Positions 1 to 64,000 of a stretch of DNA of 64,000 bases are shown here, in pieces. Origin of the DNA: Rikenellaceae bacterium (lineage in GTDB: Bacteria; Bacteroidota; Bacteroidia; Bacteroidales; Rikenellaceae). The stretch's first letter is position 1. Every line of letters starts with the position of its first letter. The DNA lies in assembly GCA_015059955.1 (NCBI GenBank), contig SUZK01000002.1, positions 62,001 through 126,000 of the forward strand, in the 5' to 3' direction. The position numbers and the translations under genes were made by a program. The notes beneath the pieces were generated by a model that was not told the origin of the DNA, did not search any database, and saw only the letters and a program-made list of their open reading frames with translations.

Positions 1-2598
1 GCGCAACGAGCCGAGCTTACCAGTGTAGATAACGATACCATCACGGATGACACGTATAGGCGTGTTGCGCTGCATCTTACCCTCGCGCACGATACATCCC
101 GCTACGGTGCCCACCTTCGATATCTTGAAGGTCTCCATAACCTCCGTCGAGCATACAATCTCCTCCTTCATCACTGGCTCCAACATACCCTCGATAGCAT
201 CCTTAATCTCGTTGATGGCGTCGTAGATGATAGAGTATAGACGGATGTCGATCTGCTCCTTCTCGGCAGCCTTACGTGCTGCAGCCGAAGGACGCACCTG
301 GAAGCCCACGATGATGGCGTTAGATGCCGCTGCAAGCAGTACGTCCGACTCCGATATCTGACCTACCGCCGAGTGGATAACGTTCACCTGTACGGTCTCC
401 TTCGAGAGCTTGATGAGCGAGCCTGTCATAGCCTCCACCGAGCCATCCACATCACCCTTGACGATGATGTTAAGCTCCTTGAACGAGCCTATGGCGATAC
501 GACGACCAATCTCGTCGAGTGTCACGTGCTTCTGTGTCATGATGCCCTGCATGCGCTGCAACTGCTCACGCTTGTTGGCAATCTCGCGTGCCGAGCGGTC
601 ATCCTCCATGACGTTGAAGGTATCACCCGCCTGGGGCGCACCGTTAAGACCGAGCACCTGTACTGGTGTCGATGGGCCTGCCTCGGTAACCTTGCGGCCA
701 TTCTCGTCGAACATAGCCTTTACACGGCCAGTGTATGTGCCCGAGAGGAGTACATCACCTACGCGCAACGTACCGTTCTGCACCATGATTGTCGCTACAT
801 AGCCACGACCCTTGTCCAACATCGACTCGATAACGGCTCCCGATGCCTTACGGTCGGGGTTAGCCTTAAGCTCGAGCATCTCAGCCTCAAGGAGCACCTT
901 CTCGAGGAGCTTGTCGAGGTTCATGCCCTTCTTTGCCGACACCTCCTGACACTGGTACTTACCGCCCCAGTCCTCTACGAGGTAGTTCATCTGTGATAGC
1001 TGCTCGCGGATATGGTCGGCATTAGCCTGAGGCTTATCCATCTTGTTGATGGCGAATACCATAGGCACGCCCGCTGCTGAGGCGTGGTTGATAGCCTCGA
1101 CGGTCTGTGGCATGACGCTGTCGTCGGCAGCCACGATGATGATAGCCACGTCGGTCATCTTAGCACCACGGGCACGCATCGCCGTAAAGGCCTCGTGACC
1201 AGGGGTGTCAAGGAATGTAATCTTCTGGCCGTTGAGCTCTACTGAATATGCACCGATGTGCTGGGTGATACCACCAGCCTCGCCTGCCGTAACATTTGTC
1301 TTACGTATGTTATCGAGCAGCGACGTCTTACCGTGGTCTACGTGACCCATTACGGTAACGATAGGTGGACGTGGCACGAGGTCTTCGTCGCTATCGGCGT
1401 CGGTCTCGATAGCCTCCTGAATCTCCACCGATACGAACTCCACCTTGAAGCCGAACTCCTCGGCAACAACCACCAATGCCTCAGCGTCGAGACGCTGGTT
1501 GATAGATACCATAAGGCCGAGGTTCATACATGCCGAGATAACCTCCATTGGCGACACGTTCATCATGGTGGCGAGCTCACTCACGGTCACGAACTCCGTA
1601 ACCTTGAGCACGCTGCGCTCCATCTCCTCGCGCTCCATCTCCTCGTTCATGCGCTCACGAACCTCCTCGCGCTTCTCCTTACGATACTTAGCACCCTTCG
1701 ACTTAGTACCCTTAGCCGTGAGGCGTGCCAACGTATCCTTTATCTGCTTCTGTACATCCTCATCCGACACCTCTGGGCGTACCACAGGCTTTGGCTGAGG
1801 CTTCTGCTTGTTCTTCTTCTTGCCAGCCTGCTGCTGTGCCTGCTGCTGGTTGCCACCATGCTGCTGTGGCTGCTGGTTGCCACCCTTGTTGCCGCCCTTC
1901 TCGTTCTTAGGGTTGTTCTTACCCTCCTTGGCTACGTTCACCTTCTCCTTCTCGAGACGCTTACGCTTGTGCTTGCCACCAGGAACCATGTTTGATACAT
2001 CCATGGTACCCAAAATCTTTGGGCCATCGAGCTGCGACACCTCAGGACGGTATACCGAGTCGCGCTTAGGCTGTGCTGGCTCCTCGACCTTAGGTGCCTC
2101 CACCTTAGGCTCTGCAACAACCTTAGGTGCCTCCACCTTAGGCTCCTCGCGCTTGGGCTGCTCAGGCTCTACAACCTTAGGTGCCTCGACCTTTGGAGCC
2201 TCCACCTTAGGCTCAGCGGCCTTAGGTGCCTCCTCCTTCTTGCCACCGAGGTCTATCTTACCGAGGATCTTTGGGCCACGCACCTCATCCTTCACGCTGA
2301 TAACGTTCGACTTGATTACGAGCTCCTCGTCCTCCTCCTTATCCTTCTGCGATGGGGTGTTGATGCTCACCGAAGCCTTCTGCTGTATGCGCTCACGCAC
2401 AGCGTTGCGCTCGTTGCCCGACTGTCGGTTGCCACCAAACTCCTTCTCCAATGCGGCATATACCTCGGCAGAGACTGGCGATGAGGGTGAGCAGTCGCTC
2501 TGCAAGCCCTTACGCTGGAGGAAGTCGGCGAGCGTGTTGAAGCCCACCTTAAACTCCTTAGCTACCTGTATAAGCCTAACTTTTCTATTGTTATCCAT
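1..2598 (-). CDS. infB: Translation initiation factor IF-2, C-terminus beyond window start
   Basis: Minus-strand reading from ATG at 2598 ([16 protein letters not shown]...), PKVEAPK/Gln-Gly rich linker, then GTPase domain; follows rimP-nusA. Confidence 0.95.
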
Positions 2599-2627
2599 CA
2601 ATATATCCTTTCTTTAATCGTTATCAA

Positions 2628-3860
2628 CTACTCCTCAAACTCTGCCTTAAGGATGGCTACCACCTGCTCAGCCTGCTCTATCTCGAGGTCGGCACGCTGT
2701 GCTATCTCCTCTACCGATAGTTCGAGCACGCTCTTAGCGGTGTCGCAGCCTGCGCTCTTCAACGCCTCGATGATCCAAGCGTCGATCTCGTCTGCGAACT
2801 CAGTAAGTGCTACGTCCTCCTCCTCAATCTCGCGGTATACGTCGATGTCGTAGCCTGTGAGCATCTTCGAGAGACGGATGTTAAGACCACCCTTACCGAT
2901 GGCGAGCGATACCTCCTCAGGCTTGAGGTATACCGAGGCTGTCTTGCGCTCCTCGTCGATGGTGATAGTCGAGATCTTTGCTGGGTTCAATGAACGCTGA
3001 ATCATAAGCGATGTGTTAGCCGTGAAGTTAACGACGTCGATGTTCTCGTTGCGCAACTCCTTGACGATGGTGTAGATACGTGAGCCCTTCATGCCGACGC
3101 ATGCACCTACTGGGTCGATACGGTCGTCATACGACTCAACGGCAACCTTAGCACGCTCACCAGGGATACGCGCAATCTTCTTGATGGTGATAAGACCATC
3201 ATAAATCTCAGGGACCTCCTGCTCGAAGAGACGCTCGAGGAACTGGTTGTCGGTACGCGATAGGATGATACGTGGCTGGTTGTTGTTCATCTCCACCGAC
3301 TTAACGATAGCCTTGATGGTGTCGCCCTTGCGGTAGAAGTCGTTAGGAATCTGCTCCATCTTGGGGAGTACGAGGTCGTTATCCTCGTCGTCGCGTACGA
3401 GTACCTCCTTCTTCCATACCTGGTATACCTCGCCAGAGATAATCTCGCCCACCTTCTCCGAGTACTTCTCGAAGAGGGCAGCCTTCTCAAGGTCGAGGAT
3501 ACGTGATGCGAGGTTCTGGCGTAGCGAGAGCACTGCACGACGACCAAACTTGGTCATGTCAATCTGGTCGGCATACTCGTCGCCAATCTCGTATGATGGG
3601 TCGATGGCCTTAACCTCCGAAAGAGATATCTCGGTGTTCTCATTCTCGAGGGCGTCATCCTCCACTACTACGCGGTTGCGCCAAATCTCAAGGTCGCCCT
3701 TCTCAGGGTTGATGATAACATCGAAGTTCTCGTCGCTTTCGAACTGCTTCTGTAGAGCGTGACGGAAAACATCCTCCAACACTCCGATGAGTGTTGCGTT
3801 GTCGATGCTCTTAAGCTCTTTGAACTCAGCAAAGTTGCTGATAAGATTAATGTACTTCAT
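2628..3860 (-). CDS. nusA: Transcription termination/antitermination factor NusA
   Basis: 410 aa ORF with S1/KH motifs (GACVGMKGSRI, AIGKGGLNIRLS); order rimP-nusA-infB. Confidence 0.97.
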   Translation of the reverse strand: MKYINLISNFAEFKELKSIDNATLIGVLEDVFRHALQKQFESDENFDVIINPEKGDLEIWRNRVVVEDDALENENTEISLSEVKAIDPSYEIGDEYADQIDMTKFGRRAVLSLRQNLASRILDLEKAALFEKYSEKVGEIISGEVYQVWKKEVLVRDDEDNDLVLPKMEQIPNDFYRKGDTIKAIVKSVEMNNNQPRIILSRTDNQFLERLFEQEVPEIYDGLITIKKIARIPGERAKVAVESYDDRIDPVGACVGMKGSRIYTIVKELRNENIDVVNFTANTSLMIQRSLNPAKISTITIDEERKTASVYLKPEEVSLAIGKGGLNIRLSKMLTGYDIDVYREIEEEDVALTEFADEIDAWIIEALKSAGCDTAKSVLELSVEEIAQRADLEIEQAEQVVAILKAEFEE

Positions 3861-3900
3861 TTTAGTGTTATATTTTGTTTTTGTTTTGATTACTACTTAA

Positions 3901-4368
3901 TTATTTGAAGTCGAGATACTCTTTTGTGTATTTGATCTCCTCCCATTTGTAGCTCTTGGTCACCTCTACTGTCACCTTGCGCTTCTTACCCTCTACGAGC
4001 TGCTTCTCCTCGTAGGATAGCTCTATACCCTCTTCGGTGGCATTGTTGAGCTTTGCTAAGATCTTGATGCCATCCTTGAGCAGTACCTCTACCGAACTGC
4101 CGATAATCTTCTTGTACTGGCGCAAGAGCTTGAGCTCCGAGCCTATGCCTGCCGATGCCACCATCAACGAGTAGTCCTCCACTTCGCGGTCGAGCTCCGC
4201 CTCAATGGCGCGATTTAGCTTGGCGCAATCCTCCAACATCACGGCGCTGTCGCTATCAATGAGTAGCTCAATCTCGCCCATAGGCGTGGTCTTACACTCA
4301 ACGACAAACATGTCGCTACCCTCGAGCTGTCGCTCGGCAATCTCTATAACTCGCTTAGCATCAATCAT
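3901..4368 (-). CDS. rimP: Ribosome maturation factor RimP
   Basis: 155 aa ORF directly upstream of nusA; RimP-like sequence. Confidence 0.93.
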   Translation of the reverse strand: MIDAKRVIEIAERQLEGSDMFVVECKTTPMGEIELLIDSDSAVMLEDCAKLNRAIEAELDREVEDYSLMVASAGIGSELKLLRQYKKIIGSSVEVLLKDGIKILAKLNNATEEGIELSYEEKQLVEGKKRKVTVEVTKSYKWEEIKYTKEYLDFK

Positions 4369-4413
4369 ATACTCTTGTGTTTTATCCTATTCCCTTAACA
4401 TATATCTACGAAA

Positions 4414-4435
4414 TAAGGGGACTCCCGTCCCCTTA
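4414..4435 (-). promoter_or_regulatory. Perfect hairpin in the 5' leader of rimP-nusA-infB
   Basis: TAAGGGGAC-TCCC-GTCCCCTTA, 9-bp stem, downstream of TATCTTTG (minus) promoter-like element near 4455. Confidence 0.6.
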
Positions 4436-4505
4436 CTCTCGCACTTTTACGATGCAAAGATAGCTAAAATTTTTTATTTTACAATATATATATAGGTATT
4501 TTTTG

Positions 4506-5633
4506 CTACCACACCGTCACAGCAAGGATTATGACAACCATGATGGCTGTGACAAATAGTGTGAATATCGACACCATCAATGTGCGTCGTGGCGATAGTT
4601 GCTTGCCCATATATTTGAAGTCACTAAACGACTTACGATGCCATAGGTTAATGTTGCCTCTAAGCCATTCGGCGTAGCCCTCGATATCGAGGTTGCGATG
4701 CTCCAAAAACCAGCTCTCCGTGGCGTTGTCAAGTAGTGGTGCATCACACCACGAGAAGGCCTTACACCACGCCACCTCGTGAGGCTTGTCTCTGCTCGCT
4801 GATGGCTCAATGCCGAGACATACGACCAACTCGTTTTTGTTGCCGCCGTGCCAATATTGGCGTTGCTTCATAGCCGCTACGATACCCTGCGTGGCGTCGA
4901 ACATAAGCACGAAGATATGTATCTGAGCTTCAGCGCCGTAGTAGCCGTTGATGCGCTGTATTGCGCGCTGCATCGAGCGTGTTATCTCGACACCTCTGAG
5001 GCGTGGCGAGACGAGTACCGCATCTACGTCGAGTCTCTCTTCCGTGATGGGCGGGTACTCTATAAGGCCAAGCTGTGCCGCCTCCTTGTCGCTAATATCC
5101 TCGTGCCTAAATATCGAGTTTGAGTCGCGCACGTAGTTTACATATAGCCCCTCGTATGTAGCCGTCACCAGGTGGTCGTAGTTGTCGTCGAAGGGCTTCA
5201 TCTGACCACCACCGCCCGATACGCAGTTGGGGTGCGGAGGGTCTATCTCCTCCTCCTCGGTAATCCACATTTGGCATATTTTGAGGTAGCCCTCATACTC
5301 AATCTCAATCTCTTTGCCCGTATTTAGTGTGCAGAACCATATGTCTGGATGATGTACATACCTGACGACCGTTCGTGTGTGCGTCTTACCCTTTGAATCG
5401 GTATAGGTAACATGTTCTATTACGCGCTCGGTCCATGCCTCGTGGTGGTATACGGCTGTGGCATAGCCGCTTAGATACTCTCGGTCGCGACGTATGCGGT
5501 ACATTGCCCAGATGATGGGTAGTTCTGCTATGATAGCTGCGATGACGTATAGTGGCCACCACTCGGCAACGCCTGCGACAAGGTATGTTATCGCGGCAGC
5601 AGCTACGGGAAGTATGTATAGTAGGCGATACAC
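4506..5633 (-). CDS. Hypothetical membrane protein, N- and C-terminal TM segments
   Basis: 375 aa ORF, hydrophobic ends, adjacent to LemA-like gene. Confidence 0.75.
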   Translation of the reverse strand: MYRLLYILPVAAAAITYLVAGVAEWWPLYVIAAIIAELPIIWAMYRIRRDREYLSGYATAVYHHEAWTERVIEHVTYTDSKGKTHTRTVVRYVHHPDIWFCTLNTGKEIEIEYEGYLKICQMWITEEEEIDPPHPNCVSGGGGQMKPFDDNYDHLVTATYEGLYVNYVRDSNSIFRHEDISDKEAAQLGLIEYPPITEERLDVDAVLVSPRLRGVEITRSMQRAIQRINGYYGAEAQIHIFVLMFDATQGIVAAMKQRQYWHGGNKNELVVCLGIEPSASRDKPHEVAWCKAFSWCDAPLLDNATESWFLEHRNLDIEGYAEWLRGNINLWHRKSFSDFKYMGKQLSPRRTLMVSIFTLFVTAIMVVIILAVTVW

Positions 5634-5642
5634 GCTAAGCGA

Positions 5643-6164
5643 TTATGAGAATAGCTCAATATCGTTCTCGCGGCGACTCTTTACCACCTCTGCTGTGGCA
5701 TCCGATGTAATCACCTCGTACTCGATGACGCTCCTATTCGATATAAACCACTTCGAAGGCATCGACTCGAGCAGTGTCTCACGCACGCGGATGATGTCGA
5801 GCATGCGCTGCTGTGCCGAGGCGAAGAGCGAGCGCTGCACCTCGATAGACTGCATCAGCTTGTCGTAGAGACGCGTGTCAAATGTTGGGTTCTGCTCCTG
5901 TATCATCTTGAATAGCTCGTTGTTACCACCCGAGTAGCGACCTGCGATAAGCTCAGGATATATCTTCTCGAAGGTCTTGCGATACTCATCCGTGACGCCC
6001 GCCTCCTGCTTCAGCGTCTTCCACATAGTGTCGTATACCGACTCAATCTTACCACGCTGTGCCTCCGCCTCCTTGCGTAGGGCAACCTCACGATTGTTGT
6101 AACTAAAGTACATGGCAACAAGTGCTATGATAAGCACACCACCAACAATTAATGCGATAATCAT
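5643..6164 (-). CDS. LemA-like membrane-anchored protein
   Basis: N-terminal TM then YDTMWKTLKQEAGVTDEYRKTFEKIYPELIAGRY...NPTFDTRLYDKLMQSIEVQR. Confidence 0.75.
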   Translation of the reverse strand: MIIALIVGGVLIIALVAMYFSYNNREVALRKEAEAQRGKIESVYDTMWKTLKQEAGVTDEYRKTFEKIYPELIAGRYSGGNNELFKMIQEQNPTFDTRLYDKLMQSIEVQRSLFASAQQRMLDIIRVRETLLESMPSKWFISNRSVIEYEVITSDATAEVVKSRRENDIELFS

Positions 6165-6253
6165 ATTATTGATATTTTAGGGTTTTCGATACTCATCAAC
6201 AAAGGTACGATAATTTAGCGAAAAATTGTATACTCCGCTCTCTTTTTTTAATG

Positions 6254-6460
6254 TTAGTCCCATACGATTGCCTGTATTAGGTTGTCGCTAAATGTTTCAC
6301 TCTCTGGCTCGAAGCGCTTGTTGCACACCGGACAGAAGAAGGGTGCACTCTCATCGTTATCTTCGCCACATGTGGGACACGAGCAGTAGAAGCCCACGCC
6401 TGCCTCATGGTCGAAGCGTGTGCCACAACGCTCACAACTCATCTTATATACTACGCCCAT
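6254..6460 (-). CDS. Small zinc-ribbon protein
   Basis: 68 aa, paired Cys motifs CERCGTRF, CSCPTCGE, CPVCNKRF. Confidence 0.7.
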   Translation of the reverse strand: MGVVYKMSCERCGTRFDHEAGVGFYCSCPTCGEDNDESAPFFCPVCNKRFEPESETFSDNLIQAIVWD

Positions 6461-6646
6461 AAATCTAATGTTTTTAGGTTAAACACATCTTTAAAGTACT
6501 TGATTGATGGTGCAAAGTTGATGATGATTTTTGACAAGCTGTGTCAATACATGGTGTAATTTTAGCTATATATCGCTAATTGGGGCATTGTTTTATAACA
6601 ATTTTTACTATCTTTGTATTACTAACACCAAATATTGATAGTATAT

Positions 6647-7462
6647 ATGTCAGTTGAAAGCACAGTAAGAGCGGTGACAACACTACGCCTTACGGAGATG
6701 AAGCAGCGTGGCGAGAAGATAGCCATGCTCACCTCGTATGACTACTCTATGGCAAAGATTGTCGACCAGGCGGGTGTCGATGTTATCCTCGTTGGTGACT
6801 CGGCAGCTAACGTCATGGCGGGCTTCGAGACCACACTACCTATAACCTTGGATATGATGATCTACCACGCTAAGTCGGTTGTTCGTGCTGTGGAGCGAGC
6901 GTTGGTCGTTGTCGACCTTCCGTTCGGTACCTATCAGGGTAACTCGAAGGTGGCTCTCGACTCGGCGGTGCGCATCATGAAGGAGACCGAGGCCGATGCA
7001 GTGAAGCTTGAGGGTGGTGAGGAGATTTTGGAGTCTGTAAATCGTATCCTCTCGGCGGGCATCCCTGTTATGGGCCACCTCGGACTTACGCCACAGTCGA
7101 TACATAAGTTCGGCACATATAACGTGAGAGCTAAGGATGAGGCTGAGGCAGAGAAGCTTGTGCGCGATGCACATCTGCTCGAGGAGGCTGGCTGCTTCGC
7201 TGTTGTCTTGGAGAAGATACCCGCAAAGCTCGGTAAGCGAGTGTCGGAGGAGCTACATATCCCAACCATCGGTATTGGTGCTGGTGGCGACACCGACGGT
7301 CAGGTGCTCGTAGCTCACGATATGTTGGGTATTACGCAGGCCTTTTCGCCCCGTTTCTTGCGCCGTTATGCCGACCTCGGCACGACAATTTCGGAGGCTG
7401 TAGGTCACTATGTCGACGATGTTAAGAGCCGCGACTTCCCCAACGAGAAGGAGCAATATTAA
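6647..7462 (+). CDS. panB: 3-methyl-2-oxobutanoate hydroxymethyltransferase
   Basis: [31 protein letters not shown]..., [35 protein letters not shown] at 6647 follows TATCTTTG near 6607. Confidence 0.96.
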
Positions 7463-7480
7463 TCCGCATAAGATAATATA

Positions 7481-7514
7481 AATAGGGGTGTTAGCTATTG
7501 CTGACACCCCTATT
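7481..7514. terminator. Bidirectional terminator between convergent panB and plsX
   Basis: AATAGGGGTGT...ACACCCCTATT. Confidence 0.8.
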
Positions 7515-7535
7515 TTATTGCTGATGCTCAATATG

Positions 7536-8585
7536 TTAGTTGTTCTCCTCTGCGGGCTTCACGTTTTTGAGAGCCTCGCGCAGGTGCGATGGGAAGTCGC
7601 CCTTGATGTCGCGCTCCATGGCGAGTATCATGCTGCAAATGGCGCGTGCCGAGGAGCTGCCGTGGCCAATCATCACGGGTGCGTTCACGCCCATCACCTG
7701 AAGGCCGCCAACGCTCTCTCCGTTCATAGCGTCCCAGAAGTCCTGCTGCCAGTAGAGCTTAGGCACTATGCGACCGAGTACTGGGCGCACGAAGTTCTTA
7801 AATCGTGGCTTTCCGCCACCGAGCTTGAAGTTGATGCGGTAGAGCGCCTCTGCCATCTTAAGGATGCTGTTGCCCACGAAGGCGTCGGCAACGACCACGT
7901 CGGCGGTGCGACCTGTGAAGATGTACGACGACTCGACGTTACCCACAAAGTTGTAATCCTTAGAGCCCTTCATCAGCTCATAGGTAGCCTTAGCCTGGGT
8001 GTTACCCTTGCCCTCCTCCTCGCCAATGTTGAGCAGAGCTACGCGTGGGTTTTCGAGGTGAAGTACCGACTTGGCGTATATCGAGCCGAGCAGACCATAC
8101 TGTGCCAATACCTCAGGCTTGGCATCTACGTTCAAGCCTACATCCATAAGGATGCCACGACGTATACCGTGCTCCGATGATATTGTAGGTATGAGTGTTG
8201 CCAAGACGGGACGTATCACACCCTCGATAGGCTTGATTACCTGCATCGAGCCGACCATCATAGCACCTGTTGAGCCAGCGCTCGCAAAGCCATCTATCTT
8301 CTTCTCTGCGAGGTACTTGAAACCCACAGTTATGCTTGAGTCCTTCTTTGCTACGAAGGCCTTAGCTGGGTGGTCGCCCATCTCGATAATCTCGGTGGTA
8401 TGCACCAAATCGAAGCTATCGGCAGATGCGCCATGCTTCTTGAGTAACTCTCTAATGCGCTTTTCGTCGCCGAAGAGTACGATGCGGCTATCCTTGTCAA
8501 TGAGCTTAAGCGCTCTCACAGCACCCTCCACAGCCACCTCAGGGGCGAAGTCGCCACCCATAGCGTCGATACCTATCTTAATCAT
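7536..8585 (-). CDS. plsX: Phosphate acyltransferase PlsX
   Basis: MIKIGIDAMGGDFAPEVAVEGAV; next to rpmF; internal ATG at 8585 preferred over 8627. Confidence 0.95.
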   Translation of the reverse strand: MIKIGIDAMGGDFAPEVAVEGAVRALKLIDKDSRIVLFGDEKRIRELLKKHGASADSFDLVHTTEIIEMGDHPAKAFVAKKDSSITVGFKYLAEKKIDGFASAGSTGAMMVGSMQVIKPIEGVIRPVLATLIPTISSEHGIRRGILMDVGLNVDAKPEVLAQYGLLGSIYAKSVLHLENPRVALLNIGEEEGKGNTQAKATYELMKGSKDYNFVGNVESSYIFTGRTADVVVADAFVGNSILKMAEALYRINFKLGGGKPRFKNFVRPVLGRIVPKLYWQQDFWDAMNGESVGGLQVMGVNAPVMIGHGSSSARAICSMILAMERDIKGDFPSHLREALKNVKPAEENN

Positions 8586-8616
8586 TGAGTTGAGTTTTAG
8601 GTTAATGAAAAAACAA

Positions 8617-8649
8617 AAAGAGCACAACCACTTATGCGGTGTGCTCTTT
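8617..8649 (-). terminator. Terminator-like hairpin between rpmF and plsX
   Basis: Minus: AAAGAGCACACC-gcataagt-GGTTGTGCTCTTT followed by TTGTTTTTT. Confidence 0.75.
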
Positions 8650-8661
8650 AATTAGTGAAGA

Positions 8662-8847
8662 CTACTCAGCTGCCTTCTTCTCGATAGCGAGCTTACCGCG
8701 ATAGAAGCCGCACTCAGGGCATACGCGGTGGTAAAGTACTGCTGAACCGCAGTTTGAGCAAGTTACTACAGTAGGAACTACTGCCTTGTAGTGAGTTCTT
8801 CTCTTGTCGCGTCGTGTAGACGAAACTTTGTGTTTTGGATGTGCCAT
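8662..8847 (-). CDS. rpmF: 50S ribosomal protein L32
   Basis: MAHPKHKVSSTRRDKRRTH...CSNCGSAVLYHRVCPECGFYRG. Confidence 0.97.
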   Translation of the reverse strand: MAHPKHKVSSTRRDKRRTHYKAVVPTVVTCSNCGSAVLYHRVCPECGFYRGKLAIEKKAAE

Positions 8848-8997
8848 CTTACAATATAATTTTTAAGTTTTATGTTTCATGTTAGTCGCGCTAACAGGCC
8901 GACGGATAAGCCATTAGCTTGACTCTGTACTCTAATTATCACTCCCCTCTATCAATCTCACTCTCTACTTGTTACTCTCCTCTAATCAATCACTCCT

Positions 8998-9564
8998 CTA
9001 ATCATTTGCCCCCTCCATCTGCTTTTTGAGTGTTTCGAGAAGCTCGCGGTTGTGGTCGTCGAGACTCACTACGTCGGCATCTGCGGCGCGAGCCTCTAAT
9101 GCTTCGAGCTCCTCCTCGCTAATCTGCTGGAATGATGCGAGCATCTCGGGGTTGCAGCCACCCTCCTCGTGTACACGGCGGTAGGGTAGTGAGAGAACTA
9201 TGCTCTCGTATATATACTGCGTGAGGTCGAGCATATCTTCCGAAGGCGATATCCACATCACCTCGCCATCGTAGTCGTCAATCTCGTCGGAGAACTTAAC
9301 AACCAACTCACCCTCGTAATTCACGGCGATGGGGCAATCCTCCAAGCAGCGGTCGCACTCGCAAATAACCTCACCTGTGATGGTTACATTTAGCTCGAGC
9401 ATCGTATCGCTACGCTTCATTGCAACATGAGCTTGGCAGCTACCGCCCTTGATTTCCACACGGTCGTATGCCTCGAATAGAGAGTCATCTACCTGAAAAT
9501 CAAACTCATAGTCACCACTCTTAAGCCCTTTGTAGGCTATCGAATACAACTTATTCTGCTCCAT
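8998..9564 (-). CDS. DUF177/YceD family protein
   Basis: CDRCLEDCPIAV motif, upstream of rpmF as is common; ATG at 9564 plausible (ORF opens at 9585). Confidence 0.8.
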   Translation of the reverse strand: MEQNKLYSIAYKGLKSGDYEFDFQVDDSLFEAYDRVEIKGGSCQAHVAMKRSDTMLELNVTITGEVICECDRCLEDCPIAVNYEGELVVKFSDEIDDYDGEVMWISPSEDMLDLTQYIYESIVLSLPYRRVHEEGGCNPEMLASFQQISEEELEALEARAADADVVSLDDHNRELLETLKKQMEGAND

Positions 9565-9669
9565 TTCCGCACAATTAGTCTGCAAATTTACTATAAAAAA
9601 CTAAAATCTGCAAATTATTACTATTTTTGTGGCAAAGTTTTATGTAAAAAGATTTTCAAAGCGATAATT

Positions 9670-10062
9670 ATGGCACCCTTCAAAATTACTTTTTCGTGCT
9701 CCTTCGAGGAGTTTTGGCGCTATAATCTCTACGTCACGGGTAAGGTCTTTGCGGGTGACGAGTGCGTCGAGTTCATCAGCCATAGCGATAAGGTTGCTGA
9801 GGTTGGCGCTCCTCGTGAGTCGTTAACCAATATTTCGCGCCGTAAGCTACCTCTTGCGATAACCACTCAGGATGGTGATAGCCTTACCTTATATATATAT
9901 ATTGTGGCTCATACACTTCCTGCGACCAATAAGATAAGCGAGGCTCCAGCCTTCGAGTGCTGTGTGAGTGTCGAGCACGATGGTAAGATGCTTCATAAGC
10001 GACGCTATGAGGTTGACCAGTGGAGTGGTGACAATATTGAGATAAAGGTTGAGGCTAAGTAG
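9670..10062 (+). CDS. Hypothetical protein
   Basis: 130 aa ORF, TATTTTTG promoter-like element upstream, terminator downstream. Confidence 0.7.
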   Translation: MAPFKITFSCSFEEFWRYNLYVTGKVFAGDECVEFISHSDKVAEVGAPRESLTNISRRKLPLAITTQDGDSLTLYIYIVAHTLPATNKISEAPAFECCVSVEHDGKMLHKRRYEVDQWSGDNIEIKVEAK

Positions 10063-10082
10063 ATGAGCCTCCGCACAAAATA

Positions 10083-10113
10083 TAATAGGCTGACCAATGC
10101 GGTCAGCCTATTA
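10083..10113. terminator. Bidirectional terminator
   Basis: TAATAGGCTGACC-aatgc-GGTCAGCCTATTA between convergent genes. Confidence 0.85.
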
Positions 10114-10133
10114 TGCTTCTATATCTCGGTATG

Positions 10134-11090
10134 TTACTCAGCCTGAGCGTTCTCGGTGAGAGCCTTGATAACAGCCTTAGCATTAGCCACGTTGTTACCA
10201 GCGGTAACGTTATTCAAAGCTCCGATAGCCTTGTCGAACTGCGATAGCTCGTTGTAAGCTACGCCAAGGAGGTAGTAGATGTCGCTACGACCCTCGTCGG
10301 TAGTCTGGGCCTCGATAGCGGCTGCTGATGCCTCAACCATCTTGTTGAAATCCTTCTTGCCGTAGTAAGCCTGCATGAGTACCTTCTGACCCATAGCAGC
10401 ATCTGGGAGCATTGCCGCCATCTCAATGATGCCGTCGTAGTTGTTAGCCTCCTGGAACTTAGCAATCTCGTTGTTGGTGTACATATCCATCTTCTGCTGA
10501 GCAGTAGCGATAGCGTCGGCAAACTTGTCGGGGTTGAGCTCCTTGATCTGTGTACATACCTGCATACCCTCGTGGTAGAGGTTGCTGCGGAAGTAGCTCT
10601 CAGCGAGGTTTAGAGCCATGCTGGTGTTGAACTTATCGGCAGCGTAACCCTTAGCGAAGGTCTCGATAGCTGCTGCATAGTTGCCATTGTTGAAGTCCTC
10701 AGCGCCCTTAGCCTCGTAGCACTTACCAACGAACTGAAGGTTCTTGTGCATATCGCTGAGGTTGTCGTAGAGCTGTGCGAGGTTAGCAGCCTCCTGGAAG
10801 TGCTCGATAGCCTTGTCGTACTCCTTGGCGTTGTAAGCACGACCGCCAAGCATATTGTGGCATGTGACGATAAACTTCTGAGCCATAGCAAACGCCTTAT
10901 CATCATTTGCAGTAGGCTCCTCGATGTCGTAGTAGCTCATGATTACCTCGTCGAACTGTGCGATAGCCTCCTCGAGGTTGCCAGCCTTAGCGTTACCAGC
11001 AGCCTGCTGTACGAGGGCTACGATGTCAGTCTGTGCAAACAAGGTTGTTGCGCCGAGCATGGCAACAACGGTCAAAAATAGTTTTTTCAT
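10134..11090 (-). CDS. Secreted tetratricopeptide-repeat protein
   Basis: Signal peptide MKKLFLTVVAMLGATTLFAQ; TPR-like repeats. Confidence 0.8.
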   Translation of the reverse strand: MKKLFLTVVAMLGATTLFAQTDIVALVQQAAGNAKAGNLEEAIAQFDEVIMSYYDIEEPTANDDKAFAMAQKFIVTCHNMLGGRAYNAKEYDKAIEHFQEAANLAQLYDNLSDMHKNLQFVGKCYEAKGAEDFNNGNYAAAIETFAKGYAADKFNTSMALNLAESYFRSNLYHEGMQVCTQIKELNPDKFADAIATAQQKMDMYTNNEIAKFQEANNYDGIIEMAAMLPDAAMGQKVLMQAYYGKKDFNKMVEASAAAIEAQTTDEGRSDIYYLLGVAYNELSQFDKAIGALNNVTAGNNVANAKAVIKALTENAQAE

Positions 11091-11192
11091 AGGTTTGTTA
11101 GTTATTTTTAGTTTCTACTTGTTAATCAAATTGTGTCAAAACAACCACAAATTTACAAATATATTTCAATAATACAATACGTTTTGCGGCTC

Positions 11193-11654
11193 TTATTTGC
11201 GTAGCGATGCAAAAAACTCGCTCATTAGCGCTTCGCACTCCTCCTTCAATACGCCCGCTACGACCTCTGTTCGAGGGTGCATAATCTTCTCGGAGTATGT
11301 CGAGTATCCGCGCTTGGGGTCGCCCGCACCATATACTACGCGCCCCATTTGGCTCCATGCTATGGCTCCTGCGCACATCACGCAAGGCTCAACAGTGACA
11401 TATAGGGTGCAGTCACCAAGGTACTTACCGCCGAGTGTCGACATCGCCGCCGTTATCGCCTGCATCTCGGCATGTGCTGTGGCATCCTTCAGCGTCTCGA
11501 CGAGGTTGTGGCCTCGGCCTATCACCCTGCCACCCGCTACGACGATGGCGCCTATGGGTATCTCCTGCTTATCTAACGCGATGTGGGCCTCATTTAGTGC
11601 CATGCGCATAAATTTTTCATCGCTATTAGCCTCGACGCTGAAAAAATCTACCAT
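11193..11654 (-). CDS. tadA: tRNA adenosine deaminase family protein
   Basis: HAEMQAI and PCVMCAGAI zinc deaminase motifs. Confidence 0.9.
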   Translation of the reverse strand: MVDFFSVEANSDEKFMRMALNEAHIALDKQEIPIGAIVVAGGRVIGRGHNLVETLKDATAHAEMQAITAAMSTLGGKYLGDCTLYVTVEPCVMCAGAIAWSQMGRVVYGAGDPKRGYSTYSEKIMHPRTEVVAGVLKEECEALMSEFFASLRK

Positions 11655-11748
11655 TGACTGATAATGTTAGTTGAAAAATTATTACCTTTGTGAGTTGCAA
11701 AGATATATAAAAAGATTGGAACTAAAAACTATCTAAAATTATAGTACT

Positions 11749-13506
11749 ATGTACAGATCACACACATGCGGTGAACTCCGCATTGAGAATGTCGGCCAAA
11801 GCGTGACACTCGCAGGCTGGGTGCAGAAGGTTCGTAACCTTGGCGCCATGACATTTATCGACCTTCGCGACCGCTATGGCATCACGCAGATTGTTGTCGA
11901 GGAGCACTCGCCAGAGGCTGCGCGTGCTGCTGCTCAGCAGGTAGGTCGTGAGTTTGTTTTGCAGGTTACTGGTAAGGTTATCGAGCGCGAGTCGAAGAAC
12001 GCGAAGATTGCCACTGGCGATATCGAGATTTCGGCTACCGAGATAAATATTCTCAACCGCGCCGTGACGCCTCCATTCACCATCGAGGAGGAGTCGGATG
12101 GTGGTGACGACCTTCGTATGAAGTATCGCTACCTCGACTTGCGCCGCCCACCATTGCAGCGCGCAATGATTCTTCGTCACCGCATGGCGCAGGCCGTGCG
12201 TCAGTTCCTCGATAAGGAGGGCTTCCTCGAGATTGAGACCCCATACCTTATCAAGTCAACGCCCGAGGGTGCGCGCGACTTTATCGTGCCATCACGCATG
12301 AACCCTAACCAGTTCTACGCCTTGCCACAGTCGCCACAGACCCTCAAGCAGCTGCTTATGGTTGCGGGCTATGATCGCTACTTCCAGATTGTACGTTGCT
12401 TCCGCGATGAGGACCTTCGTGCCGACCGTCAGCCCGAGTTCACACAGATCGACTGCGAGATGTCGTTCGTCGAGCAGGAGGATGTATTGGAGATCTTCGA
12501 GCGCTGGGCACGCTATATGTTTAAGGAGGTTATGGACATCGAGTTTGCAGAGCCATTCCAGCGTATGCCTTGGATTGAGGCTATGGAGAAGTATGGCTCG
12601 GATAAGCCAGACTTGCGTTTTGGCATGACCTTCGCCGATGTCACCGACCTTGCACACGGCCACAATTTCGTAGTCTTCGACTCGGCAGATTATGTCGTGG
12701 GCTTCGCTGCTGAGGGCTGCGCATCATATACACGTAAGCAGATTGACGAGCTCACCGAGTTCGTTAAGCGTCCACAGGTGGGTGCTAAGGGCCTCGTATG
12801 GATTCGTGTTGATGCTGAGGGTGGCGTCAAGTCATCTATCGATAAGTTCTTCACCCCTGAGGAGGTCAAGGCTATCGCTGAGCGCGTTGGCGCTGAGGCT
12901 GGCGACATGGTCTTCATCCTCTGCGGCGAGAAGTTCAAGACCCTCACACAGCTATGTACCTTGCGTCTTGAGGTTGCCGAGCGTCTCGGCTTGCGTGATC
13001 CTAAGAAGTTCGCTCCATTGTGGGTTGTCGACTTCCCAATGTTCGAGTGGGATGAGGAGACACAGCGCTTCTACGCTATGCACCACCCCTTCACCTCGCC
13101 AAAGCCCGAGGATGCTAAGTACTTCGACACAGGCGAGCTCGGTAAGATGCGTGCCAACGCCTACGACTTCGTATGTAACGGCACCGAGATTGGCGGTGGC
13201 TCTATCCGTATCCACGACGCCGAGCTTCAGGCTAAGGTCTTCAACGCCCTCGGCTTCACCCCTGAGGCTGCTGAGGAGCAGTTTGGCTTCCTCATGAACG
13301 CCTTTAAGTATGGTGCACCTCCACACGGCGGCTTGGCATTCGGCTTCGACCGTCTCTGCTCGTTGTTTGGTGGCTCCGACTCTATCCGCGACTATATCGC
13401 CTTCCCAAAGAACAACGCCGGTCGTGATGTGATGCTCGATGGACCATCGCCCGTGGCACAGGCGCAGTTGGATGAGTTGTATCTTTCGCTCGTCACCCCC
13501 GAGTAA
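11749..13506 (+). CDS. aspS: Aspartyl-tRNA synthetase
   Basis: 585 aa, class II motifs, [22 protein letters not shown]. Confidence 0.98.
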
Positions 13507-13510
13507 TTTC

Positions 13511-13800
13511 GCGAGATAAGGCAGACATCTACTGCCGCTAACAAAAAATCCCGACAATGAGCAGTACGCCAAGTACAGCCCATCGTCGGGATTTTTGCCG
13601 AGCGTTGTATCTGCAGCCTTCTCTCGCGAAATCAAGTTTGTTGTGATAAGCCGCAATCTGCCCCACATCTCGCAGCTTATCACAACAAATTTTTTTGATT
13701 TTAACGGAACATGTTTGGCCTATCGCAATAAGAAATCCCGAAGGATAGTACCGACGTACAGCCTTCGGGATTTAGTTTGGAATGAGCTAAAGATGCCCGT
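13511..13800. repeat. Composite hairpin repeat array A
   Basis: Four hairpins: 13520-13536, 13544-13596, 13637-13689, 13733-13773; long similarity to 25490-25800. Confidence 0.85.
13637..13696 (+). terminator. Strong inverted repeat with T tract downstream of aspS
   Basis: 15-bp perfect stem TTTGTTGTGATAAGC/GCTTATCACAACAAA followed by a T run. Confidence 0.75.
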
Positions 13801-13813
13801 TATATATCGAAAA

Positions 13814-14365
13814 TTACTTGAAGTAGCGGTTATACAAACCCTCAAATCCCTTACCGTGGCGAGCCTCATCCTTTGCCATCTCGTGTACGGTGTCGTGGAT
13901 AGCGTCGTAGTTGTTCTGCTTTGCGAGGGCTGCGATACGCATCTTGTCTGCGCAAGCGCCGCTCTCAGCATTCATGCGCTTCTCAAGGTTGGTCTTTGTA
14001 TCCCATACGCAGTCGCCAAGAAGCTCGGCAAACTTCGATGCGTGCTCTGCCTCCTCGAAAGCGTAGCGCTTAAAGGCCTCGGCAATCTCAGGATAACCCT
14101 CACGGTCTGCCTGGCGGCTCATTGCAAGGTACATACCTACCTCGGTGCACTCGCCCATGAAGTGGTTGTTAAGGCCCTCGAGGATCTCGGCGTTGTCAAC
14201 CTTACCATCACCAATCTTGTGCTCTGTGACGAACTCAAGAGCTGCGTTCTCCTCCTTCATCTCGTTGAACTTATCCTTGCTTACCTTGCACAATGGGCAC
14301 TGCTCTGGAGCCTCGTTACCCTCGTGAATATATCCGCATACTGAACAGATGAACTTCTTTGCCAT
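13814..14365 (-). CDS. Rubredoxin-rubrerythrin fusion
   Basis: N-terminal [14 protein letters not shown] rubredoxin domain, ferritin-like EEAEHA and DEARHG motifs. Confidence 0.92.
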
Positions 14366-14425
14366 AATCTTAATAGTTTTTTGGGTGTTAATAATCTTTA
14401 TTGGGTCTTTAGTTTTTGGGTGTCG

Positions 14426-14548
14426 TTATTTCTTCTCGTCCTCCTCGACAATCTCAAACATCTCAGGACCTACATGACATAGTGGGCACTGCTCTGGAGC
14501 CTCATCACCCTCATGGATATAATCACATACGATACACTTGAACTTCAT
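14426..14548 (-). CDS. Standalone 40 aa rubredoxin-like protein
   Basis: [40 protein letters not shown], not in ORF track; TATATTTG element near 14613 on minus. Confidence 0.8.
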   Translation of the reverse strand: MKFKCIVCDYIHEGDEAPEQCPLCHVGPEMFEIVEEDEKK

Positions 14549-14707
14549 AATCTTAACGGTTTTAAAGGTTTACTATTCTATTTGTTTTTATTGGTTTTGT
14601 TTTCTTTCTTGGTGCAAATATAATGGCTTTTTTTTATTCTGCAATAGATTTTCCTTAATGATTTCTTATATCACTATAAAGTGTACTTATATACACTGAT
14701 TATCAAG

Positions 14708-15397
14708 CTATTTCTTCTTTGCGCCGATAGCCAATATTACGCCGAGTGCCACGCCCAATAGTGCAGCGAAGAGCACTCGTACGTTTGCGGGGAGCATAAA
14801 GGTTATGGTATGTGCTGGGTACCAGAAGAGCGGAATAGTCTTCTTAAAGATAAAGTTCCACTGGCGGTCCCAGTTGAGCGTTGTCATATGGCGGCGCATA
14901 GGTATAGGCGTGATAAGGGCCTTGAGCGAGCCACCATGCTCAGCGATATGGGCATCGGTAATCTTGTGGAATGTCATAAAGACGGGCGCGAAGAAGGTAT
15001 TCATCATCACAGATATAGATAGCGCTACGACAAACTTGCCGAAGCTGATGCCCTCCGTAGCGAACTCGGCGACAAGCTCACCGCCACCCATGGAGGCGAT
15101 AAATACTGGGATGCCCGAGGCGAAGACGGTCATCGCCATGCTGATAGCCATACCGAGCACGCCCCACACGACCATACGTGGCGCGACGCCGAACGAGGGT
15201 GTTGTGTAGTTGCCCGTGGCGATACGACAGCCGAGCATCTCACCCAATGTGGCGAGGATGCCGAACTTGAGGAATGCCATGACCATAGCGTGGTCGTGGT
15301 TGAAGTCGGTATACCATGCGTAGAGGTCGTTGCTCACAACAAAGGGCATGAAGATGGCGAGCATCGTAAGTGCAAAAAATAGGTCGGAACGTTTCAT
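14708..15397 (-). CDS. Mpv17/PMP22-like integral membrane protein
   Basis: 229 aa multi-TM protein; family name from recall only. Confidence 0.55.
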   Translation of the reverse strand: MKRSDLFFALTMLAIFMPFVVSNDLYAWYTDFNHDHAMVMAFLKFGILATLGEMLGCRIATGNYTTPSFGVAPRMVVWGVLGMAISMAMTVFASGIPVFIASMGGGELVAEFATEGISFGKFVVALSISVMMNTFFAPVFMTFHKITDAHIAEHGGSLKALITPIPMRRHMTTLNWDRQWNFIFKKTIPLFWYPAHTITFMLPANVRVLFAALLGVALGVILAIGAKKK

Positions 15398-15476
15398 CTA
15401 TTTCTAATTTGGTTACATTTATCTACAAATATATATAATAATATTGAAATAATATCGTCGTCGAGCACTTTTTTAT

Positions 15477-15484
15477 TACCTTTG
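15477..15484 (+). promoter_or_regulatory. Bacteroidetes-type -7 element of rnpB
   Basis: TACCTTTG immediately before the rnpB 5' end. Confidence 0.7.
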
Positions 15485-15487
15485 TGG

Positions 15488-15839
15488 CGGCATATGTGCT
15501 CTATCGCTGCCACCATGTGTGGGGGAGGAAAGTCCGAGCAACGCAGAGCGCCACGCAAGTTAACGGCTTGATACTCGTGAGGGTATAGTAGCGTAGAAGA
15601 AAATAACCGCCTCGCAAGAGGTAAGGGTGAGAAGGCGGGGTAAGAGCCCACCGCGAGGGTAGCAATACTCCTCGGTCCGTACGTCTCGTGGGTTGCAAGA
15701 CCATGTATACCGACAATTAAGGGTTGCTCGTCCAATGTCGGGGGGTAGGTTGCTGGAGGCGGCAAGTGATTGTCGTCGTAGATAAATGATAGGGGCGTCG
15801 CGCAAGTGACGAACAGAACTCGGCTTATAACGTATGCCA
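15488..15839 (+). ncRNA. rnpB: RNase P RNA
   Basis: GAGGAAAGTCCGAGC near the 5' end and GACGAACAGAACTCGGCTTAT near the 3' end; P1 GGCATA/TATGCC closes the molecule. Confidence 0.95.
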
Positions 15840-15844
15840 AACAC

Positions 15845-15880
15845 AAGAGGCTGACCACAAATTTCGTGTGTCAGCCTCTT
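15845..15880 (+). terminator. rnpB terminator
   Basis: AAGAGGCTGAC...GTCAGCCTCTT. Confidence 0.8.
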
Positions 15881-15909
15881 ATTTATATAAGGTATCTGCA
15901 AAAAAGAGG

Positions 15910-15936
15910 GAGGCTAACCCATTATAGGTTAGCCTC
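15910..15936 (-). terminator. Terminator of 15979-16965 gene
   Basis: GAGGCTAACC-cattata-GGTTAGCCTC with T tract on minus. Confidence 0.8.
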
Positions 15937-15978
15937 GCCACGTTTAATTAGACAAGATGTCTTGAAGAGAGGTTGCTA

Positions 15979-16965
15979 TTAGTCAACGCTCTGATCAGCA
16001 AGCTGCCAGTTAGTGATCTTGTTATTCTTAACCTTGCCCTCAGACTGCTTCTCAATAAGCTTCTGCAAGCCCTTAGCTGCCTCCTTATATGTCTTCTCTG
16101 ACTTAAGAACATCCTCATCGTGAGCCTTATCGTAGTGAGTCTTAACATTCTGAACGTCATTCTGAACATCCAAGCGATACTTCTCGCTGATAACAGCAGG
16201 ATTTGTGAAGAAGAATGCCACTACAAGAAGAGCTACTGAAACAAAGTTCAAGTACTTACCCTCACCCTTAACGAATGCAAATGCAACGAGAAGAGCTGCG
16301 ATCAATGGCAAGTTCCAAGTGAGCATCTTCATAGCAAGAGTTGAAAGGAATGATGGAGTTACAAGAGCAGCGTCAAGGCAGATAACGAATGCTACAACTG
16401 CAGAAACAGCAAGTGCCAACTTAGCAATGCAACCAGCCTCAGCCTCATCCTCCTTCTTAAGAAGCTCTACCAATGAGAGTGCAGCAAGCAATACTGCAGC
16501 GATGAAGAAGAGGTTAGCACCAACGTGAGTTACAGGGATGAAGGCATCCTTCATCTGCATAACCTTCAAAGACTCCTCGAGTACGATGTAGTCTGACTTA
16601 CCTACTGAGAACTCGAAACCAGCAATCATATCAGTACCGAAGCAACCGAAGATTGCAGCAAGAATAGCTGCCCAGAAAGTGAGAGCGTACTGCTTGTAAA
16701 GTGAGCCAACCAATGCTACAAGAGCAGCGATGAAGCCGAAAATACCCCAAAGAGTGGTGATACCGAGCTTATTGATAGCCTCCAAGGTAGTGTCATCCTT
16801 AATAGTCTCAGTGTACTCCCAGTGGAACCATGGCAAGAACACGAAAACAACCATTAGCAATGACAACACTGCCAATACAGTACCAGCGCAGTTACCGCGA
16901 CCGATTGCTGGCTTAGCCCAGTTAATGCTACCGAAAGCCTTAAAATCAGGGATAAATTTTTTCAT
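15979..16965 (-). CDS. Multi-pass membrane protein, function unknown
   Basis: 328 aa with several TM segments. Confidence 0.75.
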   Translation of the reverse strand: MKKFIPDFKAFGSINWAKPAIGRGNCAGTVLAVLSLLMVVFVFLPWFHWEYTETIKDDTTLEAINKLGITTLWGIFGFIAALVALVGSLYKQYALTFWAAILAAIFGCFGTDMIAGFEFSVGKSDYIVLEESLKVMQMKDAFIPVTHVGANLFFIAAVLLAALSLVELLKKEDEAEAGCIAKLALAVSAVVAFVICLDAALVTPSFLSTLAMKMLTWNLPLIAALLVAFAFVKGEGKYLNFVSVALLVVAFFFTNPAVISEKYRLDVQNDVQNVKTHYDKAHDEDVLKSEKTYKEAAKGLQKLIEKQSEGKVKNNKITNWQLADQSVD

Positions 16966-17111
16966 AGTAAAAATTTTTTAAGTGAGTTAATAAATTATGT
17001 GTTTTTGATCTATTGCACACTAATCACTAATACAAAGATAAACAATTATTTTATAACGCGCAAATTTTTTCATGCCAAATTCGGTTTTTTGCCAATTAGA
17101 GCAAGAAAAGA

Positions 17112-17138
17112 GCTGAGACACTCTTGCGGTATCTCAGC
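17112..17138 (-). terminator. greA terminator
   Basis: GCTGAGA...TCTCAGC with T-rich tail on minus. Confidence 0.65.
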
Positions 17139-17202
17139 CCTAAATTATTATAGAACACCTATTATATATAAGGTGTTACCCTCCCTACATTTCGGCGCAG
17201 AA

Positions 17203-17679
17203 TTAAATCGAGATATTCAAAATCTCTAACTTAAGAGTACCTGCTGGTACCTGTACCTCGACAATCTCGCCCACCTTCTTGCCAAGCAATGCCTTGGCGA
17301 TAGGGGTGCCGATGGCGAGCTTACCCTCGCGGAGGTTAGCCTCGTTCTCCGATACAATGGTGTACTCCACCTCGCGCTTAACGTTGTGGTTTAGAAGCTT
17401 CACGCGGCTAAGAATCTGCACCTTCGAGGTGTCGATCTTCGTCTCGTCGATGATACGCGCCTTAGAGAGTGTGCTCTCGAGCTGCGCGATGCGCATCTCA
17501 AGAAGACCCTGTGCCTCGCGTGCTGCATCATACTCGGCATTCTCCGAAAGGTCGCCCTTGTCGCGAGCCTCGGCGATAGCCTGTGCTGCAGCAGGACGCT
17601 CTACCGATACCATGTGGTGGAGCTCCTCTTTTAGTTTGTTCATACCCTCAGCTGTGAGGTAGATAATCTCGTTGCTCAT
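17203..17679 (-). CDS. greA: Transcription elongation factor GreA
   Basis: MSNEIIYLTAEGMNKLKEELHHM...ARDKGDLSENAEYDAA. Confidence 0.96.
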   Translation of the reverse strand: MSNEIIYLTAEGMNKLKEELHHMVSVERPAAAQAIAEARDKGDLSENAEYDAAREAQGLLEMRIAQLESTLSKARIIDETKIDTSKVQILSRVKLLNHNVKREVEYTIVSENEANLREGKLAIGTPIAKALLGKKVGEIVEVQVPAGTLKLEILNISI

Positions 17680-17979
17680 AATCTATATTTTTTTATTACT
17701 ATTTGCGTTAACAAAATAATATGCCGTTGCATTGCCCTGGGTTGATGATGCCATGCGGCTTTGCGACGAACATAAAAAAATAATGAATTCCAATCCGACA
17801 AAGATTAGAACCCCTACAAATACATTACAAAGGTAGTGCATTTTTTTGAATTGACAAAATTTTAGTCGAAATAATAACAAAGATGAAAGATAACAGAGTA
17901 CAGATAACAGAGAACAGGTGAATCTCATTAAATTCCATGTTGCTCGCAACCACCTTAATCTCCGTTGCAAATAAAAAGC

Positions 17980-17999
17980 GCTCGGCCAATCGACCGAGC
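17980..17999 (-). terminator. Terminator of TonB receptor gene
   Basis: GCTCGG/CCGAGC stem with TTTTT on minus. Confidence 0.65.
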
Positions 18000-18100
18000 A
18001 CATCTTGATTTGTGAGAGTTGCTTTACTCTGTGATGCTATACCTACTGATAGTAGCCTCACCAGTGTTGCCCTCCAATTTTGCTATACCAACACCCTCGC

Positions 18101-20467
18101 CTACATAAAGAGCTTAACACCAATGAAGAAGGTACGTGGTATCGATGGACCATAGATGTATGCCGAGTCGCGACCAGCACCCATGTCAATATCGCGCTGG
18201 TATACATCGAAGATATTCTTGACGCCGGCGTTGACCTCCAAGTTGATAACGTTCGAGAGGCGGAAGGTGTAGGCTGCCTTGATGCCGAAGTCCCAGAACG
18301 ACTTGGTTACGCTCTCCGAGTCGGGCATCTCGATACCATCAATTGTCGTATGTGCAGCGTGCTGAACAAGCATAGGACCAGTATACGTGCCGAAGAGCGA
18401 GGCGTAGAGCTGCTTGGTGATGTAGAAGTTAGAGCTTAGGTAGCCATAGTGGTCCGGAGAACGGAACATACGGCGCTGAGCCACAACATCTTCACTCCAC
18501 TGCTCAGGCTCCACATAGCGGCTCTTCTGGAAGGTGTAGCCGAGCTGCACATCGAAGATATCGGGGATGCCGACCTTAACCTCGGCGGTGATGCCTCCGA
18601 CGTGTGCGCCAGTAGCATTGTAGCGGCGCTTATAGATAAACGTATTACCCTCAGTATCAACCTCCTCGCGCACATTCTCCAAGGCGAAGACATCGTCGAG
18701 AATAGTATAGAAGCCCTCGACAAGGATGTTTGTCTGCACACGGCCAAAGGTGTGGTAGTAGTCTGCCGAGGCGCTCAATGAGTGCGAGAACTCAGGGCGT
18801 AGGTTAGGGTCAATCTCGATAATCGACACCGAGTGGTTGAGGGCGTCGATATGTAGGTCTTCGTTGTATGCCTGTGGCGCGCGGTAACCACTTGAGTAGC
18901 TGAGGCGTAGGCCGAGGCTCTCGATTGGACTATAACGCACATTTACACGTGGCGCGAAGATGGGGCGCTCAATCATATTGTGCTTATCGAGGCGGAAGCC
19001 GATGATGATGTTCACCTTCTCGCTCTTCCACTCGTTCTGCGCAAAGATGCCGTATACCGAGGTGTTCTGCTTGAGGTGACGACCCGTAGCCATATATATA
19101 TCGTTCAGCGTGTTATAGTTATACTCAGCACCTACCGTAAGGTCTGAGGGAAGTCCCGCCTTATAGCTGAGCGTATACTGCGCACCACCCACAATGGTGA
19201 AGTCGCGCGTGGTACCGTAGGCATTGGGGTTCATGTCGGTACCAAAATAGCTCGAACGGCCGATGCCCTGCGCTGATACATAGGCGTTTAGGCGATGGCG
19301 GCGGTTGGGGAAGAAGTCGAAGCGAAGACCACCACCATCAATATTGTGGTCGAGCTGCTCGCATATCATTGCCATGTGTGGTGCCTCGTCGAGGTTGTCA
19401 CCACCGCGGCGGAACTCGTGAATATGATGATACTCAGCCGTTAGGCGAGAGTGTGGCGATGTCTTGTAGTATGCGCGGAAGCCTGCCGTTTGTGACTTTA
19501 GAAGTGTCACATCCGAGAAGCCGTCGTCGTTACGGTCGTAGGCGCCACGATCCTTAATCTGTCCAAAGATGTAGACACCCATTTTGTAGTCGTCCGACAC
19601 GAAAGCGCCACCCAACGAGGTGTTAAAATCGGGTGTGCCATCCTCCATAATGTTCGAGGTGTGCGATAGCGATAGTGTGTTGCGAAGGGGCTCCTTGGTG
19701 ATGATGTTCACGACACCGCCAATAGCACTTGAGCCAAAGAGTGCCGAGCCACCACCACGTATAACCTCCACACGCTCGACCATCGCTACGGGCATAAGGT
19801 CGAGGCCGTAAACGCCTGCAAGCGAGGAGAATATAGGGCGGCTGTCGAGCAATATCTGTGAGTACTGACCCTCCAAACCATTGATGCGCAACTGTGGTGC
19901 GCCGCAGTTGCCGCAGGTGTTCTCCACACGCAAGCCCGACTGGAAGTTCATAGCCTCCGAGAGGTTTGCCGACGCAGTGCCCTCGAAGAGCTTTGTCGAG
20001 GCCACGTTAACAACCGTAGCGGTCTCGCGGCGGTTTGTCTCGTTACGTGTTGCCGATACCACAACCTGGTCGACAACGGTCGATGACTCCGTAAGCGAGA
20101 AGTTAAGCTCGGTAGATACGTTGCGCTTGGCGATATGTACCATCTCCAATGTGTTGTAGCCTATGGCCGACACAACAATCTTAAGCTCTCCCTCGGGTAG
20201 GTTGTTGATGTCGTAGTGGCCCGTAGCATCCGCTGCACAACCTATGGTCGTGTCCATGATGGCTACCGTTGCATAGGGGATATGCTCGCCCGTTGTGGCG
20301 TCAATAATATGACCGTAGATATTGGCGTCGGTAGCCTTTGCGCGAGGCTTCTGATCGGTGGTCTCGGTCTCAGTCTCGCGCGTATGTGTGTTATTGATAC
20401 ATGTAGAGGCCACGGCAAGTGATGTCGTAGCTATGGCTGCGATTGCAGTTGCGAAAAATTTTCTCAT
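18101..20467 (-). CDS. TonB-dependent receptor with carboxypeptidase-like regulatory domain
   Basis: IYGHIIDATTGEHIPYATV, plug motif LRINGLEGQYSQILLDSRPIFSSLAGVYGLD, C-terminal aromatic; ATG at 20467 with signal peptide MRKFFATAIAAIATTS. Confidence 0.93.
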   Translation of the reverse strand: MRKFFATAIAAIATTSLAVASTCINNTHTRETETETTDQKPRAKATDANIYGHIIDATTGEHIPYATVAIMDTTIGCAADATGHYDINNLPEGELKIVVSAIGYNTLEMVHIAKRNVSTELNFSLTESSTVVDQVVVSATRNETNRRETATVVNVASTKLFEGTASANLSEAMNFQSGLRVENTCGNCGAPQLRINGLEGQYSQILLDSRPIFSSLAGVYGLDLMPVAMVERVEVIRGGGSALFGSSAIGGVVNIITKEPLRNTLSLSHTSNIMEDGTPDFNTSLGGAFVSDDYKMGVYIFGQIKDRGAYDRNDDGFSDVTLLKSQTAGFRAYYKTSPHSRLTAEYHHIHEFRRGGDNLDEAPHMAMICEQLDHNIDGGGLRFDFFPNRRHRLNAYVSAQGIGRSSYFGTDMNPNAYGTTRDFTIVGGAQYTLSYKAGLPSDLTVGAEYNYNTLNDIYMATGRHLKQNTSVYGIFAQNEWKSEKVNIIIGFRLDKHNMIERPIFAPRVNVRYSPIESLGLRLSYSSGYRAPQAYNEDLHIDALNHSVSIIEIDPNLRPEFSHSLSASADYYHTFGRVQTNILVEGFYTILDDVFALENVREEVDTEGNTFIYKRRYNATGAHVGGITAEVKVGIPDIFDVQLGYTFQKSRYVEPEQWSEDVVAQRRMFRSPDHYGYLSSNFYITKQLYASLFGTYTGPMLVQHAAHTTIDGIEMPDSESVTKSFWDFGIKAAYTFRLSNVINLEVNAGVKNIFDVYQRDIDMGAGRDSAYIYGPSIPRTFFIGVKLFM

Positions 20468-20586
20468 TGTGCGTATGTTAACTAATTGTTGTGTAAGGTG
20501 TTGCATAATGCCATAACAAGCCCGTAGCAGCGCGCTACAAGCGTGTGTTGGGGAGGGTGCTCCCTGTGTCAATGTGTGTGTGGATA

Positions 20587-20928
20587 TTATGCCCTTACAG
20601 GGGGTGCGCGTAACGATACGCCAGAGATGTCGACGTGGGTGATTTGCTCGCTGTTGTCGATGCTCTCAACAAGATCGAATTCGGCGATGATTGACTCTTC
20701 GTACGAGCCGTCGCCGCTGAGCATATCGACATTTGCTATGCGGCTAATCTGCAATACGCTGTCCGTTGAGTGACTATGGTCGTCGGCACTGCCCGTATAT
20801 GGGTGTGAGTGGACAATATCTTGACCATCGATGATATGGCTGTGGACAAATAGGGTAGTGCCACCCAGCCAAAACATGATGACCAAGAGGTGTAGAGTCG
20901 CTAATATGTATTGTACTCTTCTCTGCAT
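20587..20928 (-). CDS. Small His-rich membrane or secreted protein
   Basis: MQRRVQYILATLHLLVIMFWLGGTTLFVHSHIIDGQDIVHSHPYTGSADDHSHS; just upstream of TonB receptor. Confidence 0.7.
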   Translation of the reverse strand: MQRRVQYILATLHLLVIMFWLGGTTLFVHSHIIDGQDIVHSHPYTGSADDHSHSTDSVLQISRIANVDMLSGDGSYEESIIAEFDLVESIDNSEQITHVDISGVSLRAPPVRA

Positions 20929-21236
20929 TGCGGCCGCAAAAGTATAAATTTTATTTAAAATAACCAAATTTCAATGGGTTATCAACTTACATTGTTTTAG
21001 CTATTGGCAAAACTGACTATTTGGAAGTGACCATTCACTCCGCAAAACCGACCATTCGCGCCATTAAAATCACCATTTATTAAAAAAAATTAAAATGATT
21101 TCGCCTTATTAAATATTTGTATTACCTTTGCACACTGACAAATTATTCTCTCTTTTGGCCCAAATGGTTAGAGTAGAGGGCTCTCTCCTTTGGAGAAAGA
21201 GATATGAGAAGAAATTTTTGTAATAAAAAAGAGTAT

Positions 21237-24200
21237 ATGAGTAATGTTAATTTGACTCCCGATTACCTATTTGAGGTTAGCTGGGAGGTGTGCAACAAGG
21301 TGGGTGGCATACATACTGTCATCGCCTCGAAAGCACCAACAGTAATGCAGCAGTTGGGCGATAAGTATATCACTATCGGTCCCGATTTCTCGCAGGATGC
21401 TGCCAACCCCGAGTTTAAGGAGGATACCACACTTCTTGCGGCTTTGCGTGAGACACTCTACGCTAAGGGTGTTCGTGTGCGTGTTGGTCGCTGGACGATC
21501 GATGGTAGCCCCATCGCCATACTTATCGACTTTAAGTCGTTCTTCAACCAGAAGGATGAGATTCTCAAGCAGTTGTGGGACTCATACCACGTAGACTCGT
21601 TGTCGGGTCAGTGGGACTATGTTGAGCCAGTATTGTTTGGCCACGCAGCAGGCGTTGTCATCGCAGCTTTCACACAGTGCGTAGCAACTCCAGCCGCTAA
21701 GGTTGTCGCTCACTTCCACGAGTGGATGGCAGCAGCAGGCTCGCTCTACTTGCGCGACAATGCACCATACGTAGCCACCGTATTCACTACCCACGCTACG
21801 GTTATGGGCCGCTGTATTGCTGGCAACCGCCTACCTCTCTACAACGACCTTCACAAGTTCAACGCCGATGAGCTCGCTCGTCAGTTCAACGTGATGGCTA
21901 AGCACTCGTTGGAGAAGTCGGCAGCTACCTACGCTGATGCCTTCCTCACCGTGAGTGACATTACGGCTAACGAGTGTAAGTACTTGCTTGGTCGTGAGGT
22001 GACACGTATCACCCCGAACGGCTTTGAGAATGGCTTTGTGCCCGCTGCGGAGCGTCTTAGCGAGGTGCGTGCAGCATCACGTAAGCGTATCATCGACGTG
22101 GCACGCGCTACTTGGGGCTATGACTTCGCGGGTGAGCCACTTATTGTTGCTACCAGCGGCCGCTACGAGTATCGCAATAAGGGTATCGACGTATTCTTGG
22201 AGTCGATGAAGCAGCTCGCATCGAGCAACATCGACCGCGATGTCATCGCTGTTGTTGCTGTTCCTGCTGCTACCGTAGGTGCTCGTATCGACCTCGAGCA
22301 GCACCTCGAGAACAACGCATCGCCTATCGACCCATCGCAGAAGCGCTACCTTACACACTATCTTGAGTCTGAGGCATGGGATCAGGTATGCCGCTCTGTT
22401 GAGGGCAGCATCCTCTCTACTTCGGCATCGCGTGTTAAGGTTCTCTTCGTGCCTACATACCTCAATGGCAACGATGGCATCTTCAACATGCCATACTACG
22501 ATCTTCTTGCAGGTGTTGACCTCACCGTCTTCGCATCATACTACGAGCCATGGGGCTACACTCCACTTGAGTCGGTAGCATATGGCGTTCCTACCGTTAC
22601 CACCACTCTTGCTGGCTTCGGTATGTGGATTGCAAAGCACGTAGACCACGAGGGCGTAGATATCGTACGTCGCGACGACTATAACGAGCGCGAGGTTGTA
22701 TTGCAGATTACCGACGTTGTACGTAAGTATATAGATATGAATGCCGAGAAGTACGAGGCTGCTCGTCGCTCAGCACAGGAGATGTCATCAACAGCGCTAT
22801 GGAAGAAGCTCTTTAAGGAGTATCAGGTGGCCTATGAGGAGGCTCTCGACAACTCAATTTCGCGTACCAACCGAGTGCTTATCGATGGTGGTAGCCGTGG
22901 CGAGCAGATTAACTTCGTGCGCCAGCAGCTCACCTCGAACCGTCCTACATGGCACCGTTTGATGGTCGAGAAGGGTATTCCAGAGCGTTTGAAGCCACTT
23001 GAGGAGCTATCACGCAACTTGTGGTGGTGCTGGACGGCCTCTGCTCGCGACCTCTTTGAGTCTATCGACGAGGCGTTGTGGGTAAAGGTTGACCGTAACC
23101 CTATCGTGTTGCTCGATAAGCTATCGTCAGCACGTTGCGAGGAGCTTTGCGCCGATAAGGACTTCCTCAAGCGCATGGATGCAGTATATAAGGAGTTCAC
23201 CGAGTATATGGCTGAGAAGCCATCACCCGAGCACGCTAAGGTGGCATACTTCTCTATGGAGTATGGTCTGCACTCGTCGTTGAAGATATACTCTGGTGGT
23301 CTTGGTATCCTCGCTGGTGACTACCTCAAGGAGGCATCAGATAGAAACGTTCCTATGGTAGCCGTAGGTCTCTTGTACCGCTACGGTTACTTCACTCAGC
23401 GTCTCTCGGCGCAGGGTGCTCAGGAGGCTACATACGAGGCACAGAACTTCTATAAGCTCCCTATCTCGCCCGTGCGTGACGAGTTCGGCAACTGGGTGAC
23501 TACACAGGTGGCAATGCCTGGTCGTACCTTGTCGGCACGCGTTTGGAAGTGCCAGGTGGGCCGTACCGACCTCTTCTTGTTGGATGCCGACTATGAGGCA
23601 AACCTCGAGGAGGACCGTCAGGTGACCTACTACCTCTATGGTGGTGACTGGGAGAACCGCCTCAAGCAGGAGATTTTGTTGGGTGTCGGTGGTATCCGTG
23701 CTCTCGTGAAGATGGGCATCAAGCAGGAGGTATACCACTGCAACGAGGGTCACGCAGCCTTCATCGGCATCGAGCGTATCCGCAACCTCATCGCTAAGAA
23801 GCACTTGTCGTTCTCTGAGGCTATGGAGGTTATCCGCTCGTCGTCGTTGTTCACAACACATACCCCTGTGCCAGCAGGTCACGATGCCTTCCCAGAGTCG
23901 ATGTTGCGTCAGTATATGTCGCACTACCCCGATGTCTTGGGTATCACCTGGGATCAGTTCATCAACCTCGGTAAGACCAACCCTAACGACCCTAACGAGA
24001 AGTTCTCGATGTCGGTACTCGCATGTAACCTCTCACAGGAGGTAAACGGCGTATCGTGGTTGCACGGCGAGGTATCGAAGGATATCCTTGGCAACATGTG
24101 GCCAGGCTACTTCAAGAATGAGTTGCACATCGGCTACGTAACAAACGGTGTTCACTTCCCAACATGGGTAGCATCTAACCTCCGTCGCTTGTACTCTAAG

Positions 24201-25481
24201 TACTTCGGTGACGCCTTCTCGAGTCATACATATAATATCCCTGAGTGGCAGAACGTACATAAGATTGACGATAAGGAGCTTTGGGGCGAGCGCATGATGC
24301 TCAAGGAGCGTCTTATCAAGACTATCCGCAAGCGCTTCAGCGATCCTACACAGGTACGCTTGCAGTCGCCACGCCAGATGGTACAGGTTACCGAGAGCAT
24401 TCGTCCTGATGTTCTTACTATCGGTTTTGCTCGTCGCTTTGCCACCTATAAGCGTGCCTACTTGCTCTTCACCAACTTGGAGCGTCTTTCGGCCCTTGTA
24501 AATAATAAGGAGCGCCCCGTGCAGTTCATCTTCGCAGGTAAGGCACACCCTAACGATAAGCCAGGTCAGGACCTTATCAAGCGCATCGTTGAGGTATCGG
24601 CAATGCCAGAGTTCGTGGGTAAGATTGTCTTCTTGCAGAACTACGATATGGAGCTTGCACGCCGCATGGTTCAGGGTGTCGACGTATGGCTCAACACGCC
24701 TACCCGTCCTTTGGAGGCTTCGGGTACTTCGGGCGAGAAGTGTGTTATGAATGGTGTTATGCAGTTCTCAGTCCTCGACGGCTGGTGGGTTGAGGGCTAT
24801 AAGGAGGGTGCTGGCTGGATGCTTCCTATGGAGCGCACCTATGCCGACCAGCGCTTCCAGGATGAGCTCGACGCCGAGATGATATATAACACTATCGAGG
24901 AGCAGATCGTACCATTGTACTACGACCGTGCCGAGGATGGCGTACCTCACCGCTGGGTAAATGCTGTTAAGAAGTGCGTGGCAGATATTGCGTCGAACTT
25001 CACCACTAACCGCATGCTTATCGACTACGAGGAGCGCTTCTATAATAAGCTCGCCGAGCGCAAGGCACTTATGCTCGATAACAACTATATGATGGCTCGT
25101 CAGATTGCTGCATGGAAGCGTAAGGTGTCGGCTGCGTGGGATAACATCTCTATCTTGGATGTTCAGCGTGCCGAGATCGACAGCGAGGCAATCTACGTGG
25201 GTAAGAAGTACCACTTCCAGCTCACCCTCGACCTTGCGGGTCTCAACCCTGAGGATATCGGCGCCGAGCTTGTTGTGGCTACGCAGATTGAGGCCGGCCA
25301 GGCAGCCAATGTTGTTGAGACACGCCGTCTCAGTGTCGTTGCTACGGAGAGTAATACCGTTACGCTCGCTCTTGACTACTCGCCAGAGCATACTGGTATG
25401 TTCGATGTAGCGTTGCGTATCTTCCCTGTGAACGATAAGCTTGAGCATCGTATGGATTTTGCGCTTGTTAAGTGGGCGTAA
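21237..25481 (+). CDS. Fusion: GT3-like glycogen synthase plus GT35 alpha-glucan phosphorylase
   Basis: N-term LFEVSWEVCNKVGGIHTVIASKA; C-term EELSRNLWWCW...AYFSMEYGLHSSLKIYSGGLGILAGDYLKEASD and PTRPLEASGTSGEKCVMNG. Confidence 0.9.
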   Translation: MSNVNLTPDYLFEVSWEVCNKVGGIHTVIASKAPTVMQQLGDKYITIGPDFSQDAANPEFKEDTTLLAALRETLYAKGVRVRVGRWTIDGSPIAILIDFKSFFNQKDEILKQLWDSYHVDSLSGQWDYVEPVLFGHAAGVVIAAFTQCVATPAAKVVAHFHEWMAAAGSLYLRDNAPYVATVFTTHATVMGRCIAGNRLPLYNDLHKFNADELARQFNVMAKHSLEKSAATYADAFLTVSDITANECKYLLGREVTRITPNGFENGFVPAAERLSEVRAASRKRIIDVARATWGYDFAGEPLIVATSGRYEYRNKGIDVFLESMKQLASSNIDRDVIAVVAVPAATVGARIDLEQHLENNASPIDPSQKRYLTHYLESEAWDQVCRSVEGSILSTSASRVKVLFVPTYLNGNDGIFNMPYYDLLAGVDLTVFASYYEPWGYTPLESVAYGVPTVTTTLAGFGMWIAKHVDHEGVDIVRRDDYNEREVVLQITDVVRKYIDMNAEKYEAARRSAQEMSSTALWKKLFKEYQVAYEEALDNSISRTNRVLIDGGSRGEQINFVRQQLTSNRPTWHRLMVEKGIPERLKPLEELSRNLWWCWTASARDLFESIDEALWVKVDRNPIVLLDKLSSARCEELCADKDFLKRMDAVYKEFTEYMAEKPSPEHAKVAYFSMEYGLHSSLKIYSGGLGILAGDYLKEASDRNVPMVAVGLLYRYGYFTQRLSAQGAQEATYEAQNFYKLPISPVRDEFGNWVTTQVAMPGRTLSARVWKCQVGRTDLFLLDADYEANLEEDRQVTYYLYGGDWENRLKQEILLGVGGIRALVKMGIKQEVYHCNEGHAAFIGIERIRNLIAKKHLSFSEAMEVIRSSSLFTTHTPVPAGHDAFPESMLRQYMSHYPDVLGITWDQFINLGKTNPNDPNEKFSMSVLACNLSQEVNGVSWLHGEVSKDILGNMWPGYFKNELHIGYVTNGVHFPTWVASNLRRLYSKYFGDAFSSHTYNIPEWQNVHKIDDKELWGERMMLKERLIKTIRKRFSDPTQVRLQSPRQMVQVTESIRPDVLTIGFARRFATYKRAYLLFTNLERLSALVNNKERPVQFIFAGKAHPNDKPGQDLIKRIVEVSAMPEFVGKIVFLQNYDMELARRMVQGVDVWLNTPTRPLEASGTSGEKCVMNGVMQFSVLDGWWVEGYKEGAGWMLPMERTYADQRFQDELDAEMIYNTIEEQIVPLYYDRAEDGVPHRWVNAVKKCVADIASNFTTNRMLIDYEERFYNKLAERKALMLDNNYMMARQIAAWKRKVSAAWDNISILDVQRAEIDSEAIYVGKKYHFQLTLDLAGLNPEDIGAELVVATQIEAGQAANVVETRRLSVVATESNTVTLALDYSPEHTGMFDVALRIFPVNDKLEHRMDFALVKWA

Positions 25482-25489
25482 TTTCCGAT

Positions 25490-25800
25490 TTTATAGGGCA
25501 TCTTTAGCCCATCCCAAACAAAATCCCGAAGGCTGTACGCTGAGTACTATCCTTCGGGATTTCTTATTGCGATAGACTAAATCTGCACCTCTAAAATCAG
25601 AAATTAATTTTGCTGATAAGGCAGACATCTACTGCCGCATACAAGCCGTCCCGACAATGAGCAGTACGCCAAGTACAGCCCATCGTACAGCCTTCTATCA
25701 CGAAATCCAGAGTGTTGCGATATGTGGGCATCTTTAGCCCATCCCCAAAAGTAGACTACCGCAGGCTGTGCTTCGTGTACTATCCTGCGGTAGTCTCTTT
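25490..25800. repeat. Composite hairpin repeat array B
   Basis: Hairpins 25496-25510, 25521-25562, 25620-25636, 25753-25796; shares 37 nt exactly with array A. Confidence 0.85.
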
Positions 25801-25811
25801 TTTTATGCGCT

Positions 25812-25900
25812 CGGCTAAGGGCCCTTGCCCGCCCTCTTAAGGAGCTATGCTCCGCCCTACTAAGCAAGCTTTGCTTGCGCCCTCTAAGCGTAGCACCCCC
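25812..25900. repeat. Array of short palindromes separated by CGCCCTCTAAG-like spacers
   Basis: GGAGCtatGCTCC, CAAGCtttGCTTG and AAGGGCCCTT with spacers CGCCCTCTTAAG, CGCCCTACTAAG, CGCCCTCTAAG. Confidence 0.75.
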
Positions 25901-25960
25901 CAAATATCGCGGGTAGGAAAAAGTCTACCCGCGTCACCGGGGGGGGTAGGGGGATAAAAA

Positions 25961-25984
25961 AAGCGCCCGGCCGAAGCCGAGCGC
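25961..25984 (-). terminator. Terminator of 1302 aa surface protein gene
   Basis: Minus: AGCGCTCGGC-TTCG-GCCGGGCGCT then TTTTTTT. Confidence 0.85.
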
Positions 25985-26007
25985 TAAATGCTTAAGCAGA
26001 TGTTCTA

Positions 26008-29000
26008 TTAGTGAACCTGAGTGCCATCAACCCAAATGTCGAACTTATCTGTTGCAACCTTGGTGTTGTTGTTAAGCTCATTCCAAAGACCTCCGTTGAT
26101 ATTAGCAAAGCCTGTAGCTGTTGTCTCAGTAATCTTAACATTACCAGAGATACCAAGCTCGGTGTGCATCTGGATGGCTGCCTTATCAGTTGCAGAATCT
26201 GATGAAGTGAATGAACACTTGTCAACATTGAGGTTGTAAGCCTTTGCAGACTCGCTGTAGATGCAGATACCCTTACCAGCCGTAGCGAAAGTAGAGTTCT
26301 TAACATTTACAGTTGAGTTATCATTACCGTAGTAGTAGATGCAGTAGCCATCGAAACCGCTTGAAGTGTTAAGAGTGAATGTACAATCCTCGATGTTTGC
26401 CTCGTAAACGTTGAGACGAAGACGGTTTACATTACAGTTCTTAAGGTTGAAAGCAGTAGCGTGGTGAACAAATGCAAATGCCTGCTCAGTGTAACCCTTA
26501 CCTGCATTGAGGTTGTAAGTCAAGTTCTCGAGAGTTACGCTCTTGTTCTGAAGATAGATACTCTGCTCAAGGTTCAAAACCACATTAGCCTTGTCTACAC
26601 CCTTCAAAGTAACGTTGTTAGCTACGAAATTCAAACCAGAAAGCTCGTAGTTACCAGCAAGAAGATTAACGACAGAAGCATTCTTCTCAAGAGCAATCTT
26701 GAGGCTCTCATTGTTTGAAGCATAGAACTCGTCATTTATCTTAATAACTGTATCCTCGATAAGGATATCATCAGCTACAAGAGCTCTGCCCTCGCAAGTA
26801 CAATTAGTGTACTCTGTGTAGTCCATGCTGCAAATCCAGTAATAAGGCTTATTAAATGCACAATTAGTGAATTTAGCCTTACCCCACAAATTGATAAAGC
26901 CCGCAACAGTGAACTTAGTATCAATTGCCTCGAACATTGATACAGCAGCACCAATTGCTACACGCCACTCGCTGTTTACCTCGCAACCCTTGAGAATTAC
27001 ATGTGAGCCGGCAACAGCAGAGTCAAAATGCAAAGCATAGTCAGGACCGTTGAATACACAATTCTCGAATACAACAGTGTCGCCAGCATTGCTAAACTTT
27101 AAATCACCATTGAATACACAATTCTTGTATGTACCATTAATCGTGCTATAATATGCTACAAGATCATCGCTTCCGCTCTGGAAAGTAGCACCCATAACAG
27201 TAGCACCATTAATATTCAATGAAGACTTACCATTAAATACAGTGCCCTCCTCGCAAATGACTGTTACACCCTTTGCAAAGTTATTGGGGAAAGTGTACTC
27301 GCCAGCAGGAAGCTGTACAACAGCATTCTCAGTAGTAACAGCAGTGTTAAGTGCAGCCTGAACATCCTCAGTTGTCTCGCCCTCGATAGGTGCAACGCCC
27401 TCAACAACCATTGAAGCACCAGCAACGGTTACCAAACCTGCATACTGCTTAGTGCTCTCGTCTACCCAAACAGCGTTGGCGTTATCAGCAGCAACCTCTG
27501 TGATGTCGATATTCTTAATATTGATATCAGCACCCTTTGTGCTCTTAACTACGATGGCAGCCTTCTTCTGTGACTTAACCTTAAGACCATCAATGTTCAA
27601 AGTAACCTTTGCCTCGTCCTCGTTCACATACTGATTGTCGATCTTGATACCGCGGTCAGTAGTCTTTGACTCGTGAGCCAAGAGAGCACAATCCTTAATA
27701 TTTACAGTCTGGCCGAATGGTCTAATCCACAATGCATATGCCTCTGAGTTGTTTGGGTGAACATCAGAGATGATAACGTTTGTAAGGTCGCTATCACCGA
27801 ATAGAGCAATAGCCTTATCAGATGTTACATTCTCAAGCTCAACATCGTTGAAGAAGCTGATATCGTGACGATTCCAAGGACCGTTGTTATTGCCAGTGTT
27901 AGTGATCTTCGCATTCCTAATGACCAACTTAGCATCAGCATTAGCCAAACGAACGTAGTTCCAGTCTGAGTTCTTGTGGTTGAAAGTAAGTGTGTAGGCA
28001 TTATTACCAGCACCTGTAGCAGCAGCGGTAACAACCTTTGCACCATCGATAGTGATAACGTTTGTATTATTACCACCGAAATAGTAATCAGCCATGTTTG
28101 CGTTTACGTCAACAGCGACATCTGCATTAAGGCTAATATTGAGAGTGTGGAAGTCTGCCTTCATCACCTTAGCAAGTACCTCGCTTGATGCTACAACTGC
28201 GTTTACAGTATTATTTGTCTGTGAGAAGTCGAATGTAGCAACATTGGTGTCAGTCTCATACATGAATAGACCCTGGTCACCTGGCTGGCAGTTAGTGAAT
28301 GTAGAGTTCTTAATCTCAATCTTAGTAGCTGCATTTACAGTACCGATAGCCATACCTGGCTTCTTAGAAAGATTGTTGAACTGGCACTTGTCAACAACAA
28401 CCTCAGCAACCTCTGAGCCGTAATCCTCGTGAACCTTGATACCACGTGCACCGCTGAATGAACAGTTGTTGAAGTGAGCCTTACCATTGCTTACCCAAGC
28501 AGCATACTCCTGGCCCTCAGTGCCCTTGTATACCTTATCGTTGAATGTACAGTTGTTGAAGACTGCCTCCTCGCCATCAATAGCGATAGTGTTGTCGATA
28601 ACGCAGTCGTTGAACTCAAGCTCACCTGCAAACTCAAGGTAACCAAACTCCCAGCTATTCTCAGCGTATGACTCAGTCTGGTCAACAATAGTTACATCGT
28701 TGAAGATAAGCTTACCACCGTTAGCCATGCGGATAGGACCAACACCAGCACCAGTAGCAATTACCTTATAGCCATTACCATTGATAGTAAGAGTCTCTGT
28801 CTCTGCGCCCTCAGGGATAAGTGGAGTAGAGCCGTGAGCACCACCAGTCTCCCAAATAAGGTCACCCTTAAGGTCAATCACGTAGTTCTTGTACTTTGTT
28901 GCCTCCTCAAGCTGATCCTTGATGTCTGCATCTATCTCGTGATAACCCTCGAAAGCATCGTTGATATAGACATTAATATTTGCAGCGTCAGTAAGGATGG

Positions 29001-29916
29001 GACCCATAACAGTGGTAAGGTAGTTACGCTGTACTGGAATAGGAGTGTTGAATTGAACCTGTGGAATAGCATCACCATTGTTATCCTTAACATCCAAAGT
29101 GAAGTTGATAGGCTCCTGATCCTTGGCTGCGAAGTAGTAGTCGGTGAAGAGGGTCATAGTGCCCTTAGACTTGCCAGTAGTAGCATCCCACTCGTTTGCA
29201 TACTTGTTCTCAGAGATCTTGATAGTCTTCTCATGAGTAACCGTCTCAGCAGCGATTACGTCTGATGTGAAAGCGTTGAAAGAGGTGTAGATATCTGTTG
29301 AGTATACAACCTTGATATCCTCTGGCAACACGTTGAACATATCCTTGATGTCGGTAGTCACAACGCGGAGCTTACCCAATGGACGCTTAAGCTCGATAGA
29401 GATGTTTGATGCAGTAGAGAAGTCCTCAACGTCGTAGATGTTTGTATAAGCATCGCGAGTCTCGTCAGTGAGGTTCCACTCGGTGGTTGCAATCTTAACC
29501 TCCTTAAGGTTTGTTGTGTCGTAGTGGAGGTCAGCCTCTGAACCCTGAGCTACGATATCAGCCCAAACTACGAAGCGGTAGTCACGACCAGGGATAAGGC
29601 GAAGATCGAATGCTGTGCTCTTTGCATCATCCTCAGTGTTTACAAGACGCTCCTTTGCCAACTCATTGATTAGCTGACCCTCCATGTTGTAAACCTCAAG
29701 GATGAAACGAACGTCGTACTGCGAGAAGTCAACGTTACCAAAAGCGCCGATAGCACTGTTCGCGCCACCAGTACGAGTCTCGGTCTCAGGAATTGTGACG
29801 GTAAGGACGGTGTTTACCTCCTCGCCACCAACATTTACGTCGAGACCCTCAGGCTCTGTCTGACATGATGCCAATCCAAGCACCAATGCAGCTAAAGCTA
29901 AAAATCTTGTCTTCAT
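26008..29916 (-). CDS. Large surface lipoprotein: fimbrillin/DUF6562-like N-terminus plus beta-helix repeats
   Basis: Lipobox LGLASCQTEPEG; repeated FNNCTF/FENCVF/KNSTF strands. Confidence 0.8.
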   Translation of the reverse strand: MKTRFLALAALVLGLASCQTEPEGLDVNVGGEEVNTVLTVTIPETETRTGGANSAIGAFGNVDFSQYDVRFILEVYNMEGQLINELAKERLVNTEDDAKSTAFDLRLIPGRDYRFVVWADIVAQGSEADLHYDTTNLKEVKIATTEWNLTDETRDAYTNIYDVEDFSTASNISIELKRPLGKLRVVTTDIKDMFNVLPEDIKVVYSTDIYTSFNAFTSDVIAAETVTHEKTIKISENKYANEWDATTGKSKGTMTLFTDYYFAAKDQEPINFTLDVKDNNGDAIPQVQFNTPIPVQRNYLTTVMGPILTDAANINVYINDAFEGYHEIDADIKDQLEEATKYKNYVIDLKGDLIWETGGAHGSTPLIPEGAETETLTINGNGYKVIATGAGVGPIRMANGGKLIFNDVTIVDQTESYAENSWEFGYLEFAGELEFNDCVIDNTIAIDGEEAVFNNCTFNDKVYKGTEGQEYAAWVSNGKAHFNNCSFSGARGIKVHEDYGSEVAEVVVDKCQFNNLSKKPGMAIGTVNAATKIEIKNSTFTNCQPGDQGLFMYETDTNVATFDFSQTNNTVNAVVASSEVLAKVMKADFHTLNISLNADVAVDVNANMADYYFGGNNTNVITIDGAKVVTAAATGAGNNAYTLTFNHKNSDWNYVRLANADAKLVIRNAKITNTGNNNGPWNRHDISFFNDVELENVTSDKAIALFGDSDLTNVIISDVHPNNSEAYALWIRPFGQTVNIKDCALLAHESKTTDRGIKIDNQYVNEDEAKVTLNIDGLKVKSQKKAAIVVKSTKGADINIKNIDITEVAADNANAVWVDESTKQYAGLVTVAGASMVVEGVAPIEGETTEDVQAALNTAVTTENAVVQLPAGEYTFPNNFAKGVTVICEEGTVFNGKSSLNINGATVMGATFQSGSDDLVAYYSTINGTYKNCVFNGDLKFSNAGDTVVFENCVFNGPDYALHFDSAVAGSHVILKGCEVNSEWRVAIGAAVSMFEAIDTKFTVAGFINLWGKAKFTNCAFNKPYYWICSMDYTEYTNCTCEGRALVADDILIEDTVIKINDEFYASNNESLKIALEKNASVVNLLAGNYELSGLNFVANNVTLKGVDKANVVLNLEQSIYLQNKSVTLENLTYNLNAGKGYTEQAFAFVHHATAFNLKNCNVNRLRLNVYEANIEDCTFTLNTSSGFDGYCIYYYGNDNSTVNVKNSTFATAGKGICIYSESAKAYNLNVDKCSFTSSDSATDKAAIQMHTELGISGNVKITETTATGFANINGGLWNELNNNTKVATDKFDIWVDGTQVH

Positions 29917-30164
29917 GTTTTAAAAATTTAGTGTTTTAAGTTAATATTTATTTTGTGTTTTTCGTTAGTCCTCGGCTCACATTTAGTACAATCTTGCCCT
30001 CGCCGTTATCCCCATGCGCATACGCGTACGCGCTCTTATAAATAGGCAAAATACCTCATCCCGCGCCACTAAGTGCGTGTGGATGAGTAGATTGCAAGAT
30101 TGCATAACGTCTATTTGCACGCCCCAAGGTCATGATGTACAATCACTTAGGTGATGCAAATATA
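29917..30164 (-). promoter_or_regulatory. Promoter and structured 5' leader of the surface lipoprotein
   Basis: TATATTTG (minus, 30157-30164); GCAAGATTG 30094-30102 pairs CAATCTTGC 29989-29997; CTCATCC/GGATGAG stem. Confidence 0.55.
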
Positions 30165-30217
30165 GTGCCTTTGTCGTAGAAATCCAAATAATCGGCCGAT
30201 TTTTTTCAACAAAAACT

Positions 30218-30706
30218 TTATCGCTCCTGGCCCACTTCCTGTCTCAGCTCCTCAAGAAGCGTCGCGCAACCATCCTCCAAAAGGTCTAAGACAAGCTCGA
30301 ATCCCTCGTGTCCCTCGTAGTAGGGGTCGGGGATATAGGACCAGTCGCGATGGCGGCGTAGATATTCGCGAAATCGGAAAATTTTGTTCTGTGCGTCGCG
30401 GTTGGGAGCGAGCCTAAAAAGGGCCTCATAGTTGTTGTCATCCATAGCTATTATGCGGTCGAAACGCTCGAAGTCCTCCTCGCGAACTTGGCGTGCGCGG
30501 TGTGTCATCTCGATGCCGCGAGCCGCCGCCGCACGGCGCATACGCACATCTGACCTATCTCCAGCGTGGCCACCATATGTGCCCGCCGAGTCGAGGTATA
30601 TATCGCCACTGAGCCCCGCACGGTCGACAAGCATCTGCATCATAGCCTCCGCCGCTGGCGACCTACAAATATTGCCCAAACATACAAAAAGTATACGTTG
30701 CTTCAT
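30218..30706 (-). CDS. Low molecular weight protein-tyrosine phosphatase
   Basis: VCLGNICRSPAAEAM and DPYYEG motifs. Confidence 0.93.
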   Translation of the reverse strand: MKQRILFVCLGNICRSPAAEAMMQMLVDRAGLSGDIYLDSAGTYGGHAGDRSDVRMRRAAAARGIEMTHRARQVREEDFERFDRIIAMDDNNYEALFRLAPNRDAQNKIFRFREYLRRHRDWSYIPDPYYEGHEGFELVLDLLEDGCATLLEELRQEVGQER

Positions 30707-30923
30707 ATATCATGATGTTATCTTCGTACGGACAAAGGTAACGAGATTTTTTGATAAATAAAAATATTTGTTGGTGGTGAAAAATCAGCTGTTCGTTATA
30801 AATGGTTGGTACAATTCTACTTTTTTTTGGCATCATGCTCTTTTGGTGCGATTTTATACACAATTTTTCTTACCTTTGCAAAGTTTATTTCGTACAGATA
30901 CAAACAATTAACACTTATAAACT

Positions 30924-31454
30924 ATGAAGCTAAAAGCACTTCTACTCGTTGCTGTTGCAACACTACTTATTACTGTTGATGCTGATGCTCAGCGCCTACC
31001 TCGTCCTGTGCGTAACGTCGAGCTTCAGACACTCGATGGCGCTAAGGCTCGTCTTCCATGGTGGGGTGAGAAGAACCTTATGATCTTCTACGTCGACCCC
31101 GACGTGCCAAAGCAGAACCACGACTTTATCACCCACATCGAGAATACATCACGTCTCGCAGGTCCTGAGATTGAGGGCTTCGGTATCATCAACCTCAAGG
31201 ATACGGGTTTCCCAAGCAACGTCGTACGTCAGATTGCCGATGCTCGTACCGCCAAGAATGGTGCTACAATCATTTGTGACCCAGACCACTGGCTATCAAG
31301 TGCTTGGCGTCTTGGTGACTGTAACAACTGCTTCGTTATCATGCTCGTAAACAAGGAGGGACAGCTCGTCTACATCCACAAGGGCGAGATGTCTAAGGAG
31401 GAGCAGATTAAGTTTATCGAGGCTGGTGACAAGCTCACAGGCAAGAAGCGCTAA
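30924..31454 (+). CDS. Secreted thioredoxin-fold protein (YtfJ-like)
   Basis: Signal peptide; LMIFYVDPDVPKQN..., GATIICDPDHWLSSAW. Confidence 0.65.
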   Translation: MKLKALLLVAVATLLITVDADAQRLPRPVRNVELQTLDGAKARLPWWGEKNLMIFYVDPDVPKQNHDFITHIENTSRLAGPEIEGFGIINLKDTGFPSNVVRQIADARTAKNGATIICDPDHWLSSAWRLGDCNNCFVIMLVNKEGQLVYIHKGEMSKEEQIKFIEAGDKLTGKKR

Positions 31455-31470
31455 TTAACACACCGTAACG

Positions 31471-32679
31471 ATGTCTCTGCGAGGGGCGTTGGTGGCATTC
31501 GTAACCATCATCGCGACGTCACCCTTATATGCGCAAGTCGAGGATAGCAAAATCCTCGATGGCGACACCCTCGTCTATCGTTATGTCCCCATGGACCGGA
31601 CTACACCCACCCCAAAGCGTGGTGGCGTGGAGTCCGGTCGCTCTGTTTTAGACTACCTCACCTTTGGTGATAAGGAGCTCAATCCTGGGGCCTCGGTGAC
31701 CATAATGGGTGCACCATCCTACTCCGAGGAGCGTGGCTGGGGCCTCGCTGTGGCGGGCGATATGCGCTATCGTACCCGTCGGATGACAACCCACGATACA
31801 CCCTCGTCGCTACGTCTTCGCCTCGCAGCATCACTCACGGGCTACTACGCTGCCGAGCTTGTTGGATGCAATATGTTGGGCGGAGATAAGCATCTGATAA
31901 ACTACAACATCGCGACGCGCTCCGAGCCGACATATACATGGGGCACGCAGTACGCCTCGGCAAGCAGTGGGGCGAGAGGTCGGTATGTCGAAAAAAGACA
32001 CTCGGCATACTTGTCATATGGCTATCGCCCAGTGTCGCAAGTTATTGTGGGCGCGCATGCCGACTTTATCTATACCTCTGCTGTGAGATTGTCTGATGTG
32101 GCCGTGCAACTTATTGATGGTGAGGTAACTTCGCTGATGTCTGTTGGCGTGGGTGTCGATGCTTCATATGACACCCGACAAGCAGTCGACTATGTTATGC
32201 GTGGCCTCTATATCGCGGGTAGCTATACGCTTCGGCCTCGGGCTTTGGCCGCAAATATCTCGACCCTGCATAGCCTGACGCTCACCTTTGACTACTACCA
32301 ACCACTATGGCGTGGCGCTACCGTAGCCCTCGACATCTATGGTGAGTACCACTCGAAGGCTACGCCTTGGTTGCTGCGCGCCCAGATGGGTGGCGACTAC
32401 CGCATGCGTGGCTACTACGAGGGACGCTATACGGGTAACAGACTTCTGTCGGCGCAGCTTGAGCTTCGCCAACATATATGGCAGGGGCTTGGCATAGCTG
32501 CGTGGGGTGGCGGTGGCGTAGCCCTCACTTCGGAGGAGAGCTTTGCGTGGCGCAAGGTGCTGCCTACCTATGGTGTGGGTATACGTTGGTCGCTCGGTGG
32601 GCTCTCGGCAATACGTGTCGATGTGGCCTTTGGACGTGATAGTAATGCCGTTATCTTCGGTGTCAGCGAGGCCTTTTAA
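31471..32679 (+). CDS. Predicted outer-membrane beta-barrel protein
   Basis: Signal peptide, alternating aromatic strands, GDYRMRGYYEGRYTGN barrel motif. Confidence 0.7.
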   Translation: MSLRGALVAFVTIIATSPLYAQVEDSKILDGDTLVYRYVPMDRTTPTPKRGGVESGRSVLDYLTFGDKELNPGASVTIMGAPSYSEERGWGLAVAGDMRYRTRRMTTHDTPSSLRLRLAASLTGYYAAELVGCNMLGGDKHLINYNIATRSEPTYTWGTQYASASSGARGRYVEKRHSAYLSYGYRPVSQVIVGAHADFIYTSAVRLSDVAVQLIDGEVTSLMSVGVGVDASYDTRQAVDYVMRGLYIAGSYTLRPRALAANISTLHSLTLTFDYYQPLWRGATVALDIYGEYHSKATPWLLRAQMGGDYRMRGYYEGRYTGNRLLSAQLELRQHIWQGLGIAAWGGGGVALTSEESFAWRKVLPTYGVGIRWSLGGLSAIRVDVAFGRDSNAVIFGVSEAF

Positions 32680-32849
32680 TTGTTGCACGCATCGCGGGTG
32701 ACCATAATTATGCGAAGTATGCACTTTTTGGTCGCAAGCATTACGTTTTTCATATTTTTTTACTACCTTTGCCGCGTTATTACTATACCTAAGGTATAGC
32801 GTGGCGATTTTTCATTTATATAAGCGACGAAAAGTTTAAGTTACAAAAT

Positions 32850-34436
32850 ATGAGAATTGCATTAGCTCAGTTAAATTACACAGTCGGTGACATCAAGACC
32901 AACACCGCAAAGATTGTTGATGCCGTGAAGCGTGCCAAGAGCGAGGGTGCTGACCTTGTTGTCTTCGCTGAGTTTGCTGTGTCGGGAACTCCTGCCTACG
33001 GACTGCTGCCCAAGACCACATTCCTCACACTCTGCGAGGAGGCTATTGAGACCATCGCGGCAGCATGCCGTGGTATCTCGGCCATCGTGGGTACCCCCTA
33101 CCTTACTGCCGAGGGCGCGATAAGTGCAGCTGCATTTATTGATGGCCGTGGTGAGGTGGAGTATATTGGCAAGCGCCATGTCTCTGCGCGCCGCGAGATG
33201 GGTTATATCGTAGGCTCGTCGATAGGTAGCCAGACCGTACACGTCGCAGGCCACGCTATCAAGGTGGTTGTGGGTGACGACCTCAGCCTTATGGAGGATA
33301 TCGACGAGGAGGTAGACCTTGTGATATCGGTAAATGCTCGTCGCTATGGTAAGGGCATCCTTACACGTCGCTTCGATAAGATGAGCCGCTTGGCATTCAC
33401 CGAGGGTAAGAATATCTTGCTTATCAACCAGGTGGGTGGCTCGGGTGACATCGTGTACGATGGTACATCGGGTGTGCTCAGCAATGAGGGTAAGCTACTT
33501 ATGGTGCTCAATAGCTTTGAGGAGGACTTCCGCATCTACGATACCGTTCGCGATACGCAGCCTATCGAGGTGCCATTCACCACATATAACGACCGTAATA
33601 CGCTACTCTATAAGGCGGCGTGCCTCGGTCTTCGCGACTACTTCCACAAGAATGGCTACACCAAGGCGTGTGTTGGCCTCTCGGGAGGTATCGACTCGGC
33701 GGTTGTGGCATGCTTGGCAGTGGGTGCTTTGGGTAAGGAGAATGTGCGCGTGTTGCTCATGCCATCGCCATTTACCCCCAACGAGAGTGTCGAGGATGCA
33801 AAGCATCTTGCAGAAAACCTCGGTGTCGAGTATAGTGTATTGCCCATTATCGAGGCTTACAACGCCATAGTTGGCACTTTGCAACCAGTGATTGGCGGCA
33901 CGGAGTTCGACGCTACGGAGGAGAACATCCAGACACGTATACGTACCACAATGCTTATGGCATTGCAGAATAAGACGGGCTACATGCTTCTCAACTCATC
34001 GAATAAGAGTGAGAATGCTCTCGGCTGGTGTACACTCTATGGCGATACCGCTGGTACGTTCAGCCCTACGGGTGACCTGTACAAGGGTGAGATTTACGAT
34101 ATGGCGCGCTACATAAACGCCACCTTTGGTGATATCATCCCCGATGAGATTATCGACAAGGAGCCATCGTCGGAGTTGCGCCCAAATCAGAAGGATAGCG
34201 ACTTCTTGCCTCACTACGAGGTTATTGACGCCATCCTCTTCCGCATGATTGAGAAGAAGCAGCACCGCGAGGAGATTATCAACGCGGGTTTCGACTCGGC
34301 CGTTGTAGAGAAGATACACACCATGGTTATGCAGAACGAGAAGAAACGCTATCAGTTCCCTCCCGTGTTGCGTCTATCACCATGTGCCTTCGGTCACGAG
34401 TGGTTGATGCCACTTGTAAACCACTACCACGAGTAG
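32850..34436 (+). CDS. nadE: Glutamine-dependent NAD+ synthetase
   Basis: N-terminal nitrilase domain; ACVGLSGGIDSAVVACLA; TACCTTTG upstream. Confidence 0.95.
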   Translation: MRIALAQLNYTVGDIKTNTAKIVDAVKRAKSEGADLVVFAEFAVSGTPAYGLLPKTTFLTLCEEAIETIAAACRGISAIVGTPYLTAEGAISAAAFIDGRGEVEYIGKRHVSARREMGYIVGSSIGSQTVHVAGHAIKVVVGDDLSLMEDIDEEVDLVISVNARRYGKGILTRRFDKMSRLAFTEGKNILLINQVGGSGDIVYDGTSGVLSNEGKLLMVLNSFEEDFRIYDTVRDTQPIEVPFTTYNDRNTLLYKAACLGLRDYFHKNGYTKACVGLSGGIDSAVVACLAVGALGKENVRVLLMPSPFTPNESVEDAKHLAENLGVEYSVLPIIEAYNAIVGTLQPVIGGTEFDATEENIQTRIRTTMLMALQNKTGYMLLNSSNKSENALGWCTLYGDTAGTFSPTGDLYKGEIYDMARYINATFGDIIPDEIIDKEPSSELRPNQKDSDFLPHYEVIDAILFRMIEKKQHREEIINAGFDSAVVEKIHTMVMQNEKKRYQFPPVLRLSPCAFGHEWLMPLVNHYHE

Positions 34437-34456
34437 TCGTATAAATCGAGTGGACG

Positions 34457-34873
34457 GTGGGTCTTACGTTGCAACATAGAGGTGTTGTCGAGCGTGTGGA
34501 GACGGGTAAGGTCTTCGTACGCGTCGAGAAGGAGAGTGCCTGTCAGGCGTGCCACGCTAAGGGTCTGTGTGGTGAGAGTGGCAGTGTGCGCATTATAGAG
34601 GTGCGTACCGACCACGCGGCATCGTATCAGGCGGGTGAGCGCGTTGTTGTGGGACTTATGAGGGGCGGCATGGCGGCATCGTCTGTTGTGTGGGGCTATG
34701 TAGTTCCGCTGGTTGTGCTTCTTGTGACACTGCTCGTCTTGCATGGTGTAGGCGTGGCTGATGGCCCTACGGCACTGATAACCATAGGCGCGGTGATATT
34801 GTACTACGTGGTGCTATATGTCATGCGTCATCATTTTGAAAAACGGATACAATTTACAATTATAAAGGAGTAA
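34457..34873 (+). CDS. rseC: SoxR-reducing system protein RseC family, probable GTG start
   Basis: CQACHAKGLCG motif, two TM helices, first gene of rnf cluster. Confidence 0.85.
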   Translation: MGLTLQHRGVVERVETGKVFVRVEKESACQACHAKGLCGESGSVRIIEVRTDHAASYQAGERVVVGLMRGGMAASSVVWGYVVPLVVLLVTLLVLHGVGVADGPTALITIGAVILYYVVLYVMRHHFEKRIQFTIIKE

Positions 34874-35829
34874 TGAACGAGTTATTATTGACAGTCCTAA
34901 CACTCTCGGTGTTGGGAGCTCTGTTGGCTGTAATTCTCTACTTCGTAGCTAAGAAGTTTAGAGTCGAAGAGGACCCTCGTATCGGTGAGGTGGAGAAGAT
35001 GCTGCCTGGTGCTAACTGCGGTGGCTGTGGCTTTGCGGGATGTAGAGCTATGTCTGAGGCGTTGGTGACACGCGACAACATATCGTCGCTCTTCTGCCCT
35101 GTGGCAGGTGGCGAGACGATGAAGTCGATTGCAGGATATTTGGGTAAGGCTGCTGCCGAGAAGAGCCCTATGGTGGCTACTATGCGCTGCGGTGGCTCAT
35201 GCGATAAGCGCCCTAAGGTTAATCACTATGATGGTGCGTTGAGTTGCGCTGTGGTAAACACCTTCTATGTCGGTGAGTCGGCTTGCGCCTTTGGCTGTAT
35301 CGGCTATGGCGACTGCGTGCATGCCTGCCAATTCGGTGCTCTACACGTAAATCCCGAAACAGGTCTTGTTGAGGTTGACCCCGATAAGTGTACCGCTTGT
35401 GGCGCTTGTGTCAAGGCGTGCCCCAAGGGCCTCTTCGAGTTGCGCAAGAAGTGGCCTAAGAACCGCGCTATATATGTGGCATGTCGCTCGAAGAACCGTG
35501 GCTCGGTGGTTATGAAGGCTTGTAAGGCTGGCTGTATCGGCTGTGGTAAGTGCGAGAAGGTGTGTCCTTTTGGTGCTATTACCATCGACAGCTACTTGGC
35601 ATATATCGACCCAGAGAAGTGTAAGCTATGCCGTAAGTGTGTCAACGAGTGCCCAACGGGTGCTATACATATCGTTAACATGGAGCGCTTGCCACGCGAG
35701 GCTAAGCCCGTAGCACCAAAGGTGGAGGCCGCAAAGCCCGTAGCGCCTAAGGTTGAGGCACAAAAGAGTGAGGCCACTAAGGTAGATAACAATATTGAGT
35801 CTAAGGCTGAGACCGCTAATAAAGAGTAG
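34873..35829 (+). CDS. rnfB: Rnf complex subunit RnfB
   Basis: GANCGGCGFAGC and 4Fe-4S ferredoxin motifs. Confidence 0.96.
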   Translation: MNELLLTVLTLSVLGALLAVILYFVAKKFRVEEDPRIGEVEKMLPGANCGGCGFAGCRAMSEALVTRDNISSLFCPVAGGETMKSIAGYLGKAAAEKSPMVATMRCGGSCDKRPKVNHYDGALSCAVVNTFYVGESACAFGCIGYGDCVHACQFGALHVNPETGLVEVDPDKCTACGACVKACPKGLFELRKKWPKNRAIYVACRSKNRGSVVMKACKAGCIGCGKCEKVCPFGAITIDSYLAYIDPEKCKLCRKCVNECPTGAIHIVNMERLPREAKPVAPKVEAAKPVAPKVEAQKSEATKVDNNIESKAETANKE

Positions 35830-35832
35830 AGT

Positions 35833-37188
35833 ATGAAGACATTTCCCATAGGCGGTATTCATCCGTCGGATAATAAGAAGTGGAGCAAGGATCGCCCCAT
35901 CGAGGTTATGGAGCTTCCAGACCAGGTGGCAATCCCAATGATTCAGCATATAGGAGCCCCCTCGACACCTATTGTCAAGAAGGGCGATAAGGTGCTCACA
36001 GGTCAGCTTATAGGTCAGGCCGTAGGCTTCGTGTCGGCAAACATTCACTCGCCAATCTCAGGTACAGTGACCTCTGTCGATGTATATCCTAATGGTCAGG
36101 GACAACGGCGGATGATGGTAGTTATTAAGCGCGAGGGTGACGAGTGGATGGAGAATATTGACCGCACTCCCGAGCTTAAGCGCGATTGTAAGCTCACGCC
36201 TGCCGAGATTGTCGCAAAGGTTAAGGATGCCGGTATCGTAGGTTTGGGTGGTGCTCAGTTCCCTACACACGTCAAGCTATCGGTGCCCGATGGCCAGAAG
36301 GCTGAGATATTGATTATCAATGGCGTTGAGTGTGAGCCATACCTCACCTCGGACTATCGTAATATGTTGGAGCGTGGCGAGATGATTTTGGTCGGCATCG
36401 AGATATTGATGCGCGCCATATCTGTCAAGCGCGCCGTCATCGGCATCGAGGCAAACAAACCAGCTGCCGTTGAGCTCCTCAAGGCACTTATCACCAAGGG
36501 TGGATATAAGGGCATCGAGGTCGAGACACTCCAGACACGCTACCCTCAGGGTGGTGAGAAGCAGCTCATCGCTGCCGTCACAGGTCGCCAGGTGGCGCCT
36601 CCACCAGCACTCCCTATCTCGGTAGGTGCTGTGGTATGTAACGTATCAACGACCATTGCCGTATACGAGGCTGTACAGAAGAATAAGCCACTCATCGAGC
36701 GGGTGGTAACGGTTACAGGTAAGCACCTTAAGGAGACTCACAACTTTTTGATGCGCTTCGGCATCCCCGTAAGTCACCTTTTGGAGCGCGCTGGAGGCAT
36801 CCCCGATGGCGATGTAAAGCTGCTCAATGGTGGTCCTATGATGGGTCGTGCTGTTGTTGATATTACAGCCCCTATCATCAAGGGTTGTTCAGGCATCACC
36901 GTGATATCGGATGAGGATACTGCACGTGGTGTTGAGGGCGTATGTATCAAGTGTGCCAAGTGTGTGGCAGCGTGCCCTATGGGCCTTGAGCCATACTTGT
37001 TGTCGAAGATGGCACGCCTCCAGAAGTGGGATATCGCCGAGGAGCACAACACGGTAGATTGCATCGAGTGTGGCTGCTGCTCATATACCTGTCCTTCGAA
37101 CCTTCCACTATTGGACTACATACGGATTGGTAAGCAGACGGTCATGACGAATATACGTGCGCGCGCGGCCGCTAATAATAAGAAGTAA
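35833..37188 (+). CDS. rnfC: Rnf complex subunit RnfC
   Basis: FPIGGIHPSDNK, CIKCAKCVAACP, CIECGCCSYTCPS. Confidence 0.96.
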   Translation: MKTFPIGGIHPSDNKKWSKDRPIEVMELPDQVAIPMIQHIGAPSTPIVKKGDKVLTGQLIGQAVGFVSANIHSPISGTVTSVDVYPNGQGQRRMMVVIKREGDEWMENIDRTPELKRDCKLTPAEIVAKVKDAGIVGLGGAQFPTHVKLSVPDGQKAEILIINGVECEPYLTSDYRNMLERGEMILVGIEILMRAISVKRAVIGIEANKPAAVELLKALITKGGYKGIEVETLQTRYPQGGEKQLIAAVTGRQVAPPPALPISVGAVVCNVSTTIAVYEAVQKNKPLIERVVTVTGKHLKETHNFLMRFGIPVSHLLERAGGIPDGDVKLLNGGPMMGRAVVDITAPIIKGCSGITVISDEDTARGVEGVCIKCAKCVAACPMGLEPYLLSKMARLQKWDIAEEHNTVDCIECGCCSYTCPSNLPLLDYIRIGKQTVMTNIRARAAANNKK

Positions 37189-37210
37189 AACGAAAAACGA
37201 TATAAATATT

Positions 37211-38218
37211 ATGGCTACAAGACTATTTGCGGCACCATCACCACATATCCACGGCGGCGAGTCTACGCGTCGTATTATGTTAGATGTCGTGCTGGCACTT
37301 ATTCCTGCTTTGGCAGTATCGGCCTACGTCCTTGGTTGGCGCTCGCTGATGATAACGGCGGTTGCTGTTGCCAGCTGTGTGCTCTTCGAGTACCTTATTC
37401 AGCGCCTCTTATTCAAGGGTCGCACAACCATTGGTGACCTCTCGGCGGTGGTTACAGGTATGCTCTTAGCATTCAACCTTCCAGTGGGTATTCCATGGTG
37501 GATTGTTGTTATCGGCGCGTTGGTGGCAATAGGTATTGGCAAGATGACCTTCGGAGGTCTCGGTTGCAACCCCTTTAACCCAGCACTTACAGGCCGTATA
37601 TTCCTGCTTATCGCCTATCCTGTGCAGATGACAGACTGGACAACGGGTGTACCTACGGATATGCAGAGCCCTATGATGTTCGATAGCGTTAGTGGTGCTA
37701 CCTCGGCAGATGCCATGTCGGGTGCTACGGCACTCCCAATGGTTAAGCAGAACCCCGAGCTTGCTGGTAATACCGACTTTGGCGATATGCTCTTTGGCCA
37801 AATGAATGGCTCTATGGGTGAGATATGCGCATTGGCACTTATCCTCGGAGGTATCTATCTGTTGTGGCGCAAGGTCATTACATGGCATATACCAGTTGCT
37901 ATTCTCGGCACTATGGCAATCTTTGCTGCGTGCGTAGGTATGTGTGAGGGCGGCTCGCTCGTATATGAGTTGCCTATCTTCCACCTATTGGCTGGTGGTG
38001 CGCTGCTGGGTGCTATCTTCATGGCTACCGACTACTCGACGTCGCCAATGACCCACAAGGGTATGATAATATATGGTGTCGGCATTGGTGTTATCACTAT
38101 GGTCATACGTCTGTGGGGTGCCTATCCCGAGGGTATGTCGTTTGCGATATTCATCATGAATGCTGCAACGCCACTCATCAATAAGTATTGTAAACCAAAG
38201 CGTTTTGGTACAAAATAG
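37211..38218 (+). CDS. rnfD: Rnf complex subunit RnfD
   Basis: SPHIHGGESTRRIMLDVVLALIPA, SGAT motifs, multi-TM; ATG at 37211. Confidence 0.94.
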   Translation: MATRLFAAPSPHIHGGESTRRIMLDVVLALIPALAVSAYVLGWRSLMITAVAVASCVLFEYLIQRLLFKGRTTIGDLSAVVTGMLLAFNLPVGIPWWIVVIGALVAIGIGKMTFGGLGCNPFNPALTGRIFLLIAYPVQMTDWTTGVPTDMQSPMMFDSVSGATSADAMSGATALPMVKQNPELAGNTDFGDMLFGQMNGSMGEICALALILGGIYLLWRKVITWHIPVAILGTMAIFAACVGMCEGGSLVYELPIFHLLAGGALLGAIFMATDYSTSPMTHKGMIIYGVGIGVITMVIRLWGAYPEGMSFAIFIMNAATPLINKYCKPKRFGTK

Positions 38219-38232
38219 CGAAGGCAGAGAGT

Positions 38233-39099
38233 ATGAAGAGTTCACTTAAAAATATGGTTGTGGTGTTGTTCACCATCACCGCTATCTCGGCACTTCTCGT
38301 GGCCCTTGTAAACGATGTTACGAAGGATGCTATCGCCGAGGCAGAGCAGAAGAATAAGGATTTGGCTAAGCTCGAGGTGTTGCCTTCGTTCGATGGGCAG
38401 GCCGAGATGAATGATACGTCATATCAGATTGGAGACTTCACGGTAAATGTTACCGAGGTAAAGGTCGACGGCAAGATTTTGGGCTATGCTGTTGAGGCGC
38501 CCAGCCTTACGGCTAATGGCTATGCCGATAAGATTTATCTTATGGTAGGCTTCGTTGAGGATGAGGCGGGCCGTGCAAAGATTCATGGCGTCAAGGTCCT
38601 CTCGCAGAAGGAGACCCCGGGTCTTGGTGCTAATATGATTAAGCCAGGCAATAAGCTCGAGTCGAGCATCCTTGGCAAGTATGCCGATGATTTGGTCTTC
38701 AAGGTTAAGAAGGATGATGCATCTGGCTCGTTCGATGCTCTCACAGGCTCAACGATATCTTCGCGTGCCTATGCCAATGCTGTGGAGACAGCCTATGCAG
38801 GCTACCTTATGAAGAAGGGACTGCTTCTTAATAAGGGTAATGTTGCGGTAGAAAAGAGCGCTGAGGATGATATGGATGTCAAGGATTATGAGCATGTCAC
38901 TGATGATCCTAACGCTGAGGAGCTTAATGCCGAGGAGGATGTCAATACTTCGGATGAGGGTGTTGAGAGTGTCGAGTCTGTGGAGGCTATCGAGGCTGAG
39001 GGTGCGGATGCCACTGACGAGGTATCGGTTGATGAGGCGTCAGTAAATGAGCAATTAGATGAGTCTGAGACTCAGAAAGGAGAGGTAAACAATGAGTAA
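38233..39099 (+). CDS. rnfG: Rnf complex subunit RnfG with acidic C-terminal extension
   Basis: FMN motif DALTGSTISS; long Glu/Asp-rich tail. Confidence 0.93.
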   Translation: MKSSLKNMVVVLFTITAISALLVALVNDVTKDAIAEAEQKNKDLAKLEVLPSFDGQAEMNDTSYQIGDFTVNVTEVKVDGKILGYAVEAPSLTANGYADKIYLMVGFVEDEAGRAKIHGVKVLSQKETPGLGANMIKPGNKLESSILGKYADDLVFKVKKDDASGSFDALTGSTISSRAYANAVETAYAGYLMKKGLLLNKGNVAVEKSAEDDMDVKDYEHVTDDPNAEELNAEEDVNTSDEGVESVESVEAIEAEGADATDEVSVDEASVNEQLDESETQKGEVNNE

Positions 39100-39679
39100 A
39101 CTACAACTTATAACCAAGGGTATCATCAAGGAGAACCCTACATTTGTGCTCATCTTGGGTATGTGTCCTACCATTGGTGTCACCTCATCGGCAATAAATG
39201 GTATGGGTATGGGTGTTGCGACTATGGCTGTGCTTATCATGTCGAACATGGTTATATCTATGATTAAGAATTTGGTGCCAGATAAGGTGCGTATCCCTGC
39301 CTTTATCGTTGTCATTGCATCGTTCGTAACAATAATCGAGATGTTGATGAAGGCCTATGTTCCTGCGCTCTACGCATCACTTGGTGTATTCATTCCACTT
39401 ATCGTGGTTAACTGTATTATCTTGGGTCGTGCCGAGGCCTTCGCATCGAAGAATGGAGTTGGCGCATCGGCACTTGATGGTATTGGCATCGGCCTTGGCT
39501 TTACGCTCTCGCTGACCGTTATCGGTGCTGTGCGCGAGCTTCTCGGTTCGGGCGCCATCTTTGGTATGCCTATGGTCGAGGGCGATGGCATTATGCCTCT
39601 TATCTTCATCCTTGCCCCCGGTGGTTTCATCGTGTTGGGCTACCTAATGGTTTTGTTCAATAAAATAGCTAAACGATAG
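39092..39679 (+). CDS. rnfE: Rnf complex subunit RnfE
   Basis: LGMCPTIGVTSSAINGMGMG; position in cluster. Confidence 0.93.
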   Translation: MSKLQLITKGIIKENPTFVLILGMCPTIGVTSSAINGMGMGVATMAVLIMSNMVISMIKNLVPDKVRIPAFIVVIASFVTIIEMLMKAYVPALYASLGVFIPLIVVNCIILGRAEAFASKNGVGASALDGIGIGLGFTLSLTVIGAVRELLGSGAIFGMPMVEGDGIMPLIFILAPGGFIVLGYLMVLFNKIAKR

Positions 39680-39684
39680 AGAGT

Positions 39685-40353
39685 ATGGAATTGATGACTT
39701 TATTGGTAGGAGCAAATATCTCGGAGAGCGTACGTGGCGCCTTTGAGACTGGCTCGGTAAGTGTACAGGCTATCACCCTTGTTGCTATTGTTATTGGAGC
39801 TATCTTCGTAAACAACGTCGTTCTCTCGCAGTTCCTCGGCATCTGTCCCTTCTTGGGTGTATCGTCGAAGGTAGAGACCTCGTTGGGTATGGGTATGGCC
39901 GTTACCTTCGTAATGGCACTTTCGACGGTTGTTACATGGGCGTTGCAGACCTTTGTGCTTGCGCCATTCGGCATCGAGTATATGCAGACCATCGTCTTTA
40001 TCCTTGTCATCGCGGCACTGGTGCAGATGGTCGAGATTGTACTCAAGAAGGTGTCACCAGCGTTGTATCAGGCCCTCGGTATCTTCTTGCCACTGATTAC
40101 CACGAACTGTGCTGTGTTGGGTGTTGCGATTATCGCCGTGCAGAAGGATTTCGACCTTCTTACGGGTGTCGTATACTCTACGGCTACGGCTCTTGGCTTC
40201 GCTTTGGCGTTGGTGCTCTTCGCTGGTATTCGTGAGCGCCTCGATATGGAGGATGTCCCCAGTGCGTTACGTGGTGTGCCCATCGCGCTTATCACGGCTG
40301 GTTTGTTGGCAATGGCATTTATGGGCTTCGCCAATGTTGTGCCTCTCCCATAA
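39685..40353 (+). CDS. rnfA: Rnf complex subunit RnfA
   Basis: NNVVLSQFLGICPFLGVSSKVETSLGMG. Confidence 0.95.
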   Translation: MELMTLLVGANISESVRGAFETGSVSVQAITLVAIVIGAIFVNNVVLSQFLGICPFLGVSSKVETSLGMGMAVTFVMALSTVVTWALQTFVLAPFGIEYMQTIVFILVIAALVQMVEIVLKKVSPALYQALGIFLPLITTNCAVLGVAIIAVQKDFDLLTGVVYSTATALGFALALVLFAGIRERLDMEDVPSALRGVPIALITAGLLAMAFMGFANVVPLP

Positions 40354-40378
40354 TGGGCGTTTGAGATAGAGTAGAGTT

Positions 40379-40401
40379 AGGGGCTGAGTTAGTCGGCCCC
40401 T
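40379..40401 (+). terminator. Terminator after rnfA
   Basis: AGGGGC...GCCCCT followed by CTTTTT. Confidence 0.75.
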
Positions 40402-40434
40402 CTTTTTAATATATTAGCAAAACATATAGCGGTT

Positions 40435-41406
40435 ATGCTCACCATAGATAAGATACTATCCATCAGTAGCGATGCGGAGTTTGAGCGTGTGGCTCTCGAG
40501 TTGTTTCGCTATCAGGCACGCTACACCGCGCCCTATGCCGAATACTTATCTCTTATAGGTGTCGATGTGGAGGCGGTGCAGAGCCTTGGCGATATACCAT
40601 TTATGCCCATCGAACTCTTCAAGAGCCGCGATGTCTATTGTGGTGAGTCTGCGCCTGAGATAGTCTTCACATCGAGTAACACCGGCTCTACGGTAGCCTC
40701 GCGCCATATGATGGCATCACTCGATGTATATCGTAGGTGTTTCGTGCGTGGCTTCGAGAACTTCTACGGTGCGCCTGAGCAGTGGAGCATCTATGGTCTT
40801 CTGCCCAACTATTTGGAGCGCGAAGGCTCGTCGCTGGTCTATATGGTCGATAGACTTATTGCGATGGCTGGCTCTGGTGGCTTCTATCTCAACGACTATG
40901 AGCGTCTTATTAGTGATATGCGCTCCGACCCGAAGCCCAAGATTTTGCTTGGCGTAAGCTACGCCTTGTGGGATGTTGCCGAGCAGTATGCGCCAAAGTT
41001 GCAGAACACAATCGTCATGGAGACGGGTGGCATGAAGGGACGCCGTAAGGAGATTAGCAAGCGCGAGCTACACGATATATTGTGTCGTGGCTTCGGGGTG
41101 GAGCATATCCACTCGGAGTATGGCATGGCGGAGCTTACCTCACAGGCATACTCGTCGGGCGAGGGTATCTTCGCAGCGCCACGATGGATGCGTGTCATGG
41201 TGCGCGACGTGAACGACCCCATGGACCATGCGCCACACGCCATGCGTGGTGGCATAGATATCATAGATTTGGGCAACCTGTCGTCGTGCGCCTTTATACA
41301 GACGCAGGACGTAGGTCGCTTGTTGGACGATGGCCGCTTTATGGTCGAGGGTCGCATTGCGGGTAGCGATATTCGAGGATGTAACCTTCTTGTTCACAAT
41401 ATGTAA
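40435..41406 (+). CDS. LuxE-like acyl-protein synthetase/acyltransferase
   Basis: FMPIELFKSRDVYCGESAPEIVFTSSNTGS, GVEHIHSEYGMAELTSQAYS. Confidence 0.8.
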   Translation: MLTIDKILSISSDAEFERVALELFRYQARYTAPYAEYLSLIGVDVEAVQSLGDIPFMPIELFKSRDVYCGESAPEIVFTSSNTGSTVASRHMMASLDVYRRCFVRGFENFYGAPEQWSIYGLLPNYLEREGSSLVYMVDRLIAMAGSGGFYLNDYERLISDMRSDPKPKILLGVSYALWDVAEQYAPKLQNTIVMETGGMKGRRKEISKRELHDILCRGFGVEHIHSEYGMAELTSQAYSSGEGIFAAPRWMRVMVRDVNDPMDHAPHAMRGGIDIIDLGNLSSCAFIQTQDVGRLLDDGRFMVEGRIAGSDIRGCNLLVHNM

Positions 41407-43193
41407 TGAAGTATAATTCGGACATACTACGCCAACTGCACGAGGAGCTTCGCGATGTTCTTCGCGAGACGGTGCGCGTTATGGATGAGGCAGGTATTCC
41501 CTACTTTATACAGGGTGGTACGGCCATCGGTGCTCACTTCTTCGACGACATTGTGCCGTGGGACGACGATATTGACCTTGGCATCACCCGTGAGCATTAT
41601 GAGCGCTTCTTGCGTGTTGCGCCATCGCTACTTCGTGAGGGATACGTTCTTCAGGAGTACACGACGGATAATAACACACCCTTCTACTTTGCTAAGGTAC
41701 GTAAGGTAGGCACGCGCTTTGTCGAGCGCGAGTGGGTAGGCTTGCCCATTGCCGATGGAATATATGTCGATATCTTCCCCTATGACCTTATCCCCGACGA
41801 TGTGCGCTTGGAGCGCCGTCAGCGTCGTAGAGTAAAGTTTTGGGTAAACTGCTTTACGGCAAAGAGCGTGTGGCTATGGAGATGGTTTGGTAGGGCTAAT
41901 AATGGCGTTGTCATGCCCAAGAGCATGGTGTCGTGTGCCGCCATACGTTTGGTGACACTCTTTATGTCCAAGGAGCGTATATACCAGCGACTTAATAGAG
42001 AGCTTACGCGCTATAACACGACCGCGGCAGCGCGCTACAATATTGTGCGTATGCCTAAGGATATGATTGCTCGCACAGCCATCGAACATCGCGAGCTGCG
42101 CCGCTTTGGCGATATGGAGCTGTGGGCACCTGCCGACTTGGAGAGCTATCTGCGCAACCACTATGGCGATATTCAGAAGTGGCTGCCCGAAGATAAACGC
42201 CTCAATCACGCCCCAGAGATATTGCACTTCGCAACACCAATAAGTAGTGACTCGTCAGAGCGTATCTCGGTCGTCATACCTCTATATAATAAGGAGCAGG
42301 AGGTCGAGCGTGCCTTGCGCTCTGTTATCAATCAGAGCCTTGCGCCACGCGAGATTATCGTCGTTGACGATGGCTCGACGGATGCTTCGGTGGCGATTGT
42401 TGAGCGTATAATAGAGGAGCATAAGGGGATAAGTATTCGCCTTGTGCGTCAGGAGAATAGCGGTGTTAGCGCCGCCCGTAATCGAGGTATTGCGGAGGCT
42501 ACGGGCGACTATGTCGCACTGCTCGATGCCGACGACGAGTGGCTCTCGGGCTATATCGCCGAGGTGTGCCGCCTTATGGAGTACCACCCCGATAGCGATG
42601 CCTACTCTACGGCATTCTACATCGTAAATAGGGGTCGTCGTGTGGCGGCTGCCGTGCCTACTACGGAGGGTCTCATTGACCCTGCTACGGAGGCATTGCA
42701 AGGGCGCTATCCTATAATCCCCTCTACGGCAACATTGCGTCGTAGCACGGTGCAGCGCATAGGAGGCTTCCCCGAGGGCATGCGCCTGGGAGAGGACCAG
42801 TGGCTGTGGGCGCGTATGATGCAGGAGGGTGCAACATTCTGCTTCTCACCAATGGCTTTAGTGTGCTACTCGCGAACGGCAACAAACCGTTCGGCTACGA
42901 TATATCGCAGCGAGACATCGGCGCATAGCATTGAGCAGCTATATGATGCAAATCAGCGTGAGGAGCTTAATGAGTATATCGCCCGTGTGGGTATAGGCAA
43001 GGCCTTGACACAGAGTGTGCGTGGCGGCACGGAGGATGCGAAGCGTGCCATCGAGGCGTTCAGTTACACGCAGCGCAACCGTCGTCAGCTACGTCGTCTG
43101 CGAGTGATAAACACACTTCCGAGATGGATGCGACCCATGGTCGATGGGGTGTATAGTGCTGCGGCATGGATATTTAAGAAGCGAGGTTTGTAG
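41406..43193 (+). CDS. LicD family domain fused to GT2 glycosyltransferase
   Basis: GGTAIGAHFFDDIVPWDDDIDLGI (LicD); SVVIPLYNKEQEVERALRSVINQS...VVDDGSTDAS (GT2). Confidence 0.9.
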   Translation: MKYNSDILRQLHEELRDVLRETVRVMDEAGIPYFIQGGTAIGAHFFDDIVPWDDDIDLGITREHYERFLRVAPSLLREGYVLQEYTTDNNTPFYFAKVRKVGTRFVEREWVGLPIADGIYVDIFPYDLIPDDVRLERRQRRRVKFWVNCFTAKSVWLWRWFGRANNGVVMPKSMVSCAAIRLVTLFMSKERIYQRLNRELTRYNTTAAARYNIVRMPKDMIARTAIEHRELRRFGDMELWAPADLESYLRNHYGDIQKWLPEDKRLNHAPEILHFATPISSDSSERISVVIPLYNKEQEVERALRSVINQSLAPREIIVVDDGSTDASVAIVERIIEEHKGISIRLVRQENSGVSAARNRGIAEATGDYVALLDADDEWLSGYIAEVCRLMEYHPDSDAYSTAFYIVNRGRRVAAAVPTTEGLIDPATEALQGRYPIIPSTATLRRSTVQRIGGFPEGMRLGEDQWLWARMMQEGATFCFSPMALVCYSRTATNRSATIYRSETSAHSIEQLYDANQREELNEYIARVGIGKALTQSVRGGTEDAKRAIEAFSYTQRNRRQLRRLRVINTLPRWMRPMVDGVYSAAAWIFKKRGL

Positions 43194-43202
43194 CCTCGCT
43201 TC
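43178..43202. terminator. Terminator overlapping the CDS end of the LicD-GT2 gene
   Basis: GAAGCGAGG-tttgtag-CCTCGCTTC. Confidence 0.65.
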
Positions 43203-43206
43203 ATTG

Positions 43207-43872
43207 TTACCATACTATTGGCTCCTTGCCGATAGATTTGAGGTAGTCGTTTGCTTGTGAGAAGTGGCGACAGCCGAAGAAGCCCCTGTATGCCGAGAGT
43301 GGCGAGGGGTGTACGGCACGTAGTATAAGGTTGCGTCGAGGGTCGGCAATAGCGCCCTTCTTCTGTGCGTAGCTGCCCCATAGCATATATACGATGCCCT
43401 CCTTGCGCTCGGCGATGGCGCGCACCACAGCATCGGTAAACTGCTCCCAGCCACGTCCCGCGTGCGATGCCGCTTGGTGGGCACGCACAGTAAGTACGGC
43501 GTTTAGCAGAAGTACGCCCTGCTCGGCCCAGCGCTCCAACTCTCCAGTTGAGGGTATCTCAGCACCCGTGTCGGCATGCACCTCCTTGAAGATATTCTGC
43601 AACGATGGTGGGAAGGGCACACCCTCACCTACCGAGAAGCAGAGACCGTTTGCCTGTCCGGGGCCGTGATAGGGGTCTTGGCCAATGATTACCACCTTGA
43701 GCTTGTCGAAGGGGCACTTGTCGAAGGCGCGGAAGATATTACTACCCTTGGGGTATACCTCGGTTGTGGCGTACTCGCTCTTCACGAAGCCTACCAACTC
43801 GTCGAAGTAGGGCTTGTGAAACTCGTCGTCGAGAATCTCGTGCCATGATTGGGCTATGCGTACATCTGCCAT
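43207..43872 (-). CDS. ung: Uracil-DNA glycosylase
   Basis: VVIIGQDPYHGPGQANGLCFSV, HPSPLSAYRGFFGCRHFS. Confidence 0.97.
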   Translation of the reverse strand: MADVRIAQSWHEILDDEFHKPYFDELVGFVKSEYATTEVYPKGSNIFRAFDKCPFDKLKVVIIGQDPYHGPGQANGLCFSVGEGVPFPPSLQNIFKEVHADTGAEIPSTGELERWAEQGVLLLNAVLTVRAHQAASHAGRGWEQFTDAVVRAIAERKEGIVYMLWGSYAQKKGAIADPRRNLILRAVHPSPLSAYRGFFGCRHFSQANDYLKSIGKEPIVW

Positions 43873-43952
43873 ATGTAGAAGCGTTTAAATTTTATTATTG
43901 CAAAGATAGTTTTTTTTGTGTACTTTTGCAATACCACTAATAACTATTCACT

Positions 43953-45020
43953 ATGAAGCGATTATCAATGATTGTGGCGATGCTCTTCGCAACGCTTTTT
44001 ACGGCACAAGCCCAGAAGATAGAAAATATAATCCTCCTTATAGGCGATGGTATGGGTCTCGCGTCGGCATCTATGATGCAACTCGAGAACAACTACGAGC
44101 CTACAATCTTCGACCGCGCAGATAATGTAGCTTTACAGAAGACCTACTCGGCTGATAACCGCGTTACCGACTCGGCAGCATCGGGTACGGCACTTGCTAC
44201 GGGCACCAAGACCAATAACACATATCTCGGTGTAGACCCTAATGGCGCCCCTTTGGAGTCGCTCTTCGAGGTGGCTAAGCGCAATGGCAAGAGTACGGGT
44301 GTTGTCGTTACCACCTACGTTCAGCACGCCACACCTGCGGCATTTTATGCTCATGTGGGTAACCGCCACGAGTACGCCGAGATTACGCGCCAGCTTGTGG
44401 CAAGCACGGTGGATGTAGCCATTGGCGGTGGCATGGCATTCTTCAAGGAGTGCTATGGCGAGGATGCCGAGAGCGTTGCCGACGAACATGGCTTCTCGCT
44501 TGTTCACTCGCTTGACGAGGTCGCTATGCTGTCGGGTATAGAGCCAGTGTTGGCAATATTGGCCGATAAGGAGGTGGGTGAGAATACGGGCTCATATCTT
44601 GCAGATGCGACAAGTGAGGCACTGCGTATGCTGACAAATGCAGGTCGCTATAGAGGCTTTGTGCTTGTGGTCGAGGGCTCGTTGATTGATGGCATGGGTC
44701 ATGGTAATGATGCTGAGGCACAGCAGAGGGAGATGGAGGGCTTTATGCAGGCCATCGAGGTCGCTGTGGCGTATGCCGATAGCCACCCAGGTACGCTTGT
44801 TGTCGTCACCGCCGACCACGAGACAGGTGGCCTATCGCTCGTAAGTTCTAATTCAGACTTCAACCTCTCGGAGCAGGGTGTCGAGTATCGCTGGACGACA
44901 GATGGCCACTCGGGTATCATGGTGCCGATATATCTTTATGGCACGGGCGCGGAGTGTATAAATGGCGTGATGGAGAATAGCGAGTTGGGTGCGACGCTCA
45001 AAGAGTTAGTGTCGAAGTAG
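43953..45020 (+). CDS. Alkaline phosphatase
   Basis: Signal peptide; IILLIGDGMG, TDSAASGTALATGTKT, VVTADHETGG. Confidence 0.94.
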   Translation: MKRLSMIVAMLFATLFTAQAQKIENIILLIGDGMGLASASMMQLENNYEPTIFDRADNVALQKTYSADNRVTDSAASGTALATGTKTNNTYLGVDPNGAPLESLFEVAKRNGKSTGVVVTTYVQHATPAAFYAHVGNRHEYAEITRQLVASTVDVAIGGGMAFFKECYGEDAESVADEHGFSLVHSLDEVAMLSGIEPVLAILADKEVGENTGSYLADATSEALRMLTNAGRYRGFVLVVEGSLIDGMGHGNDAEAQQREMEGFMQAIEVAVAYADSHPGTLVVVTADHETGGLSLVSSNSDFNLSEQGVEYRWTTDGHSGIMVPIYLYGTGAECINGVMENSELGATLKELVSK

Positions 45021-45035
45021 TCCCCACTTATAATT

Positions 45036-45073
45036 GAAGAGGCCCGAACCACGAAAATTGGTCGGGCCTCTTC
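45036..45073. terminator. Bidirectional terminator
   Basis: GAAGAGGCCCGA...TCGGGCCTCTTC. Confidence 0.85.
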
Positions 45074-45075
45074 TG

Positions 45076-46467
45076 TTACTTGTGTGATAGTGTGCCATGC
45101 TCGAATAGTCGTGTCTGGCGACGTAGGCGCAGGGCGGTAAGTATTGCTGCCGAGCTGAGACCTACAATAAGACCTATCACGAAACCATGGCACCCCATGC
45201 CGAATGTGTAGGCCAAGAGAATGCCGATAGGGATATTTAGCACAAGGTACGAGCAGGTGACAATAGGCATGATAATCTTTACATCCTGCAAACCGCGTAA
45301 CATACTAATAGATAGTCCCTGTATAGCGTCCGAGAACTGATATATGGCGATGAGCATCATCAGCTCCGATGTGAGGGCTACTATCTCGGCGTTGTCGGTA
45401 AATATCGCGGCAATAGGTGTGCGGAGCACAACAAATAGTATCGCCATCAGCACAGCCCACATCAGTCCGAGGTGGTATGTTGCCATAATCGTCGGGCGCA
45501 GTCTATCGCGCTGCGATGCGCCATATACGTGCGATACGAGGATTGTCGAGGCTGAGCCTATCGCTACGGTAATCATCCACGCTATGTTGGCAATGCTAAA
45601 TGCCACCTGCATAGCCCCCGATGCCACAGCACCGAACGAGAGTGCAAGAATTGATGTAAGAATAAAGGCTGCCGACTCCAAGACCATCTGGAACGATATA
45701 GGAAAGCCTATGGCGAAGAGCTCTTTTAGTCGTCGTAGCTTCACCGCCCCGCGCTCGAAGAAGGAGCGATAGATGCGTAGGCGGTGTGACATAAAGAAGA
45801 AGACTATGATGGCAGCCATCTGCCCTATGCGCGATATGAGTGTCGCCAGACCTGCGCCCTCGGCACCCATGGCCTCCGCGCCTAACTCGCCAAAGATAAA
45901 TACCCAGTTAAGGAAGATGTTTAACGCATTGCCACCGAGCGTTATCCACATAGCCACCTTCGTATTGCCTATACCCTCCAAGAACTGCTTTATGGCGAGG
46001 AATATCATCAGTGGCATGATGCTCCAAATCATCATGTCGTAGTAGGGTAGTGCCATCTCCGCAACGGCAGATATATCACCCTCGGGACCCGACATCAGCG
46101 AGTTTAGTTCACCGATAAATGGTCGTAGCGCGAGGGCTACGATGGTGGCAACGATACCTATCGTGATGGTGTAAACAATGCCGTTTGCAAGCAGGTGGCC
46201 CACCTCGCGGCGCTCACCACGCGCGTAGTGTTCGCCAACCATAGGTGTGATGGCTAAAGCAAGGCCGAGGGCAGCAAGGTAGATAAGCAGGAAGAGCGAG
46301 CTGCCGAGCGATACAGCTGCCAAGGGCACAGGGTTCTCGCCACCGTAGTTACCCACCATGGCTGTGTCGGCAAACTGCGTTGTGAGCTGTCCCGCCTGCG
46401 CCAAGACAACGGGCATGGCGAGGCTCAGGATGCTCTTGTAATATGGCCTATATCGCGTTAGTAGCAT
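45076..46467 (-). CDS. MATE family efflux transporter
   Basis: 12-TM protein, AQAGQLTTQFADTAMVGNYG. Confidence 0.92.
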   Translation of the reverse strand: MLLTRYRPYYKSILSLAMPVVLAQAGQLTTQFADTAMVGNYGGENPVPLAAVSLGSSLFLLIYLAALGLALAITPMVGEHYARGERREVGHLLANGIVYTITIGIVATIVALALRPFIGELNSLMSGPEGDISAVAEMALPYYDMMIWSIMPLMIFLAIKQFLEGIGNTKVAMWITLGGNALNIFLNWVFIFGELGAEAMGAEGAGLATLISRIGQMAAIIVFFFMSHRLRIYRSFFERGAVKLRRLKELFAIGFPISFQMVLESAAFILTSILALSFGAVASGAMQVAFSIANIAWMITVAIGSASTILVSHVYGASQRDRLRPTIMATYHLGLMWAVLMAILFVVLRTPIAAIFTDNAEIVALTSELMMLIAIYQFSDAIQGLSISMLRGLQDVKIIMPIVTCSYLVLNIPIGILLAYTFGMGCHGFVIGLIVGLSSAAILTALRLRRQTRLFEHGTLSHK

Positions 46468-48317
46468 TAGTTGACGTAATCCTTATATAGCTCGACAAAC
46501 TCTGCTGCATCGGATGTGTTGTTCTTTGTAAATATCATCGGCTCAGAGATATAGAGCTCGCCTACATATCCGTTTTCATCCTCCGCCAAGCCACATACAA
46601 CATACTCGTTACCGTAGGTGCATAGTGCCCAGTCGGGTGACGAGGTGTAGGCGTAGTCAAGAAGGCTCTCTCGAATATCCTCCTCGCTATACTCATCAAT
46701 ATAGTGTGCTGGGAAGATGTCGAAGTGGAGCGTGGGCGATGGCTTCTTGGTGATAACCTCTACGGATAGGAAGTAGTCCGCATAGCCGACATAGGAATTA
46801 TAGTATCCCTCGATAGCAGCTACCTCTTTAAGGTCGTATGCCGAGCAACGTACCTCAGTAATTGTGTTCGTACCCTCGCCATCTGCGGCCGTAGTGAACC
46901 CATATATAAATAGGTCGGTCGTTGCCGCGCCGGCATAGTAGCCATATACGGCAATCACAAACTCGGTGTCGGGTGGTAGTTGGTCGATATGCTCATTGTA
47001 TGTACCCGAAAGCTCCAGCGGTGCATACTTCTCCATGATATAGTCGAGCTGCTCCTGCTTATCGCCCGAGGGGAGGTTCTTTGCATACATCATCACTGCC
47101 GTGTATGGCTCGTCGGTTGATGGAGTAATCTTGACATCCACCGAGCGAGGCATGATGTTCGAGAACTCCACCTCGAAGGTCATATCCGAGCGCTCGACAG
47201 TGCCTGTTGAGAAGTACTTAACTACTGGCTTCGAAACAACCATAGGCACGTTGCCATCTATGGAGTCAATGGCGTAGATAAGTGCCATGTAGCGGTGGTT
47301 GGCATTGAGCGTCTTGCTGAACTCGGCCTCGCCCTTGTAACCAAGCTGCTGCATAATCTCCTCGGCACTCTTCTCCTCGAAGTAGTAGAGGTGGTCGGCA
47401 ACATAGAAGAATGCCTCAGCAACGGCAACCTCAGCCTCAGCAGTAAAGGGTAGCCCCTGCTCGATATATCCAGCCTCCGTATCCTCGACAAGCTGTACGG
47501 CGTAGTAGCCATCCCATCCATTAGGGCTTACCTTGAAGCTCACATCAGGGCCCTCGGCCGTAATCGTGGTGTCGAACTCTATCGCCGTGCGCTCGGGAAG
47601 TCGGTTATCGATAAGGATATACTCTACGTCGGTTATGATGTCGTACTTATCCTCGTGCGTATAGATGCCATAGGCGTAGATTACATACTCCTTGGCGGGC
47701 GATAGGTCTTGCCAGCGCTTAGTATTCTCGCCATAGAGTGCTAAGTTGCTATCTCTAAGGAACTCTTCGAGGGTGACATCGCCAGTGATAAAGGTGTAGA
47801 AATACGCCTGGTCGGCAGTGACAAGCTCCTCTGTGGTTGTTATGCCCTGCGTAGTGAGGTAGCTCTTCTCGGCCATCATCACAATGTAGGGCATCGTGTT
47901 GTTGGCAGGTGTAATCTTTATCTCGCACTCCGAATAGTCACTCTTTGTAAGCTCTAAGGTTAGCTTAGCTCCGCTATTAGCCTCCTGAGTGATGGTCACC
48001 TGTGGCTCGACATCGGTTGATATATGGCGTAGGGTGATGGTTGCTGTTCGTTCCTCAGATGTGGTGTTTGGCAGGGCTCTGAAGCAGATTACACCACTCT
48101 GAGTGTTGTCGATGTCGCAAATCCACTCGGCATCGCACACCGCAATAGCCATCATCTTGGAATCGGTTTGTAGGGTATAGTCTATTGTATAGTCTCCGCC
48201 TATGTCGTCAACGGTGATGCTCTCTTGTTTGACGCTGAATAATTCGCTGGGCGTTATACCATTGTCGGTACACGCAAAGGCGCATACCGACAAGATTAAA
48301 AGTAGTATTCGACGCAT
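46467..48317 (-). CDS. BACON-domain lipoprotein
   Basis: Lipobox VCAFACTDN; BACON-like repeat; homologous layout to the next gene. Confidence 0.75.
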   Translation of the reverse strand: MRRILLLILSVCAFACTDNGITPSELFSVKQESITVDDIGGDYTIDYTLQTDSKMMAIAVCDAEWICDIDNTQSGVICFRALPNTTSEERTATITLRHISTDVEPQVTITQEANSGAKLTLELTKSDYSECEIKITPANNTMPYIVMMAEKSYLTTQGITTTEELVTADQAYFYTFITGDVTLEEFLRDSNLALYGENTKRWQDLSPAKEYVIYAYGIYTHEDKYDIITDVEYILIDNRLPERTAIEFDTTITAEGPDVSFKVSPNGWDGYYAVQLVEDTEAGYIEQGLPFTAEAEVAVAEAFFYVADHLYYFEEKSAEEIMQQLGYKGEAEFSKTLNANHRYMALIYAIDSIDGNVPMVVSKPVVKYFSTGTVERSDMTFEVEFSNIMPRSVDVKITPSTDEPYTAVMMYAKNLPSGDKQEQLDYIMEKYAPLELSGTYNEHIDQLPPDTEFVIAVYGYYAGAATTDLFIYGFTTAADGEGTNTITEVRCSAYDLKEVAAIEGYYNSYVGYADYFLSVEVITKKPSPTLHFDIFPAHYIDEYSEEDIRESLLDYAYTSSPDWALCTYGNEYVVCGLAEDENGYVGELYISEPMIFTKNNTSDAAEFVELYKDYVN

Positions 48318-48329
48318 AAGATGCTTCTG

Positions 48330-49472
48330 TTAGATATACTTAAATGATGGCATCGAGCGCATTACTGGCACCTCGCCATCCTTCGACTCTACGGCAAAGA
48401 CGATAATCATGTACTTCTTATTCGACTGCAACTGAACGTCAAGAGTGCGGAAGCCTGTGTAGCAGTTCGCGCGCAAGTACTGCTCGGCACTGGCGCCACC
48501 CTTCATTGCGTTGCGAGCACTGGTGTAGAACTTCGAGGCAAGGCTCTTGATGGCGCTATCGGTAATCTGTGTTCCAGGCTCGATGTAGTGAAGTGAGTCA
48601 TCGGGGGCAATCTGCACGCTGTAGTAGCCTGTCCACTCTCCTGGGTCGATGCTGATAGAGGCCGTAGTGCCCGACATCTTGCAGTTGATATTGAACGATA
48701 CATCGTACATCTCTGGCATAGGCAACTCCACAACGGTAGAGTGTATAGGGGTAGTTAGCTCGTAGTTGTTGCCAGAGAATGATATGCCGTAGCTGTATAC
48801 CACATATGTGGCACCTGGCTGCATGCCAACGAACTGACGCTCAGCGTCGCCCGTATATATGAGCTGTGGACTAACGCGGCCCATTAGCTCCTCAAGGGTC
48901 ATGTTGTTACGCTCGGCAAGAGCGCGATAGTTCGACATCTCGGCCTCGACGAATGACTGCTCCTGTGATACGCCCGACTGCTTGAAGTACTCGGCATCGA
49001 TGATATTTGCCATGTATGGGCGGTTCTTGTCGAGTGGCTTATACTTTACGGTACAACTCTTATAGGTGACGTTAGACACGTCGAACGAGAACTTGTTGAG
49101 TAGCTGCTTATCCTGCAATACGGTGACCTTCACTGCTGGTTCCATGCCTGGGTACTTGATTGTAACCATCGCAAAGCGCTCCTCGTTGCTATTGCTGGCC
49201 TCGATGTGAAGAACAATGGTCGATGATGTCACCTCCTTGAGTGACACCCAGCTCTCGGTGCTAAGGACCTCGAACTCACCACCCTTCACAGGGTTAGATA
49301 GACCGTAGTATAGCGGAATGTCGCCACCACCGCCATCAATATTTAGTGTGTAGGTGTCGAGAACTAATTTGGGTGGATTGTTCGGATCTACCTGACCCTC
49401 GCTCTCGCATCCAACTAATGACAATGTGAGTGAGGCCATAATGATGGCCAAAAAAGTTTTTAGGTTTAGCAT
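48330..49472 (-). CDS. BACON-domain lipoprotein, paralogue of 46467-48317
   Basis: Lipobox LSLVGCESEG; ESWVSLKEVTSSTIVLHIEASNSNEERFAMVTI. Confidence 0.75.
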   Translation of the reverse strand: MLNLKTFLAIIMASLTLSLVGCESEGQVDPNNPPKLVLDTYTLNIDGGGGDIPLYYGLSNPVKGGEFEVLSTESWVSLKEVTSSTIVLHIEASNSNEERFAMVTIKYPGMEPAVKVTVLQDKQLLNKFSFDVSNVTYKSCTVKYKPLDKNRPYMANIIDAEYFKQSGVSQEQSFVEAEMSNYRALAERNNMTLEELMGRVSPQLIYTGDAERQFVGMQPGATYVVYSYGISFSGNNYELTTPIHSTVVELPMPEMYDVSFNINCKMSGTTASISIDPGEWTGYYSVQIAPDDSLHYIEPGTQITDSAIKSLASKFYTSARNAMKGGASAEQYLRANCYTGFRTLDVQLQSNKKYMIIVFAVESKDGEVPVMRSMPSFKYI

Positions 49473-49564
49473 GTTATATCGGTTTATTTATACTCTATAC
49501 GCGACAAAGGTACAATAAATATCTTAAAGGTTAAAGTTATTTGTGTTGTACTTGCTAATATTCG

Positions 49565-50764
49565 CTATAAGAAGTCCTTTGCCAAGCCACCCTCGCCCGT
49601 CTCCTTGTAGATTGATGGTAGGTCGTGGCCTGTCTGCTTCATCACCTCCACTACACGGTCGAACGATACGCGGTGGTGACCATCCGTATACATCGAGTAT
49701 AGGTTGGCATCCAGTGCGCGTGCTGCTGCGTAGGCATTACGCTCGATACAGGGTATCTGCACAAGGCCGCATATAGGGTCGCAGGTCATGCCGAGGTGGT
49801 GCTCAAGACCCATCTCTGCGGCATACTCTATCTGTGCGGGTGTGCCACCAAAGAGCTGATTTGCTGCAGCTGCTGCCATGGCGCACGCTACGCCCACCTC
49901 ACCCTGACAGCCTACCTCGGCACCCGAGATTGAGGCGTTGTGCTTCACGATATTGCCAATAAGTCCTGCCGTTGCCAAGGCTCGGCATATGCGCATCTCA
50001 GAAAATTCGCGGGTCTTCCATAGGTGGTACAATACCGCGGGCAATACTCCCGATGAACCACATGTTGGAGCTGTCACGATGCGACCACCGCATGCATTCT
50101 CCTCGCTTACGGCAAGGGCATACGAGAAGATGAGGCCTCGTGACTTCAGACTTTGGCTATATCCCGATGCACGCACATTGTAGCGCATGGCGCGTCGTGC
50201 AAGGTTTAGTGGGCCAGGTATCACACCATCGGTCTCGATGCCTCGCTCCACGGCCTCGCGCATAACACGCCATACCTTAGCGAGGAATATCCATATCTCC
50301 TTGCCCTCGTGCATCTCGACATACTCCCAGAAGGTGTGACCATGGTCGCGACACCAGATGAGTATATCCGTAAGCTTCGTCTCGGGATAGATGTCGTCGC
50401 TCTCCACAGGGGCGTTGCCCTCCTCCGCCAGTGCGCCACCACCAACGCTATACACCGTCCAATCGTCGATAATCTCACCCTTCTCGTCGCGTGCTTGGAA
50501 CCGCATGCCATTTGGGTGGAAGGGGAGGAATGTCGATGGCTCCCAAACCAACTCGACCTCGCCATGTGGCTTGAGTGTATCAAGTATGGCAACGTCGGTA
50601 AGGTGACCTCGGCCTGTGGCGGCAAGGCTACCATAGAGCGTTACGCGGAACGATGTGCAGTTGGGATGCTTGTGCTGAAATATTTCGGCGGCACGGCGTG
50701 GTGCCATGGTATGACTGCTCGATGGGCCTGTGCCTATGCGATATAACTCTCTGATACTCTTCAT
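49565..50764 (-). CDS. sdaA: L-serine ammonia-lyase, single chain
   Basis: RELYRIGTGPSSSHTMAPRRAAEIF and TAPTCGSSGVLPAVL, CDPICGLVQIPCIERN. Confidence 0.95.
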   Translation of the reverse strand: MKSIRELYRIGTGPSSSHTMAPRRAAEIFQHKHPNCTSFRVTLYGSLAATGRGHLTDVAILDTLKPHGEVELVWEPSTFLPFHPNGMRFQARDEKGEIIDDWTVYSVGGGALAEEGNAPVESDDIYPETKLTDILIWCRDHGHTFWEYVEMHEGKEIWIFLAKVWRVMREAVERGIETDGVIPGPLNLARRAMRYNVRASGYSQSLKSRGLIFSYALAVSEENACGGRIVTAPTCGSSGVLPAVLYHLWKTREFSEMRICRALATAGLIGNIVKHNASISGAEVGCQGEVGVACAMAAAAANQLFGGTPAQIEYAAEMGLEHHLGMTCDPICGLVQIPCIERNAYAAARALDANLYSMYTDGHHRVSFDRVVEVMKQTGHDLPSIYKETGEGGLAKDFL

Positions 50765-50876
50765 GGTGTTCCGATTTAATATTCAAGATGTAGCGCAAAG
50801 TTAAACTATTTTTATAGATTGTGTGCATGAAATCGACGAAATTTAATACCTTTGTCATATTCTATGACACTTGACC

Positions 50877-51989
50877 ATGGCAACGCTCTATTTCCACATA
50901 CCTTTCTGTAAGCGTATATGCTCCTACTGCGACTTCTACAAAGTGGGTGCCATCGAGCTTGTGCCACGTGTCGTGGAGCAGATGCACAAGGAGTTGGAGG
51001 AGCGCCAGACGTTTGTCGCTGAACGACGTCTAAGCTCTATATATTTCGGTGGTGGTACCCCCTCGCTACTGAGTGCCAAGGACATCGAGTCACTTATTAA
51101 TCATGCCAGTCAACTATTTGATTGTTCTGCGGTTACGGAGATTACGTTGGAGGCCAACCCCGATGATATCACTGCCGAGTATGCCGAGGCACTATCGCGC
51201 ACATCGGTAAATCGCGTAAGCCTTGGTATTCAGTCGTTTGACGATAGGGTGCTCGGCTTTATGAATAGACGCCATACGGCAGAGGAGGCGGAGCGTGCTG
51301 TGCGAATTTTGCGTGCGGTGGGCTTCGATAACATATCCATCGACCTTATCTTCGGTGTTGCGGGCTTTGGTGACGACCACCTCGGCGAGTCGTTGCGACG
51401 CGCTGTGGCTCTCAATGTCGAGCATATCTCGGCCTACCACCTCACTGTTGAGCAGCGTACGAGACTCGGAGTGATGATGCGTAAGGGTGAATATACTCCT
51501 GTCGATGAGGAGCGTTCCGAGATGGAGTATTTAGCTGTGCATAAGGTGCTTAGCGATGCTGGGTACGACCATTACGAGGTGTCGAATTATGCACGAGAAG
51601 GGCGTTATGCCCAGCACAACTCTGCCTACTGGCGTGGTGTTGAGTATCTCGGTATAGGTGCTGGTGCACACTCCTTTTCGGGTGATAGTCGCGTGTGGTG
51701 TACGTCGACAGCCAAGGAGTATGCAGAGGGCAAATTATTGTACGAAGGCGAGCAACTTAGCGTTACGGACCATATGAATGAATATGTGATGACCTCGCTT
51801 AGAACATCGCGTGGCATAGATTTGCAATATATCTCAACACTATTCGGCGAGGAGCATGCGCGACGTATCGAACGGGGTGCTGAGTCGTGGTTGGCAACAG
51901 GTATGTTGCAACGTACAGATAATCGATTAGTTATACCTGCCGAGCACTTTTTACTTTCGGATGCAATAATTGAGTCATTATTTGTGTGA
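50877..51989 (+). CDS. hemW: Radical SAM heme chaperone HemW
   Basis: LYFHIPFCKRICSYCDFYK, YFGGGTPSLL; ATG at 50877. Confidence 0.93.
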   Translation: MATLYFHIPFCKRICSYCDFYKVGAIELVPRVVEQMHKELEERQTFVAERRLSSIYFGGGTPSLLSAKDIESLINHASQLFDCSAVTEITLEANPDDITAEYAEALSRTSVNRVSLGIQSFDDRVLGFMNRRHTAEEAERAVRILRAVGFDNISIDLIFGVAGFGDDHLGESLRRAVALNVEHISAYHLTVEQRTRLGVMMRKGEYTPVDEERSEMEYLAVHKVLSDAGYDHYEVSNYAREGRYAQHNSAYWRGVEYLGIGAGAHSFSGDSRVWCTSTAKEYAEGKLLYEGEQLSVTDHMNEYVMTSLRTSRGIDLQYISTLFGEEHARRIERGAESWLATGMLQRTDNRLVIPAEHFLLSDAIIESLFV

Positions 51990-52151
51990 TTTTTTTGCAT
52001 TTAAGAATTTTTTTCGTAACTTTACTATCCAAATAATTGAATATTTTGGCCATGGCCTTAATGTCTTGGACTCAATCTACTGAGCCATAGGATGTTAGGC
52101 TGTGAACGCGTCGTATTTGCAAACAAAAACTAATAAAATATATATAAGATT

Positions 52152-54179
52152 ATGTCAGGACTAAAATTCGACAAGCGCGAATTGGGCAATCTTGAGTACT
52201 CGCTCGATAGAGAGATGTTGGCAACGGATCGTCGTGGCGGCTATATGAGTACCACAATTGTATGCTGCAATACGCGTAAGTATCATGGTTTGATGGTGGC
52301 ACCCATCGACCAGAGCGACCGTACCTATGTGTTGCTGTCGTCGCTCGATGAGACTATTGTTCAGCACGACCAGTCGTTTAACCTTGCTCTGCACCGCTTC
52401 GATGGTGTCTACGAGCCTCGCGGTCACAAGTATATCACCGACTTTGAGTATACGCCTACACCTACGATTACCTATCGCGTAGGTGGCGTAATCCTCAAGA
52501 AGGAGCTTTTGTGGATTCACAAGCGCACGCAGCTTATGATTCGCTATACGCTGGTTGATGCTCACTCAGATACCACCTTGCGCCTACGTCCATTGTTGGC
52601 ATACCGCGATAAGCACGCTCTGTCGAAGGCAAATATGGATGCAGATGGTCGCGCATATCCAATCCCTTATGGTGTTAAGTGCCGCCTTTATGATGGCTTC
52701 CCATGGTTGCATATGCAGCTCGACAAGGAGGATGGAGAGTTCGTGGCTGCCCCCGACTGGTACTACAACTTCGAGTATCAGAAGGAGCTACGCCGTGGCT
52801 ACGAGGGGCACGAGGACTTGCTCACACCTGGCTACTTCGAGTTCAATATCAAGAAGGGCGAGAGCGTAATATTCTCGGCATCTACCGATATGATGGCATC
52901 GCCTGAGACTATCTCGGCAGTATATGAGGCGTCGTTGTCGCGTCGTACACATAAGGTTGACTTCCTAAGCTGCCTTGAGCACTCGGCGCGTCAGTTTGTC
53001 ATTCGTCGTCCTGGCGACCGCACTGAGCTCATCGCAGGCTACCCATGGTTTGGCCCATTTATGGAGGATACATTCATGGCTCTTCCAGGCCTGACACTCA
53101 CACAGGGCCACAAGGAGGATTGCATCGACGTTCTCGACACCTCGGTACGCGATATGGAGGCAAGCGGCCTGCTTGATGGTCGCATTGTGCCACCAACCGT
53201 TGATGCTCCATTGTGGTTCTTCTATACGTTGCAGGAGCTCAAGGGTTATATCCCCGAGAAAGAGCTATGGGCAAAGTATGGCGCCACCATGAAGCGCATC
53301 CTTGAGGTATACCGCCGTGGCTTCTCTGACGAGGTGCGCATGCACGATAATGGCCTTATCTGGGCATCGGCAGAGCGCCCACTAACATGGATGGGTACAA
53401 TCGTCGATGGCGCACCACTTACACCTCGCCGTGGCTACCCCGTAGAGCTTCAGGCGTTGTGGTATAACGCTGTTGAGTTCTGCTTGGCAGTGGCTAAGAA
53501 GCAGGGCGACAAGGAGTTTGTTAAGGAGTGGAAGGATCTTCCAGCACGCATCAAGGAGTCGTTCATCGCCAAGTTCTGGTTGGAGGAGGAGGGCTACCTC
53601 GCCGACTATGTGAACTACGACGAGCAGAATAAATTTATACGTTGCAACATGACAGTTGCTTGTGGTCTCGATTATAAGATGCTTAGTGAGGAGCAGGTGG
53701 TACGTGCTCTTCAGGTTATCCACCAGCATCTGCTCACACCACGAGGTCTTCGCACATTGTCGCCACGCAACGTGCTATATAAGTCGAACTACAACGAGGA
53801 TCAGCGCTCGCAGGACCTCGCATCACGTAATGGTTCGGCATGGATATGGCCACTCACCTTCTTCGTCAAGGCATGCTTCGACATCGCTGGCGAGAAGTAT
53901 CTCCCCGATGCTAAGCGCATCCTTGAGGCCTTCGACGACGAGCTTCAGACAAAGTGCGTAGGCTCGCTCTCGGAGCGTTTCGAGGGTGATCCACCACACG
54001 GCCCTCGCGGCTCGGTATCGCACGCCACCTCTGTTGCGGGTCTGCTCGCCATCAATGCTATGATAGCTAAGTATGAGCCTAAGAAGAGTGCTCGTAAGAG
54101 CTGCAAGAGTGCTGCTGCCGTAGAGAGTGCCGAGGCTAAGCCCAAGCGCAAGTGCGTACGCAAGAGTGTAAAGAAGTAA
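52152..54179 (+). CDS. Glycogen debranching enzyme (amylo-alpha-1,6-glucosidase)
   Basis: TDRRGGYMSTTIVCCNTRKYHGLMVA, AGYPWFGPFMEDTFMALPGL, Lys-rich tail. Confidence 0.92.
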   Translation: MSGLKFDKRELGNLEYSLDREMLATDRRGGYMSTTIVCCNTRKYHGLMVAPIDQSDRTYVLLSSLDETIVQHDQSFNLALHRFDGVYEPRGHKYITDFEYTPTPTITYRVGGVILKKELLWIHKRTQLMIRYTLVDAHSDTTLRLRPLLAYRDKHALSKANMDADGRAYPIPYGVKCRLYDGFPWLHMQLDKEDGEFVAAPDWYYNFEYQKELRRGYEGHEDLLTPGYFEFNIKKGESVIFSASTDMMASPETISAVYEASLSRRTHKVDFLSCLEHSARQFVIRRPGDRTELIAGYPWFGPFMEDTFMALPGLTLTQGHKEDCIDVLDTSVRDMEASGLLDGRIVPPTVDAPLWFFYTLQELKGYIPEKELWAKYGATMKRILEVYRRGFSDEVRMHDNGLIWASAERPLTWMGTIVDGAPLTPRRGYPVELQALWYNAVEFCLAVAKKQGDKEFVKEWKDLPARIKESFIAKFWLEEEGYLADYVNYDEQNKFIRCNMTVACGLDYKMLSEEQVVRALQVIHQHLLTPRGLRTLSPRNVLYKSNYNEDQRSQDLASRNGSAWIWPLTFFVKACFDIAGEKYLPDAKRILEAFDDELQTKCVGSLSERFEGDPPHGPRGSVSHATSVAGLLAINAMIAKYEPKKSARKSCKSAAAVESAEAKPKRKCVRKSVKK

Positions 54180-54200
54180 AACGTAAAAATGAGATAGATT

Positions 54201-55517
54201 ATGAGAGTCTTAATGTTCGGTTGGGAGTTCCCACCCCATATTGCTGGTGGTCTTGGTACTGCTTGCTATGGTATGACGCAGGGCTTGGCTCGCAACGATG
54301 TGGAGGTCATCTTCGTGATGCCCAAGGCGTCGGGTGATGAGGATCAGAGCTTCGTTAAGGTTGTCAATGCCAGCGACATCGAGGCACGCTATTGTGACTC
54401 AAGCATCGAGGGCGCAGATGATATCATGCGTAAGATTTCGTTCATCCATATCGACTCGAATATGGTCCCCTACATCTCGCCTGAGGAGTGGGCAACATAT
54501 CGTGAGGGCTACGAGCGTACGGGTAAGAAGTTCTGGGAGCGTCAGGGTGATAGCTGGACACAGCGCTACACCTTCTCTGGTAAGTATGGTGCCAACATCA
54601 TGGAGGAGGTAGCTCGTTATGCTGTTGTCGCTGCCGAGGTGGCACGTCAGCTGGAGGGTCAGTTCGACGTTATTCACGCCCATGACTGGTTGACATACTA
54701 TGCTGGTATCGCTGCTAAGCGCGTGTCGGGCAAACCATTGGTGGTGCATATGCACGCAACATCGTTCGACCGCTCGTCGAGCGACAACATCGACACACGT
54801 GTCTATGAGATTGAGCGCGGTGGTATGGCTGCTGCCGATATGGTCATCGCCGTATCGAACCTAACACGTAATATCGTCATCAACAAGTATAATATTGAGC
54901 CTGAGAAGGTTGTGGCAGTGCATAACGCTGTTCAGTTTGCCGAGAATGACAATCCGCTACCTGTGCGTGGCGTCGACGATAAGATTGTCACGTTCCTCGG
55001 TCGTATCACCTTCCAAAAGGGTCCTGACTACTTTATCGAGGCGGCAGCCAAGGTGCTCAAGCGCGTGCCTAACGTGCGCTTTGTGATGGCTGGCTCGGGC
55101 GATATGATGAACCACTGTATACGTCGTGCCGCACAGCTCGGTATCTCGGATCGCTTCCACTTCACCGGCTTCCTGAAGGGCGACGATGTGCAGAAGATGT
55201 TCCAGTTATCGGACGTCTATGTGATGCCTTCGGTGTCGGAGCCATTCGGTATCTCGCCTCTTGAGGCTATGCGCTCGAATGTCCCCACCATCATCTCAAA
55301 GCAGAGTGGTGTTGCCGAGGTTCTCGACTATGCCGTGAAGGTTGACTACTGGGATGTCGATGCCATGGCAGATGCCATCTACGGTTTGATTACCTATCCA
55401 GCTCTTGCCAAGATGTTCTCGGAGAAGGGCATGGAGGAGGTTAACAGCCTCAAATGGTTCAACGCTGCTACCAAGATTAAGGATGTATATCAGCAGGCTA
55501 TTGATAAGTGCAAATAA
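54201..55517 (+). CDS. GT4 family glycosyltransferase
   Basis: MFGWEFPPHIAGGLGTACYGM, HAHDWLTYYAGIAAK, MPSVSEPFGISPLEAM. Confidence 0.92.
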   Translation: MRVLMFGWEFPPHIAGGLGTACYGMTQGLARNDVEVIFVMPKASGDEDQSFVKVVNASDIEARYCDSSIEGADDIMRKISFIHIDSNMVPYISPEEWATYREGYERTGKKFWERQGDSWTQRYTFSGKYGANIMEEVARYAVVAAEVARQLEGQFDVIHAHDWLTYYAGIAAKRVSGKPLVVHMHATSFDRSSSDNIDTRVYEIERGGMAAADMVIAVSNLTRNIVINKYNIEPEKVVAVHNAVQFAENDNPLPVRGVDDKIVTFLGRITFQKGPDYFIEAAAKVLKRVPNVRFVMAGSGDMMNHCIRRAAQLGISDRFHFTGFLKGDDVQKMFQLSDVYVMPSVSEPFGISPLEAMRSNVPTIISKQSGVAEVLDYAVKVDYWDVDAMADAIYGLITYPALAKMFSEKGMEEVNSLKWFNAATKIKDVYQQAIDKCK

Positions 55518-55524
55518 ATAAAAG

Positions 55525-56712
55525 ATGAAATATATGAAGACTGTTTGTTTCTACTTTCAGGTACACCAGCCCTGGCGTTTGAAGACCTATCGTTTCTTCC
55601 AGATGGGCAACGATCACAACTACCTCGATGACTTCACCAACCGCGCCATCATGCAGAAGGTGGCTCGCGAGTGCTATCTGCCTATGAATGCACTCCTATT
55701 GAGCCTCATCGAGGAGAACAAGGGCAAGATTAAGTGCTCGTTCTCAATCACTGGCTCTGCTGTTGAGCAGTTCAAGGCATACGCTCCCGAGGTGTTGGAG
55801 TCGTTCAAGCGCCTTGCCGAGACGGGTTGCGTGGAGTTCCTTGGCGAGACATACTCGCACTCACTATCGTCGCTATACTCTGTTGACGAGTTTAAGCAGG
55901 AGGTGAAGCTCCATACGCAGATGCTCAAGGAGGAGTTCGGCGTGAAGCCTACGGCGTTCCGCAATACCGAGCTTATCTACTCGGATGAGATAGCCAAGGC
56001 TGTTGAGGATATGGGCTTCAAGACTATGTTGGCTGAGGGTGCTAAGCATATCCTCGGTTGGAAGTCACCTAACTTCTTGTATAGCGATGCTGCCGATAAC
56101 AAGCTGCGTCTGTTGTTGCGCAACTATAAGCTATCGGACGATATCGCCTTCCGCTTCTCTAATGAGGGCTGGCCAGAGTGGCCACTTACGGCTGATAAGT
56201 TCGCACAGTGGGTAGCCGAGGAGAATGGCGATGTTGTCAACTTGTTCATGGACTACGAGACCTTCGGCGAGCACCAGAAGGCATCGACCGGCATCTTCGA
56301 CTTCATGAAGGCGTTGCCCGCAGCACTCCTCGACAAGGGTGTAGAGTTCGCTACCGTCAGCGAGGCGTCTAAGCGCTTGCAGCCTGTGGCAGTGCTCCAC
56401 TGCCCCTATGCTATGTCATGGGCAGACGAGGAGCGCGATGTTACAGCATGGCTCGGTAACGACCTTCAGAACGAGGCATTCAGCAAGCTCTATGCCTTGG
56501 CTCCTAAGGTAAAGAAGGCTAAGAATAGGGACTTCGAGTATGTTTGGCACTTCATGCAGAACTCCGACCACTTCTACTATATGGCTACTAAGTGGTTCTC
56601 GGATGGCGATGTGCACTCATATTTTAACCCATATGGCTCGGCATACGAGGCATTCATCAACTATATGAACGTCTTGGCTGACTTTGAGATTGAGCTAAAC
56701 AAACTCCAGTAG
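55525..56712 (+). CDS. Glycoside hydrolase family 57 (alpha-amylase type)
   Basis: CFYFQVHQPWRLKTYRFFQMG, EFLGETYSHSLSSLY, FMDYETFGEHQ. Confidence 0.92.
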   Translation: MKYMKTVCFYFQVHQPWRLKTYRFFQMGNDHNYLDDFTNRAIMQKVARECYLPMNALLLSLIEENKGKIKCSFSITGSAVEQFKAYAPEVLESFKRLAETGCVEFLGETYSHSLSSLYSVDEFKQEVKLHTQMLKEEFGVKPTAFRNTELIYSDEIAKAVEDMGFKTMLAEGAKHILGWKSPNFLYSDAADNKLRLLLRNYKLSDDIAFRFSNEGWPEWPLTADKFAQWVAEENGDVVNLFMDYETFGEHQKASTGIFDFMKALPAALLDKGVEFATVSEASKRLQPVAVLHCPYAMSWADEERDVTAWLGNDLQNEAFSKLYALAPKVKKAKNRDFEYVWHFMQNSDHFYYMATKWFSDGDVHSYFNPYGSAYEAFINYMNVLADFEIELNKLQ

Positions 56713-56770
56713 AGGCTCATACGTGACGTGGTGGGGTATGATAATACCCCTTGAGCCACATGTTGTTGTG

Positions 56771-56811
56771 GGCTGCTGTTATCACAAAAGTGATTTCAGC
56801 AGCTCTCTTTT
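56771..56811 (+). terminator. Terminator after GH57 gene
   Basis: GGCTGCTGttATCAC-AAAA-GTGATttCAGCAGCT followed by T run. Confidence 0.85.
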
Positions 56812-56872
56812 TTTGGTATTCCCAATAAAAAGCATTAATTTTGTATGCTTATAGCCCATAACAATTAATGCT

Positions 56873-57328
56873 ATGAAAAAGATTCTTGAGATAGATTTCG
56901 AGCACTATGCCTCTATTGAGGATATGGATGCTGCCGACCGCGCGCTTGTCCGCGAGGCGGAGGAGGCAACGGCTACGGCAAATGCCCCACACTCACACTT
57001 CCATGTGGGTGCTGCCGTGAGGTTGCGTAGTGGTAGGACTCTTCACGCCTCGAACTTCGAGAGCGAGGTATACCCTGCGGGACTATGCGCCGAGCGCTCG
57101 CTGCTCTTCTACGTCGAGGCCAACTATGCCAATGACCCTATCGAGGCGCTGGCTATCGCCTCTAACCCTTCGCAGCGCGAGTGCTACCCATGTGGACAGT
57201 GCCGTCAGGTTATTGTAGATGTGGAGCACCGCCAGAAATCGCCAATACGCGTTATAATGTCGGGCGCCGGCACAGCCTCGGTTGTTGCCTCGGCAGAGAC
57301 ATTGTTACCATTCACTTTCAAGCTGTAA
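56873..57328 (+). CDS. cdd: Cytidine deaminase
   Basis: SHFHVGAAVRL, AERSLLFYVE, PCGQCRQVI. Confidence 0.93.
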   Translation: MKKILEIDFEHYASIEDMDAADRALVREAEEATATANAPHSHFHVGAAVRLRSGRTLHASNFESEVYPAGLCAERSLLFYVEANYANDPIEALAIASNPSQRECYPCGQCRQVIVDVEHRQKSPIRVIMSGAGTASVVASAETLLPFTFKL

Positions 57329-57329
57329 T

Positions 57330-58022
57330 ATGTTTACTATTAACGATATACTTTACGAAGATAACCACCTTATCATTGTCAATAAGCAGTGTGGCGACCT
57401 TGTGCAGAGCGACCCCGATGGCACTGAGGCTATCGAGGATCAGATTAAGGCGATGATTAAGATTCGCGACCATAAGCCTGGCGCCGTATTCCTGGGTGTC
57501 GTACACCGCATCGACCGCCCCGTAAGTGGTGCTGTGCTCTTTGCCAAGACATCGAAGGCGCTGGCACGTCTCAACGAGATGATACGTACCAAGCAGATTA
57601 AGAAGACCTATTGGGCCGTTACCGAGAGCTGCCCTGCCGAGGAGGAGGGTAGCCTACGCCACTGGATAGTGCGCAACGCCAAGACCAACCGCTCACATGC
57701 TCATATCAAGCCCAAGGGTGATGGCAAGGAGGCATTGCTCAACTATAAGGTGTTGGGTGCATCGACAAACTATACGCTCGTGGAGGTCGACTTGCAGACG
57801 GGGCGTCATCATCAGATACGCGCACAGCTCTCGGCCATAGGCTGCTCTATCAAGGGCGACTTGAAGTATGGCGCCAAGCGCTCGAATAGGGATGGCGGCA
57901 TATCGCTACACTCGCGCCGTATAGAGTTTCTCCACCCCGTAGGAGGCGCTCCCATATCTGTCACTGCCCCCACACCCAAGGGAGATGGTCTTTGGGCATT
58001 CTTCGAGGAGGCTAACAGCTAA
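57330..58022 (+). CDS. RluA family pseudouridine synthase
   Basis: VVHRIDRPVSGAVLFAKTSKAL; ATG at 57330. Confidence 0.92.
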   Translation: MFTINDILYEDNHLIIVNKQCGDLVQSDPDGTEAIEDQIKAMIKIRDHKPGAVFLGVVHRIDRPVSGAVLFAKTSKALARLNEMIRTKQIKKTYWAVTESCPAEEEGSLRHWIVRNAKTNRSHAHIKPKGDGKEALLNYKVLGASTNYTLVEVDLQTGRHHQIRAQLSAIGCSIKGDLKYGAKRSNRDGGISLHSRRIEFLHPVGGAPISVTAPTPKGDGLWAFFEEANS

Positions 58023-58038
58023 TAAATAGAAATTAGCA

Positions 58039-58491
58039 ATGAGGATTCTTATTCAGAGGGTTACCGAGGCGAGGTGCCGTATCGAGGGCGAGGTTTTTAG
58101 CGAGATTGGCGCAGGCTTGGTTGTACTTGTTGGCGTAGGCTATGACGATGGTGCTGAGGATATAGAGTGGCTTACGAAGAAGCTCGTGCAGCTGCGCATC
58201 TTCGATGACGAGGCGGGTGTCATGAATCGCTCGGTGCAGGATGTCGAGGGCGATGTGATGCTCATCAGTCAGTTTACGTTGCACGCCATGACCAAGAAGG
58301 GTAACCGTCCCTCGTGGATTAAGGCGGCGCCTGAGGCAGTATCGAAGCCTCTATATGAGGCCTTTATCGCAAGCGTAGAGCAGGCGTTGGGCCGCAAGGT
58401 GGCAACAGGTAGCTTCGGTGCCGACATGAAGATAGAGCTCACGAACGATGGGCCAGTAACAATTTGGATTGATTCAAAAAATAGAGAATAA
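58039..58491 (+). CDS. dtd: D-aminoacyl-tRNA deacylase
   Basis: MRILIQRVTEARCRIEGEV, LISQFTLHAMTKKGNRPSW. Confidence 0.95.
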   Translation: MRILIQRVTEARCRIEGEVFSEIGAGLVVLVGVGYDDGAEDIEWLTKKLVQLRIFDDEAGVMNRSVQDVEGDVMLISQFTLHAMTKKGNRPSWIKAAPEAVSKPLYEAFIASVEQALGRKVATGSFGADMKIELTNDGPVTIWIDSKNRE

Positions 58492-59762
58492 TGAGAAGAC
58501 TACTAACTTTAATTGCCGTCGTGCTTATCGGCGTGGCGTGCGAGAAGGAGGAGGATTTCGTATGTAAGGTTGTTGAGAGCGAGGCAACAAATATTACAAC
58601 AACATCTGTAACGCTGGAGGCCACTATCAATGCGAGCCATTTTGATGCCATCGACCGCGTAGGTTTTATGCTCGACGATGAGTTCCATTGGGCAGAGATT
58701 GGTCGTGTCTTTACATGTGTCGTTGAGGGTTTGAAGCCAAATACGATGTACGACTACCAGGTTGTTGTATATGCTGTTGGCGATAGCTGGTTGATGGAGG
58801 GCGGTAGCTTTACTACCCTTGCTGAGGGTGAGACCCCAGAGCCTGAACCCGAACCTGAACCTGAACCCGAACCTGAACCCGAGCCCGAACCTGAACCCGA
58901 GCCTACTCCCGACCCAACGGGTGGTATGACCTATCGTTCGGGGTGGTTTGAGTTGCCTATTGAGTTCGATGCTAATGGCGATGGTCGTGACGATAAGAAC
59001 TCGACATACTACTACGCTCACCACCTTTGCGGTGGCTCCGAGCAGAATGCCCAGCGCAGTGGCCGTGCACGTAATTACACCGTATGCTTCTCGTCGGAGC
59101 ACCACTGCCCTGTGTGGGTGGCAGCGCCTCGCCACTCTATGTACGAGGGCTCGGCAAACCGTACGAATGCCTATACGCAGGACCCACAGATACCATCTGA
59201 CATCCAGTACAGCAGTAAGTCGACAGGTGGTGGCTGTAACAAGGGCCATATGCTCGGCTCGGCAGAGCGCACATCGTCGACAGCGACAAACAAACAAGTA
59301 TTCTACTTCTCGAATATAGCACCTCAGTACTCCGGCACGTTCAATACTGGCGGTGGTGCGTGGAACAACCTTGAGGACCATATCGACGGCCTTGTATGCC
59401 GCGACACGTTGTACACCGTGATAGGCTGCTACTTCGATAAGTATACCGATAAGTATGGCAACACTGGCTCGCCAAAGAAGATATCGTTTGGTGGTCGCTC
59501 GGATGTGTCGTGCCCAACGATGTTCTACTACGCACTCTTGCGCACCAAGAGCGGCTCAACGGGTAAGAGTGTCAAGGATTGCTCGGCATCGGAGTTGCAG
59601 TGTGCTGCCTTCGTCATCTGCCACGAGCAGGACAAGGGCCACAAGCCACAGGCGCAGGATATTATCTCTATCGAGGAGCTTGAGCGCCTCACGGGCTTCA
59701 CCTACTTCGAGAATGTGCCTAACGCACCTAAGAGTACGTTTAACGCTAACGACTGGTTATAG
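58491..59762 (+). CDS. Secreted DNA/RNA non-specific endonuclease, lipoprotein with PE-repeat linker
   Basis: Lipobox LIGVACEKEE; EPEPEPEP linker; GCNKGHMLGSAER...FYFSNIAPQ. Confidence 0.87.
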   Translation: MRRLLTLIAVVLIGVACEKEEDFVCKVVESEATNITTTSVTLEATINASHFDAIDRVGFMLDDEFHWAEIGRVFTCVVEGLKPNTMYDYQVVVYAVGDSWLMEGGSFTTLAEGETPEPEPEPEPEPEPEPEPEPEPEPTPDPTGGMTYRSGWFELPIEFDANGDGRDDKNSTYYYAHHLCGGSEQNAQRSGRARNYTVCFSSEHHCPVWVAAPRHSMYEGSANRTNAYTQDPQIPSDIQYSSKSTGGGCNKGHMLGSAERTSSTATNKQVFYFSNIAPQYSGTFNTGGGAWNNLEDHIDGLVCRDTLYTVIGCYFDKYTDKYGNTGSPKKISFGGRSDVSCPTMFYYALLRTKSGSTGKSVKDCSASELQCAAFVICHEQDKGHKPQAQDIISIEELERLTGFTYFENVPNAPKSTFNANDWL

Positions 59763-59764
59763 TT

Positions 59765-60316
59765 ATGCTTATAGCACTACAAAAGCGCCGCGAGAATATC
59801 GCCGAGTATATCCTCTACCTGTGGCAGGTCGAGGACCTGCTGCGCGCCCTTCAGTTTAGCCCCGAGGCGATATACGCTACACTTGTGGCAAAGGTCGAGG
59901 GTGCTGACGAGCAGCAGAAGGAGAATATCTTTAATTGGTATATGCAGATTGTCGAGCTGCTACGCAAGGAGGGCAAACTTGAGAAGGGTCATATCGACCA
60001 TACGCTACACCTTATTGCCGACCTTCATAACCTGCACCTACAACTGCAGAAGTTGCCCGTCGGCGAGCACTACCGCGCGACGTACGTGCCTCTTGCGCTG
60101 GAGTTGCCACGCCTACGCTCGGTGATGGATAATAACGACATTAGCGATACGGAGCTATGCTTCCGCGCCCTCTATGCCGCGATGCTCTACCGCATCAAGG
60201 GCGAGCGCAATAGCGCCATTGAGGATACCCTGGCAGTGGTGTCACCCGCCATTGGCGAGCTCGCGGCGATATATGGCAAGGTTGAGCGTGGCGAGATAAA
60301 CCTCTTCGGCGACTGA
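59765..60316 (+). CDS. DUF4924-like protein
   Basis: 183 aa; KRRENIAEYILYLWQVEDLLRALQF. Confidence 0.65.
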   Translation: MLIALQKRRENIAEYILYLWQVEDLLRALQFSPEAIYATLVAKVEGADEQQKENIFNWYMQIVELLRKEGKLEKGHIDHTLHLIADLHNLHLQLQKLPVGEHYRATYVPLALELPRLRSVMDNNDISDTELCFRALYAAMLYRIKGERNSAIEDTLAVVSPAIGELAAIYGKVERGEINLFGD

Positions 60317-60414
60317 TGATGGGGTACGATTTTGCACCTAAATCACTAAAAGAGAAAATTATTTCGCCGATTTGTTTGCAATTAAAAAAAATCGTTGTAC
60401 CTTTGCACCTCGCA

Positions 60415-60442
60415 GATGAAGCGTTAATTGGGACGTTTCATC
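60415..60442 (+). promoter_or_regulatory. Hairpin in rpmH leader
   Basis: GATGAAGCGT-taattggg-ACGTTTCATC, 10 bp, downstream of TACCTTTG near 60397. Confidence 0.6.
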
Positions 60443-60492
60443 GGCAACGAAAGATAAAAACGGAACAAAAACAATAAAAAACAGATACGACT

Positions 60493-60660
60493 ATGGCAAT
60501 GAAAAGAACTTACCAGCCTTCTCGTCGCAAGAGAATCAACAAGCACGGTTTCCGTCAGAGAATGGCTACCGCTAATGGCCGCAAGGTATTGGCAGCACGT
60601 CGCGCAAAGGGTCGCAAGAAGTTGACCGTATCAGACGAGGCAACATTCAAGTACAACTAA
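60493..60660 (+). CDS. rpmH: 50S ribosomal protein L34
   Basis: [55 protein letters not shown]; not in ORF track. Confidence 0.97.
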
Positions 60661-60685
60661 GCCACGGCTTAGGTACATGCAAAAT

Positions 60686-60716
60686 AACGCGAGTAACGAT
60701 TGTTACCCGCGTTTTT
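60686..60716 (+). terminator. rpmH terminator
   Basis: AACGCGAGTAA...TTACCCGCGTT followed by TTTT. Confidence 0.8.
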
Positions 60717-60860
60717 TGTGTTTGGGCATAAAGGGGGTGGGGTATAGTAAAGGTTAGTTCGGTGGAGGATATTGAGAGGGTGTTGGAGAGGTTGAGAGGA
60801 TAAAAAAACACCCACGAACTTAATTGCTCATGGGTGAGATGCTTTTGATATCTATGTAGA

Positions 60861-61220
60861 CTACTCTACTAACCAAATATTCCCTTTCTTGCTAACTGAA
60901 CAATATCTATCATTGTCGTTACCAATACTACATTTTATTATAAATGATACATTTCGTTTAGTATCTTGAATATTATTAAAGTAGATGTAAAATGCATCAT
61001 TTATATCAACCACCCATCCTGGACAAAAATCTTTTATCGAGCAGTTGTGCTCATATATAATTTTTTTGAGGACAATTATTTCTCCACTGATATTGGTTAA
61101 GCAAATCATAGACTTGTCTTTTGACCAACTTTGAACAGCAAGAGTGTTTTTTACTTTACTTCTAAAGAAGTTTGCAAGTTTAATGAGAAGATTCAATATT
61201 GGGGATATTATAGCACTCAT
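60861..61220 (-). CDS. Hypothetical protein, AT-rich
   Basis: 119 aa ORF, no recognised motif. Confidence 0.5.
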   Translation of the reverse strand: MSAIISPILNLLIKLANFFRSKVKNTLAVQSWSKDKSMICLTNISGEIIVLKKIIYEHNCSIKDFCPGWVVDINDAFYIYFNNIQDTKRNVSFIIKCSIGNDNDRYCSVSKKGNIWLVE

Positions 61221-61246
61221 AATTTATCGTATTTGATTAAAACTTA

Positions 61247-62647
61247 TTATTCATCGAAATCGTATCCCATAATAACATCAGCATAGTTCTTCCAATATTC
61301 TGCAGATTTGTATACATCTAATGCTTCTATTGGAACATATATCATATCAGGGACTAGTGAGTATGCACCTACTTGAGGAGGTGTTAGACCTCTAAAATAT
61401 AGAGTTTCAACATTTACTCGATTTTGAGTATTCGAGCCGCTCCAATACATTGAACCAATTAATTCCACAGATTTTCCAATAACAAGCCTTTCCCACTTGA
61501 GTTGGTTTTTATAATTCTGTCCAGTTGACAATTTCGATACTTTTCCAATCATCAGAGATTTCTCTTCGATTACTGTAACAGTATCAGGAATTGTTAGATT
61601 CAATATCCCTGCCCCTAAAAAAGCTTCCGATTTTACGGTTGTAATACTGCTTGGTAATTCTATTTTCCACAATGAGGTACAGTTATAAAATGCTCTGGTT
61701 GGAATTTCTATAACCCCTGTGAAATACTTCAGTTCAGTAAAGGCAATAATATCAGTGTTACTTGCGAATACAGTGCTAATGTCAGTCACAGCTGCTGCTT
61801 CAGAATAAGAAAGTTCACCGTCATAATTAATATCCCAATTCTTACAACATATTGCTTTAACCCGTAAGTCCTCAAACGGAATATTCTCCTTGTCGTGCTT
61901 AGGCAGGGTTATCATCGTACCATCGGTAAGGTTGAAATATACATACTCATCATCTTGAGTTACGCTTGAGAATATGCTCTCACCATCACTGCCGTCAGCA
62001 CCGTCGCTTCCATCTGCACCATCCTCACCAGTAGCTTTGCCCAGTTCAATCCAGGTTGCGCCTTCATCGTATGACACATACCAGTAGTCATTCTCAATCT
62101 TCAAGCGGGGAGTGATACCATCCTTGCCGTCTACTCCATCTTGACCGTCATTACCATTTGTGCCGTCTTGACCATCACGACCATCCTCACCGACCGCCTT
62201 AATCTTATTACCCTTACCATCGAGCAACCACTCACCGTCAATAGTCCAATAGTAGATGCCATCGGTGTCTTTCATTACGCCAATCTGTGGAGTGTAACCA
62301 TCTTTGCCGTCTGTACCATCAACACCGTCTTTACCGTTATAGATTGTGATAGTATCGCTATTAGCAAATGAAATAGTATAACCTACAATCTCACCATCCT
62401 CACGAACTGGGGAAACATTGGTTACATAATCCTTCTTCTCCAATGCCTCAACAATAGTCTGAAGAGCATCGATGTTTGTGTTTAACTGGCGACACAACTC
62501 TTCAAGAGCTGTAATACGCTTCTCGTGGTCGTTGAGGATTTGTTCCTGTTCGTCGAACTTTTCCCAAATTGCACCATCATCGAACTTGCTGCACGATGAT
62601 ACCATAACTGCCAATGCAATGGCAAATAGTGTTAATAGCTTTTTCAT
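61247..62647 (-). CDS. DUF4988-type lipoprotein with collagen-like Gly-X-Y repeats and BspA-type LRR
   Basis: Lipobox MVSSCSKFDD; GKDGVDGTDGKDG, GEDGRDGQDGTNGNDGQDGVDGKDG; LWKIELPSSITTVKSEAFLGAGILNLTIPDTV. Confidence 0.85.
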   Translation of the reverse strand: MKKLLTLFAIALAVMVSSCSKFDDGAIWEKFDEQEQILNDHEKRITALEELCRQLNTNIDALQTIVEALEKKDYVTNVSPVREDGEIVGYTISFANSDTITIYNGKDGVDGTDGKDGYTPQIGVMKDTDGIYYWTIDGEWLLDGKGNKIKAVGEDGRDGQDGTNGNDGQDGVDGKDGITPRLKIENDYWYVSYDEGATWIELGKATGEDGADGSDGADGSDGESIFSSVTQDDEYVYFNLTDGTMITLPKHDKENIPFEDLRVKAICCKNWDINYDGELSYSEAAAVTDISTVFASNTDIIAFTELKYFTGVIEIPTRAFYNCTSLWKIELPSSITTVKSEAFLGAGILNLTIPDTVTVIEEKSLMIGKVSKLSTGQNYKNQLKWERLVIGKSVELIGSMYWSGSNTQNRVNVETLYFRGLTPPQVGAYSLVPDMIYVPIEALDVYKSAEYWKNYADVIMGYDFDE

Positions 62648-62976
62648 AGTAATATAATTTTGAAATTTATGATTTCAAGATTTATTACCGTAGCATCTCC
62701 TATGCGGTGGGTTATATATAAAAAGAAAGTGTGGAGATGGTTCCCGTTTATCTAATCGAAGGTTGTGGAAAGACCTGACAGTAATAAACGATACAATGCC
62801 CCACACTTGGATAGTATGAGGTATATGCACAGAACGTGCATAGCCATACATGACTATACAAGAAATGAGTGCTGTCCGTTGTCCTACTGTCTTGAAAACT
62901 TCCACATTTTCGATTAAGGACTTGCGAAAAACACTTTCAATATGTCTGCTATTTATCCAATAGCACTACAAAATTA
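62648..62976 (-). promoter_or_regulatory. Promoter and long structured leader of the DUF4988-type gene
   Basis: TAATTTTG at 62969-62976 (minus); hairpin 62824-62842; AAGTGTGG/CCACACTT at 62727/62801. Confidence 0.5.
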
Positions 62977-63108
62977 AAAAGAATTTCCGAAACGAACAAC
63001 ACTCTTCGGGGACATTGCAGATAAAAGATGAAAGAGTTGCCACAAATTAGCAATGAGCAGTGACTCATTTCTCATTTGTGGCACTCTATCTGCCCACGCA
63101 CGCAAAAA

Positions 63109-63148
63109 GCCCAACCCTGCGTTGCTCGAAAACAACGCCGAGTTGGGC
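63109..63148 (-). terminator. infC terminator
   Basis: GCCCAAC..GCGTTG/CAACGC..GTTGGGC then TTTTT on minus. Confidence 0.85.
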
Positions 63149-63202
63149 TTCATTATATGTAGCGCTACGCATGGGTCTGTGCCCTGCGCACGCCATCTGT
63201 GG

Positions 63203-63820
63203 CTACTTCTTGCTCTTAGGCGCCAAGATCATATTCATCTTCTTGCCATCGAGCTTTGGCATAAGCTCCACACGAGCATACTCCTCCAAATCGTTGGCAA
63301 AGCGCAAAAGCAAGATCTCACCCTGCTCCTTGAAGACGATAGAACGACCACGGAAGAATACGTAGGCCTTAACCTTTGCACCCTCCTTGAGGAAGTTCTC
63401 GGCGTGCTTGAGCTTGAAGTTGTAGTCGTGGTCGTCGGTCTGTGGACCGAAACGAATCTCCTTGATGACAACCTTCACCTGCTTAGCCTTGATCTCCTTA
63501 GCCTTCTTCTTCTGCTGATAGAGGAACTTCTGGTAGTCGGCGATGCGGCATACCGGAGGATCGGCCTTAGGAGAGATCTCGATAAGGTCGAGCTCCATCT
63601 CGTCAGCAAGGCGTATAGCCTCCTTGATGGGCAACACGAGGTTAGGCTCAACGTTCTCACCTACAACACGTACTACGGGTGCTGTAATCTCGTCGTTGAT
63701 GCGATTAGGGTTCTCCTGCTGCGGACGACGACCACGCTGGTCGCGCTGCTGCTGGTTGTTCTGTTGCTGGTTATTCCCCTGCACCTGTGGGCGCGGGCGG
63801 AATGGAAATTGTCCTGCCAA
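63203..63820 (-). CDS. infC: Translation initiation factor IF-3, TTG start
   Basis: [63 protein letters not shown]. Confidence 0.96.
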
Positions 63821-63857
63821 ATTGGTTAATTGTTAGTTTATACTTACTTCTGTTTTG

Positions 63858-64000
63858 TTATGCCTTGTTAGCCTCTATCTCCTTGGCTACCAAATCCTTC
63901 ATGAACTGTGCGAACTCGTCGATAGTCATCTGACCCTTGTCGCCATCGCCCTGTGCACGTACCGATACCTTACGCTCTTCGGCCTCCTTCTCGCCTACGA
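63858..64000 (-). CDS. thrS: Threonyl-tRNA synthetase, C-terminal fragment
   Basis: Minus: VGEKEAEERKVSVRAQGDGDKGQMTIDEFAQFMKDLVAKEIEANKA*; upstream of infC. Confidence 0.88.
   Translation of the reverse strand, partial: VGEKEAEERKVSVRAQGDGDKGQMTIDEFAQFMKDLVAKEIEANKA

Follow-up and report, generated by a model that had tools for sequence, protein, structure and literature searches.

Between aspS and the rubrerythrin gene that converges on it, the DNA is occupied by members of a polar family of palindromic repeats that are anchored at stop codons, fold in a strand-specific manner, and have their contents exchanged at fixed sites. The long hairpin of these units is conserved and is maintained through compensatory changes. 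The best reading of the family is that its form resembles that of ERIC and MITE elements and its strand-specific folding that of attC sites. By "window" we mean the whole 64,000-nucleotide stretch of DNA analyzed.

Arrays A and B in the window

Two complete units and one remnant fill the aspS/rubrerythrin gap (array A), and three units make up array B (25480-25811). The features are as follows.

11749-13506, + strand: aspS, aspartyl-tRNA synthetase class II (tRNA-synt_2, GAD, OB fold); host gene of A1
13505-13633, + strand: unit A1, E1 type, a full hairpin element with strong relatives elsewhere in the genome
13634-13692, no strand: remnant A2, a short near-perfect palindrome with arms 13634-13654 and 13672-13692
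about 13690-13815, - strand: unit A3, E2 type, a complete element in the sense orientation of the rubrerythrin gene
13814-14365, - strand: rubrerythrin gene, convergent to aspS; host gene of A3
21204-25481: gene with a glycogen synthase/phosphorylase domain; host gene of B1
25480-25605, + strand: unit B1, E2 type, left end overlapping the TAA stop at 25479-25481
25606-25708, + strand: unit B2, E1 type, internally deleted, head-to-tail with B1
25711-25811, + strand: unit B3, E2 type, missing its right arm

A1 starts within the aspS stop codon, sharing its first bases with the end of that TAA (13504-13506), and the junction reads GAG TAA TTTCGCGAG; the arms of this unit are TTTCGCGAGATAAGG and CCTTCTCTCGCGAAA. 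The left end of A3 likewise overlaps the rubrerythrin stop codon (TTA on the + strand, 13814-13816). Remnant A2 holds the common left arm TTTGTTGTGATAAG together with an inverted copy of it, and is probably a unit that has suffered an internal deletion. The predicted fold of the E1 unit (13504-13633) has an energy of -61.2 kcal/mol on the + strand (z = -10.3, reached in 0 of 200 shuffles) and -74.9 kcal/mol on the - strand (z = -11.0), and that of the E2 unit (13692-13815) an energy of -40.1 kcal/mol on the - strand (z = -5.9) and -48.4 kcal/mol on the + strand (z = -7.7).

A first-pass annotation had described array A as four nested hairpins. All the hairpins that it named are present, with folds far outside the shuffled controls; the nested arrangement gives way to an E1 unit, a palindromic remnant, and an E2 unit on the opposite strand. 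Its first two hairpins are inner parts of the E1 unit, whose outer 17-bp arm (13506-13522/13616-13632) was overlooked, and its "15-bp perfect stem" is the remnant. That description noted neither the polarity nor the anchoring at stop codons nor the strand-specific folding. The recurrence of modules that it reported at 25.5 kb is real and corresponds to array B.

Several further features of these regions were observed. Each of the two convergent genes at array A has its own unit; among 28 further unit-bearing convergent gaps, only one likewise showed both orientations. Short GC-rich hairpins, GGAGCTATGCTCCGCCC and others like it, form a run 3' of array B (25812-25950); the 17-mer has 11 copies in 1.18 Mb (control, 0), and similar runs are also found near the arrays of a sister species. 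The window also encodes a class A RNase P RNA (15488-15843, + strand; RF00010, 213.6 bits).

A dispersed family with common arms and a conserved hairpin

The source genome (2.08 Mb in 14 contigs, 98.8% complete) was searched for relatives of the array A units, with unit counts and gap statistics taken from 1.18 Mb of its sequence. BLAST with array A returned about 120 pieces, and the apical pattern CTGTAC(N)GTACTAT matched 34 times (reversed control, 0). In the 1.18 Mb, nhmmer gave 99 hits, of which 92 exceeded 60 bp in length, with units covering 11.1 kb. The first-pass suggestion of a dispersed element is thus borne out by about 92 units in this genome and by the wider occurrence described below; further copies exist, and no Rfam family scored over its gathering cut-off at the array, where the only matches were weak, sub-threshold ones to eukaryotic miRNAs.

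Units are 126-132 bp long (roughly 127 bp), end in AATTTG..CAAATT, and are joined head-to-tail, frequently as CAAATT-AATTTG. The same arms, AATTTGTTGTGATAAG ... CTTCTGACAACAAATT, enclose four or more interior families (E1 to E4), which also have an apical xTAC-N-GTAx motif in common; the arms read GTTGTGA ... TNACAAC. Arm positions 6-10 and 15-20 covary, positions 11 and 13 stay unpaired, and pairing extends exactly two bases past TTTG/CAAA before falling to chance level. Several positions of the E2 core show all four Watson-Crick pairs, with 82-97% paired versus 35-51% after shuffling. An alignment of E3 units in complementary-strand orientation has 96.8% of cells paired and 28 pairs changed on both sides; its covariation score is 0.439, versus 0.157 for shuffled and at most 0.121 for slid controls, where shuffling does not remove the relatedness of the copies and sliding keeps it. 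G-U pairs in this alignment are invariant at columns 27-102 and 51-80 and nearly invariant at 29-100. Hairpins are strong on both strands, and the E1 and E2 cores contain A and T tracts; a GC-rich hairpin followed by a T tract is present in these cores and weak in those of E3 and E4.

Two additional sequence features accompany some units. A tail, GGGGTTGCGGTGCTAATTAA(T/C)GTTGCG, stands to the right of the last unit in several arrays (e.g., source genome C4:35551 and C10:168115) and often closes again with the right arm CTTCTGACAACAAATT; this tail may represent a related repeat of shorter length, or else the fixed distal terminus of arrays. Some E1 units form a subgroup with longer conserved flanks, TCGTTC on the left and AGCTCGCCCTCAAAATGCTCATTTAC..GTAAACTCCGC on the right (C4:35845, 90896, 188385, 204045, and 251270; C9:4998; C13:119510), and lie 35-55 nt past the stop codon where a gene could be assigned, as if a composite E1-E4 element were moving as one.

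Units begin at native stop codons and point one way

Among 70 units from other Alistipes genomes, the sense reading frame (at least 90 codons, terminating no more than 60 nt from the unit end) ended at the left end in 62 and at the right end in 6, and in 34 of the 70 it ended exactly at TA(A/G)-TTTG. Exact overlap with the stop codon was seen for 25 of 46 gene-proximal units in the source genome, where stops make up 473 of the 3883 (12%) sense TAA trinucleotides in the gaps. Orientation was constrained as well: tandem gaps held 34 sense and 3 antisense units, and 27 of 28 convergent gaps with units contained a single orientation only.

Units were present in 28 of 116 gaps between convergent genes, in 25 of 558 between tandem genes, and in 2 of 118 between divergent ones. 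The first-pass annotation had asked whether copies sit mainly in convergent gaps, which is partly correct.

The stop codon at the units is native. Element-free orthologous proteins end at the same residue, and for the source genome C-terminal length was the same in 31 of 38 orthologs and differed by no more than one residue in 36 of the 38. Element-free orthologs often terminate in TAG versus TAA in the carrier, as does aspS of one relative (G004).

The complement of the coding strand is the better folder

As RNA, the complement of the neighboring gene's coding strand was the better folder in 164 of 171 units, comprising 69 of 72 in the source genome and 95 of 99 in other genomes; as DNA, the corresponding figures were 69 of 72 and 98 of 99. 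A.C mismatches in the coding strand, which are G.U in the other strand, outnumber G.T mismatches in both cells (105 versus 39) and distinct contexts (71 versus 37). The bias is equal whether the gap is tandem or convergent and whether a unit comes first or later, and is thus a property of the element, not of its setting. As an alternative reading, selection may favor a C-rich, less folded coding-sense RNA (e.g., for Rho). Mutational strand skew was also considered as a source of the bias and was rejected, as element-free 3' regions lack an A+C skew.

Sites persist while interiors are exchanged

In the sister species (G011), matchable element positions recur at the same stops as in the source genome (G000), and interiors differ at about half of the matched sites. 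The swaps include E4 versus E3, E4 versus E1, and E3 versus E1, as well as E1 versus E2 at aspS; one interior variant has four copies in the sister species and none in the data from the source genome. Across more distant species 15 of 38 sites are shared, whereas the background frequency of genes with a unit is 46 of 867 (about 5%). Sites therefore persist while their contents turn over. Unlike in an ordinary transposon, the sequence changes more readily than the position, and the swapping could thus be due to gene conversion or repair with no transposition involved.

At one locus of the sister species (L198; compare G000 C10:296548), an E2 unit common to the two species is separated from the stop codon by an extra E1 unit, indicating that new units can arrive stop-proximally. 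The junction at this one locus is compatible with a TA duplication, and TA..TA flanks are found in part of the main class of units and are absent from the other classes. No clean empty site had flanks close enough for a target duplication to be read, G004 and other relatives being too diverged downstream.

Distribution and search for a mover

The family occurs in only part of the species of a single genus, Alistipes, and was found convincingly in no other. The pattern of unit ends occurred in 45 of 151 sampled Alistipes genomes, with up to 62 copies each and controls near zero; outside the genus, 294 genomes of the order yielded one match, whose sequence is unlike the element. Public records that contain the element bear only the titles Alistipes sp. 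or Rikenellaceae, and are mostly metagenome-assembled genomes from ruminant and deer gut. Viral contigs gave no match to the element. The open literature, a scope outside which most subscription papers fall, yielded no description of the family in Alistipes.

We searched for candidate enzymes in draft, incomplete genomes, the source genome being 98.8% complete. Transposases of the Y1 type (IS200-type, RAYT) were found in 0 of 20 element-bearing genomes, including the source genome, with control genomes positive. No DDE_3 transposase (IS630-type, PF13358) was found in 40 genomes, and in the same number no integron integrase exceeded the TIGR02249 cut-off, below which only generic tyrosine recombinases appeared. 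Reverse transcriptases were set aside, being found in 6 of 20 element-positive and 10 of 20 other genomes and so not tracking the element.

Proposed origin and alternatives

We see an even chance that the array A units belong to a non-autonomous, polar, mobile dispersed palindrome of ruminant-gut Alistipes that has become resident as a gene 3' boundary. The folded complementary strand would be the form recognized during spread, and new copies would be inserted at stop-codon sites, or interiors copied into them, by either (i) a trans-acting enzyme or (ii) a hairpin-targeted repair process. Resident copies might then mark where the gene ends on its 3' side, as a 3'-end hairpin or terminator, a role that would make the site tolerable or useful. 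More tentatively, the family may be a mobile hairpin addressed to stop codons, in which a putative enzyme reads the folded complementary strand and writes units or interiors in one polarity into gene 3' ends.

A rather unlikely alternative is that the units are selected 3'-end elements, either terminators or mRNA-stabilizing hairpins, and that copying between sites is ordinary gene conversion with no dedicated mobility. Consistent with this, units lie nearly always downstream of genes, as the convergent and divergent gaps illustrate, both strands form strong hairpins, the E1 and E2 cores having A and T tracts, and the sites recur across species while interiors are swapped at them. The coding-sense strand that the mRNA would carry is, however, the one that folds less well as RNA in 164 of 171 units, and it has the excess of A.C over G.T mismatches; moreover, the E3 and E4 cores have no clear T tract, and the family is restricted to some species of one genus.

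We doubt that the functional product is an antisense RNA, whose hairpin would stop transcripts arriving from downstream, or permit their trimming at the stop codon, and so protect the gene from antisense overlap. The fold of the complementary strand with its invariant G-U pairs, the exact abutment of units on the stop, and the enrichment in convergent gaps all agree with such a role; against it, the strand bias is as strong in tandem gaps, where these transcripts are unexpected, and the model depends on a putative antisense promoter.

It is improbable that the units are attC-like sites, at which a tyrosine recombinase would act on the complementary strand, folded up as single-stranded DNA, and leave polar head-to-tail arrays behind genes. 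Bottom-strand preference, conservation of structure above sequence, and polarity behind genes do recall attC and VCR sites, but no integron integrase was found over the curated cut-off in 40 genomes, the arms GTTGTGA ... TNACAAC are the reverse of the attC order, and the genes that carry units are dispersed housekeeping genes instead of cassettes. Lastly, the first-pass proposal of REP/BIME repeats spread by a RAYT, although these are also multicopy intergenic palindromes, is hardly credible and fails on the lack, in the genomes searched, of Y1, IS630-type DDE, and integron integrase enzymes, the absence of a GTAG or CGTC tag, and a unit length of about 127 bp versus 20-40 bp.

Comparison with known repeats and significance

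To our knowledge the units bear no sequence likeness to ERIC. In enterobacteria, ERIC (also IRU or RU-1) is an imperfect palindrome of about 127 bp that is intergenic and dispersed, has no known transposase, and has been proposed to affect mRNA in an orientation-dependent manner (PMC2229807). The Alistipes units are likewise intergenic, multicopy imperfect palindromes of about 127 bp; unlike in ERIC, nearly all first units start at the stop codon with one polarity, the arms are common to several interior families, and one strand folds better. RUP and other IS630-type MITEs resemble the units in length (about 100-150 bp), inverted ends, and, for part of the main class, a terminal TA, but the 40 genomes hold no DDE_3 transposase, and the ends of the units vary among copies yet remain paired (PMC2229807). 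A MITE-like label, also offered in the first-pass annotation, is fair for form, while the partner transposase was not found in those genomes. YPAL/RU-2 is a similarly long hairpin element with targets near dyad symmetry; in contrast to the Alistipes units it lacks TA ends and makes duplications of 3-26 bp, and stop-codon anchoring is not described for it (PMC2229807).

The core boxes of attC read RYYYAAC ... GTTRRRY, and VCRs are similar in length to the Alistipes units. Shared with attC/VCR sites are a structure more conserved than the sequence, folding of the bottom strand of gene-associated sites, and head-to-tail polarity behind genes; the differences are the opposite order of the core boxes and the lack of gene cassettes and of an integron integrase over the cut-off (PMC2727003). 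REP/BIME and the GTAG/CGTC repeats with RAYTs are likewise high-copy intergenic palindromes, the Alistipes units having neither RAYT nor tag and being about four times longer (PMC3733652). Overall, the family works like ERIC-type MITEs and recalls attC, but defining tests of REP/RAYT systems, attC sites, and IS630-type MITEs gave negative results.

If confirmed, the family would be a bacterial repeat positioned nearly to the base by the end of translation, and would display an attC-like strand-specific structure in the absence of an integron. We know of no identified mover of ERIC-type repeats, and the Alistipes family would offer a tractable route to the enzyme behind orphan palindromic repeats. 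It would also let one ask whether gene 3' ends, genome-wide, come from mobile hairpins.
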